A stretch of 40,050 bases of DNA, taken from Sulfurovum sp. 16-42-52 (lineage in GTDB: Bacteria > Campylobacterota > Campylobacteria > Campylobacterales > Sulfurovaceae). Location of the stretch: NCBI GenBank assembly GCA_002281755.1, contig NCHB01000013.1, positions 1-40,050 on the forward strand, given 5' to 3'. Shown one piece after another: positions 1 through 40,050 of this stretch (its first letter is position 1; every line of letters begins with the position of its first letter). The position numbers were made by a program, and so were the translations under genes. The notes under the pieces are model-generated. The model was not told the DNA's origin, made no database searches, and was given only the letters and a program-made list of their open reading frames with translations.

Positions 1-19
1 TTTGTATTGTTTTTTTCAT
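1..19 (-). CDS. 5' end of a gene running off the left edge
   Basis: An ATG at 19-17 (minus strand) opens a frame reading M-K-K-T-I-Q, like the start of a signal peptide. A strong ribosome binding site, AGGAAGGA, lies about 6 nt upstream and overlaps the end of the DUF11 gene, so the two are probably cotranscribed. Only six codons are visible, so nothing can be said about function. Confidence 0.55.
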
Positions 20-31
20 CTTCAATCCTTC

Positions 32-2518
32 CTATCTTTCATTTCTCTTAAGCTGCTCTTCTCTTCTTACAAAGTAAAGTCCTATCATCAGCGTTAAAAG
101 TATCATTACTGTACCCGTAACAACATTCAATGCCGGAGAACCGTCGCTTGAGATATTGTCACAACCACAATCAGGCTGAACAGGTGCAACCGAAATCGTT
201 GCCTGAGCAAAATTACTGTCAGGATCTATATCATCCTGATCCAACCCGCTCAGTGTGGCAAAGTTGATATACGACCCAGATGCTCCGCTAGCCACTGTCG
301 CTGTGACCGTAAGCGTGGCTGTCTGACCTGCATTCAAAGTCCCGACACTCCATGTTTCATCCCCATCAAATGTCCCAACGTCTGCAACAGCAGAAATACT
401 CGTCAAACCTGTCAGCTCTACGATATTTTCCGTGATTTCGACGCCTGTTGCAGTGATTGGGCCGTTATTGACCACAGTGATGGTATAGAAAATTGTCTCA
501 CCCTCAGCAGGCGCAGCGTTATTGACGCTTTTGGTGACCACAAGATCAAGGTTTTCATTGACTGTAATGCTGTTAGATGCATAAACTAGTGTGTCATTTT
601 GTTCTGCACTCGTATAAGCCTCATTGGTCAGCGTTGTCCCTGCCGTATCCGGATTTACGGTTACATTGATGTCGAAACTGCTTGGAACACCTGGCTGCAA
701 GATCAATGCATCATTTGTACAATATATAGTTTCATCACATGTCCAGCCATTGCCTCCGGCACTGAGAAATGTGACACCCTCTGGAAGTGTATCGGTCACG
801 GTAACTCCAGTTGCATTGTCATTACCGATATTGTTCACGATGATTGTGTAGGTGATATCTGCTCCTTCAGGCGGGAAGTTCTGATCAGCTACTTTTTGTA
901 TGGTCAGGATGACTGCGGGTGTGTAGACCGTCAGGTTCGCATCATCCGAAACAGGTGTAGGATTTTCTGTCGCAGATACGGTTGCCACGTTTGAAATCAG
1001 AGTGCCTTCCGTATCTGGACCTACTATAGTTGCGGTAATGTTCAATTCTGCCGAAGCACCTGGTGCAAGTGTGCCAATAAACCATGTTGGATCAACATAG
1101 CTTCCAATCGTTGCATTTGAAGCCCCAGGAACAAGTCCACCAGGCAAAGGATCATTCACTGTAACGTTCGTCGCAGTGTCACTGCCGTTGTTGGTGACCA
1201 CGAGTGTGTAGGTTACATTATCACCTACTCTTGGGGTCTCATTATCCACCGACTTGTCCATCAGCAGCTCCACGACCGGTGCACGGACTGTGAAATCGAT
1301 AGCTGAACATACATCCGTTCGGTTATCTAAATGATCTGCACAGGCTGTGTTTGTCACCGTCTCACCTATGCCAGAATCCACAGTCACAGTAATGCGGATG
1401 ATCGTTGATTCACCTGCTGGTAAATTAAATCCGTTCCATGAAATATCGCCATTTGTTACATCAAACGTTCCGCCAAGAGAGGTATTATTGTCGCCATCGA
1501 CATAGGACACACCTGCAGGCAAAGTATCTGTAAAGACGACATTGGTAGCAGCCGACTGTCCCGCATTTGAAATGATGATACCGTATATAATCGTATCACT
1601 CGTAAGCGGAGTTGTGTCACTCACCCCTTTTTCAACCGTCAAGGTAGCAGGAACAGGACGGATCACCGGGGTGATATCTGCAGTGGAGGAGAGAGGTGTG
1701 GGATTTTCATCTGAAACGACTGTTGCAGTATTGGTATACACCGTACCTGCCGTGCCGCTTACATCCACGATGATAAAGAGCTGTGTTGTTTCTCCAGCAG
1801 CTAGTGTAGCCAGGCTACAATCTACTATGCTGTTCGTCTCTACACAGGTCCATCCTCCACTGCTGTCATAATCAACATATGCCACACCTGAAGGTAATAT
1901 GTCCTGTACCGCTATGTTGCTGGCGCTGTCCGGCCCATTATTGGTAACGGCTATCGTATAGAAGATCGTTGCATCTACATAGGGTGTTGGATTGCTGGCC
2001 GTTTTAGAAATACCCAATGAGACAAGCGGTGTGTAGACCGTGATATTTGCATCATCGCATACAAGTGTCGCATTTTCAACGGAGCTCGTACATACAGTGT
2101 TAGTCAGCGTATCTCCCCACAATGAGGTATTGTCATTGACAGAGGCCACGATCTCAAGACTGCTGCTTGCGCCGTTCAGCAGTACGCCTGAATAGCTGCA
2201 GCTCACAGCTTGTGCGTTATTTGTACATGTCCAATCTGTTCCGCTGTAACTGTCATAGGTCATACCTGCAGGAAGCGTATCGTTTACTACTACACCGCTT
2301 GCAGGATCACCGCTGTTCGTCACGGTGATGGTATAGGTCACGTCATCGCCTACCCGGGGGTTTGCAGTGTCCGCTGTTTTGGTGATATCCAGTTTCACCG
2401 CTGGTGCTGCCAGAGGGCAGGAGCCCATATTGTCATCCACTTGTCCCGGAGGGTTTGTCTCGTTCACCGAAGCATTCATCGTGCTCACATGGTAAGTAAT
2501 TCTCTGGAACGGCAGCAT
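32..2518 (-). CDS. DUF11-repeat surface protein, C-terminal part of a broken gene
   Basis: The 828-residue frame contains six tandem DUF11-type beta-sandwich repeats of about 115-125 residues. Each opens with a K-(T/S)-V/A segment and carries the YTI-V-N-G, DTLP-G-Y and AG-(T/S) hallmarks. The C-terminus has a Cys-Gly-Cys-Asp linker, a GSPALN segment, one membrane helix and a basic RREE-type tail, so the protein should be cell-surface exposed and held by the C-terminus. DUF11 proteins are usually large envelope or adhesion proteins; the substrate is unknown. The frame has no signal peptide of its own and no convincing ribosome binding site at 2518. Its first residues (ITYHVSTMN, QVDDNMG) read as the end of the secreted domain begun by the gene at 2608-3540. 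I infer that both are pieces of one gene of roughly 1170 codons. The 828-aa fragment alone would probably not be exported. Confidence 0.75.
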   Translation of the reverse strand: MLPFQRITYHVSTMNASVNETNPPGQVDDNMGSCPLAAPAVKLDITKTADTANPRVGDDVTYTITVTNSGDPASGVVVNDTLPAGMTYDSYSGTDWTCTNNAQAVSCSYSGVLLNGASSSLEIVASVNDNTSLWGDTLTNTVCTSSVENATLVCDDANITVYTPLVSLGISKTASNPTPYVDATIFYTIAVTNNGPDSASNIAVQDILPSGVAYVDYDSSGGWTCVETNSIVDCSLATLAAGETTQLFIIVDVSGTAGTVYTNTATVVSDENPTPLSSTADITPVIRPVPATLTVEKGVSDTTPLTSDTIIYGIIISNAGQSAATNVVFTDTLPAGVSYVDGDNNTSLGGTFDVTNGDISWNGFNLPAGESTIIRITVTVDSGIGETVTNTACADHLDNRTDVCSAIDFTVRAPVVELLMDKSVDNETPRVGDNVTYTLVVTNNGSDTATNVTVNDPLPGGLVPGASNATIGSYVDPTWFIGTLAPGASAELNITATIVGPDTEGTLISNVATVSATENPTPVSDDANLTVYTPAVILTIQKVADQNFPPEGADITYTIIVNNIGNDNATGVTVTDTLPEGVTFLSAGGNGWTCDETIYCTNDALILQPGVPSSFDINVTVNPDTAGTTLTNEAYTSAEQNDTLVYASNSITVNENLDLVVTKSVNNAAPAEGETIFYTITVVNNGPITATGVEITENIVELTGLTSISAVADVGTFDGDETWSVGTLNAGQTATLTVTATVASGASGSYINFATLSGLDQDDIDPDSNFAQATISVAPVQPDCGCDNISSDGSPALNVVTGTVMILLTLMIGLYFVRREEQLKRNER

Positions 2519-2527
2519 ATTGACCGT

Positions 2528-2617
2528 TTACCATGGCACCTGCCACTCCATTCTAAGGCCATCCGCAGAACCGGCTCCTACAAGTCCTGGTGAAGTTCTA
2601 CAGTTTGTTAAACCGCC
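2528..2617 (-). other. Frameshift and in-frame stop splitting the DUF11 gene
   Basis: The upstream frame reads ...ATLYM and ends at TAA 2610-2608 after two odd codons. A -1 shift near 2617 (as if a GGG run had lost one G) instead gives GGLTNCRTSPGLVGAGSADG followed by LRMEWQVPW, a natural continuation of this domain. That continuation then meets TAA at 2530-2528. The same frame, past this stop, is the frame of the DUF11 gene. Two lesions are therefore needed to restore a single reading frame: one indel and one nonsense change. Confidence 0.7.
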
Positions 2618-3540
2618 ATGTAGAGTGTAGCCGTCGCCTGTCCTACCCACTCCTGAGGCACGGTGGTACCCCCCGGATAAAGCAGTGTTGTACCCTCATC
2701 CGACTGCTGCCAAACCATCGGATCCCCGGCTTGATCTGCCGGTACATAATCACAGATCTCCATTTTGACAGTACCGGTATTCCCTTGCCACCCTGCCACA
2801 AGTGCGATATCACCTGTTTCCATCAGTCCGTCCGCATCGCCGTCTTTATAGAAAAGAAAAGTCTCTGTATTGGTAGTTGATCCGGAACGTTCCGTGTACC
2901 CATATACAAAACCGTTCTCGTCATCCTGTCCGGTCCATACAAAATGTGTTAGGTTTCTTCCTGTGGATTGAATCTCTCCAGTCTGTGTTTTGTTGATATC
3001 ATAATCTGTAATGGTAGAAGAGTCACAAATTCCGTTATCAGGATCAGTAAGCGCCGTAGTCCAGTCATTCATATTTCCGTCGATCGCAATAGGCACTTTG
3101 GTCAAGACGTTGTCCCCTCCACTACAGTCACACGCGGGATCCGGTACCAGCACAAAATTATTCCCTGTACGGTTATCTGCTAAAGATGCTATGGTTACAT
3201 CAAGCGTTCCGTCTATTGGATCTTTAAAAAGCATATTGGTAGGTGGTGTAGGCGTGGAATCTTTTACCGTGTCTCCGTTATTATCTATAAAGACCCGAAA
3301 GTCACCTGTTGTTCCGACATCAAATGAATATGTACCCGAAGATGTTAGTGGCATTTGTATCCATCTGTTTCGCGTGACATTGTACAGTTTTACCCATATG
3401 CCTTCACTGGGGCACACTTCGCCATCCTCTATCGTTCCATTGTCATTGATATCGCAGTATACATTTCCGGAAATTGTCGCTGCAAATAAATTGACGCTAT
3501 ATATGATGCTCAAAATTGTAAATATTCGTAATAATTTCAT
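2608..3540 (-). CDS. Secreted SdrD-B-like protein, N-terminal part of the broken DUF11 gene
   Basis: The 310-residue frame starts with a clear Sec signal peptide (MKLLRIF... ending in LFAA). A Cna-B/SdrD-B-like module follows (residues about 22-110; GNVYCDINDNG is typical of Ca-binding SdrD-B repeats). Then comes a domain running from IDGNMNDW to the end, with the order STGR-LTHF, YTER, FYKDGDADGLMETGD, often found ahead of DUF11 repeats in proteobacterial surface proteins. It has a good start: AGGAAAGG lies just upstream of ATG 3540. The last residues (MAV) are out of register with the domain, which continues in the -1 frame. This is most likely the export-competent front part of the DUF11 protein downstream, now separated from it. 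Whether it is stable alone cannot be judged. Confidence 0.75.
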   Translation of the reverse strand: MKLLRIFTILSIIYSVNLFAATISGNVYCDINDNGTIEDGEVCPSEGIWVKLYNVTRNRWIQMPLTSSGTYSFDVGTTGDFRVFIDNNGDTVKDSTPTPPTNMLFKDPIDGTLDVTIASLADNRTGNNFVLVPDPACDCSGGDNVLTKVPIAIDGNMNDWTTALTDPDNGICDSSTITDYDINKTQTGEIQSTGRNLTHFVWTGQDDENGFVYGYTERSGSTTNTETFLFYKDGDADGLMETGDIALVAGWQGNTGTVKMEICDYVPADQAGDPMVWQQSDEGTTLLYPGGTTVPQEWVGQATATLYMAV

Positions 3541-3706
3541 CTGATACCTTTCCTTTTTACATAAATCTATTTTCTTATGAAAGTCGGCATACTAACCTTC
3601 AAGACTCCTTCTATAATATTTCTACACCTATAGTTTAACCTAAAAAAAATGATTTTAAAATATAAATTTAAATTATACTTAATAGTTATAAAAGAGATAA
3701 AATTGG

Positions 3707-3790
3707 ATGAAGTTTATCATAGGGGTATTAGCAAGAGTATACGAAGATATGACCACAATCGCTAAGAAAGCCTCTTCACTTGCGTCTTAA
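3707..3790 (+). CDS. Possible 27-aa small protein, uncertain
   Basis: In the intergenic region 3541-3818 an ATG at 3707 opens a 27-codon frame (MKFIIGVLARVYEDMTTIAK, then KASSLAS). A TATACT -10-like hexamer at 3674-3679 would start a transcript about 20 nt upstream. There is only a weak GAG ribosome binding site. A frame this short is expected by chance in AT-rich DNA, so this is a candidate only. The remainder of 3541-3818 holds the promoter region of the secreted DUF11-protein front part and nothing else I can support. Confidence 0.2.
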   Translation: MKFIIGVLARVYEDMTTIAKKASSLAS

Positions 3791-3818
3791 AAGAAGAAAT
3801 GAAGAAGAAAGAAGAAAA

Positions 3819-5951
3819 TTACGCTAAAAACTCCGGTGTTGCGAGTTCGACTTTTTTGCCGTTTTGTTCAAGGACTACAACCATTATCTCATCGCCCTCG
3901 CTGTAGCGTTCTGAGAGATTATTGATGCGTTCTTTGGCTACTTTGGAGACATGCAATAGTGCATCAAACCCATCCGGCATCTCTACAAAAACACCGAACT
4001 CTACTATCTTTTTCACTTTTCCTTTGTAGCTTTCACCTACTTTGTATTCGATCTGTTTTTTTACAGGTGCAGAGGTGATGCTTTCGATGTGGGCTTTGGC
4101 TTGCGCTAATTTGCTTTTATCTTCGCCTGAAAGCTTTACGCCCCCCGCATCGCGGTCAAGATCGACAGAGACTTCAAACCGTTCGATGATTTCACGAATC
4201 GTGGCGCCTGCTTTACCGATGATGTCCACAATCTTACTTGGGTGCACCATAAAATGTTCCGTGCTTGGGAGTGCTTGGCTTACTGTAATGTTTTTCCCTG
4301 CTTCTTCCATAATGCCTAAAATATGATTGAGTCCTTGTCGTGCTTTTTGCAGTGCCTCTTTGAGGACAGCCAAGTCGATACCACCGAGTTTCATATCCAT
4401 CTGGAGTGCGGTTATGCCCTGTGCTGTGCCTGCCGCCTTAAAGTCCATATCGCCGTCATGATCTTCAAGCCCCATAATATCAGTCAATACAGCATACCTG
4501 TCACCTTCGCTGACCAAGCCCATCGCAATACCTGCTACCAGGGCTGACGTTTTGACCTCTGCTGCACGCAATGCCAATGCACCCCCGCAAATCGTCGCCA
4601 TAGAAGAAGAACCGTTGCTTTCAAGTATCTCAGAGACGATGCGGATACTCCCGTCATACCCCAGATCCAGTGTAGGCTCCAAGGCTCGTTTTCCCAAATT
4701 GCCATGTCCGAGCTCTCTGCGTCCCGGTGCACCGATAAACTTCGCTTCCCCTACTGAATACCCCGGAAAATTATAATGCACCATAAAGTTCTCCGACTGG
4801 GTACTTTTTTCAGTTATCAACTCATACATCTGCGCATCTTTTTTATCTCCAAGCGTCACAGTCACCAAAGCTTGTGTCTGCCCGCGTGTAAAGAGGCAGG
4901 AACCGTGTACAGAGGGTAAAAGATTGGTTTGTATGCTGATGGGTCTTACTTCATCGAGTGCTCTGCCGTCTGCGCGGATATTTTTATCTAAAATCATCGC
5001 TCTTATGACTGTTTTTTTATACGCTTCGAGTACTTTGGTGACTACTTCCTTATCGACCTCTTTACCTTCAGATTCAAGTGCTTCCATAATCTTCGTACGT
5101 ATTTTTTTAAGCTCTGTGGAACGTTCGCTTTTTGCCATATGTGATATTGCTTTTTCAACCTCATTGGCATAGGTGTTTTCAATCCAGGCATAGAGTGAAT
5201 CATCACGCTTATCTTGAGTGAAGCAAAGTGATAAAGGTTCTCTTGTAAGCGGGGCAAAAGCTTCAGTGTAAGCAGCAGTTGCTTCATCTATGGCTTGGGC
5301 TGCGATAGCAATCACATCAACAAGTGCCGACTCTTCAAATTCATTGGCACTTTGTCCTGTTGCGCCTGCTGTTGCCATGGTACGCATCTCTATCATCACC
5401 ACATCTTTTCCTGAACCTACTACCAGCAAATCAAGTTCGCTTTTGGCCTGCTGTGCAAGTGTTGGATTGAGTACGATATCCTCTCCATCAGTTCCTACTC
5501 TCACGGCTGCTATACTCGTTGTTACAGGGATATCTGAGACAAATAACGCTGCATTGGCTGCATGCAGTGCGGCTATCTGCATATCTACCTGTGAATCTGC
5601 ACTTACGACCATGACCGTGATGGTGACTGGGTAGTGAAAACCTGCAGGAAACAAAGGACGCAAAGAGCGATCTACAATGCGTGAGGTTAAGGTTTCAAAA
5701 TCACCCGGCTTCGTCTCTCTTTTGATGAAACCGCCAGGGATTTTAGCTGCTGCGTACGCTCTCTCCATATACTGTACCGTCAAAGGAAGGAAATCCTCAT
5801 CTACTGCTTTTTCATCTATAGCAACAGCTGCAATAAGCACTGCTTTGCCCTGTCTGTACATCACTGCACCGCTTGCCTGCTTAGCTACTGTGTTAAACGC
5901 GTATGTTTCTTCAAGATTGTTGGTGGATATCTTTATGATCTGTTCTTTCAT
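3819..5951 (-). CDS. pnp: Polyribonucleotide nucleotidyltransferase (PNPase)
   Basis: A 3'-5' phosphorolytic exoribonuclease of cytoplasmic RNA turnover, degrading RNA with phosphate to nucleoside diphosphates. At 710 residues it is full length (E. coli about 711). The order is as expected: a first RNase PH domain, an all-alpha linker, and a second RNase PH domain with the catalytic HDGDMDFKAAGT segment (two conserved Asp). These are followed by a KH domain with the IGKAG GxxG loop (about residues 563-630) and a C-terminal S1 domain (about 634-705, GVFVEMPDGFDALLH). The start has AAGGAAAC 8 nt upstream. It lies 3 nt after the phosphoribosyltransferase gene and looks like the last gene of the purD-to-pnp run. 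Confidence 0.97.
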   Translation of the reverse strand: MKEQIIKISTNNLEETYAFNTVAKQASGAVMYRQGKAVLIAAVAIDEKAVDEDFLPLTVQYMERAYAAAKIPGGFIKRETKPGDFETLTSRIVDRSLRPLFPAGFHYPVTITVMVVSADSQVDMQIAALHAANAALFVSDIPVTTSIAAVRVGTDGEDIVLNPTLAQQAKSELDLLVVGSGKDVVMIEMRTMATAGATGQSANEFEESALVDVIAIAAQAIDEATAAYTEAFAPLTREPLSLCFTQDKRDDSLYAWIENTYANEVEKAISHMAKSERSTELKKIRTKIMEALESEGKEVDKEVVTKVLEAYKKTVIRAMILDKNIRADGRALDEVRPISIQTNLLPSVHGSCLFTRGQTQALVTVTLGDKKDAQMYELITEKSTQSENFMVHYNFPGYSVGEAKFIGAPGRRELGHGNLGKRALEPTLDLGYDGSIRIVSEILESNGSSSMATICGGALALRAAEVKTSALVAGIAMGLVSEGDRYAVLTDIMGLEDHDGDMDFKAAGTAQGITALQMDMKLGGIDLAVLKEALQKARQGLNHILGIMEEAGKNITVSQALPSTEHFMVHPSKIVDIIGKAGATIREIIERFEVSVDLDRDAGGVKLSGEDKSKLAQAKAHIESITSAPVKKQIEYKVGESYKGKVKKIVEFGVFVEMPDGFDALLHVSKVAKERINNLSERYSEGDEIMVVVLEQNGKKVELATPEFLA

Positions 5952-5954
5952 GTA

Positions 5955-6653
5955 TTACTGTTTCCTTTGTTTTGCTTCTTTATTTTTGATTTCATGTGAT
6001 TTGATGATAGAACTTATTGCTTCAAAATCCAATTGCTCAAACTGTTTATAATAGTATTCTATCGAAATATAGTCTTGTATCTTATGAGGGCAAAAGACCT
6101 CATCACACACAGAAAGCAAATTTTGATACACGGTATGGTCTAAAATAGGTGTTGCGATATAGATATTTTTAGCACCTCGTGCGATGACTGATTTTAAGGC
6201 TACGAGCATGGTAAGTCCCGTCTCCACACATTCATCTGCCAAGACAACGTATTTGCCTTCAAGTGAAAGCAGACTATTGCCTTTTCGGTACTTATGCACA
6301 TAGGTCAACACCTCTTCTTCGTATTTTCGCTGTGCTTCACCATAGACATAATCTTCACTGATTTCAAATGCATCAATGAGGGCTTTATGCATGACCACCT
6401 CTTCAGTCTCAGAAACCATTGCAATTGCTACTTCCGGGTTATTGGGTGCAAGGATGGGTTCAGTAAGCAGAATATCCATCTGGGCATCAACTGCTTTGGC
6501 GATCTGATCTGCAAAAAAAACACCCCCTTCGCTTATGCCTATCACAACGGTTTCATTTTGAGAGAGCAATTCAAGCGGTAGTGTATCGATAAGTTGCCTA
6601 GAGGCATCCTGCCTGTCTTCAAAATAAATATTAGGGTTTAAATTGCTGGGCAT
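5955..6653 (-). CDS. Phosphoribosyltransferase-domain protein
   Basis: A 232-residue type I phosphoribosyltransferase-fold protein. The PRPP-binding segment VVLADECVETGLTMLVAL matches the family pattern of hydrophobic residues, acidic pair, then TGLT. The N-terminal half has the FEDRQDASRQL element common to predicted phosphoribosyltransferases such as the MJ/Rv0571-like group. The substrate is not evident; the cytosolic nucleotide context (purD, pnp) is compatible with base salvage or a regulatory role. I chose ATG 6653 because AGGAG stands 7 nt before it; an earlier in-frame ATG at 6695 has no such site. The gene starts inside the 3' end of the J-domain gene (23-nt overlap), implying translational coupling. 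Confidence 0.8.
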   Translation of the reverse strand: MPSNLNPNIYFEDRQDASRQLIDTLPLELLSQNETVVIGISEGGVFFADQIAKAVDAQMDILLTEPILAPNNPEVAIAMVSETEEVVMHKALIDAFEISEDYVYGEAQRKYEEEVLTYVHKYRKGNSLLSLEGKYVVLADECVETGLTMLVALKSVIARGAKNIYIATPILDHTVYQNLLSVCDEVFCPHKIQDYISIEYYYKQFEQLDFEAISSIIKSHEIKNKEAKQRKQ

Positions 6654-6903
6654 GATTTGCTCCTGGGAATTGCTTAGAGATCTCTTGGGCGTCAAAAGTA
6701 TAACGAAACTCTTCTATGTACTTCATCAAAATCTTATAGGCATGGTTCAGTTCTTCCATCTTCTGGGGATCTCCACCTACATCAGGGTGATTTTTTTTTG
6801 CCATAAAACGAAACTGTTTTTTAATATCTGCTTTGGAGATCAGTTTAGGAAGATTGAGTATCTCCAAGGCTTTTTCAATCTCTTCAGCGGGATGGATCAT
6901 CAT
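6631..6903 (-). CDS. Small J-domain protein
   Basis: A 90-residue protein that is little more than a J domain: helix II KKQFRFMAKKNHPDVGG carries the diagnostic HPD tripeptide, followed by helix III (MEELNHAYKILMKYI). J domains stimulate the ATPase of DnaK-type Hsp70s. The absence of a zinc finger or C-terminal substrate domain makes this a co-chaperone adaptor, not DnaJ itself. The start overlaps the lptD stop (ATG at 6903-6901 and TGA at 6902-6900), with AGGGGAG upstream. Its place directly after lptD may hint at a role in envelope-protein folding, but that is only inference from position. Confidence 0.85.
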   Translation of the reverse strand: MMIHPAEEIEKALEILNLPKLISKADIKKQFRFMAKKNHPDVGGDPQKMEELNHAYKILMKYIEEFRYTFDAQEISKQFPGANHAQQFKP

Positions 6904-8978
6904 AGCTGCGGCTCCCCTGTACCAATACTTCCAAAAGGGATAAAGTTCAACTGCATATAAAAGGTATAATCGGTGGTAAAACCGGTAGGTCTTGGCACAA
7001 TGTCTTGTCTAATGGAAGTCACAACGCTCCAGCACTCACGGTTATAGCTGCCTCCTGCGTACCACTGTTTACTCTCTTCTTCATCTATATTGTAAGTAAA
7101 GCCTCCCAAGAGGGTGATTTTTTTATTGTACATATAGCTGCCCCTTAAGTCTATATCATTGGCACTGATGGTATTGATAAAATCGGGCAACGCTTCTTTG
7201 TAGGTATATCCTGCACTTAACGAGTACTCAGTTTCATGGTATGAGATACGCGTAGAGGTATCTCTGATTTTAGAAAATTCGTGCGCATACGTGATATTAT
7301 TATACAAACTCCATTTGTTCCAATTATACTGCATCTCATTGGCGGTATCTGCCAATTTGTATTGCCTGTTCAGGTAATACTTTTGAATCAGCCTTTGGAA
7401 GAATTTCAAATTCATATTTTCATCATAAAAATACTGACCCAGTCTGGCATTATATTGCTCTTCTGGGAGTCCAACCGTGAAGAGTTCTTTTTGTTCTTCA
7501 TCGAGTGATGAAAACTCTAACGGAGACTGCTGTTCGTTTCCTGGTCTGAGATAGACAAAACTAGGCTGCATCACATGGATAAAACCCTCATATTTTTTGG
7601 TCAGGTCGGTAAAAAGTTTTACCTTGTGGATATTGCTGTAGTATTCAAAATCATCATGCACAAATTCGCCGTTACCGAAAAAAAACTTGCTGTAATAAAA
7701 CTCTTCACCCAAAGCAATATTGACATAATCATCAAAAAACGAGGTGGTAAATTCAAGCGGTATCTTCAATGCTGCCTGCTTAAGTGTTGCGCCCTCTTTT
7801 CTGTCAAAATTATTGATCTCAAAATCTGTACTGTAGGTCAGATTGTCCCAGATAAAATGATTGAGATACTTATGAAAACGTGCGGAGGGGAGTACCTGCA
7901 GGGTATCGTCATTGTTTTCTTTTCTTGTATCTATATAATATTTGGCATTAATTCCTGTATAGTAGTCATTGCTATTGGTAAAATAGTTAAACTTAGATTC
8001 CTGAAGGGGAGTGAGTCCAAATTGGTTTAGATTGTTACTTTGCATATTGAGATAATCAATGTCATTGAGCAGCATCGTGTTCAGATAAATACCATCGGTG
8101 AAATCAAAGTCCGATAGATGACTCAATACTCTGGAGGATTCATAATTAAGTTCCAAACCGTAGTGACTGTCATTGATCAATGGATTTGCTTCGGAGTAAG
8201 ATACCTTGTCTTTAAAATATCCTGTTCGTATCTGTCCTGATGAGTAGGCTGAGTCAACAAAACGGAACGTACCGTAAAGCCCTGTACTTCTTGCTGTACG
8301 TATCTGTGGATTGAGCTCCAAATCCATACTGGGAGATATCGCCCAGTAAACAGGCTGCTCATACAACAATCCCTCAGATGATCTGTATCCAAAAGCCGGA
8401 AAGAGAAGCCCTGAACTTCTTTGCTTGTTGGTGCTAAATGACATATAGGGCGTATAGAACATAGGCATATCCCAAAGATAGACTTTTGCATCATACACTT
8501 TCATAAAGTGCGCTTGGCTGTCATACTCTGAACGCTCAAAAAACATTTTCCATAAAGGGTCTGTCGTATCGCAGCTTGAAAGCATCGACGTACCCAACGT
8601 ATAATTTCCCTCTTTTTTATGCACATCATCCGAATAGAGCCATACATCCTGCTTGCTTACCAAAAAAAGTTCATCAAACGTGACCTCATCCGTGTCGGTG
8701 TAGATCTCCATATGATTACTGTGTTCTTTACTTCCTTGATAGCCTATCATCTCAATCTTGCCATCAAGAACCAGTAGTTTTTTTGTTTTATCGTAGTGTG
8801 CTGTATTGGCTCTGATGATGGTGTCTTGATAATAGACCAACACATTCTCTTTGGCATCCACCGTTGTCTTGGTAGACTCAAGATGTTTGGCTGTGATTTC
8901 GATTTTGTTATTTTCTGTAGCGGCGCAAAGCATCTGTATAAAACAAAAGATGCTTGCAAGAAAAAAGCGTTTAGCCAT
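6900..8978 (-). CDS. lptD: LPS assembly outer-membrane protein LptD
   Basis: The outer-membrane translocon component that, with LptE, inserts lipopolysaccharide into the outer leaflet. The 692-residue protein starts with a signal peptide (ending FIQMLCAA). An OstA/LptA-like beta-jellyroll follows (about residues 25-130; ITAKHLESTKTTVDAKENV, YYQDTIIRANTAHYD, LDGKIEMIGY). The LptD barrel then begins around the DVWLYSDD and MLSSCDTTDPLWKM segment, with its characteristic Cys. SFSTNKQRSSGLLFPAFGY is the family's conserved barrel entry. It is somewhat shorter than the E. coli protein (about 784), as is usual in this phylum. Its start overlaps the end of the RDD gene by 8 nt. Confidence 0.93.
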   Translation of the reverse strand: MAKRFFLASIFCFIQMLCAATENNKIEITAKHLESTKTTVDAKENVLVYYQDTIIRANTAHYDKTKKLLVLDGKIEMIGYQGSKEHSNHMEIYTDTDEVTFDELFLVSKQDVWLYSDDVHKKEGNYTLGTSMLSSCDTTDPLWKMFFERSEYDSQAHFMKVYDAKVYLWDMPMFYTPYMSFSTNKQRSSGLLFPAFGYRSSEGLLYEQPVYWAISPSMDLELNPQIRTARSTGLYGTFRFVDSAYSSGQIRTGYFKDKVSYSEANPLINDSHYGLELNYESSRVLSHLSDFDFTDGIYLNTMLLNDIDYLNMQSNNLNQFGLTPLQESKFNYFTNSNDYYTGINAKYYIDTRKENNDDTLQVLPSARFHKYLNHFIWDNLTYSTDFEINNFDRKEGATLKQAALKIPLEFTTSFFDDYVNIALGEEFYYSKFFFGNGEFVHDDFEYYSNIHKVKLFTDLTKKYEGFIHVMQPSFVYLRPGNEQQSPLEFSSLDEEQKELFTVGLPEEQYNARLGQYFYDENMNLKFFQRLIQKYYLNRQYKLADTANEMQYNWNKWSLYNNITYAHEFSKIRDTSTRISYHETEYSLSAGYTYKEALPDFINTISANDIDLRGSYMYNKKITLLGGFTYNIDEEESKQWYAGGSYNRECWSVVTSIRQDIVPRPTGFTTDYTFYMQLNFIPFGSIGTGEPQL

Positions 8979-9426
8979 CTACCACAACACAGTTTGAAAG
9001 TTTATCATGCAGTGTTTGCTTCAAGGGAAGAAAAAATGCCAACACAAAGCCTAGATAAAACAATGCTTCGCTTGGGATTCTGATACTTGCTCTAAGTAAA
9101 GCTTTTGAAAAGTTCGGAGTCTGTCCTGTTTGAAGGTCAATCACCTTTATCTTCATGATATATTTTCCCACTGTCATACCATTTTGCCAAACCAATACCG
9201 CATGATAAAGGATCTTGATAGCAAAAATAACCAGAATATTTTGCGAGATAAAGGCATTGATACTTTGCAGTGTCATCTCATTGACCTCTGTGACGGAAGA
9301 AAAAACAGAAGAGAGCTGAGGGTAAAAAATAATGATAAAAAACAGAGAAACCACCAAATCATCTATGACAAAGGATACCATTCTTCTTTGGGTACTTGCA
9401 ATGGGCAATGAGACAGGTTCATTCAT
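8971..9426 (-). CDS. RDD-family membrane protein
   Basis: A 151-residue integral membrane protein with the RDD family layout. The N-terminal RRMVSFVIDDLVVSLFF contains the R...DD signature inside helix 1, a second helix lies around residues 65-85, then the conserved NGMTVGKYIMKIKVID loop and a last helix near residues 120-140. RDD proteins are mostly of unknown function, some linked to ion transport. It sits 9 nt after purD and overlaps lptD, so it belongs to the same transcript. Its position before lptD is suggestive of an envelope role only by association. Confidence 0.85.
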   Translation of the reverse strand: MNEPVSLPIASTQRRMVSFVIDDLVVSLFFIIIFYPQLSSVFSSVTEVNEMTLQSINAFISQNILVIFAIKILYHAVLVWQNGMTVGKYIMKIKVIDLQTGQTPNFSKALLRASIRIPSEALFYLGFVLAFFLPLKQTLHDKLSNCVVVDG

Positions 9427-9435
9427 GGTATTATC

Positions 9436-10704
9436 CTAAAGTGCCTGATAGGCAATGTCCGTACGACAGTGTTTTCCTGCAAAATGCACTTGCCCTACCA
9501 ACATATAGGCTCGTTGTTGCGCTTCTTTGATACTCTCCCCGATGCCTACACACACCAACACTCTGCCTCCGGTAGCATACAATTTGCCATCTTCGCCCCG
9601 TGTGACACCCGCATAGGCTATATGTGCATTTTCGCTTAGCTCTTCATGGTAAATCGTATCGACGATAATCTCAGCCGGCGGTGAGTTTTTGTACGGATAG
9701 TCTTTGCTTGCCATCACCACACCTACAGCGTACTTATCGTGAAAGGCAATGGTTGCATTTTTAAGGTCTCCTGTGGCTGCTTTGTAAAAAAGCTCACTTG
9801 CAGGTGATTTCAGCAACGGCATCAACTCTTCACATTCAGGATCACCAAAACGTACGTTATATTCAAGAATGATAGGCTCACCTTTGACTACCATCACGCC
9901 AATAAATAGCACGCCTTTAAAAGGGTTGCCTTCTTCTTGCATCCCTTTAAGGGTTGGTTTGATGACACGTTCATCCAGTTTGGCATAAATGTCATCATTG
10001 ACTAATGGCGTAGGTGCGTAGGCACCCATACCACCGGTATTAGGGCCTTCATCGTTATTTAACAATCTTTTGTGGTCTTGCGCTGCAGGCAACACTACAT
10101 AGTCTTTTCCGTCACACACTGCAAATACGGAGAGTTCATAGCCATCTAAAAACTCTTCTACCACGATAGATGTACCTGCTTCGCCAAATGCGTTGCCTGA
10201 GAGCATTTCGCCTGCGGCTTTTTTGGCTTCATCATGGCTTTGCGCGATAATCACGCCCTTACCGCCACAAAGCCCATCGGCTTTAACGACAATCGGTGCT
10301 TCAAGGGTATTGATAAAATTGTACGCAACTTCCAGTGAATCGGTTTCAACGTACTTCGCAGTAGGCACATTGTGGCGTGCAAGGAAGTTTTTCATAAAGA
10401 TTTTTGAGCCTTCGAGCTGTGCTGCACCTGCTGTGGGACCAAAAATGGTGAGCCCTCTGGCTTCAAAGACATCCACAACACCTCCAACCAACGGTCCCTC
10501 AGGTCCTACGATGGTAAGGTCAATGCCCTTGGATGCAACAAAGTCTGCCAACTCGGAATAATCAGAAATAGCAACATTTTCACCCAAAGCATCCGTGGCT
10601 CCGTTACCCGGAGCAAAATAGATTTTCTCAACATTTTCATCGCGAGTCAGTGCCAAAGCTATCGAATACTCTCTACCCCCAGAGCCTATGATTAGTACAT
10701 CCAT
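9436..10704 (-). CDS. purD: Phosphoribosylamine-glycine ligase (GAR synthetase)
   Basis: Catalyses the second step of de novo purine synthesis: phosphoribosylamine + glycine + ATP to glycinamide ribonucleotide. The 422-residue protein is family length. It has the N-terminal VLIIGSGGREYSIA dinucleotide-like fold, ATP-grasp lid residues (VVKADGLCGGKGVI), the DHKRL-NDEGPNTGGMGAY signature and the C-terminal metal-binding EYNVRFGDPECE. I start it at ATG 10704, with GGAG 6-7 nt upstream; a TTG four codons earlier lacks this. A TATAAA at 10727-10732 (minus) could give it its own promoter with a short leader, besides read-through from the structured RNA upstream. Confidence 0.96.
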   Translation of the reverse strand: MDVLIIGSGGREYSIALALTRDENVEKIYFAPGNGATDALGENVAISDYSELADFVASKGIDLTIVGPEGPLVGGVVDVFEARGLTIFGPTAGAAQLEGSKIFMKNFLARHNVPTAKYVETDSLEVAYNFINTLEAPIVVKADGLCGGKGVIIAQSHDEAKKAAGEMLSGNAFGEAGTSIVVEEFLDGYELSVFAVCDGKDYVVLPAAQDHKRLLNNDEGPNTGGMGAYAPTPLVNDDIYAKLDERVIKPTLKGMQEEGNPFKGVLFIGVMVVKGEPIILEYNVRFGDPECEELMPLLKSPASELFYKAATGDLKNATIAFHDKYAVGVVMASKDYPYKNSPPAEIIVDTIYHEELSENAHIAYAGVTRGEDGKLYATGGRVLVCVGIGESIKEAQQRAYMLVGQVHFAGKHCRTDIAYQAL

Positions 10705-10814
10705 TTGTTTCTCCAAAAAGTGATAGTTTATATTAAGACTCGGTCTCGTACTTGTGCGTAGAGGATTTTGGAAAGATTTTGGTCGAACTTCTGTTCATCT
10801 CTTAGCTTTACAAA

Positions 10815-11032
10815 GTCCTATGCGTGCAATCATACTACCTAGCATCCCCGGGTGAGCGTTCTGCCTAAAGTCGGCCCTAAAAAGCCAACGGTGCAGGAGA
10901 GAGTCTCTTTTTAGGGGATGAAGTCTCGCCGACAGAGTCAAGCTCAAACGACAACTTCCGCACACCAAGAGACTACAAGTCCCGCAAAGAATAATGTTGG
11001 ACCCCAAATACAGTAGTCGCATCACCTAGGTT
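10815..11032 (-). ncRNA. Structured RNA, probable 6S RNA (ssrS) upstream of purD
   Basis: This 218-nt non-coding stretch is GC-richer than its surroundings and starts 7 nt after a perfect TATAAT. Its two ends pair: CCTA (11030-11027) with TAGG (10820-10817), TGCG with CGCA, and ACTAC with GTAGT, forming an interrupted closing stem. Inside, AGTCTCTT pairs with AAGAGACT, GAAGT with ACTTC around a GAG/CTC hairpin, and alternatively CCCTAAAAAG with CTTTTTAGGG (10-bp hairpin). A long rod with interrupted stems, its own promoter and a position just ahead of a purine gene fit 6S RNA, which binds the sigma70 holoenzyme. I could not match a specific consensus, so another regulatory RNA is possible. 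tmRNA, RNase P and SRP RNA signatures are absent. Confidence 0.55.
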
Positions 11033-11038
11033 GGATTG

Positions 11039-11044
11039 ATTATA
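11039..11044 (-). promoter_or_regulatory. -10 box of the structured RNA
   Basis: A perfect TATAAT on the minus strand, with the closing stem of the RNA beginning where transcription is expected to start (about 11032). No clear -35 hexamer is seen, which is usual for sigma70 promoters in this phylum. Confidence 0.6.
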
Positions 11045-11107
11045 ACCTATTTGAAGTTAGAAGTGAGTAAAAAGTGTGCCATGAACTAGGCACTGCTATG
11101 CATTTTC

Positions 11108-12025
11108 TTATTTTTTAAGCAGGGTATTTCCGTAGAGCATCGCTTCATTCACCTGTTCATCATCATAGGGATCAAAGTGCGGTGAAATGATCCAGCTTCT
11201 TTTTGTATCCAGTGCATAGATTTGCGCTTCTACCTCATCGGCGATACGATGGGCTTCTAGCAATAATATATTGGGACGAAGTACCATATGGAACTCTACA
11301 AAATTGGTAGAACCGTCTGTGCGGGTTTTAAGCCAGTGATAGCTTGTCACTTCAGGATGCGAATCAATAATGCTGCCAATTTCGCCCACCATCTCTGCAT
11401 CCAACGCACGGTCGAGCAATATCTCTACCCCCTCCTGTATAATGCCATACGCCGAATAGACAATATAAATCCCTATTCCCAAACCAAATATCGCATCAAT
11501 GGCATGTACCTGCGTCACATACACCAATACCAGTGCCACAATCACCGCCACATTGCTCCATAAATCTGTTTTGTAATGCAAGGCATCAGCCTTAATGACA
11601 AGATTGTTTGTCTCTTTAGCCACCTTCAGCAAATACTGCACCAACAAAAATGTTATCACAATCGAAACCGTCATCGCAATAATCGAGGGAGCAACAAGGC
11701 TTGTTGTTGAACCATGATACAGTTTTTTTACCGCTTCATAGATGATAAACATACCTGATATGGTAATGACCGTTCCCTCTATCACCGCAGCGATGGCTTG
11801 TACTTTCCCTTTGCCGTACTGGTAGGCTTCATTGGGATGTTCTTCTGCTTTTTGAATCGCAAAAAAGTTAAACACAGATACCAGCATGTCTAAAAGCGAA
11901 TCGATTGCAGAGGCAAGTACGGCAATCGAACCACTCGCAAGTCCAAGTACCAGCTTAACCAACACCAAGAGTGTGGCAACTGAACTTGAAACCAGTGTTG
12001 CTCGTTTTTGAGATGACATTTTCAT
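11108..12025 (-). CDS. Cation diffusion facilitator (CDF) metal exporter
   Basis: An inner-membrane proton-coupled efflux pump for divalent metals (Zn, Fe, Cd, Mn in the family). The 305-residue protein has six predicted helices. The metal site is visible in helix 2 (ASAIDSLLDML, the DxxxD pair) and helix 5 (HYKTDLWSN, the HxxxD pair), the same pattern as E. coli FieF/YiiP. A cytoplasmic C-terminal domain (about 205-290) contains the conserved HHW-like SYHWLKTRTDG, FVEFHMVL and HRIADEVE elements. Specificity cannot be read from sequence. I prefer ATG 12025, preceded by TTTGGA, to the TTG at 12037. It lies 4 nt after the membrane protein gene upstream and is likely cotranscribed. Confidence 0.9.
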   Translation of the reverse strand: MKMSSQKRATLVSSSVATLLVLVKLVLGLASGSIAVLASAIDSLLDMLVSVFNFFAIQKAEEHPNEAYQYGKGKVQAIAAVIEGTVITISGMFIIYEAVKKLYHGSTTSLVAPSIIAMTVSIVITFLLVQYLLKVAKETNNLVIKADALHYKTDLWSNVAVIVALVLVYVTQVHAIDAIFGLGIGIYIVYSAYGIIQEGVEILLDRALDAEMVGEIGSIIDSHPEVTSYHWLKTRTDGSTNFVEFHMVLRPNILLLEAHRIADEVEAQIYALDTKRSWIISPHFDPYDDEQVNEAMLYGNTLLKK

Positions 12026-12029
12026 ATTT

Positions 12030-12695
12030 TTATCCAAACCTCTGTTGTTTTTTTTCTTTCAGCATTGCTAATATATTGACTCCCAGTAGCCCTATGGAGG
12101 CACACAGATAAAGCAGCATTGCCATCCATAAAGCGGCACTAAGCATCTCCAAAAAAGGAAAGAACGAACAAATGCGGTAAAGTATCCCTAACACAACTGT
12201 ATATTTGACTGTCGTGTGCAAACGCCTATAAAATCTGCTGATTGTTTGTTCTGTGCACGTAACACATCGATTTTCCAAAGCGCTTTGTTGCCGTCTGTCC
12301 AGCAATCCATAGACCCATTTCAAAAAATAACGTGACAGGGTAATGACTACAGCAATACGCACAATCACAAAAAGTGCTTCTAGCCAAAAACCTTCTGGTA
12401 TTTTAGCCCAATATTCAAAAAATAGGGTCGCAAGACTCCAACCTTCATACAAAGAATATCCATAAAACAAAGCAACACTCAGCCATCCCACCCACAAAGC
12501 GAATTTTAATACCAAAAAGACATACGTTTTGGCTTTTTCTATTTTAGACTTGTACTTTTCATAAGAAGCCGTATTTTTCATCAGTCTAAATGCAACAACA
12601 TAGTGCAATGCAAGCAAAGCATACACACCAAAAACCATGAGTTGAAGTACCATAAAAATAAAAATATCTTCGTAGAAATGGTAGGCATCCATCAT
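12030..12695 (-). CDS. Membrane protein of unknown function
   Basis: A 221-residue protein that I do not recognise. It has about five hydrophobic segments (roughly residues 9-32, 54-78, 103-122, 160-180 and 184-208). Between the third and fourth is a basic cytoplasmic-looking loop with a CVTC motif (ENRCVTCTEQTI) rich in Arg, and the C-terminus is basic (KEKKQQR). The two cysteines might bind metal or form a redox pair; they are the only notable polar residues. AAGG precedes the double ATG start. Its tight coupling to the CDF exporter is the only functional hint. Confidence 0.75.
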   Translation of the reverse strand: MMDAYHFYEDIFIFMVLQLMVFGVYALLALHYVVAFRLMKNTASYEKYKSKIEKAKTYVFLVLKFALWVGWLSVALFYGYSLYEGWSLATLFFEYWAKIPEGFWLEALFVIVRIAVVITLSRYFLKWVYGLLDRRQQSALENRCVTCTEQTISRFYRRLHTTVKYTVVLGILYRICSFFPFLEMLSAALWMAMLLYLCASIGLLGVNILAMLKEKKQQRFG

Positions 12696-12770
12696 CTATA
12701 GCCTTGGAGTAAGTTGGAAAGGGATTTTAGCATACATTTGAGCGAAAAAAGTAAGAGGGATTCATACTGC

Positions 12771-12794
12771 GCTGCATCACGGCTGTGATGCAGC
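12771..12794. terminator. Hairpin just after htpG
   Basis: GCTGCATCAC and GTGATGCAGC form a perfect 10-bp stem around a GGCT loop (AGCC on the minus strand), 9 nt beyond the htpG stop. On the minus strand a TTTTTT run follows only about 20 nt later, so it may be a 3'-end stabilising hairpin or a non-canonical terminator. Confidence 0.55.
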
Positions 12795-12802
12795 ATGTAA
12801 AA

Positions 12803-14665
12803 CTACAGTGCCTTGGTCGCTAAAGAAGTGATTCGTGAGACAAACTCACCTTTATCTTTAGGCTCAAGCCCTTCAGAAAGTTTCGCAGAGTCAAGCAGTA
12901 TCCATGCGATATCCGCAAAGAGACTCTCATCACTCAAACCATCTAGTTTTTTGATGATTTCATGCTCTGGATTGATTTCTAAGACCAGTTTAATCTCAGG
13001 TATCGATTGCCCCATCTGTTTAAAGAGTGCAACCATACTTGCCATCGGATCAGAAGTATCTTTGAGCACACAAGATGGGCTTGTTGTAAGCCTAGTCGAG
13101 ATTTTGACCTCTTTTATTTCATCACCCAATACCGCTTTAATCTTGTCAGTAAGCGGCTTAAACTCTTTAGATATCTCTTCCTGCTCCTCTTTGCTTTTGG
13201 CATCTGGTGCATCTATAGCAGTGATATCGCTCAGACTCCACTCTCCATACTCGCCTATCATTGGAGCAACAAGCTCATCGACCTCTTTATCATCCATAAT
13301 GAGTACTTCGATGTTTGCTTTTTTATACGCTTCTAATAGCGGTGAATTTCTCAATATTTTTTCATTTTCACCCACGATATAATAGATCTCTTTTTTCTCA
13401 GAATCAGCGCGTGAGATATACTCTTCAAAGGATACTAGCCCCTCCTGTGATGAACTTTTATATCTGACGATATCAAGCAGTAAATCTCGGTTTACCATAT
13501 CGGTATAGATACCCTCTTTTATCATTCTGTTGTATTGTGATGTAAAGATTTCCATCTCTTCAGAGTTAAACTTCTTTATAGTCTGGAGTATCTTTTTGGT
13601 TGAATTTTGTTTGATATTGGCTAAAATCCTGTTCTCTTGCAACAATTCACGTGAGACGTTCAGCGGTAAATCTTCACTGTCTATGATCCCTTTGACAAAA
13701 CGCAAATACACCGGCAACAACTCTTTACTGTCATCAGTGATAAAGACGCGTTTGACATAGAGTTTTACCCCTGCCTCGTAGTCTGATCTGTACATATCCA
13801 TGGGTGCTTTTTTAGGGATGTAAAAGAGTGTTGTAAACTCGTTTGCACCTTCAACTCTATTGTGAAGGTGTGCTAAAGGTGCGTCATCACCATGTGCAAG
13901 TGTTTTGTAAAACTCAACATAATCCTCTTCTTTTAAGTCAGACTTTGAAAGTGTCCACAGTGCCGTCGCTGCATTGATTTGCTCTGATTTATTGACAGTT
14001 TTTGTGACCTTCTCATCACCCTCCCCCTCAGTCTCTTCGGCTGCATAGTTCAACACGATAGGATAGGCGATATGGTTGGAGTATTTTTTGACTACACCTT
14101 CTGTTTTTCGCTTGTCCAAAAACTCTTTTTCATCATCTTTGAGCTTGATATAGATAATCGTGCCATGCTCTTCTTTGGTTACAGGCTTAATCTCATACTC
14201 GCCCGTACCATCAGTGGAGAACATATACGCCTGCTCTTCTCCTGCTTTTTTAGAGATGACATCTACATGGTCTGCCACCATAAAAACAGAGTAAAACCCG
14301 ACACCAAACTGACCGATAAGATTAGAGTCTTTTTTAGCATCCCCTGTAAGATTTTCCATAAACGCTTTGGTTCCAGACTTTGCAATGGTTCCCAAATGAT
14401 CCATCAAGTCTGCCTCATTCATACCGATACCGTTGTCACTGATGGTGAGTGAATTATCCTCTTTATCGAGCTTGATAAAAATCTTGCCAGACCAATTTTC
14501 TTCTTTAAAACTTTCGTTTGTGAGAGAAAGATAATTAAATTTATCGATCGCATCACTCGCGTTGGAGACCAGTTCTCTGATAAAAATCTCTTTATTGGAA
14601 TAAAGAGAGTGTGTCATGAGCTTTAAAAGTTGCCCGATTTCTGTTTGAAACTGATGTTTTGCCAT
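12803..14665 (-). CDS. htpG: Chaperone HtpG (bacterial Hsp90)
   Basis: An ATP-dependent cytosolic dimeric chaperone. The 620 residues cover the whole Hsp90 layout. The N-terminal GHKL ATPase domain has ELVSNASDAIDKF (conserved Glu/Asn), DNGIGM and GQFGVGFYS (about residues 25-130). The middle domain has the catalytic-loop Arg region (SRELLQENRIL, about 340-350), and a C-terminal dimerisation domain follows. The length is typical (E. coli 624). The start has AGGAG 8 nt upstream. It is transcribed divergently from the SixA-like gene, from a TATAAT at 14700-14705. Confidence 0.97.
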   Translation of the reverse strand: MAKHQFQTEIGQLLKLMTHSLYSNKEIFIRELVSNASDAIDKFNYLSLTNESFKEENWSGKIFIKLDKEDNSLTISDNGIGMNEADLMDHLGTIAKSGTKAFMENLTGDAKKDSNLIGQFGVGFYSVFMVADHVDVISKKAGEEQAYMFSTDGTGEYEIKPVTKEEHGTIIYIKLKDDEKEFLDKRKTEGVVKKYSNHIAYPIVLNYAAEETEGEGDEKVTKTVNKSEQINAATALWTLSKSDLKEEDYVEFYKTLAHGDDAPLAHLHNRVEGANEFTTLFYIPKKAPMDMYRSDYEAGVKLYVKRVFITDDSKELLPVYLRFVKGIIDSEDLPLNVSRELLQENRILANIKQNSTKKILQTIKKFNSEEMEIFTSQYNRMIKEGIYTDMVNRDLLLDIVRYKSSSQEGLVSFEEYISRADSEKKEIYYIVGENEKILRNSPLLEAYKKANIEVLIMDDKEVDELVAPMIGEYGEWSLSDITAIDAPDAKSKEEQEEISKEFKPLTDKIKAVLGDEIKEVKISTRLTTSPSCVLKDTSDPMASMVALFKQMGQSIPEIKLVLEINPEHEIIKKLDGLSDESLFADIAWILLDSAKLSEGLEPKDKGEFVSRITSLATKAL

Positions 14666-14699
14666 TGTGTTTCTCCTATTGAGGTAATAATTTTTTGGG

Positions 14700-14705
14700 A
14701 TTATA
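14700..14705 (-). promoter_or_regulatory. htpG -10 box
   Basis: TATAAT on the minus strand, about 35 nt before the htpG start codon; the expected leader of about 28 nt contains the AGGAG ribosome binding site. No CIRCE or HspR (HAIR) operator is recognisable here. Confidence 0.55.
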
Positions 14706-14741
14706 ATCTATTTTGGTAAAAATTACAAGTTTTTTAGAAAG

Positions 14742-14768
14742 ATAGTTTAGTCAAAGTGACTAAACTAT
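14742..14768. repeat. Perfect 12-bp inverted repeat between htpG and sixA-like gene
   Basis: ATAGTTTAGTCA and its exact complement TGACTAAACTAT are separated by AAG. The repeat lies about 50-75 bp upstream of the predicted htpG start and 28-54 bp before the sixA-like -10 box, so it is well placed as an operator for both divergent promoters. It has no T-run close to either side that would make it a standard terminator. Confidence 0.65.
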
Positions 14769-14796
14769 TCTATTTTGAACTCTTCGGATTTTTTGC

Positions 14797-14802
14797 TATA
14801 CT
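14797..14802 (+). promoter_or_regulatory. Extended -10 box giving a leaderless mRNA
   Basis: TGC-TATACT ends 6 nt before the ATG of the SixA-like gene, so the predicted start of transcription coincides with the A of the start codon (14809). No usable ribosome binding site exists. Confidence 0.5.
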
Positions 14803-14808
14803 TGAAGA

Positions 14809-15300
14809 ATGAAACATATCTATTTGATACGCCATGCAAAATCAGACTGGAGCGACCCCAGTTTAGATGACTTCGACAGAGGTCTGAGCCTCAGAGGCAA
14901 GAGAGACATCCATCTGATGGCAAAGTGGATGAAAGAAAAAAAGATAATACCCGATTATGTGCTCAGCTCATCCGCAAAACGAGCGAAACGCACCGCAAAA
15001 GGTTTACTCACAGAAGCTGGAATCGATAAGAAGATCGCGTACAAAAAAGCGCTCTACTTTACAACACCTGAACATATGATTGAAATCATTAAAATGATTG
15101 ACGATAAATATAAAGAAGTATTTATATTCGGGCATAACCCTGAAATGACCGAGCTTGTGAATCTATTGCTTGAAGAATCTATAGAAAATGTCCCCACCTT
15201 AGGTATCGTGGGACTACAGAGTCATATCAAAAGTTGGAAGAAATTTAAACCTCAAAATGTGCGTTTAGATTTTTTCATCTATCCTAAACTCTTCAGGTAA
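14809..15300 (+). CDS. SixA-like histidine phosphatase
   Basis: A 163-residue histidine-phosphatase (phosphoglycerate mutase-like) protein. The N-terminal LIRHAKSDWSDPSLDDFDRG holds the RHA(K) catalytic phospho-accepting His and Arg, and the LSLRGKRD element is typical of SixA. A second Arg lies in SSAKRAKRTA and the second catalytic His in IFGHNPEM. E. coli SixA dephosphorylates phospho-His in HPt domains or the Ntr phosphotransfer system. This genome has several HPt/kinase genes nearby, so such a role is possible, but some relatives act on small molecules. It appears leaderless (see the -10 box at 14797-14802). Confidence 0.85.
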   Translation: MKHIYLIRHAKSDWSDPSLDDFDRGLSLRGKRDIHLMAKWMKEKKIIPDYVLSSSAKRAKRTAKGLLTEAGIDKKIAYKKALYFTTPEHMIEIIKMIDDKYKEVFIFGHNPEMTELVNLLLEESIENVPTLGIVGLQSHIKSWKKFKPQNVRLDFFIYPKLFR

Positions 15301-15305
15301 TGCGA

Positions 15306-15644
15306 CTATTTTTTAGTTGGAGTCTTACAACCCATTTTTTGCTGTTCTTTAAGCAGTGTTGTTTTTTTGCTCTGTGCATCGCGGAGCATTCTTTTTTTGT
15401 TGCTGCTTTGGGTAATCTCTGTTTGAGGTAAAGTATTGCCAAGTTCTTCTGCATGCAGAGCAGACATACCCTGTACTTTCTCTATAAAAGTATTTACTTT
15501 TGTGAGCTGTTCATCAAGTGCCCTACACTCTTTAGCTTGCTTGGTGCTATCTATATGTTCACCTTGAGTCATTTGTCCTGTACATCCTGTCATCAAACCA
15601 AGTGCGCCAAACAAAGTGAGGTAAAGTAGGCTATGTTGTTTCAT
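15306..15644 (-). CDS. Small lipoprotein of unknown function
   Basis: A 112-residue protein with a lipoprotein signal peptide (LYLTLFGALGLMTGC, lipobox Cys at about residue 21). A charged, probably helical mature part follows, with two further Cys (ECRALDEQL, MGCKTP) and a likely coiled coil from about residues 40-60 and 80-105. No family recognised. AGGATG precedes the start. Its end lies 5 nt from the end of the convergent SixA-like gene. Confidence 0.7.
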   Translation of the reverse strand: MKQHSLLYLTLFGALGLMTGCTGQMTQGEHIDSTKQAKECRALDEQLTKVNTFIEKVQGMSALHAEELGNTLPQTEITQSSNKKRMLRDAQSKKTTLLKEQQKMGCKTPTKK

Positions 15645-15701
15645 TCAATCATCCTTTTTTTAAAATATTATAGCAGATACATCCAAAATATCCTTCTCCT
15701 C

Positions 15702-16820
15702 TTAAAAATCAAAACCAAACAGAAGACTTGATGTCGTTTTATTGTTACCCACTTCAGGGTCCGGGTTGCTGTCATTGGTATAGTCGATGATAAATTTAAC
15801 CGATAAAAAATCAAAAAGAGGTATGCTAAACCCTAAGTTTGATCGCATAATCCAATCTTCTTCGGCCGCAGTCAAACTCGGATAATACATAATGTTTCCA
15901 TCGATAATCAGTGTATTGATATAGATGACATCATCCATCAGATATTCACCTGAGAGTCTTAGTGCCGCGGCCGTAAATTGATCATCTTGGTACTGAATGT
16001 CCGTGTATTGCGTTGTGGCATACGCTAACCCCACAGCAGGTTCCAGCCAAAAAGCCTTATCAAACGTAAATTTGTATCCATACCCCACTGAGGGCAGCCA
16101 TCGTTGCTGTATCTGCCTAGGTCTATCGTACTCAGCTGCCAATGAAGCAAAGAAAAACTGTTCATTTTCAAAATAATTCTTATAGGTGGCTGCTGCTATG
16201 AGTTCATCTTTGTTTTGTACTTTTGGTTCATCCGCGGTTTGCGTGGTTTCAAAGTTATAATTGAGAAAAAACCGTGTCTCATGCTCTGCAACCTTACGCT
16301 TCAAGTTCAGACGGACATCAGCTGTATTTTTTCTGTTGATTCCATTCTCAACCTCAAGTCCAGCATGAATTGAACCTTTGGTATAGGGAAATTTATTGCG
16401 CACCACATTCTCAAAGGAGTCATCTTCGCTGACAGCCATAATAAAATTGTCTATATCGGCAATTTTTACCGTTCTTTCATGATTGCCTTCTAGTATCTTG
16501 AGATACTGTTTGTTCTCTTCTATACCTACGATACGACCTTCAATATCCATACGCTTAAAAGAGATTCGGTAATTATATTTTGTATAGATAGAATCGATGT
16601 CTTTATAAGCAATCCGATTTGTCCCATCGCTGTATCGGAGTTTAAAGGAGAGTCTTTGGGGACCTATGCCTGTCACACGACCATGCAAAACCATACCATG
16701 CACCACAATGGTGTCTCGTATCTCTTCTTCTTTCGAAGGTTTTAACACGGTAGTATCGGCTAAAGAAAAGAGTGTACTGAAGAAAATAAACAATAAAGAG
16801 GCATACACCATTTTTTTCAT
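15702..16820 (-). CDS. DUF481-like outer-membrane protein
   Basis: A 372-residue exported protein. A signal peptide (YASLLFIFFSTLFSLAD) is followed by a short beta-rich part (residues about 35-130) made of two SH3-like strands sets (GMVLHGRVTGIG, RMDIEGRIVGIEE). A C-terminal beta-barrel domain with alternating hydrophobic strands ends in Phe (LLFGFDF), the classic outer-membrane insertion signal. The barrel resembles the DUF481/YdiY family of salt-induced outer-membrane proteins, whose function is unclear. AAGG stands before the ATG. It follows the degenerate kinase gene by 74 nt. Confidence 0.75.
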   Translation of the reverse strand: MKKMVYASLLFIFFSTLFSLADTTVLKPSKEEEIRDTIVVHGMVLHGRVTGIGPQRLSFKLRYSDGTNRIAYKDIDSIYTKYNYRISFKRMDIEGRIVGIEENKQYLKILEGNHERTVKIADIDNFIMAVSEDDSFENVVRNKFPYTKGSIHAGLEVENGINRKNTADVRLNLKRKVAEHETRFFLNYNFETTQTADEPKVQNKDELIAAATYKNYFENEQFFFASLAAEYDRPRQIQQRWLPSVGYGYKFTFDKAFWLEPAVGLAYATTQYTDIQYQDDQFTAAALRLSGEYLMDDVIYINTLIIDGNIMYYPSLTAAEEDWIMRSNLGFSIPLFDFLSVKFIIDYTNDSNPDPEVGNNKTTSSLLFGFDF

Positions 16821-16894
16821 CTAGAGCCTTCATACACAGCACATGTTACTGTTTTGTATATTGTACTATGCTGCGTATGAAAAACAAATTAGTA

Positions 16895-18745
16895 TCACCC
16901 CTGTGAAGCCGACTGTGAAAGATAATCACTGTATCGTTTGACTTCCTTATCCAAACGGTTCCAATTTTTTTGATAAAGATAAATATAATCAATAAGATAA
17001 ACCTGCTGTTTTTGACCGATATAGGCAATGAGGTCTTGGAACATTTCTACCATCTCATGGGCATGTAAGGCTTCATAGATTTCTATGGTGGATCTTGCAT
17101 ATTTTGCCAGTGCCACCAATTCTTGATTGTAAATCATCTCTTCAAAAGCACTTCTTGTTTTCTCAAGCATTTGCATCGTCTCAAGCAAAGATTCCTGATA
17201 TTGCGAAGCACTTTGCGCACCTTTTAGCCCTTTTTCAAAATTGATAATCCTTTTATCATAGGTAAATTCAGTTTTTTTCTCTTTGGCTTTTCTGTTGCGC
17301 ATCGCATCAGTCACCACTAAAAACTTCTCCAAGACAGTATACACTTCAGTAGACTGAATCGGTTTGGGGATGGCTGCGTTCATGCCTGCTACTTGCATTT
17401 CTTTGAGTTCATGAGAAAATGCCATGGAGGAAATAGAGATGATAGGTATCTTTTCCCACTTTTTCACTGACCGTATTTTCTTGGTCATCAACATACCATC
17501 CATCACAGGCATGTTGATATCGGTGAAGATAATATCAATCTCTTCTTCTTCAAGCAACTCGAGCATCTCAGCACCATTATGTTTTACAAAAAGCTTCACG
17601 CCCTCTATGGTCAAAATATTTCGCAGGATTCTTTCATCTATTTTACTGTCTTCAACAATCGCAATATGCGCACCCTTGAATTTCTGTAGCATTTCTTCAG
17701 TGAAATTGCCTCTGCCTTTGATGATAAAATCATTAGCATTAAAGCTTTCTATATTGTTTATACCTTTGACTGCATGGCTTTTAAAGATAAATATTTGACA
17801 CAGTATCTCTTCAACATCCCCAATGACTGTTGGTTTATAAAGTTCTGCATGGGCAATTGTTTTTGCTAGGTTTATCTTTTCTTCAGACTCAAACAGTTCA
17901 TGCACAACAATAATTTTAAATTCTCGTGTACTGTCTTTATAGAGTGTGTTAAAAAAACTGATATGCTGAAATGTCAGTGTTGATGAGTCCAAAATTGCCA
18001 TATCATACACATCAAGACTGGGTTTTTTTGTCTCAAATTCACTCACGCTCAGATTGTCGATTTTGATACCATAAGTTTTAAAAATGTACCGTGCTCTTTT
18101 AGTGCTGTATTTGTCTTTGCCTATAAAAAGTGCTCTTTTGCCTGCTAAGGTTTTATGTAAAGATTCTTGACGGCTTTGGTCATCTTCATCTCTAAAGTAG
18201 GGTATTTTAAACGCATAACGTACACCAAACAACCTACTGTTACTCACTTCAAGCGAACCACGCATCGCCTCTACAATTTTTTTTGCCTTGATAAACTGGT
18301 TGAGATTTTCACTATGGCTTGACATAATACGCTGCGCATCACGATATTTCAAACACACTTTGGGACTCATAAACCCTTTTTCATTGATCACTTCAAATTG
18401 AATATATCTGTCACTGAGTTTACTGATTTTCAATACCACCTCAGCATTGGTGTTGAGCATCAAAACATCTTTTATCAGCACTTCAAGAACCTGTTCGATG
18501 TAGTCATTATCACCAACAATATAACGCCCCACATCTCTCTGGGCATCATAATAGATTTTATGATTGCGTTCTTTGAGCAGTTCACTCACTTTATTGGTCA
18601 AGATATGAAGCATCCCGCTGAGTCTAAAAGGCTGATTTTCAATTTTGATATGTTTAGCCTCGCGTTCACAAGCCATCACAAACTCAGGTGAAGAAACAGT
18701 GTTTGCTTCTTTTTTCTCTCTTGAAAATAGAGTTAACATATTCAT
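16895..18745 (-). CDS. Degenerate histidine kinase with two receiver domains
   Basis: A 616-residue cytoplasmic protein. Residues about 30-190 have the shape of a HATPase but without its key residues: the N-box is IEQVLEVLIKDVLML with no Asn, there is no DxGxG, yet the last strands (KKIVEAMRGSLEVSNSRLFG) keep the fold. No phospho-accepting HisKA box is seen. Residues about 200-325 look like a receiver domain lacking the acidic pocket. Residues about 365-485 are a proper receiver with FTDINMPVMDG (Asp409), conserved Ser and Lys (PIISISS, PKP). A helical C-terminal region (about 500-610) may be an output or HPt-like bundle lacking a clear His motif. It is probably a phosphorylation-input pseudokinase; the partner kinase may be the hybrid kinase at 28056-31292 or another. 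No adjacent partner is seen. Confidence 0.75.
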   Translation of the reverse strand: MNMLTLFSREKKEANTVSSPEFVMACEREAKHIKIENQPFRLSGMLHILTNKVSELLKERNHKIYYDAQRDVGRYIVGDNDYIEQVLEVLIKDVLMLNTNAEVVLKISKLSDRYIQFEVINEKGFMSPKVCLKYRDAQRIMSSHSENLNQFIKAKKIVEAMRGSLEVSNSRLFGVRYAFKIPYFRDEDDQSRQESLHKTLAGKRALFIGKDKYSTKRARYIFKTYGIKIDNLSVSEFETKKPSLDVYDMAILDSSTLTFQHISFFNTLYKDSTREFKIIVVHELFESEEKINLAKTIAHAELYKPTVIGDVEEILCQIFIFKSHAVKGINNIESFNANDFIIKGRGNFTEEMLQKFKGAHIAIVEDSKIDERILRNILTIEGVKLFVKHNGAEMLELLEEEEIDIIFTDINMPVMDGMLMTKKIRSVKKWEKIPIISISSMAFSHELKEMQVAGMNAAIPKPIQSTEVYTVLEKFLVVTDAMRNRKAKEKKTEFTYDKRIINFEKGLKGAQSASQYQESLLETMQMLEKTRSAFEEMIYNQELVALAKYARSTIEIYEALHAHEMVEMFQDLIAYIGQKQQVYLIDYIYLYQKNWNRLDKEVKRYSDYLSQSASQG

Positions 18746-18823
18746 TGTTTACCTAAGCCTTATTTGTTTAATGCAACTATTTTACCATTAAAAATTGAAA
18801 TTTATCATATAAGCCTGTTTAAT

Positions 18824-18838
18824 TGTTTATCATAAACA
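18824..18838. repeat. 15-bp palindrome TGTTTATCATAAACA
   Basis: Two 7-bp arms (TGTTTAT and ATAAACA) around one base, lying about 80 bp upstream of the degenerate kinase gene and 18 nt after the zinc-ribbon gene. A dyad this compact suggests a DNA-binding site or a weak terminator hairpin; no T-run is adjacent. Confidence 0.4.
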
Positions 18839-18855
18839 GTTGAAAGGTAATGAGA

Positions 18856-19140
18856 TTATTTTAGGCGATTTTTGGTGATGTCATCCGATTCTGCTTCACA
18901 CAAAAGCGTATCTTGTCCGCAGTCGCGGCATGTGGTTCTAAGAGTAAAGATGTACCAACCATTTTTATCTTTAAGTAGTGCATTGCCACACTTAGGACAC
19001 ACGATACGACTCTGCACAATCGCCAAAATCATAGCAAAGCCTAACTGAATGGTACTATGCGTATAAAAAACCGACAAAATGATGAGCAGTCCTACGCTGA
19101 TACCCAAGATGATATACTTACCATATGCGGGGATACACAT
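18856..19140 (-). CDS. Small membrane protein with zinc ribbon
   Basis: A 94-residue protein with two hydrophobic segments in the first half (residues about 9-25 and 30-46). A treble-clef-like metal site follows: CPKCGNALL at about 48-56 and CRDCGQD at about 71-77, two CxxC pairs spaced by 20 residues, typical of zinc ribbons. No enzymatic family recognised. GGAG, within the guaA 3' end, precedes the ATG; the gene starts 6 nt after the guaA stop and is probably cotranscribed. Confidence 0.75.
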   Translation of the reverse strand: MCIPAYGKYIILGISVGLLIILSVFYTHSTIQLGFAMILAIVQSRIVCPKCGNALLKDKNGWYIFTLRTTCRDCGQDTLLCEAESDDITKNRLK

Positions 19141-19146
19141 CCAAAA

Positions 19147-20685
19147 CTACTCCCACTCGATGGTTGCAGGTGGTTTTGATGAGATATCATACACCACACG
19201 GTTGATGCCCTCTATTTCGTTGATAATCCTGCGGCTCATACCCTCTAAGATATCATGGGGCACATGCGCAAATGTCGCTGTCATACCATCAACTGACTCT
19301 ACCATACGGATACATACCGTGTTATCATACGTACGGTTATCCCCCATCACACCCACCGACTGAACATTGAGCAGTACAGTAAACGCTTGCCATACTTTGT
19401 CATAATATCCTGTTGCTTTGAGCTCTTCTTGCATGATGGCATCGGATTCACGTATCAACCTGAGTCCTTCCTCGGTGACTGCTCCCATCGTTCTGATTGC
19501 AAGACCCGGTCCAGGGAACGGGTGTCTTCCTATCATCTCTTTTGGAAGTCCTAACTCAAGTCCCAGTTTTCTGACTTCATCTTTAAAGATTTCTCTTAGG
19601 GGTTCTACAAGCTCAAATGTCATCCAGTCAGGCAGTCCACCGACATTATGGTGTGATTTGATGGTTTTAGAAGGTCCTTTGACTGAGACAGACTCTATCA
19701 CATCAGTATACAGTGTGCCTTGCGCAAGAAAAGAGACATCGGTGTGTTTTTTGGCTTCTGCATCAAATACTTCTATGAACTTCTCGCCAATAGCTTTTCG
19801 TTTTGTCTCAGGGTCACTCACACCAGCAAGTACTTCCATAAACTCTTTTTTGGCATCAATGGTAATCAAAGGTATATCCAAGAGCTTGAACATATCTTGT
19901 ACCTGCTCTGCCTCGTTTTTGCGAAGCAGTCCCTGATCGACAAATACACAGATCAGCTGATCTTTTGGCAAAGCCTCATTGAGCATCGCGGCAACCACCG
20001 AAGAGTCAACCCCTCCACTTACACCACAGAGCACTTTTTTGGTGCCGACTTGTTTTTTGATAGCCTCTATCTTCTCTTTGGCAAAACTTCCCATGTTCCA
20101 CGTGCTGTCACACCCGCAAATATGTTTGGCAAAGTTTTTTAACATCATCGTACCCTCTACGGAGTGGTGCACTTCTGGATGAAATTGAAAAGCATAAAGC
20201 ATTCTACTCTCATCGGCGATGGCTGCAAAAGGAGAGTTTTCGCTTGTACCGATGACTTCAAACCCCTCAGGGATACGTTCTGCCTTGTCACCATGACTCA
20301 TCCATACGATAGAATCATCACTAATGCCTTTAAAAATATTTGAATCATTGGCTATCTTGAGTTTTGCTTTACCGTACTCATGGTGGTCTGCTGCCACCAC
20401 ACTACCGCCAAAATGCTGCGTAATGAGCTGCATACCATAACAAATACCCAAAATAGGCAATCCCAAGCCCCACACACCCTCGTCTGGTTTATAGGCATCC
20501 TCGGCGTACACAGAAGCAGGTCCGCCGGATAGTATGATACCTTTGGGGTTTCTTGCCTTAATGTCATCAAGACTCTCACGGTAAGGCACTACTTCTGTAT
20601 AGACACCGCTTTCTCTTAGTTTTCTAGCAATGAGCTGTGTGTATTGTGAACCGAAGTCTAAAACCAAAATAGGTACTTGTTTCAT
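19147..20685 (-). CDS. guaA: GMP synthase (glutamine-hydrolysing)
   Basis: Converts XMP, glutamine and ATP to GMP, the last step of guanine nucleotide synthesis. The 512-residue protein has the class I amidotransferase half (GICYGMQ nucleophile Cys near residue 80; FHPEV with His and Glu near 170). The ATP-pyrophosphatase half follows ([13 protein letters not shown]-loop near 220; [11 protein letters not shown]), then the dimerisation domain ending in STATIEWE-like PPATIEWE. I use ATG 20685 because AAGGA precedes it; an in-frame start 12 codons earlier has none and would precede the family N-terminus. A TATATA box before it gives a plausible promoter after the nhaD terminator. Confidence 0.97.
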
Positions 20686-20737
20686 AGGTTTTCCTTGTAT
20701 TTGTATGGTTAAATCTTCCAAAAAAACTTAACTATAT

Positions 20738-20769
20738 AAAAAACGTTACACTTTTAGTACATAAAAGTG
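20738..20769 (-). terminator. Rho-independent terminator after nhaD
   Basis: On the minus strand CACTTTTA and TAAAAGTG form an 8-bp stem with a 5-nt loop, followed 5 nt later by TTTTTT. It lies 15 nt past the nhaD stop. The stem is AT-rich, so termination may be partial. Confidence 0.5.
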
Positions 20770-20783
20770 CAACGCAAGTTTAC

Positions 20784-22100
20784 CTAAGCACCGATACGCA
20801 GAATTTCAAACTGTACATACCATACCGCAACTGAAACGATATAGCCTACCAATACAGTCCACGCATACTTCATATGGGAAGCAAAGGTATAGATACCGTG
20901 CATTTTTCCCATCACACCTACGCCTGCAGCCGAACCAAAAGAGATCAGTGAACCACCTACACCTGCGGTCATCGTCACAAGCATCCATTGTGCCGTGACA
21001 TCTGTGCCCATGTTCGGGTTGGCTTTGAGCACCGCTGACATCACAGGAACATTGTCCACTATAGCAGAGAGAAATCCTACACCGATATTGACCGCTGTTG
21101 CACCAAATTGCTCGTACAATGCTGTAAAATATTCCAAGAAACCTAAAAAGTGAAGTCCGCCTACAGCAGCCAAGATACCAAAAAAGAAAAGCAGTGTGTC
21201 GTTTTCTATCTTTGCTATCCATGAAAAGACATTGAGTTGCGTAGCAGAAGCGTTTCTGTTGATACTGTGTGCGTACATTTTGAGTATCGCTAAACCGAAC
21301 ATCATACCCCACATAGCAGGCAGATGTAGCACTTGATGAGAAGCAACTGCCATCGCTATCGTCAAGCCAAAAAGCCCGATAATCACTTTCCCACCCTCTT
21401 GTATTTCTACTTTTTGCTCATCTGCATGAAAAGGAGGATTGCCTTGCGGTACGACATGTGAAAGTAAAAAAGCGGTGATTCCCCAGCCAAGAAAAGCGGC
21501 AGGAAAAAGATAGAGAAAATCGACAAACTCCCCTTTACCTGCCACCCATACCATCAAGGTCGTAATATCACCAAAGGGAGACCATGCACCACCCGCATTA
21601 GCTGCTACCACGATGTTGATAGCACTGGGTACAAGAAAAAGCTTGTTGTCTTTGTCTATTGTCAGCACCACTGTAGAGAGTATCAACGCAGTTGTGAGGT
21701 TATCTGCTACAGGAGAGATGAAAAATGCCAACAGACCTGTCACCCAAAATAACTGCTTGTAGCTATAGCCTTTTGAGACAAGCGAATAACGCAGTGCAGA
21801 AAATACTTCTCTGTTGATCATCGCTTCAATGTAGGTCATTGCAACAAGCAAGAAGAAGAAGATACCTGCTATTTCTACAATGAGGTGCTCTACCTCGCTC
21901 TCAAGTGCATGACCATCCAAACCGTTAAGTGCAAAATACACACCGATGAGCATAAATATACCTGTTCCGGTTAGGAGTGCAGGCTTGGCTTTGTTGATGT
22001 GATACTTGTCTTCTGTTGCGATAAAATAATACCCCAAAACAAAAATAATCAATGAGAGTATCCCTACCCATGTAGTTGTCAAGTGTAATTGGTCGTGCAT
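20784..22100 (-). CDS. nhaD: NhaD-type sodium/proton antiporter
   Basis: An inner-membrane Na+/H+ antiporter of the ion transporter superfamily (ArsB/NhaD). The 438-residue protein has about 11-12 membrane helices. Two inverted signature segments are visible: ISPVADNLTTALILS with NAGGAWSPFGDITTLMVW, and SAIVDNVPVMSAVLKA followed by GGSLISFGSAAGVGVMG; they carry the conserved Asp, Asn, Ser and Thr of the ion site. I use ATG 22100 (AGGAGA 5-6 nt upstream), not the upstream in-frame codon at 22148. It follows nadB and ends at the terminator above. In sulfur oxidisers such pumps help pH and salt control. Confidence 0.9.
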   Translation of the reverse strand: MHDQLHLTTTWVGILSLIIFVLGYYFIATEDKYHINKAKPALLTGTGIFMLIGVYFALNGLDGHALESEVEHLIVEIAGIFFFLLVAMTYIEAMINREVFSALRYSLVSKGYSYKQLFWVTGLLAFFISPVADNLTTALILSTVVLTIDKDNKLFLVPSAINIVVAANAGGAWSPFGDITTLMVWVAGKGEFVDFLYLFPAAFLGWGITAFLLSHVVPQGNPPFHADEQKVEIQEGGKVIIGLFGLTIAMAVASHQVLHLPAMWGMMFGLAILKMYAHSINRNASATQLNVFSWIAKIENDTLLFFFGILAAVGGLHFLGFLEYFTALYEQFGATAVNIGVGFLSAIVDNVPVMSAVLKANPNMGTDVTAQWMLVTMTAGVGGSLISFGSAAGVGVMGKMHGIYTFASHMKYAWTVLVGYIVSVAVWYVQFEILRIGA

Positions 22101-22149
22101 TCTTTCTCCTAAAATGGTGGTTGTAGCATATGTGGCATACACTACCAAA

Positions 22150-23601
22150 TCACTCGGATTCGATATAGTGTGAACCTAAAGACTCTTTTCTTGCAAGTGC
22201 CGCATCTACAATAGCAGAAGCCGTGTTGAGCCTAAGCTTTAACAATCTTCCAATCTCTTTGTTTTTCATATCGTAAATGATATTTTTCGCCTCATGCAGC
22301 CCTTTGGTGGTTCTGATAATACCTATATCATCCCACATCACCTGACGCAGTTTTTGTTTATAGCGTTTGTCGTTTTCTTTGTGCAAAATATTACCACAAT
22401 CCTTCTCAAATTTAGGTATTTTGACACTCGGTTGTTCTTTTGAAAGCAGATGTTCAACCGCCCTTTTGGCAAACACTACCCCCTCAAGCAAGGAGTTAGA
22501 AGCCAAACGGTTCGCACCATGCACCCCTGTTCTGGCCGCCTCACCGATGACATAAAGCCCTTGCATCCCGGCAATGGCACCATTCGTATCACACTTAATA
22601 CCCCCGTTAGAGTAGTGAAATGCGGGCGAGATAGAAATCTTGTCATGAGGAAAGTTGTATCCCAAGGCAGCAAAGGTTCGGGTAATGTTCGGGAAACGCT
22701 GCTCAAACCACTTCTTTTCAAACATTGAAAAGTCCAAATACGCTTTTTGTCCAGTTTTGCGCTTGTGTTTGAAAATACCGCGAGAGACAATGTCTCTGCT
22801 TGCCAACTCCCCGCGCTCATCATACTCAAACAAAAAACGCCTGCCTTCATCATCCACGATGTGTGCACCCTCACCTCTGAGTGCTTCAGTGAGCAAAAGT
22901 TTTCTCGCATAGGGCGTCTCGACAAAGACAGTCGGGTGAAACTGCATAAACTCCATATCACTCAGCTCTATACCTTTTTCCACACAAATACCATGGATGT
23001 CAGAACTAACGGTACGGGAGTTTGTATTGTAAGCATAGAGTGATCCGATACCGCCTGAAGCGATGATGACATCATCGGCAAAAATAGTGGTCGGTTCATA
23101 ATTGACCGTAGCCTTGACCCCGTAACATCTGCCATTTTCTATGAGCAGATCGTACACCAAGGTATTTCTTTGCAACTGATGTTTGTTTTGCACCATCATA
23201 AAATAGTGCATATACCGCCCAGTAGCATCCCCGCCCGCATGGATGATACGCTCTACAGAATGCGCAGCTTCTTTGGTGTAAAGCAATTTACCTTTATCGT
23301 TAGTATCAAACTGCATCCCTTTGGCGATGATATCAGCTGTCGTCTCCAAAGAAGTGCGAGAGAGTATCTCAACAGCATTTTTGTCATTATGGTAAGAACC
23401 CGCTTCCATGGTATCATGTACATGCAAAGCGATGTCGGACTCATCAAGCGCAGTGACCATACCTCCTTGCGCATAAAAGGTATTACACTCCCAAGGAATA
23501 TCTTTGCACACCACCAACACTTTTTTACTTTTAGGCAGCTGCATCGCCGCATACAATCCTGCAATACCTGCACCGATAATCAATACATCATACTTGACCA
23601 C
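22150..23601 (-). CDS. nadB: L-aspartate oxidase
   Basis: The first enzyme of NAD synthesis from aspartate: FAD-dependent oxidation of L-aspartate to iminoaspartate. The 483-residue protein has the N-terminal dinucleotide motif (VLIIGAGIAGLYAA), the active-site region (AQGGMVTAL, MEFMQFHPTV) and the capping and C-terminal helical domains (GANRLASNSLLEG, RQVMWDDIGIIRT). The length and the separate smaller size distinguish it from SdhA/FrdA (about 590-600), and no partner iron-sulfur subunit is adjacent. It starts with GTG 23601; AGGA lies 6 nt upstream inside the end of the lipoprotein gene. Confidence 0.92.
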   Translation of the reverse strand: MVKYDVLIIGAGIAGLYAAMQLPKSKKVLVVCKDIPWECNTFYAQGGMVTALDESDIALHVHDTMEAGSYHNDKNAVEILSRTSLETTADIIAKGMQFDTNDKGKLLYTKEAAHSVERIIHAGGDATGRYMHYFMMVQNKHQLQRNTLVYDLLIENGRCYGVKATVNYEPTTIFADDVIIASGGIGSLYAYNTNSRTVSSDIHGICVEKGIELSDMEFMQFHPTVFVETPYARKLLLTEALRGEGAHIVDDEGRRFLFEYDERGELASRDIVSRGIFKHKRKTGQKAYLDFSMFEKKWFEQRFPNITRTFAALGYNFPHDKISISPAFHYSNGGIKCDTNGAIAGMQGLYVIGEAARTGVHGANRLASNSLLEGVVFAKRAVEHLLSKEQPSVKIPKFEKDCGNILHKENDKRYKQKLRQVMWDDIGIIRTTKGLHEAKNIIYDMKNKEIGRLLKLRLNTASAIVDAALARKESLGSHYIESE

Positions 23602-23603
23602 GT

Positions 23604-23750
23604 CTATCCTTTTGTCTGTACTGTTTGGTTTGTATCGCTTGTATCAGGAACATGCACCGGATCTGTTTTATAGCCACAGCCTGCCAATACGATACAGCAA
23701 AATAATGCTATAATCAAAACATGAAAAAAGCCAGTATGATTTTGTCTCAT
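23604..23750 (-). CDS. 48-aa lipoprotein, LptM-like
   Basis: A short frame that is easily missed. It runs from ATG 23750 to TAG 23606-23604 and gives a signal peptide with hydrophobic core (VLIIALFCCIVLAGC) and the lipobox Cys at about residue 24. A 24-residue mature part follows: CGYKTDPVHVPDTSDTN. The GCG-K-DP-V motif resembles small outer-membrane lipoproteins of the LptM/YifL type, which help LptD disulfide maturation, but that comparison is tentative. An AAGAAG ribosome binding site precedes the ATG. Its first 30 nt are antisense to the gene at 23721; nadB begins 2 nt after its stop, so it heads the lipoprotein-nadB-nhaD run. Confidence 0.65.
   Translation of the reverse strand: MRQNHTGFFHVLIIALFCCIVLAGCGYKTDPVHVPDTSDTNQTVQTKG
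23709..23714 (+). promoter_or_regulatory. Extended -10 box giving a leaderless mRNA
   Basis: TGC-TATAAT ends 6 nt before ATG 23721, placing transcription start at the start codon. No ribosome binding site is present. The promoter lies inside the lipoprotein gene on the other strand. Confidence 0.5.
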
Positions 23751-24164
23751 TTATCTTCTTTACCTCAATTTAAATCATTAAAACGACAAACGTGTTATGA
23801 GAAGTATATCGGTCTTTTAAGCAGTAAATGGCAAAAAGCCATTGCTTTTATCTACATCAAAGATGCCACACTTTTCATAGCGGTCACACATCCGGGTTTC
23901 AAGATGGAGCTCAATTATAATAGAGATTTATTAAAAAGCCTATTAACCCAACTCTGTACACACGATAAAAGCTGTGAAGAAATGCAGGCAGACAAAGTGA
24001 TTATCTTTCACAGCAAGTATTATGCGATGCCAGAAGAAAAAACCTCTTACACTACTGTACCCCATTATGAAGAACGTGCCTCAGGGGATTTTGAACTGCC
24101 CAAAGACGCAGAACTTAAAACCAAATTTGAACAGATCAAAGCACTGATCACATGCAATCGGTAG
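23721..24164 (+). CDS. DciA/DUF721-like protein
   Basis: A 147-residue soluble protein. The core segment (about residues 35-75: SSKWQKAIAFIYIKDATLFI, AVTHPGFKMELNYNRDLLKS) resembles the DUF721/DciA fold, a small beta/alpha module that in bacteria assists loading of the replicative helicase. The resemblance is structural in pattern only, so the assignment is weak. Its last 13 nt overlap uvrC, which implies coupling. It has an extended -10 box directly ahead of the ATG and no ribosome binding site, suggesting leaderless translation. Alternative: a short internal start at the sixth codon (ATG 23736), equally without a ribosome binding site. Confidence 0.65.
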   Translation: MKKASMILSHLSSLPQFKSLKRQTCYEKYIGLLSSKWQKAIAFIYIKDATLFIAVTHPGFKMELNYNRDLLKSLLTQLCTHDKSCEEMQADKVIIFHSKYYAMPEEKTSYTTVPHYEERASGDFELPKDAELKTKFEQIKALITCNR

Positions 24165-25942
24165 TACAAAATCTTCCCTCATCTGCGGGGGTATACCAAT
24201 ACTTTGATGCCAGAGGTAAATTGCTCTATGTGGGCAAAGCAAAAAACCTTAAAAACAGAGTCAAAAGCTATTGGCGTTTTACCCCTCTTTTTAAACCCAA
24301 TGAAGCGCAAAGTTCGCGCATCCTGAAGATGCTTCAGGAAGCTTCAAGACTGGAATACCTCCTTGTAGAGACTGAAGAAGATGCGCTTATCTTGGAAAAT
24401 GCGCTCATCAAACAGCTTAAACCCAAATACAACATTTTGCTTCGTGATGATAAAACCTACCCTTACATTTATATTGACGAAGCACAACCCTTTGCACGTT
24501 TTGAAATCACACGCAAAATTATTAAAGGTAAAAACATTACCTATTACGGGCCTTTCCCCTCAGGAGGCAGAGCACTGCTTGATGCATTGTATGAAGTTTA
24601 TCCCCTTATACAGAGAAAATCCTGTCTCAAAGAAGGCAAAGCCTGTTTATTTCACCAGATAGGTAAATGCCTTGCACCGTGCGAGGGGAAAATAACCCCA
24701 GAAGCGTATAAGGACATCATCTTTGAAGCCAAAACCTCTATCACCAAACGTAAAAAGCTTATCAAGACTTTAGAAGAGAAGATGACACAACTTGCCGTGC
24801 AGGAACGCTATGAAGAAGCCGCTTTGCTTAGAGACAAGATACAAAGCATTGCATCACTGACCATTACCTCAGGTATAGACTTGGCAAATGAACTGGATCT
24901 TGATATCTTTGCCATACGTAACGGGGATGAAAAAGGTGTGATAGTCAAGCTTTTTATGCGGGGTGGCAAGATTATCTCTTCCGCCTACACCTACTTTAGA
25001 CATACCCACATCTTTGATGAAAATGAAGCCTATAAACAGGCACTCTTAGAGTTTTACACCATAGACACGCCTCATATAAGCAAACAAATCTTGACAGCCC
25101 ATCCCTTTGAAGACAGCGAACAGGTCGCAAGAGGACTTAGCCTGCGTTATCATGAAAAAATAGAGATTCTTACACCCCAACGCGGTGCCAAAGCAAAACT
25201 GATTGCTTTGGCACTGCAAAACTGTGAAGAGTTGCTGCGAAAAACCCAAAGTGATACCATTATGGAGCAAAAGATTGCTGATCTTTTAGAGTTGAGCGTC
25301 ATCCCCTATCGTATCGAAACGTTTGATAACTCCCACATGATGGGCGTAGCTGCTGTGGGGGGAATGGTGGTTTGGGACGAAGGGGATTGGGACAAAAAGA
25401 GCTATAGACAGTATGCTTTATCTGAGCATGATGAGTATGCACAAATGAAAGAGATGCTTACCCGACGTATCAAACATTTCCAAGAAGAGCCTGCCCCTGA
25501 TCTCTGGATACTGGATGGCGGACAGGCAAATCTAAATCTTGCACTCGCTTTACTCAAAGATGCCCATGTAAACCTTGACGTGATCGCCATAGCCAAAGAA
25601 AAGTTAGATGCAAAAGCACATCGTGCAAAAGGTGCAGCCAAAGATATCCTCTATACACCTCAAGGCATACTTGAACTCAAAGCAAATGACGCACGGTTGC
25701 ACTGGATTCAACGCCAAAGAGACGAAGCCCATCGTTACGCCATTACCTATCATCAAAACAAAAAACGCAAAGAAGATACACAGATATCACTGCTCACTCA
25801 AAAAGGCATCGGAAAAGCAACACTCAAAAAACTCATTGATTATTTTGGCACATTTGAAGCCATAGAACTTGCATCATTTAAAGATATAGAAAAAGTTACA
25901 AATAATAAAATTGCAAACATTATTAAAAATAATACAGAGTAA
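24152..25942 (+). CDS. uvrC: Excinuclease ABC subunit C
   Basis: The nuclease of nucleotide excision repair; with UvrB it incises the damaged strand on both sides of a lesion. The 596-residue protein has an N-terminal GIY-YIG domain (GVYQYF, LLYVGKAKNLKNR; about residues 12-90). The UVR motif that binds UvrB follows (EEKMTQLAVQERYEEAALLRDKI, about 205-235), then the RNase H-like endonuclease (ETFDNSHMMGVAAVGGMVV, ILDGGQANL; about 390-480) and a C-terminal helix-hairpin-helix (GIGKATLKKLIDYFGT). It starts within the preceding gene. Confidence 0.96.
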   Translation: MQSVVQNLPSSAGVYQYFDARGKLLYVGKAKNLKNRVKSYWRFTPLFKPNEAQSSRILKMLQEASRLEYLLVETEEDALILENALIKQLKPKYNILLRDDKTYPYIYIDEAQPFARFEITRKIIKGKNITYYGPFPSGGRALLDALYEVYPLIQRKSCLKEGKACLFHQIGKCLAPCEGKITPEAYKDIIFEAKTSITKRKKLIKTLEEKMTQLAVQERYEEAALLRDKIQSIASLTITSGIDLANELDLDIFAIRNGDEKGVIVKLFMRGGKIISSAYTYFRHTHIFDENEAYKQALLEFYTIDTPHISKQILTAHPFEDSEQVARGLSLRYHEKIEILTPQRGAKAKLIALALQNCEELLRKTQSDTIMEQKIADLLELSVIPYRIETFDNSHMMGVAAVGGMVVWDEGDWDKKSYRQYALSEHDEYAQMKEMLTRRIKHFQEEPAPDLWILDGGQANLNLALALLKDAHVNLDVIAIAKEKLDAKAHRAKGAAKDILYTPQGILELKANDARLHWIQRQRDEAHRYAITYHQNKKRKEDTQISLLTQKGIGKATLKKLIDYFGTFEAIELASFKDIEKVTNNKIANIIKNNTE

Positions 25943-26071
25943 ATTGTCATTATTTGATATTTTTTACTGAAAACATAATTAATTCATTCTATTTTTAGTT
26001 AACTTGTACTAAAGTTTTAGAAGTGGGCTTATCATTACAGTATTTGGGTACTTTTAAGTACTGACAAATAC

Positions 26072-26077
26072 TATAAA
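26072..26077 (+). promoter_or_regulatory. -10 box of the riboswitch leader
   Basis: TATAAA lies about 12 nt before the first nucleotides of the riboswitch closing stem, so transcription would begin near 26084. GTACTT and AAGTAC flank TT just upstream (26049-26062), a possible operator. Nothing else is recognised in 25943-26070. Confidence 0.5.
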
Positions 26078-26084
26078 ACAGATA

Positions 26085-26171
26085 ACACTAGGTTAAAAAG
26101 CTAAACTCATTGTGAAGTGAGGGCAGAAAGCCATGGGTCTTTATAAGATTGCCAGGCTGCACACGGTAATC
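26085..26171 (+). promoter_or_regulatory. GEMM-I type cyclic di-GMP riboswitch aptamer
   Basis: The layout matches the GEMM-I (c-di-GMP-I) class. GCTAAA is followed by a hairpin with stem CTCATT/AGTGAG closed by a GUGA loop (a GNRA tetraloop, 26105-26120). The conserved core GGCAGAAAGCCATGGGTC follows (26121-26139), then a second helix (GCC...GGC, GG...CC, TC...GA; TTTATAA loop) ending GCCAGGCTGC. The closing stem GGTTA (26091-26095) with TAATC (26167-26171) completes it. The Vc2 riboswitch of Vibrio has the same order: GCAAACC, GAAA-loop hairpin, GCAAAGCC, second hairpin. The position 75 nt ahead of the PAS gene fits a leader. Ligand and direction are inferred; a cyclic GMP-AMP variant cannot be excluded. 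Confidence 0.8.
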
Positions 26172-26237
26172 TGTAGCTCAGAGTTACCCGAACCGCACTT
26201 CTTCTTTGACACACTTGACACAATATATAAGGGGTAA
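26165..26237 (+). promoter_or_regulatory. Riboswitch expression platform (alternative hairpin and hidden ribosome binding site)
   Basis: GGTAATCTG (26165-26173) pairs with CAGAGTTACC (26179-26188) into a 9-bp stem with one bulge and a 5-nt loop; its 5' arm shares nucleotides with the aptamer closing stem, so the two exclude each other. Its 3' arm TTACCC (26184-26189) is also complementary to GGGTAA at 26232-26237, the ribosome binding site (AAGGGG) of the PAS gene. No T-run follows the hairpin, so translational control is more likely than termination. Confidence 0.55.
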
Positions 26238-26246
26238 AAGAATACT

Positions 26247-26660
26247 ATGAATAGACCTAATCCAATTGATGAAGAGTATACTTTTGAGAAAGGTTTGATA
26301 GTTAGTTCTACAGATCTTAAAGGTATCATTACATACGCCAACAGAAAATTTTGCGAAATTGCCGGTTATGCCAAAGAAGAATTGGTGGGGAAAAACCATA
26401 ATATCGTCAGACACCCCGATATGCCAAAAGCAGCATTTCAAGAATTATGGGACACAGTAAAAGCTGGTAAAGAGTGGACGGGTATTGTAAAAAACCTACG
26501 AAAAGACGGCAGATACTATTGGGTTTATTCACATATTTCACCTATTGTGGTTAACGGAGACGTGACAGGTTATACCGCAGCAAGAAGACCTGCCTCTGCT
26601 ACAGAAATCGAAGAAACCATTCCGCTGTATCGTGATTTGCTAGAAAAAGAAAGAAATTAA
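26247..26660 (+). CDS. Aer/CetB-like PAS-domain sensor
   Basis: A 137-residue single PAS domain. The sequence SSTDLKGIITYANRKFCEIA, NHNIVRHPDMPKAAFQELWD and GIVKNLRKDGRYYWV matches the FAD-binding PAS of E. coli Aer and of Campylobacter CetB, which sense redox state for energy taxis; the end RPASATEIE-PLYRDLL also parallels Aer. Aer itself goes on to a methyl-accepting signalling part, absent here, so this is the CetB-like stand-alone form that needs a partner. I infer flavin binding from homology. The ribosome binding site AAGGGG is 12 nt upstream and lies in the riboswitch platform. First gene of the four-gene operon. Confidence 0.88.
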   Translation: MNRPNPIDEEYTFEKGLIVSSTDLKGIITYANRKFCEIAGYAKEELVGKNHNIVRHPDMPKAAFQELWDTVKAGKEWTGIVKNLRKDGRYYWVYSHISPIVVNGDVTGYTAARRPASATEIEETIPLYRDLLEKERN

Positions 26661-26679
26661 ACAATGGGATGTCTATACA

Positions 26680-28047
26680 ATGTACTATATACTAAATGAA
26701 ACAAACCAAGTCATTGCTGCTGATTCAGAACTATTAACACTGTGCGGTCTAGCACACATTGATGAATTGACTCGAAGCATTGCCTTAGGTGAAACCACAT
26801 TCAACCTCACTTCCGAAAAAAAGCTTGTCATAACCCTAGATAACGATGATACGAGCTATGATGTATCTACTTCTGCGCTTTCAAGTATGTTGGGGCACCT
26901 AACTTTGGTCGCCCTCAATACTGAAGAACAAAACAGCGAAGAGATGGTATTGCACTTAGAAGATGAAGATACTTTTGTAGAAGCTCAGAAAGAGAGTACT
27001 GTTTTAGATTTGGATTCAGCACCTATTTCGTTTGAGAGTGAACCAGATGAAGATATGTTGTTTGAAAATCTTTTTGTTGCCAAAGAAGAAGCAGAAACCA
27101 TCGAAGAAACAGTTTCTTCTTTGGTTCTTGATGAAGAGGAAACATCTCCAATGGCGCTCTTCATCGAAGAAGAAGATGAATCTGATATCAAGCTCTTCGA
27201 TGTTACAGAATCAAAAGAAATAGAACTTGTCCCAATAGACAAAACTCAAACGGAAACTTTCGATGAAATCTACCTCGATGTAGATAAGCTCAGCCAACAA
27301 ATCGGTGTTTCCAAAGAAGACTACACTCTCTTTCTCAATGATTATATCGATACGGCGCTTGAGCTTGAAAATGACTTGCAAAATTCAGATGAATCCATAC
27401 GTTCAAATGCCATCTCAACACTGACACACCTGAGTGATGTGTTGCAGCTTGGCGAAATTTCAGACATTCTGGCACATATCAATGCTGCACCACAAGAAAC
27501 GCAAATACAAATTGTCACTTCATTTTATGATGCACTCTCAAAAATAACAACGTCCAAAGCAGATACAGTGCTTCAAGCCAATGAAGACCAACAGGCACCT
27601 GCCGAAGAACCCGCAATGGAACTCTTTGATAGTGTTGAAGAGATTGAAGAAAAGCCTGAATCCAAACCAATCAATACAAATGGCTTTGGAACTATCAGTC
27701 TGGAGGGTATAAAGCCTATTCACTTTGATTTCAGGCTTGAAGAGGCTGCCAATGATCTTTCTTTACCGGTAGACCTGATTGAAGAGTTTGTACATGATTT
27801 TATTGAACAAGCCCATGTTGAGACTCAAAATATGCTCAAAGCCTACGAAAAAGGTGATTTGGATGCGATTCAAAAAATTGGACATCTGCTTAAAGGTGCA
27901 TCAAGCAACCTGCGTATCAATGCACTCTCGGACACGCTATTTAGGATACAATTTTGTGATGACAGTAGCCTGCTTGAATCCTATATCAAAGACTACTGGG
28001 GACATTTTTTGTCTTTTGAAATCCAAATCAATGCGCTAGCAAAATAA
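26680..28047 (+). CDS. HPt phosphotransfer protein
   Basis: A 455-residue acidic protein. The C-terminal 100 residues are an HPt domain with the phospho-accepting motif GHLLKGASSNL (His402). A middle section (about residues 200-290, IYLDVDKLSQQIGVSKEDY, TLFLNDYIDTALEL, with TLTHLSDVLQLGEIS) has the helix pattern and a His of a second, degenerate HPt. The N-terminal 90 residues and a long Glu/Asp-rich linker (about 85-190) are not recognised. It would relay phosphate between the hybrid kinase and the response regulator encoded downstream. It follows the PAS gene by 19 nt. Confidence 0.82.
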   Translation: MYYILNETNQVIAADSELLTLCGLAHIDELTRSIALGETTFNLTSEKKLVITLDNDDTSYDVSTSALSSMLGHLTLVALNTEEQNSEEMVLHLEDEDTFVEAQKESTVLDLDSAPISFESEPDEDMLFENLFVAKEEAETIEETVSSLVLDEEETSPMALFIEEEDESDIKLFDVTESKEIELVPIDKTQTETFDEIYLDVDKLSQQIGVSKEDYTLFLNDYIDTALELENDLQNSDESIRSNAISTLTHLSDVLQLGEISDILAHINAAPQETQIQIVTSFYDALSKITTSKADTVLQANEDQQAPAEEPAMELFDSVEEIEEKPESKPINTNGFGTISLEGIKPIHFDFRLEEAANDLSLPVDLIEEFVHDFIEQAHVETQNMLKAYEKGDLDAIQKIGHLLKGASSNLRINALSDTLFRIQFCDDSSLLESYIKDYWGHFLSFEIQINALAK

Positions 28048-28055
28048 AGGAAAAT

Positions 28056-31000
28056 ATGATGACCATACGTAATAGACTTAAACTCATTGGACTGGTTCCG
28101 ATTACACTGCTCATTCTTCTATCAAGTTATTTCTTTATAACTTCATACCTGAATTTTGAAAAAGCAAATGCGCTCAAAACAACGCTTATAAACAATGCCG
28201 CTTTGGACAGAGCACTTATTAACATCGGTAAAGAGCAAGGTTTAACGGCTCTCTATCTCGGTAGCGATAAAAAAGAGTTTGCAGATTCACTTATCAAGCA
28301 ACGCGAGACGTCAGATGAAACCTTTGAAGACCTCAAGTACGAAGTGATTACCGAACAAAAGGCTTATCTTCCTTTTATCATCGAGTTAATGGGTGAACAA
28401 AATCTCGTACAAGATGATTCTTACGCAAGACTATTGGCAAATCTTAACACGCTTAATGAAACGCGTAAAAAGATAGACAGTGAAGATGTGGAGTTTAAAA
28501 GTATCTTTTTCAACACCTACACTGATGGTCTTACAGAACCTGTGTTAGATAAAATTCTCACGCTTAAACAATATTCGCTTGATACAGAGATTTCTTCATT
28601 GATTGCTACTCTCATTCAGCTTTACACAGCAAAAGAAAATGCATCTTTGGAAAGAGGGCTTATTGCCTACTTCATGGCAAAAAAAGGCTCTATGGCATTT
28701 GATGAGATAGCTTTGTGGGATGAGTTCAAAACCAAAGCGAACGGTTTTGATATTGACCAGGTTACCAACCCTGTATTACGCCAAGAACTCGAAAAAGTCC
28801 TCAATAGTGAGCAATCAAAACAAACCATGAGTGACCTTGCGATGACATCTTCTGCGATTCAGACAGATATTGATAACGGTGACTACGCAGAAGAAGTGAT
28901 AGACTGGTTTGCCCTTCAAACAAAAAAGATTACTTTACTGTCAAAAGCAGAACTGGTTGTCTCAGATGTTTTATGGAAAAAGAGTGATATCTATCTTCAG
29001 AAACAGATTTTGCTTCTAGCAATTGCAGCATCTATCTGGGTTTTGGCGTTTATTCTCTCTTATCTTGGATACACAACCACTAGAGATATTACACGAAACA
29101 TCAAAGAACTTGAAGACGTACTTAACAAAGCCGTCGATGAGATGAAAAACAGCGGTCAGTACCTATCTTCAGATTCACTTGCGATTGAAAACATCGAACT
29201 TGACACACACGAAGGAACAAAAGAAGCCTATAAATTCCTCGAAGCCCTTGTTGAAACCGCAAAAGACGATAAACTCATCGCGCTTCAAGCCAATGAAGCC
29301 AAATCGCTTTTTCTTGCGAACATGTCACATGAGATTCGTACTCCTCTAAACGGTATCGTTGGATTTACAGAGATTCTTCGCAGTACTAATCTGACTGAAG
29401 AGCAGGAAGAGTTCCTCTCCATCATCGATAAGAGTTCTGAGAACCTTCTTAGTATTATCAATAACATTCTTGACCTTTCAAAAATTGAAAGTAACAAAAT
29501 TGAAATTGAAAATATCGTATTTGACGCAGCAGAAGAATTTGACAGTGCCGTTGAAACCTATGGTGTTGCAGCAACTGAGAAAAATATTGACCTCAACTAC
29601 TATATGGATCCAGAAATTTCACCAAAACTTAAAGGTGATCCAACAAAGATTAAAGAAATTATCATCAACCTTCTTTCTAATGCCGTTAAATTTACTAGTT
29701 ATGGCGGAGAGATCAATCTTGAAATCCTAAAAGTCCAAAATGAATACGGTAGAAATGCTGTAAAGTTCACGGTCAAAGACAACGGTATCGGTATGACCAA
29801 AGATCAACAATCACGTATTTTTGATGCATTTTCACAAGCGGATGTCTCCGTTACAAGAAAATATGGTGGTACAGGCCTTGGGCTCACCATTTCCAGCCAA
29901 TTTGTTGAACTGATGGGCGGTAAACTTGAACTTGAAAGTGCGAAAGATCAGGGTACCTCATTCTTCTTTACTCTGGCTCTTGAAGAAGTAAGTTCCAATG
30001 AAATCAACTACAACGGTGCCTTTACCGAACTGACTATAGGTAAATACGAACAAGATATTCCTACCAAACTAGACAGCTACATAGGAAAATATTTTGAATA
30101 TTTCGGTCCGACAGTCAAACATTTTGAATCCATAGCCGATCTTAAAGAACTTGACAACAACAATGTGTGTAAAAACTTTTGGGTAGATATTGATAAAGCA
30201 AGACAGAATATTATTGATGCCATCCACCATATGGATAAATCAAAACTGATTGTCATAGCCAATGTTACAAGCCGAAATAAACTTGAAGACTTAGGACTTG
30301 AGCAAAAAAATATCATCTTTAAACCTGTAACACTTTCCAAACTCAAAACAGTACTTAATAACACTGCCAATGTCACTCCTGAATTGATGGAAGAGGCTAA
30401 AGCGACTCAAGAAACCAAATTTGATGCGAAGATACTTGTCACAGAAGACAACATCATCAACCAAAAACTTATCAAACGTATACTTGAAGAACATGGTGTA
30501 ACCGTAGACATTGCGAACAATGGTTTGGAATCATTTGAGAAACGAAGAAATGGGAATTATGATTTGATTTTCATGGATATCCAAATGCCTGTTATGGATG
30601 GTATTGAGGCAACACATGAGATACTTGACTTCGAAGAGGATGAGGGACATGCTCACATTCCTATCGTGGCACTCACAGCCAATGCACTTAAAGGCGACAG
30701 AGAGAGATTTTTATCTGAAGGGATGGATGAATACATCACTAAGCCGATTGAGACAACCGAACTGCTTTACATCTTGAACAAATTTTTATCTGGCAAAGCA
30801 AGCCATTCCGAAAAAGAGCCTAAAAAGAAAGTAGAGCCTATCGCTGTATTAGAAAAAGAGAAACCTGTCATGGAGACAGAGAACATCATCCCGGAAATCG
30901 ATATCTCAGATGAGCCAATAACATTGCATACAGAAGAACCAGTTGTAGATCTTATCGAAACAGATGCAGAGAAAAAGATACTGATTGCTAAAAAATTCTT

Positions 31001-31292
31001 ACTCTCTCGCAGAATCTTGGCAAAAGTTTTGGACAATATGGGTTATGCCTATGAGACTCTGGACACACTTGATAATCTTGAAGACAAATTAGCATCTGGT
31101 GCGTATGATATACTCTTCTGCGATACAGAGCTTGTCACATCAGACATCAGTGATTCTAATGAAAATATCGCTATAATCTGCACGAACAACACGCCTAATC
31201 CTCAAGAGATTACTGTCAAAAAAGGTGAAATCATCTCCGGTACAGTTTCTAAAGAAGAGATAGAAAAGTTAATAAGAAAGTATAGAGGATAA
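28056..31292 (+). CDS. NIT-domain hybrid sensor histidine kinase
   Basis: A 1078-residue membrane kinase. After an N-terminal helix (about 12-32) a periplasmic NIT-type domain follows (about 40-300; INIGKEQGLTALYLGS, ENASLERGLIAYFMA), the module associated with nitrate/nitrite sensing. A second helix lies at about 316-337. Then come HisKA (SHEIRTPLNGIVGF, phospho-His425) and HATPase (INLLSNAVKFT, DNGIGM about 574, GGTGLGL). A degenerate receiver-like stretch (about 665-775) precedes a genuine receiver (TEDNIINQKLI, FMDIQMPVMDG with Asp841). A second degenerate receiver lies at the end (about 970-1078, LIAKKFLLSRR, ILFCDTELV). The ligand is not proven. It follows the HPt gene by 8 nt, with AAAGGAA ahead of the ATG. 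Confidence 0.87.
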   Translation: MMTIRNRLKLIGLVPITLLILLSSYFFITSYLNFEKANALKTTLINNAALDRALINIGKEQGLTALYLGSDKKEFADSLIKQRETSDETFEDLKYEVITEQKAYLPFIIELMGEQNLVQDDSYARLLANLNTLNETRKKIDSEDVEFKSIFFNTYTDGLTEPVLDKILTLKQYSLDTEISSLIATLIQLYTAKENASLERGLIAYFMAKKGSMAFDEIALWDEFKTKANGFDIDQVTNPVLRQELEKVLNSEQSKQTMSDLAMTSSAIQTDIDNGDYAEEVIDWFALQTKKITLLSKAELVVSDVLWKKSDIYLQKQILLLAIAASIWVLAFILSYLGYTTTRDITRNIKELEDVLNKAVDEMKNSGQYLSSDSLAIENIELDTHEGTKEAYKFLEALVETAKDDKLIALQANEAKSLFLANMSHEIRTPLNGIVGFTEILRSTNLTEEQEEFLSIIDKSSENLLSIINNILDLSKIESNKIEIENIVFDAAEEFDSAVETYGVAATEKNIDLNYYMDPEISPKLKGDPTKIKEIIINLLSNAVKFTSYGGEINLEILKVQNEYGRNAVKFTVKDNGIGMTKDQQSRIFDAFSQADVSVTRKYGGTGLGLTISSQFVELMGGKLELESAKDQGTSFFFTLALEEVSSNEINYNGAFTELTIGKYEQDIPTKLDSYIGKYFEYFGPTVKHFESIADLKELDNNNVCKNFWVDIDKARQNIIDAIHHMDKSKLIVIANVTSRNKLEDLGLEQKNIIFKPVTLSKLKTVLNNTANVTPELMEEAKATQETKFDAKILVTEDNIINQKLIKRILEEHGVTVDIANNGLESFEKRRNGNYDLIFMDIQMPVMDGIEATHEILDFEEDEGHAHIPIVALTANALKGDRERFLSEGMDEYITKPIETTELLYILNKFLSGKASHSEKEPKKKVEPIAVLEKEKPVMETENIIPEIDISDEPITLHTEEPVVDLIETDAEKKILIAKKFLLSRRILAKVLDNMGYAYETLDTLDNLEDKLASGAYDILFCDTELVTSDISDSNENIAIICTNNTPNPQEITVKKGEIISGTVSKEEIEKLIRKYRG

Positions 31293-31296
31293 TAGA

Positions 31297-31665
31297 ATGG
31301 CACTAAAAGTACTTGTAGTTGATGATGACTTCATCAACAGAAAACTGTTACAGACTCTTTTAAAAAAGAATCCAATGGTGACAGATATTATCGAAGCAGA
31401 AAATGGCTCTGATGCATTGGATAAATTGAAAAAAGATCCTACTATCAACCTTGTGCTACTGGATATCATGATGCCGGTAGTAGACGGTATAGAGTTTTTA
31501 AAGATTTTCAGATCAGAAATGACCAATGCTCATATCCCTGTCATTGTACTTTCAACAGATGATACACGCAAAACAGAGGTGTTTGACAATGGTGCAAATG
31601 ACTTTTTGCGCAAGCCTGTTATGCAGGATAAACTCACTGAAAAAATTGCTCAGTGGACAGTGTAA
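31297..31665 (+). CDS. Single-domain response regulator (CheY-like)
   Basis: A 122-residue receiver domain alone. The acidic pocket (VVDDDF), the phospho-accepting Asp56 in LLDIMMPVVDG, the conserved Thr/Ser in VIVLSTDD and the Lys in FLRKPV are all present. No DNA-binding output domain is attached, so it works by protein interaction, for instance at the flagellar motor or as phosphate sink. It starts 4 nt after the kinase with AGAGGA upstream and ends the operon. Confidence 0.9.
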   Translation: MALKVLVVDDDFINRKLLQTLLKKNPMVTDIIEAENGSDALDKLKKDPTINLVLLDIMMPVVDGIEFLKIFRSEMTNAHIPVIVLSTDDTRKTEVFDNGANDFLRKPVMQDKLTEKIAQWTV

Positions 31666-31730
31666 TACTCACTGCTAATGCCTGACTGGTCTTAGATCCA
31701 GTCAAGTCATGAGTACAACCCCTTCTTTTT
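31666..31730. terminator. Terminator between the signalling operon and lon
   Basis: Nested inverted repeats: TACTCA (31666-31671) with TGAGTA (31710-31715), and inside TGACTGG with CCAGTCA (7 bp, 8-nt loop). A TTCTTTTT stretch follows on the plus strand. It lies between convergent genes, so it may act on both. Confidence 0.5.
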
Positions 31731-34152
31731 ACTTTACAAAAATCTCTTTTAGCACTTCAGTCACGTGAGATACACCAACGATGTGAACACTACTTTTTAC
31801 TTCATCAGGGATATCATCCAAATCACGTTCATAATTTTTGATAGGAATCAAAGCTTTATCCACGCCTGCCTTATACGCGGCAATCAATTTTTCTTTTAAC
31901 CCACCGATAGGCAAGACTTTTCCTGTCAGGGTCACTTCTCCCGTCATAGCAACTTTATTGTCTATTTTTTGTCCGCTTAATATAGAAGCAATGACACTTA
32001 CCATTGCTATACCGGCACTTGGCCCATCTTTGGGTGTTGCTCCCTCAGGCACATGAATGTGCAAATCATAACGCTTATACACTTCACTTGCCTCGATTGG
32101 CACTTGATCTTCCTTCTCTGTAGCACTCAGCGGAATCACCGAAGCAGAGATAGGCAAATCACCGTTATCGATCAGTTTTTTAACCACTGAATGGGCAATG
32201 CGTACCGATTCTTTCATTACATCACCCAAAGAGCCTGTAAGCTGAAATCCGCCTTTACCTCTTATCTTAACCGCTTCTATCGTTAAAACATCTCCACCGA
32301 CAGCCGTCCATGCCAAACCGCTCACCACGCCTACTTGAGGCTCACTGTCCACCAACGAGATTTCAAATACTTTTTTATCGGTAAATTGATCCAAATTCTT
32401 TTTGGTGACCTCAACTGTGTCTGTGGATGCGTCTTCTAGTAGTTTGCGTGCACTTTTTCGCATCAAACCTGCTACTCGTCTTCGCAGATTTCGCACGCCA
32501 GCTTCTCTGGTGTATTCATCGATAAGTACTTTTAACGCTCCATCGGTGATAGAGAACTCTCTACGTTTAAGCGCATGTTTTTTGAGCTCTTGAGGTATCA
32601 GATAACGCTTGGCTATCTCAAATTTTTCTTTAGGTGTATAAGAATTCAAGCCTATAAATTCCATCCTGTCACGCAGCGGTGCAGGGATACGCCCCACATC
32701 ATTGGCTGTTGCAATAAAAATCGCTTTACTCAGGTCAATATTGAAATTGAGATAATAATCCCTGTATTTACTGTTTTGTTCAGGATCAAGGATCTCAAGC
32801 AGTGCCGCAGTCGGGTCACCACGCGTGCTTCGCCCTACTTTGTCTATCTCATCAAGTACGATAACGGGATCCATACTTTTAGCCTCAATCAGTCCTTGCA
32901 CTAAACGCCCTGGCATTGCTCCCACGTAGGTTCTTCTATGCCCTCTAAGTTCATTTACATCTTCTAAGCCGCCCAATGCTATGCGCACAAGCGGTCTACC
33001 AAGCGCAGTAGCGATGGAGTTTGCCAATGATGTTTTACCCACACCTGGAGGTCCGGCAAAACAGAGTATCACACCGCCTGCTTCAGTCTGCTTGAGTCCT
33101 CTGAGTTCCGCCAACTCCCGCACGGAAAAAAACTCAATAATGCGCTCTTTGGGCTTTTCAAGCGAATAATGGTCTTTATCAAGTTCAAGTGCCACATCTT
33201 TCACACTTAGATTTTTTTTCGTCATTTTTCCAAAAGGAAGTTCAAGTACCCACTCAAGGTAACTTTGAAGCACATTCGCATCGGCTGAGTCAGGATGCAT
33301 TCGCGCAAAACGATCCAACTGTTTGCTGATCTCTTTAAAGGCATCTTCATTGACATGGGGCTTGAGTGCTGCAACTTTTTCCCTAAAGGTTGCTATCTCT
33401 TCTTCTCTTTGGGTGTCCATTCCGAGTTCATGCTGTATCTCTTTGAGTTGTTCTTTGAGAAAATACTCTTTATTGGTCTGCTCTATTTTGGTATGTACTT
33501 TGGTGCGGATTTCACGTTGTACTTTGGCTGATTCTATCTCAGAGGTGACAATGTCGATGAGTCCTAGCAAGCGTTTTTCGATACTAAATTCACTGTAGAG
33601 TTTATACGCCGCTTCTTTTTCAAGTTTGAGCATCGAAGAGACAAGGTCAGCGATGCGGTTTGGCTCATCATTCTCTTCAATGGTACGCACAAGATCAGCA
33701 GGCATCTGGCTGTTAAGCGCAGAAAGCTTTTTGACTTTATCTCTGAGTATATCCATCAAGGCATCGACCTTGAGCTTGTTATACCCGTCCAAAGTCACCA
33801 CATCGATGATCGCACGGTTGAAAGAACCCTCTTGCGGCACAACGATTTTCCCGCGTGTGAGTCCCTGAAAGAGTATCTTGACCCTACCATCAGGTATGTG
33901 TACCTTTCGCATCACAGAACCCACCACACCGATGGTGTGCATCGAATCAAAATCGTGCTTCCCCTCTTGTCCTGCTTTGGATGAAGCCACAAACAGTAAA
34001 GAGTTGTTTTCCATCGCATCGCTCACTGCATCGATGTCTTTTTGATTGCTCAGAAAAATAGGGCTGATCATAAAAGGGTATAAAAAAAGTTCATCTTCGA
34101 CGATAACAGGCAAAGTGGTTGGAAAAGCATCATAATCGCTTAATTGCATCAA
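31729..34152 (-). CDS. lon: ATP-dependent protease Lon
   Basis: A cytosolic ATP-dependent serine-lysine protease for damaged and regulatory proteins. The 807-residue protein has the N-terminal substrate domain, a coiled region (about 180-260), the AAA+ core (FAGPPGVGKTSLA Walker A near 365, PVIVLDEIDK Walker B) and the C-terminal protease domain. The dyad is visible as Ser712 in PKDGPSAGIAM and Lys755 in LPIGGLKEKL. Length is normal for the family. AAGGA precedes the start. Confidence 0.97.
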   Translation of the reverse strand: MMQLSDYDAFPTTLPVIVEDELFLYPFMISPIFLSNQKDIDAVSDAMENNSLLFVASSKAGQEGKHDFDSMHTIGVVGSVMRKVHIPDGRVKILFQGLTRGKIVVPQEGSFNRAIIDVVTLDGYNKLKVDALMDILRDKVKKLSALNSQMPADLVRTIEENDEPNRIADLVSSMLKLEKEAAYKLYSEFSIEKRLLGLIDIVTSEIESAKVQREIRTKVHTKIEQTNKEYFLKEQLKEIQHELGMDTQREEEIATFREKVAALKPHVNEDAFKEISKQLDRFARMHPDSADANVLQSYLEWVLELPFGKMTKKNLSVKDVALELDKDHYSLEKPKERIIEFFSVRELAELRGLKQTEAGGVILCFAGPPGVGKTSLANSIATALGRPLVRIALGGLEDVNELRGHRRTYVGAMPGRLVQGLIEAKSMDPVIVLDEIDKVGRSTRGDPTAALLEILDPEQNSKYRDYYLNFNIDLSKAIFIATANDVGRIPAPLRDRMEFIGLNSYTPKEKFEIAKRYLIPQELKKHALKRREFSITDGALKVLIDEYTREAGVRNLRRRVAGLMRKSARKLLEDASTDTVEVTKKNLDQFTDKKVFEISLVDSEPQVGVVSGLAWTAVGGDVLTIEAVKIRGKGGFQLTGSLGDVMKESVRIAHSVVKKLIDNGDLPISASVIPLSATEKEDQVPIEASEVYKRYDLHIHVPEGATPKDGPSAGIAMVSVIASILSGQKIDNKVAMTGEVTLTGKVLPIGGLKEKLIAAYKAGVDKALIPIKNYERDLDDIPDEVKSSVHIVGVSHVTEVLKEIFVK

Positions 34153-34235
34153 TATTCCTTTGTGTATTTAAATAATGTAGTTCCCAAACAAGCCTCAAAA
34201 AGCTCACTTGCTGTAAAAAGGTTTAACAAAAAGTA

Positions 34236-34883
34236 TCAATCAAAGATTTTACCCACGATACCTTGTTCAGGCGGGGTGATATCTGTCATCTCTACAACAG
34301 AACCTTTGTTTTTTTCTCTATAGAGTTTTGCGGCACTCTCTTTTCCTGTTCGGTCATACAAAGAAGCGATGTTTTCATTGAGCAGATACTGACTCATGTA
34401 CAGTCGTGCCAACATCGTACCCACAAGCGGTGCATACATTGATCCTGGGTAACGATTGGAGTACATTTTCGAAGCTGCTACACTGTCCATGATGAGTTTT
34501 TGATCTTTGTACACATCTTTAATACCCAAAAAGGAAGCCTCAAGTTTCATAAAATCAATATACTCCGCGTTTTGCTCTTCGCCGTAACGCTTGTTGTACT
34601 CATCGAGATAATAATTTGCAAGCAGATACTCTTCTTCTTCCATGTGTGCTTGAGCCAGCATCATCAGTGCCGTTGGCATCAACGGTGAACGCATATGCTC
34701 GCTTTTGAGTGAGATGTAGTAGGCATCTGCTTTGTCCATATTGCCCTTAGCTGCACTGTTTGCGATCTGCTGATACCAGTAGAGCGCGGGTTTGTTAAAC
34801 TCTGCTACTTCTTTGTCATCTGAACATCCGACAAACAAAATCGCTGAAGCCATCCCGACCAAAACACATTTTTTCATATCCAT
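34236..34883 (-). CDS. bamD: Outer-membrane assembly lipoprotein BamD
   Basis: A TPR-type lipoprotein of the BAM complex, which inserts beta-barrel proteins into the outer membrane. The 215-residue protein has a short lipoprotein signal (MKKCVLVGMASAILFVGC, lipobox Cys about residue 20), then helical repeats (ALYWYQQIANSAAKGNMDKA, ALMMLAQAHMEEEEYLLANY, VAASKMYSNRYPGSMYAPLV, ARLYMSQYLL). The NRYPGSMYAPLV segment matches the F-x-x-YP-x-S-x-Y-A signature. I take ATG 34883 (AAGG 6-7 nt upstream) over the in-frame codon at 34919. It follows lon by 83 nt in the same direction. Confidence 0.85.
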   Translation of the reverse strand: MDMKKCVLVGMASAILFVGCSDDKEVAEFNKPALYWYQQIANSAAKGNMDKADAYYISLKSEHMRSPLMPTALMMLAQAHMEEEEYLLANYYLDEYNKRYGEEQNAEYIDFMKLEASFLGIKDVYKDQKLIMDSVAASKMYSNRYPGSMYAPLVGTMLARLYMSQYLLNENIASLYDRTGKESAAKLYREKNKGSVVEMTDITPPEQGIVGKIFD

Positions 34884-35056
34884 TTTTTGCCTTAGTTTAA
34901 ATCTAGTAACAGTTATCATATCTCAAAGTTGGTAAAAAGTGTATTAGCACTACTGATATTATACAGCGTAGGCAAAAAAACATACCCATTGGAAATTACA
35001 AAGATATTATGACTATAATTAGTGTACTAATAAATGTCAAAACTGTTTTCTAACAC

Positions 35057-35080
35057 AATATTTATAAATTAATAAATATT
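35057..35080. repeat. AT-rich 9-bp inverted repeat ahead of the MshQ-like gene
   Basis: AATATTTAT and ATAAATATT flank AAATTA. It lies about 65-88 bp upstream of the start codon in the 261-bp region between bamD and the MshQ-like gene, upstream of a TACACT -10 candidate (35096-35101). The composition is so AT-rich that chance is possible. Confidence 0.35.
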
Positions 35081-35144
35081 TAAACTTAGAAAGAATACAC
35101 TTAAATAATAAATGGTTATGCAAGAAATCCTTAAGGAGGATAAA

Positions 35145-38100
35145 ATGAAAATCTCTCAATTTTTGAGCACAAAAGGTGTTATTATGAAATATTTAAATTT
35201 TAAACCATTTCTCTTTCTTATTCTTCTTGTACTTTTTACCACCAGCGTTTTTTCAGAAGATGAAAATGGCAATACATGTAACGAGGCGCAAGCTTTATTG
35301 ACATCAGGACTCTTTGCCGCTTCTGAAACAGGATCTAGCGGTGATGGTGATAAAGATTATTTCTCATTTACAGTTCCTGCAAACGGAACATTAAAAGTAA
35401 CAATCAATAATACAAGCACAGTAAATAATGTTGATTTAGACTATTCATCTTTGACTTTGGGCTCATCGCCTTGTGTCACAGCTTTAAGTGACACCATAAA
35501 TGATGGCGATACCTACACCCAAACAGTCTCTGTCACGACTGCGGGCACATACTATTTATATCTTGAAGGTACAAGAAGCAATACTGCAACTACCTATGGG
35601 ATATCCGCTCTATTTACTCCCAATGCACCCTCATCCGGAACAGATCTTAGTATTACTAAAGTTGGTAACGTAGATAAACTCCTCATTTTTGATACATTTT
35701 TCTATACTATAAATATTAGTAACATTGGAGACAGTAACACGAGTCATATTACCGTAACTGATACTTTGCCTTCTACTATGCGTGTTGATTTGGATGCAAC
35801 ACATGCATCATCTCCTGAGTGGAATTGTACTGGTACAACGGGAACCACTGTTTGTCTGCTAGATGGAAACTTAACCACAGGTACTATATCTTCTTTAGAG
35901 TTGCATGTCAAAGCCCCACCCACTGATGGAAACATTACCAATGTCGTAAATGTAACAAGTAGTGCAGATGGTATCACACTGGACACTGATGCCACTCCGA
36001 GCAACAATACAGCAACTGCATTAACAGAAGTAACTTCAGATATAGAAACTGCCGAGCACCTCTGCTATTTTGAAAGAACAGAAATACTCAACACAAATTA
36101 CGATACCAGTTGTGAGAAGCAAGGAAACTTTTATTATGGTAATGGCTGTGATGCCTATGTAACCATCTTAGAAAACAATGTTACCGATATACTCTCGCAA
36201 CCAAAAATCTATAAAATGTACGCTCCTGCAACAAGCAGAGGGTCTTGCTCCTATAGTGCTCAGGGGGATAATGGCTTAAGCAAGTCCAACATAGGATGTA
36301 ACGATATTTCCAACTCTAATGATTTTGGTTCATATCAAGATGGTTATGCGATTATTCTTGACCATAATTCTACTTCAAACTTAGAAATTGACATATATGA
36401 TGTCGGTACAGACAATAATCCTCGTATTGACGGTATTGCTATGTTTGGAGACTATTACATTGAAAAAACAATAGATGAGACACTGCTTACTTTTCATCAT
36501 ACTGGACGTATCTTTGCGTGCAGTGGAGTCAGTGAGGGGGGTATTGAGATTACTTCTTCTGCCGATATAATTGATACACATATCGGCAATGATACCGGGC
36601 TTGCAGCCAATTACAATACCAGTAAATCTACAAATCCTATTAACACTACTGATGACGGTACCAATATAGCATATATACGAACGATGGTCGCTGCAGATCC
36701 AATAAAGAGTATCGAAGGTGTACACCTTGATTTGAATGGCTACACCGCGATATATGAGTACAATGGAAGTACTGCTTCCATACCCTATTCTGTAACACCT
36801 TATTTGACAGATGATACTTGTAGCGCAAATTTTGAAAATATCATAGATCCAAATACAAACCAACAACTGGTCATTGATATACCTGAGGGTAGCTATTCCG
36901 CTACAGGAGCAATGATTGTTTCAAATTTAGTAAGAGAAAAAGCTAGATTTCAAATCATATTTATTGATCCAAATACATTAAGTGTCGAAGGTCAAAATTG
37001 TCTTGCAAACAGTAGTACTACTGGAAACTTTGCTAGACTGGCCCAATGTGTCAACTCAGAGGTGCAATATAAAACAGCATTTGGACAAGATGCTTGGGAT
37101 AGATGCGGTACTGGAAATGGTGACCCTTGTAAACCTGCTAATCATGGATACAGCTGTGGAGAAAATGATACAAGCTGTGACGGATATAATCCTCTCTATG
37201 ATAACGAATTAGGTTGCTATATGTGTACTTTCAACATTCAACCTTCATGTTCATCAGACAATTTTTCCATACGACCAGATAAATTTAATGCAACAATTGT
37301 AGAGACAAATACACCCACACATGCCCCCAATCTTCTTCGCTCAGGGCAAGACTATAACACTTCATTGACAGCTTTGAATGCAGACTCAGCAGTATCTACA
37401 AGCTACACAGTCCTTAATTTTGACACTGTAGTGGACACCCCTATACCACCAAAAAAATACTTCAATGGGCCTACACCTTGGGTGGAAGATATAGGTGGAC
37501 TATTATTGCATGGAAGCGCAATATCAACACCGATTAGCCCTTCCTATATAGTTAACGGGCAATCAAGATTGAGTAATACGCCAGGAAGTGCAGAACCAGT
37601 AGTCGGTGTTACTTTTGATGATGTAGGTAGAGTAGGTATCTATGTTGCGGATATAAATTGGTCTCAAGTGGATAATGATGATACACCGATGGACTGTAAC
37701 AGTTCTGAACATACTTATATTTGTGGGGAGCTTAATGCGACATTTATCCCTCACCACTTCGGATTTGCGGAACTTAACATAAGCAATCAATCCGGGCCAG
37801 ACAGTAACTTTACATACATCGCAGATAACAGAGGGATGCCAAGCACAACACCTCCCACAAGAAGCCCAATGGCAGCAAGAGTACATACACGCATTGAAGC
37901 ACGCAACAAACAAGACGGTGTTACACAAAACTTCAGAGAAGACTTTGGCGGCAATCTGTATTATGAAAACAACATATCTGTAACTCAAACCGTATCCATT
38001 CCTATTGCCAGAAGTTTGCCTGCAGAACCAAATGCCTATGTGTTCGGTGCAGATGCCAATGAATCTATGGTAGATAACAAACTGATAGGATTTGGTAGAA

Positions 38101-38948
38101 CCACTGGTCCTGAGACAGATGCCCCAGGAACAAGAAATGTCAGATGGAATGAAAGTACTTATCCTATTGAGTTTAACTTCCATAGAGAATTGAACAAGCC
38201 TGCAAATCCATTTGATGTAAATGGTACCTATTACTCTATCTCTACAACCTCTACCTACACAGATCCAGATGATGGCGATACCGCTATCATTGATGGCAGT
38301 CGTGTAGGAGATGACAATGCTTCTGCGTCACCATGTGTTGCGCCTCCTGCAGGCACTTGTGTACATGCCAATGCAGAAAATAAAGCAACATTCTACTATG
38401 GAAGAGGTCGTTCATCACAACTTTTGTATGATGATGTCACGACTCCCTCTATACTAACCCCAATTCTTGTAGATGTATATTGCAGTCTTGGATACAGTAT
38501 GTGTAGCAGCTTGGGTATTGACACTGTAAATGGACAGACTAATGAATACGAATGGTGGATTTCGTGGAATCACAATGACTTAAATGGCGATGGAAACATC
38601 ACGCTTCGCACAGGCACACCACTAGAAGGTTCTGGCTCACCTAGCATTGTTCCTGAAAATGTTCAAATATCTTTAAATGGTAGAAATGAAAATGTTACTG
38701 TTACAAGCAATGCAACCAGCCTTCCATTGACAGTGCCAATCGAACTTGTAAGAGAAAGTGATGTCACAGCACCATCTATATTTTCAAATGAATGGCTCAT
38801 CTACAATCCTGATAGTGCTTTCACAGCGCCTACCCCATTCTACAGGGTTAGATTTATCGGTACTTCTGGCTGGGCAGGACATGGGGACACTGGGCATGTA
38901 GTTGACAGTAATGTCAGTACGAAGAAAAACAGACGGCTAGGATGGTAA
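35145..38948 (+). CDS. MshQ/DUF6701-like secreted adhesin with a DUF11 domain
   Basis: A 1267-residue exported protein. A long signal region (residues about 14-38, FLFLILLVLFTTSVFS) leads to a pre-peptidase C-terminal (PPC)-like beta domain (about 45-155; GDGDKDYFSFTVPANGTLKV). One DUF11 domain follows (about 170-280, TKVGNVDKLLIFDTFFYTIN). After a mixed region and a Cys-rich stretch (about 652-702), the last 550 residues have the MshQ/DUF6701 pattern, seen as SIRPDKFN, FDDVGRVGIYVADINWSQVD and the turn FIPHHFGF. MshQ belongs to MSHA type IV pilus loci. The 11-residue longer upstream start is not used: AAGGAGG stands 5 nt before ATG 35145. Two prepilin-like genes follow directly. Confidence 0.8.
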   Translation: MKISQFLSTKGVIMKYLNFKPFLFLILLVLFTTSVFSEDENGNTCNEAQALLTSGLFAASETGSSGDGDKDYFSFTVPANGTLKVTINNTSTVNNVDLDYSSLTLGSSPCVTALSDTINDGDTYTQTVSVTTAGTYYLYLEGTRSNTATTYGISALFTPNAPSSGTDLSITKVGNVDKLLIFDTFFYTINISNIGDSNTSHITVTDTLPSTMRVDLDATHASSPEWNCTGTTGTTVCLLDGNLTTGTISSLELHVKAPPTDGNITNVVNVTSSADGITLDTDATPSNNTATALTEVTSDIETAEHLCYFERTEILNTNYDTSCEKQGNFYYGNGCDAYVTILENNVTDILSQPKIYKMYAPATSRGSCSYSAQGDNGLSKSNIGCNDISNSNDFGSYQDGYAIILDHNSTSNLEIDIYDVGTDNNPRIDGIAMFGDYYIEKTIDETLLTFHHTGRIFACSGVSEGGIEITSSADIIDTHIGNDTGLAANYNTSKSTNPINTTDDGTNIAYIRTMVAADPIKSIEGVHLDLNGYTAIYEYNGSTASIPYSVTPYLTDDTCSANFENIIDPNTNQQLVIDIPEGSYSATGAMIVSNLVREKARFQIIFIDPNTLSVEGQNCLANSSTTGNFARLAQCVNSEVQYKTAFGQDAWDRCGTGNGDPCKPANHGYSCGENDTSCDGYNPLYDNELGCYMCTFNIQPSCSSDNFSIRPDKFNATIVETNTPTHAPNLLRSGQDYNTSLTALNADSAVSTSYTVLNFDTVVDTPIPPKKYFNGPTPWVEDIGGLLLHGSAISTPISPSYIVNGQSRLSNTPGSAEPVVGVTFDDVGRVGIYVADINWSQVDNDDTPMDCNSSEHTYICGELNATFIPHHFGFAELNISNQSGPDSNFTYIADNRGMPSTTPPTRSPMAARVHTRIEARNKQDGVTQNFREDFGGNLYYENNISVTQTVSIPIARSLPAEPNAYVFGADANESMVDNKLIGFGRTTGPETDAPGTRNVRWNESTYPIEFNFHRELNKPANPFDVNGTYYSISTTSTYTDPDDGDTAIIDGSRVGDDNASASPCVAPPAGTCVHANAENKATFYYGRGRSSQLLYDDVTTPSILTPILVDVYCSLGYSMCSSLGIDTVNGQTNEYEWWISWNHNDLNGDGNITLRTGTPLEGSGSPSIVPENVQISLNGRNENVTVTSNATSLPLTVPIELVRESDVTAPSIFSNEWLIYNPDSAFTAPTPFYRVRFIGTSGWAGHGDTGHVVDSNVSTKKNRRLGW

Positions 38949-38951
38949 AGT

Positions 38952-39662
38952 ATGGTAAAAACTAAAATGATGCGCCCTGCTGTTGCGATGCTGGAGCTTA
39001 TCTTTGCTATTGTCATCATGGCTATCATACTCATGTCAGCACCACAACTCATCAGCACTGCTGCAAAAAGCGGGTATGTCGCCATCCAACAAGAAGCCAT
39101 CAACGAAGCAGCTTCACATGTCAATATGATCATGGGGTATCATTGGGATGAGAGTGCTACAGATGAAAGCTACGTTGATCCTATTTTGCGGGTAGCTTCA
39201 ACCACAGCAGGACTTGTAGAGACGTTACCGACTGGTAGACGACTTGGTACCCCAAAAGAAAGCTATCGCTCCTTTATACGATCTGATGGTAACAATACAC
39301 TCTCTGCCTCAACCTTAGGTTTCGATACAGGTGAAACAAATGCTAATAGGGATGATATGGATGACTTTACTGGAACATCCGATTTAACATCTATAGATAT
39401 AGCTTTAGATGCAAATTATATCGAGACTACGATCAATATCAATACAGCTATAACATACAGTACAGATAATGTCAATTACAATCAATCTACTATCTCATAT
39501 GACCCATTTTTTGATTCAGGTGGTGCTACAACCAACATCAAATCAATCGCTGTCACAGTAACAAAAGCCGCAGGCACATCTGATGAACTCAAAAAAGAGA
39601 TTACGCTTCGTGCTTTTTCTTGCAACATAGGGGGTTACCAACTTGAAGAGAGGAATTTCTAA
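38952..39662 (+). CDS. Type IV prepilin-like protein
   Basis: A 236-residue protein with a prepilin N-terminus: a short basic leader (MVKTKMMRPA), then VAMLELIFAIVIMAIILMSA. The Glu at position +5 and the hydrophobic helix are those of class III (type IV) pilins, but the residue before the cut is Ala, not Gly. The following globular domain is Thr/Asn/Asp-rich. It starts 3 nt after the MshQ-like gene with AGGA 11 nt upstream. Probably a minor pilin or pseudopilin needing a PilD-type peptidase encoded elsewhere. Confidence 0.8.
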   Translation: MVKTKMMRPAVAMLELIFAIVIMAIILMSAPQLISTAAKSGYVAIQQEAINEAASHVNMIMGYHWDESATDESYVDPILRVASTTAGLVETLPTGRRLGTPKESYRSFIRSDGNNTLSASTLGFDTGETNANRDDMDDFTGTSDLTSIDIALDANYIETTININTAITYSTDNVNYNQSTISYDPFFDSGGATTNIKSIAVTVTKAAGTSDELKKEITLRAFSCNIGGYQLEERNF

Positions 39663-39663
39663 T

Positions 39664-40050
39664 ATGAAAGGAACTCGATTGACTGCTGCTTTTAGTATGC
39701 TAGAGCTTATTTTTGTGATTATCATATTGGGCATCGTAACACTCAAAACAGAACTTGCTGCGTCACAAATAGCCAATAGGCTAGCTTCTGCCATACCTGG
39801 GACAGTGTATCGGATAAAAAATACTACCCCCGCTACTCTTGAAACGATTGAGTCTGATTTAACTGGAACTGGAGATGACTATGTTGGGTTACAATGGGTT
39901 GGCAGTGATGCAGAGAGTTTCAATGCAGCCTCTACCCCTGGATGGAGTGGTTTTTGTGACATCAATACAAGTACACAAACCTCCCTTGAGACTCCTGGAT
40001 CGGCATTAGGTCTTACTACTACGATAAAAAATAATCTTTCATCATCTACA
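39664..40050 (+). CDS. Type IV prepilin-like protein, cut by the window end
   Basis: The visible 129 codons have no stop. The N-terminus MKGTRLTAA then FSMLELIFVIIILGIV carries the prepilin helix with Glu+5, again with Ala before the expected cut. A strong AGAGGAA lies just before ATG 39664, at the end of the preceding prepilin gene, one nt after its stop. The mature part seen so far has one Cys, in GFCDIN. Minor pilin of the same locus. Confidence 0.8.
   Translation, partial: MKGTRLTAAFSMLELIFVIIILGIVTLKTELAASQIANRLASAIPGTVYRIKNTTPATLETIESDLTGTGDDYVGLQWVGSDAESFNAASTPGWSGFCDINTSTQTSLETPGSALGLTTTIKNNLSSST

Follow-up and report, generated by a model that had tools for sequence, protein, structure and literature searches.

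The leader of a PAS-domain gene in Sulfurovum sp. 16-42-52 carries a predicted class I cyclic-di-GMP (c-di-GMP) riboswitch. In the reading we favour, to which we give a probability of about 0.45, its aptamer, a hairpin that follows and a conserved strand complementary to the 3′ strand of P2 together form an OFF switch, the strand masking the Shine–Dalgarno (SD) region once it is released. As the aptamer class is already known the surprise is small, and the gain lies in correcting the pairing that had been drawn to hide the ribosome binding site. We analysed a 40,050-nucleotide stretch of this genome (the window) and aligned a comparison set of 23 Sulfurovum leaders, each carrying an aptamer of this type ahead of this same PAS gene. 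Covariation, pair counts and RNAalifold consensus folds come from 14 aligned leaders and ensemble energies from 22 leaders; the control set comprised 10 PAS1 orthologues whose leaders lack an intact riboswitch.

A class I riboswitch leader and its operon

The window leader holds a genuine riboswitch of the known c-di-GMP-I class, its aptamer assigned with high confidence and predicted to bind c-di-GMP. Its aptamer scores above the Rfam cut-off, bearing out the riboswitch leader proposed in the initial annotation, whose letters and coordinates were all correct. An operon encoding PAS, Hpt and NIT-hybrid-kinase proteins is predicted to be under the control of this class I c-di-GMP riboswitch:

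26081–26086, plus strand: putative −10 box GATAAC, proposed from aligned leaders, which show NATAAYNCTARRTT there
26090–26164, plus strand: c-di-GMP-I riboswitch aptamer, near the c-di-GMP-I-GGC variant (RF01051, 53.7 bits, cut-off 35)
26106–26121, plus strand: aptamer P2 hairpin, CUCAUU/AGUGAG with a GUGA (GNRA) loop (Rfam alignment, pairs checked)
26247–26660, plus strand: Aer-like PAS-only protein of 137 aa (Pfam PAS_3, 2.5e-19)
26680–28047, plus strand: 455-aa protein with a C-terminal Hpt domain, same operon (Pfam Hpt, 2.3e-05)
28056–31292, plus strand: NIT-sensor hybrid histidine kinase/response regulator, same operon (Pfam NIT, HisKA, HATPase_c and Response_reg)

A GNRA tetraloop caps P2, with the sequence GUGA in the window and GCGA in L043, L045, L048 and L053. 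The 3′ end of the aptamer at 26164 directly abuts the sequences named in the initial annotation and lies 82 nt from the PAS start codon, and the order of elements is identical across the 23 leaders. If the putative −10 box is right, the transcript would begin at about 26090, the 5′ edge of the aptamer; the box is missing from the list returned by a simple promoter scan. The sigma-70 −10 box of C. jejuni, gnTAnaAT, lies 4–8 nt 5′ of the transcription start site (PMC3847290).

The source genome is of Sulfurovum type, and the records of its relatives carry the name Sulfurovum. The nearest solved relative of the window PAS protein is the PAS domain of the E. coli aerotaxis receptor (8dik, E 8.7e-36), and the Hpt-protein gene also stands 3′ of the PAS gene in relatives. 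Seven GGDEF domains above the cut-off and four c-di-GMP-I riboswitches are present in the genome. A domain search of the genome found no MCP signalling domain and a search for flagellin returned none, so taxis is an unlikely output of the operon. Two further riboswitches of the same genome (L001 and L002) precede small predicted membrane proteins of unknown function. Elsewhere in the window, the Rfam 'purD' motif is matched at 10846–10976 on the minus strand (78 bits). The match probably marks this bacterium's 6S RNA, because the RNA 5′ of purD in C. jejuni folds like 6S RNA and is reported as a 6S RNA homologue (PMC3847290).

The hairpin and the TTACCC pairing among relatives

The initial annotation had drawn a three-way pairing choice: the strand just 3′ of the aptamer pairs either with the aptamer's 5′ arm, as a closing stem, or within a hairpin whose opening frees TTACCC to cover the ribosome binding site. 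That the pairings are mutually exclusive holds; the partners are probably wrong, and the contest is probably between the 5′ strand of P2 itself and positions 26193–26201 rather than between P1 and the hairpin. The elements at issue are:

26165–26188, plus strand: hairpin GGTAATCTG-TAGCT-CAGAGTTACC, nine pairs with one bulge (pair counts, shuffles)
26184–26189, plus strand: TTACCC, the strand earlier assigned to cover the ribosome binding site, fully complementary to 26232–26237 in the window and L035 only
26229–26237, plus strand: SD region AAGGGGTAA, 12 nt from its last G to the start codon (from sequence)

The hairpin is real, a conclusion we hold with fairly high confidence. Its arms, GGTAATCTG (26165–26173) and CAGAGTTACC (26179–26188, G26183 bulged), recur in place just 3′ of the aptamer, where the initial annotation had put them, with changes on both sides at three pairs. 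Across the 14 leaders 87% of cells are paired, compared with 27–60% when one arm is slid. The margin over letter shuffles is modest, the covariation score being reached by 17 of 500 and the share of paired cells by 57 of 500. For folding relative to shuffles the window is a borderline case (z −1.6, p 0.06), and L037, L038, L042, L043, L048, L099 and L106 are strong ones (z −2.2 to −3.9); one aligned leader, L044, lacks the hairpin. In the window energy model it can coexist with the folded aptamer. Fitting either state and absent from one leader, the hairpin probably serves as a spacer, which would bring the switching strand and its partner together.

The proposed closing stem fared poorly. GGTTA occupies 26091–26095, and AGGTTA can form six pairs with TAATCT, one of them G–U; over 14 leaders the GGTTA/TAATC stem has 56% of its cells paired, worse than most shuffles, and no leader, the window included (p 0.27), gives it a significant duplex energy. 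On these pair counts and energies we rejected AGGUUA/UAAUCU as P1. A three-pair GUU/AAC or AUU/AAU stem occurs in many leaders, as seen by eye only.

TTACCC and GGGTAA (26232–26237) do form six Watson–Crick pairs, and this complementarity is real; its conservation is not, the pairing being intact only in the window and the near-identical L035. Covariation between the two arms, the test by which the initial annotation proposed to judge the model, is absent from the 14 leaders, in which an equal score is reached by 286 of 500 shuffles; the A–U pair is disrupted in 9 of them. Tested against shuffles, pairing of TTACCC with the SD reaches p 0.066 in the window and finds no support in relatives (combined p 0.76). 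In L037–L042 the SD reads GGGGGGAG, GGGGGGAA or GGGGAAAA and lacks the matching UAA, so the partner of TTACCC is gone there. With neither covariation nor an excess over shuffles in relatives, the pairing was rejected as a family-wide feature.

The same switch could still be specific to one lineage, ligand stabilizing AGGUUA/UAAUCU and opening the hairpin so that UUACCC pairs with GGGUAA and turns expression OFF. The six Watson–Crick pairs, the shuffle test in the window, the identical UUACCC/GGGUAA in L035 and the shorter versions kept in L058 and L099 speak for this; the missing covariation, the unsupported P1 and the loss of UAA from the SD of L037–L042 speak against it. Energies weigh further on that side: in the window the aptamer with P1 and TTACCC:GGGTAA reaches −32.6, compared with −41.9 for aptamer plus hairpin, placing the OFF fold about 9 kcal/mol higher and outside the ensemble. 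Given that gap and a hairpin that coexists with the aptamer, ligand would not obviously free TTACCC, and we consider the lineage-specific version very improbable. The OFF direction itself is possible, acting through the strand at 26192–26203 instead of TTACCC.

A conserved strand and its complement in P2

We think that positions 26192–26203 act as the switching strand, judging from leader comparison and folding models:

26192–26203, plus strand: conserved candidate switching strand ACCGCACUUCUU, family consensus ACYRCACUUCUU (leader comparison)
26114–26122, plus strand: 3′ strand of P2, GAAGUGAGG, complementary to 26193–26201 (RNAalifold consensus helix of 14 leaders)

The core of this pyrimidine-rich strand, ACYRCACUUCUU, is present in 19 of the 23 leaders with a riboswitch, and all 10 control orthologues lack it (Fisher p 1e-5, a statistic that ignores the kinship of the leaders). 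Its absence from those orthologues argues that the strand belongs to the riboswitch and not to the gene. L053, L103, L113 and L116 either lack the core or carry an altered form of it; L044 has no hairpin yet retains the strand. One of the 10 controls, L063, has an apparent decayed aptamer immediately 5′ of its PAS gene, in which the GCTAAAC..P2..ACAGAAA part is kept and P3, the hairpin and the CACUUCUU strand are missing.

In the window, GAAGUGAGG (26114–26122) and CCGCACUUC (26193–26201) form eight Watson–Crick pairs around one A–G mismatch, a helix that we call anti-P2. The RNAalifold consensus of 14 leaders likewise contains GAAGUG-A-GG paired with CY-R-CACUUC in place of P2. Most of its pairs form in every one of the 14 rows, L041 and L094 carry substitutions that retain G–U pairs, and one pair is U–U in L043 and L048; RNAalifold detected no two-sided compensatory change in anti-P2 within the 14 leaders of the PAS1 set. 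The two window ensembles are nearly equal, at −42.5 with the aptamer enforced and −43.1 with anti-P2 enforced (a gap of 0.6 kcal/mol), and they lie less than 2 kcal/mol apart in 13 of 22 leaders, which is what a switch tipped by ligand needs. On these alignments and energy models, we regard the odds that anti-P2 pairing is real in these leaders as about even. In the proposed mechanism, CCGCACUUC (26193–26201) would pair with GAAGUGAGG (26114–26122) when c-di-GMP is missing, undoing P2 and the binding site, and c-di-GMP would stabilize P2 and release the strand.

Over the PAS1 set, duplexes between the aptamer segment and the post-aptamer region beat shuffles (combined p 5.9e-8, from leaders that are related and not independent). 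A control with the aptamer segment reversed is also low (combined p 4.7e-5), and purine/pyrimidine composition therefore explains part of the anti-P2 signal. This enrichment and the lack of two-sided covariation would fit a different account, in which the conserved strand is a protein or ribosome contact and its complementarity to P2 arises because the GNRA loop and 3′ strand are rich in purines. We hold that account unlikely: the strand is found only together with the aptamer, and P2 and strand match better in cognate than in non-cognate combinations (p 0.03 for PAS1, p 0.017 for GCU-type aptamers). The cognate advantage was not seen for GCC-type aptamers in this test, and anti-P2 was rejected as a rule holding throughout the c-di-GMP-I leaders of Sulfurovum.

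Independent variants add support for anti-P2: different sequences pair with the same aptamer segment in L053 (−18.4 kcal/mol, p 0.002) and in the paralogous PAS riboswitch L130, which has an 11-pair run and a second short run (−20.6 kcal/mol, p 0.004). A second family of PAS genes, with an N-terminus like MGKTIKNIITGKEITKPDP, also follows c-di-GMP-I riboswitches (L124, L125, L130–L135, L137, L140 and L141). In L124, L130 and L137 about 9 to 11 contiguous pairs form against the aptamer segment GAAGUGAGGACAGAAAG.

Proposed output of the switch and known systems

Translational control had been judged more likely than an intrinsic terminator, and the absence of any terminator-like site in 25940–26300 agrees with this. 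Transcriptional control would cast the hairpin and the following CACUUCUUCUU as a weak terminator or pause site. Several other leaders of the genus do carry a U-rich tract 3′ of a hairpin, and the PAS1 strand occupies the corresponding place. The window leader, however, has no terminator-like site, about 7 nt without U separate its hairpin from the tract, and L044 keeps the strand even though its hairpin is gone; we consider this output unlikely here. In L021, L078, L086, L112 and L118 a hairpin and then a U-rich tract lie 3′ of the aptamer, which suggests transcription termination as the output of those leaders.

Translational OFF control is the most likely output on our models, a view we hold tentatively. 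The released strand would pair with the SD region, which is G-rich in nearly all aligned leaders, and lower translation. For the SD-pairing step and the OFF direction our inference leans chiefly on L053 and L116, two diverged leaders whose post-aptamer regions also hold a strand with strong SD pairing. From aptamer fold to anti-P2, modelled SD exposure rises from 0.00 to 0.45 in L053 and from 0.01 to 0.32 in L116; it scarcely differs in the window (0.27 with the aptamer, 0.31 with anti-P2), and the difference is small in other leaders too. Across the family, pairing of the strand with the SD does not exceed shuffled chance (combined p 0.78). CUUCUU with AAGGGG was accordingly rejected as a family-wide anti-SD, being no better than composition-matched chance, and is strong in L053 and L116. 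The conserved strand resembles the 16S anti-Shine–Dalgarno tail, and it is conceivable, if short of probable, that one conserved strand both competes for the 3′ strand of P2, not P1, and mimics that tail, and that it has been reused before Sulfurovum PAS genes.

TTACCC/GGGTAA is thus confined to one leader type, and the aptamer-linked 12-nt strand is the better switch candidate. Sulfurovum-type genomes carry from none to 21 c-di-GMP-I riboswitches each; with up to 21 per genome and two PAS-gene families, Sulfurovum suits comparison of the different outputs of one aptamer. Some of these riboswitches are close neighbours on a single contig, as in L019, L028 and L032. L159, a contig that bears the label uncultured Methylomonas, has two matches to the Sulfurovum-type aptamer pattern and is perhaps mis-binned.

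Among known systems, Cd1 of C. difficile is a class I OFF switch upstream of flgB that acts via transcription termination (PMC6366702). The window leader has in common with Cd1 a class I aptamer, a proposed OFF output and a genome with several c-di-GMP riboswitches (PMC6366702); Cd1 terminates transcription, whereas no terminator was found in the window leader. With the c-di-GMP-I (GEMM-I, RF01051) family the window shares the aptamer fold, the P2 GNRA loop, P3 and a score above the gathering cut-off. It differs in that P1 is weak or unsupported and the proposed switching helix targets the 3′ strand of P2, not P1. The c-di-GMP-I-GGC variant (RF03167) is the best model when scanned alone, and the window falls just below its cut-off (56.5 bits against 59), outside formal membership; the orthologues L038 and L039 exceed it, at 59.3 bits. 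CetB of Campylobacter jejuni is the PAS-only partner of an energy-taxis receptor, and by description the window protein is similarly PAS-only and Aer-like. Unlike CetB, it belongs to a genome without an MCP signalling domain or flagellin, and its operon partner is a hybrid kinase.
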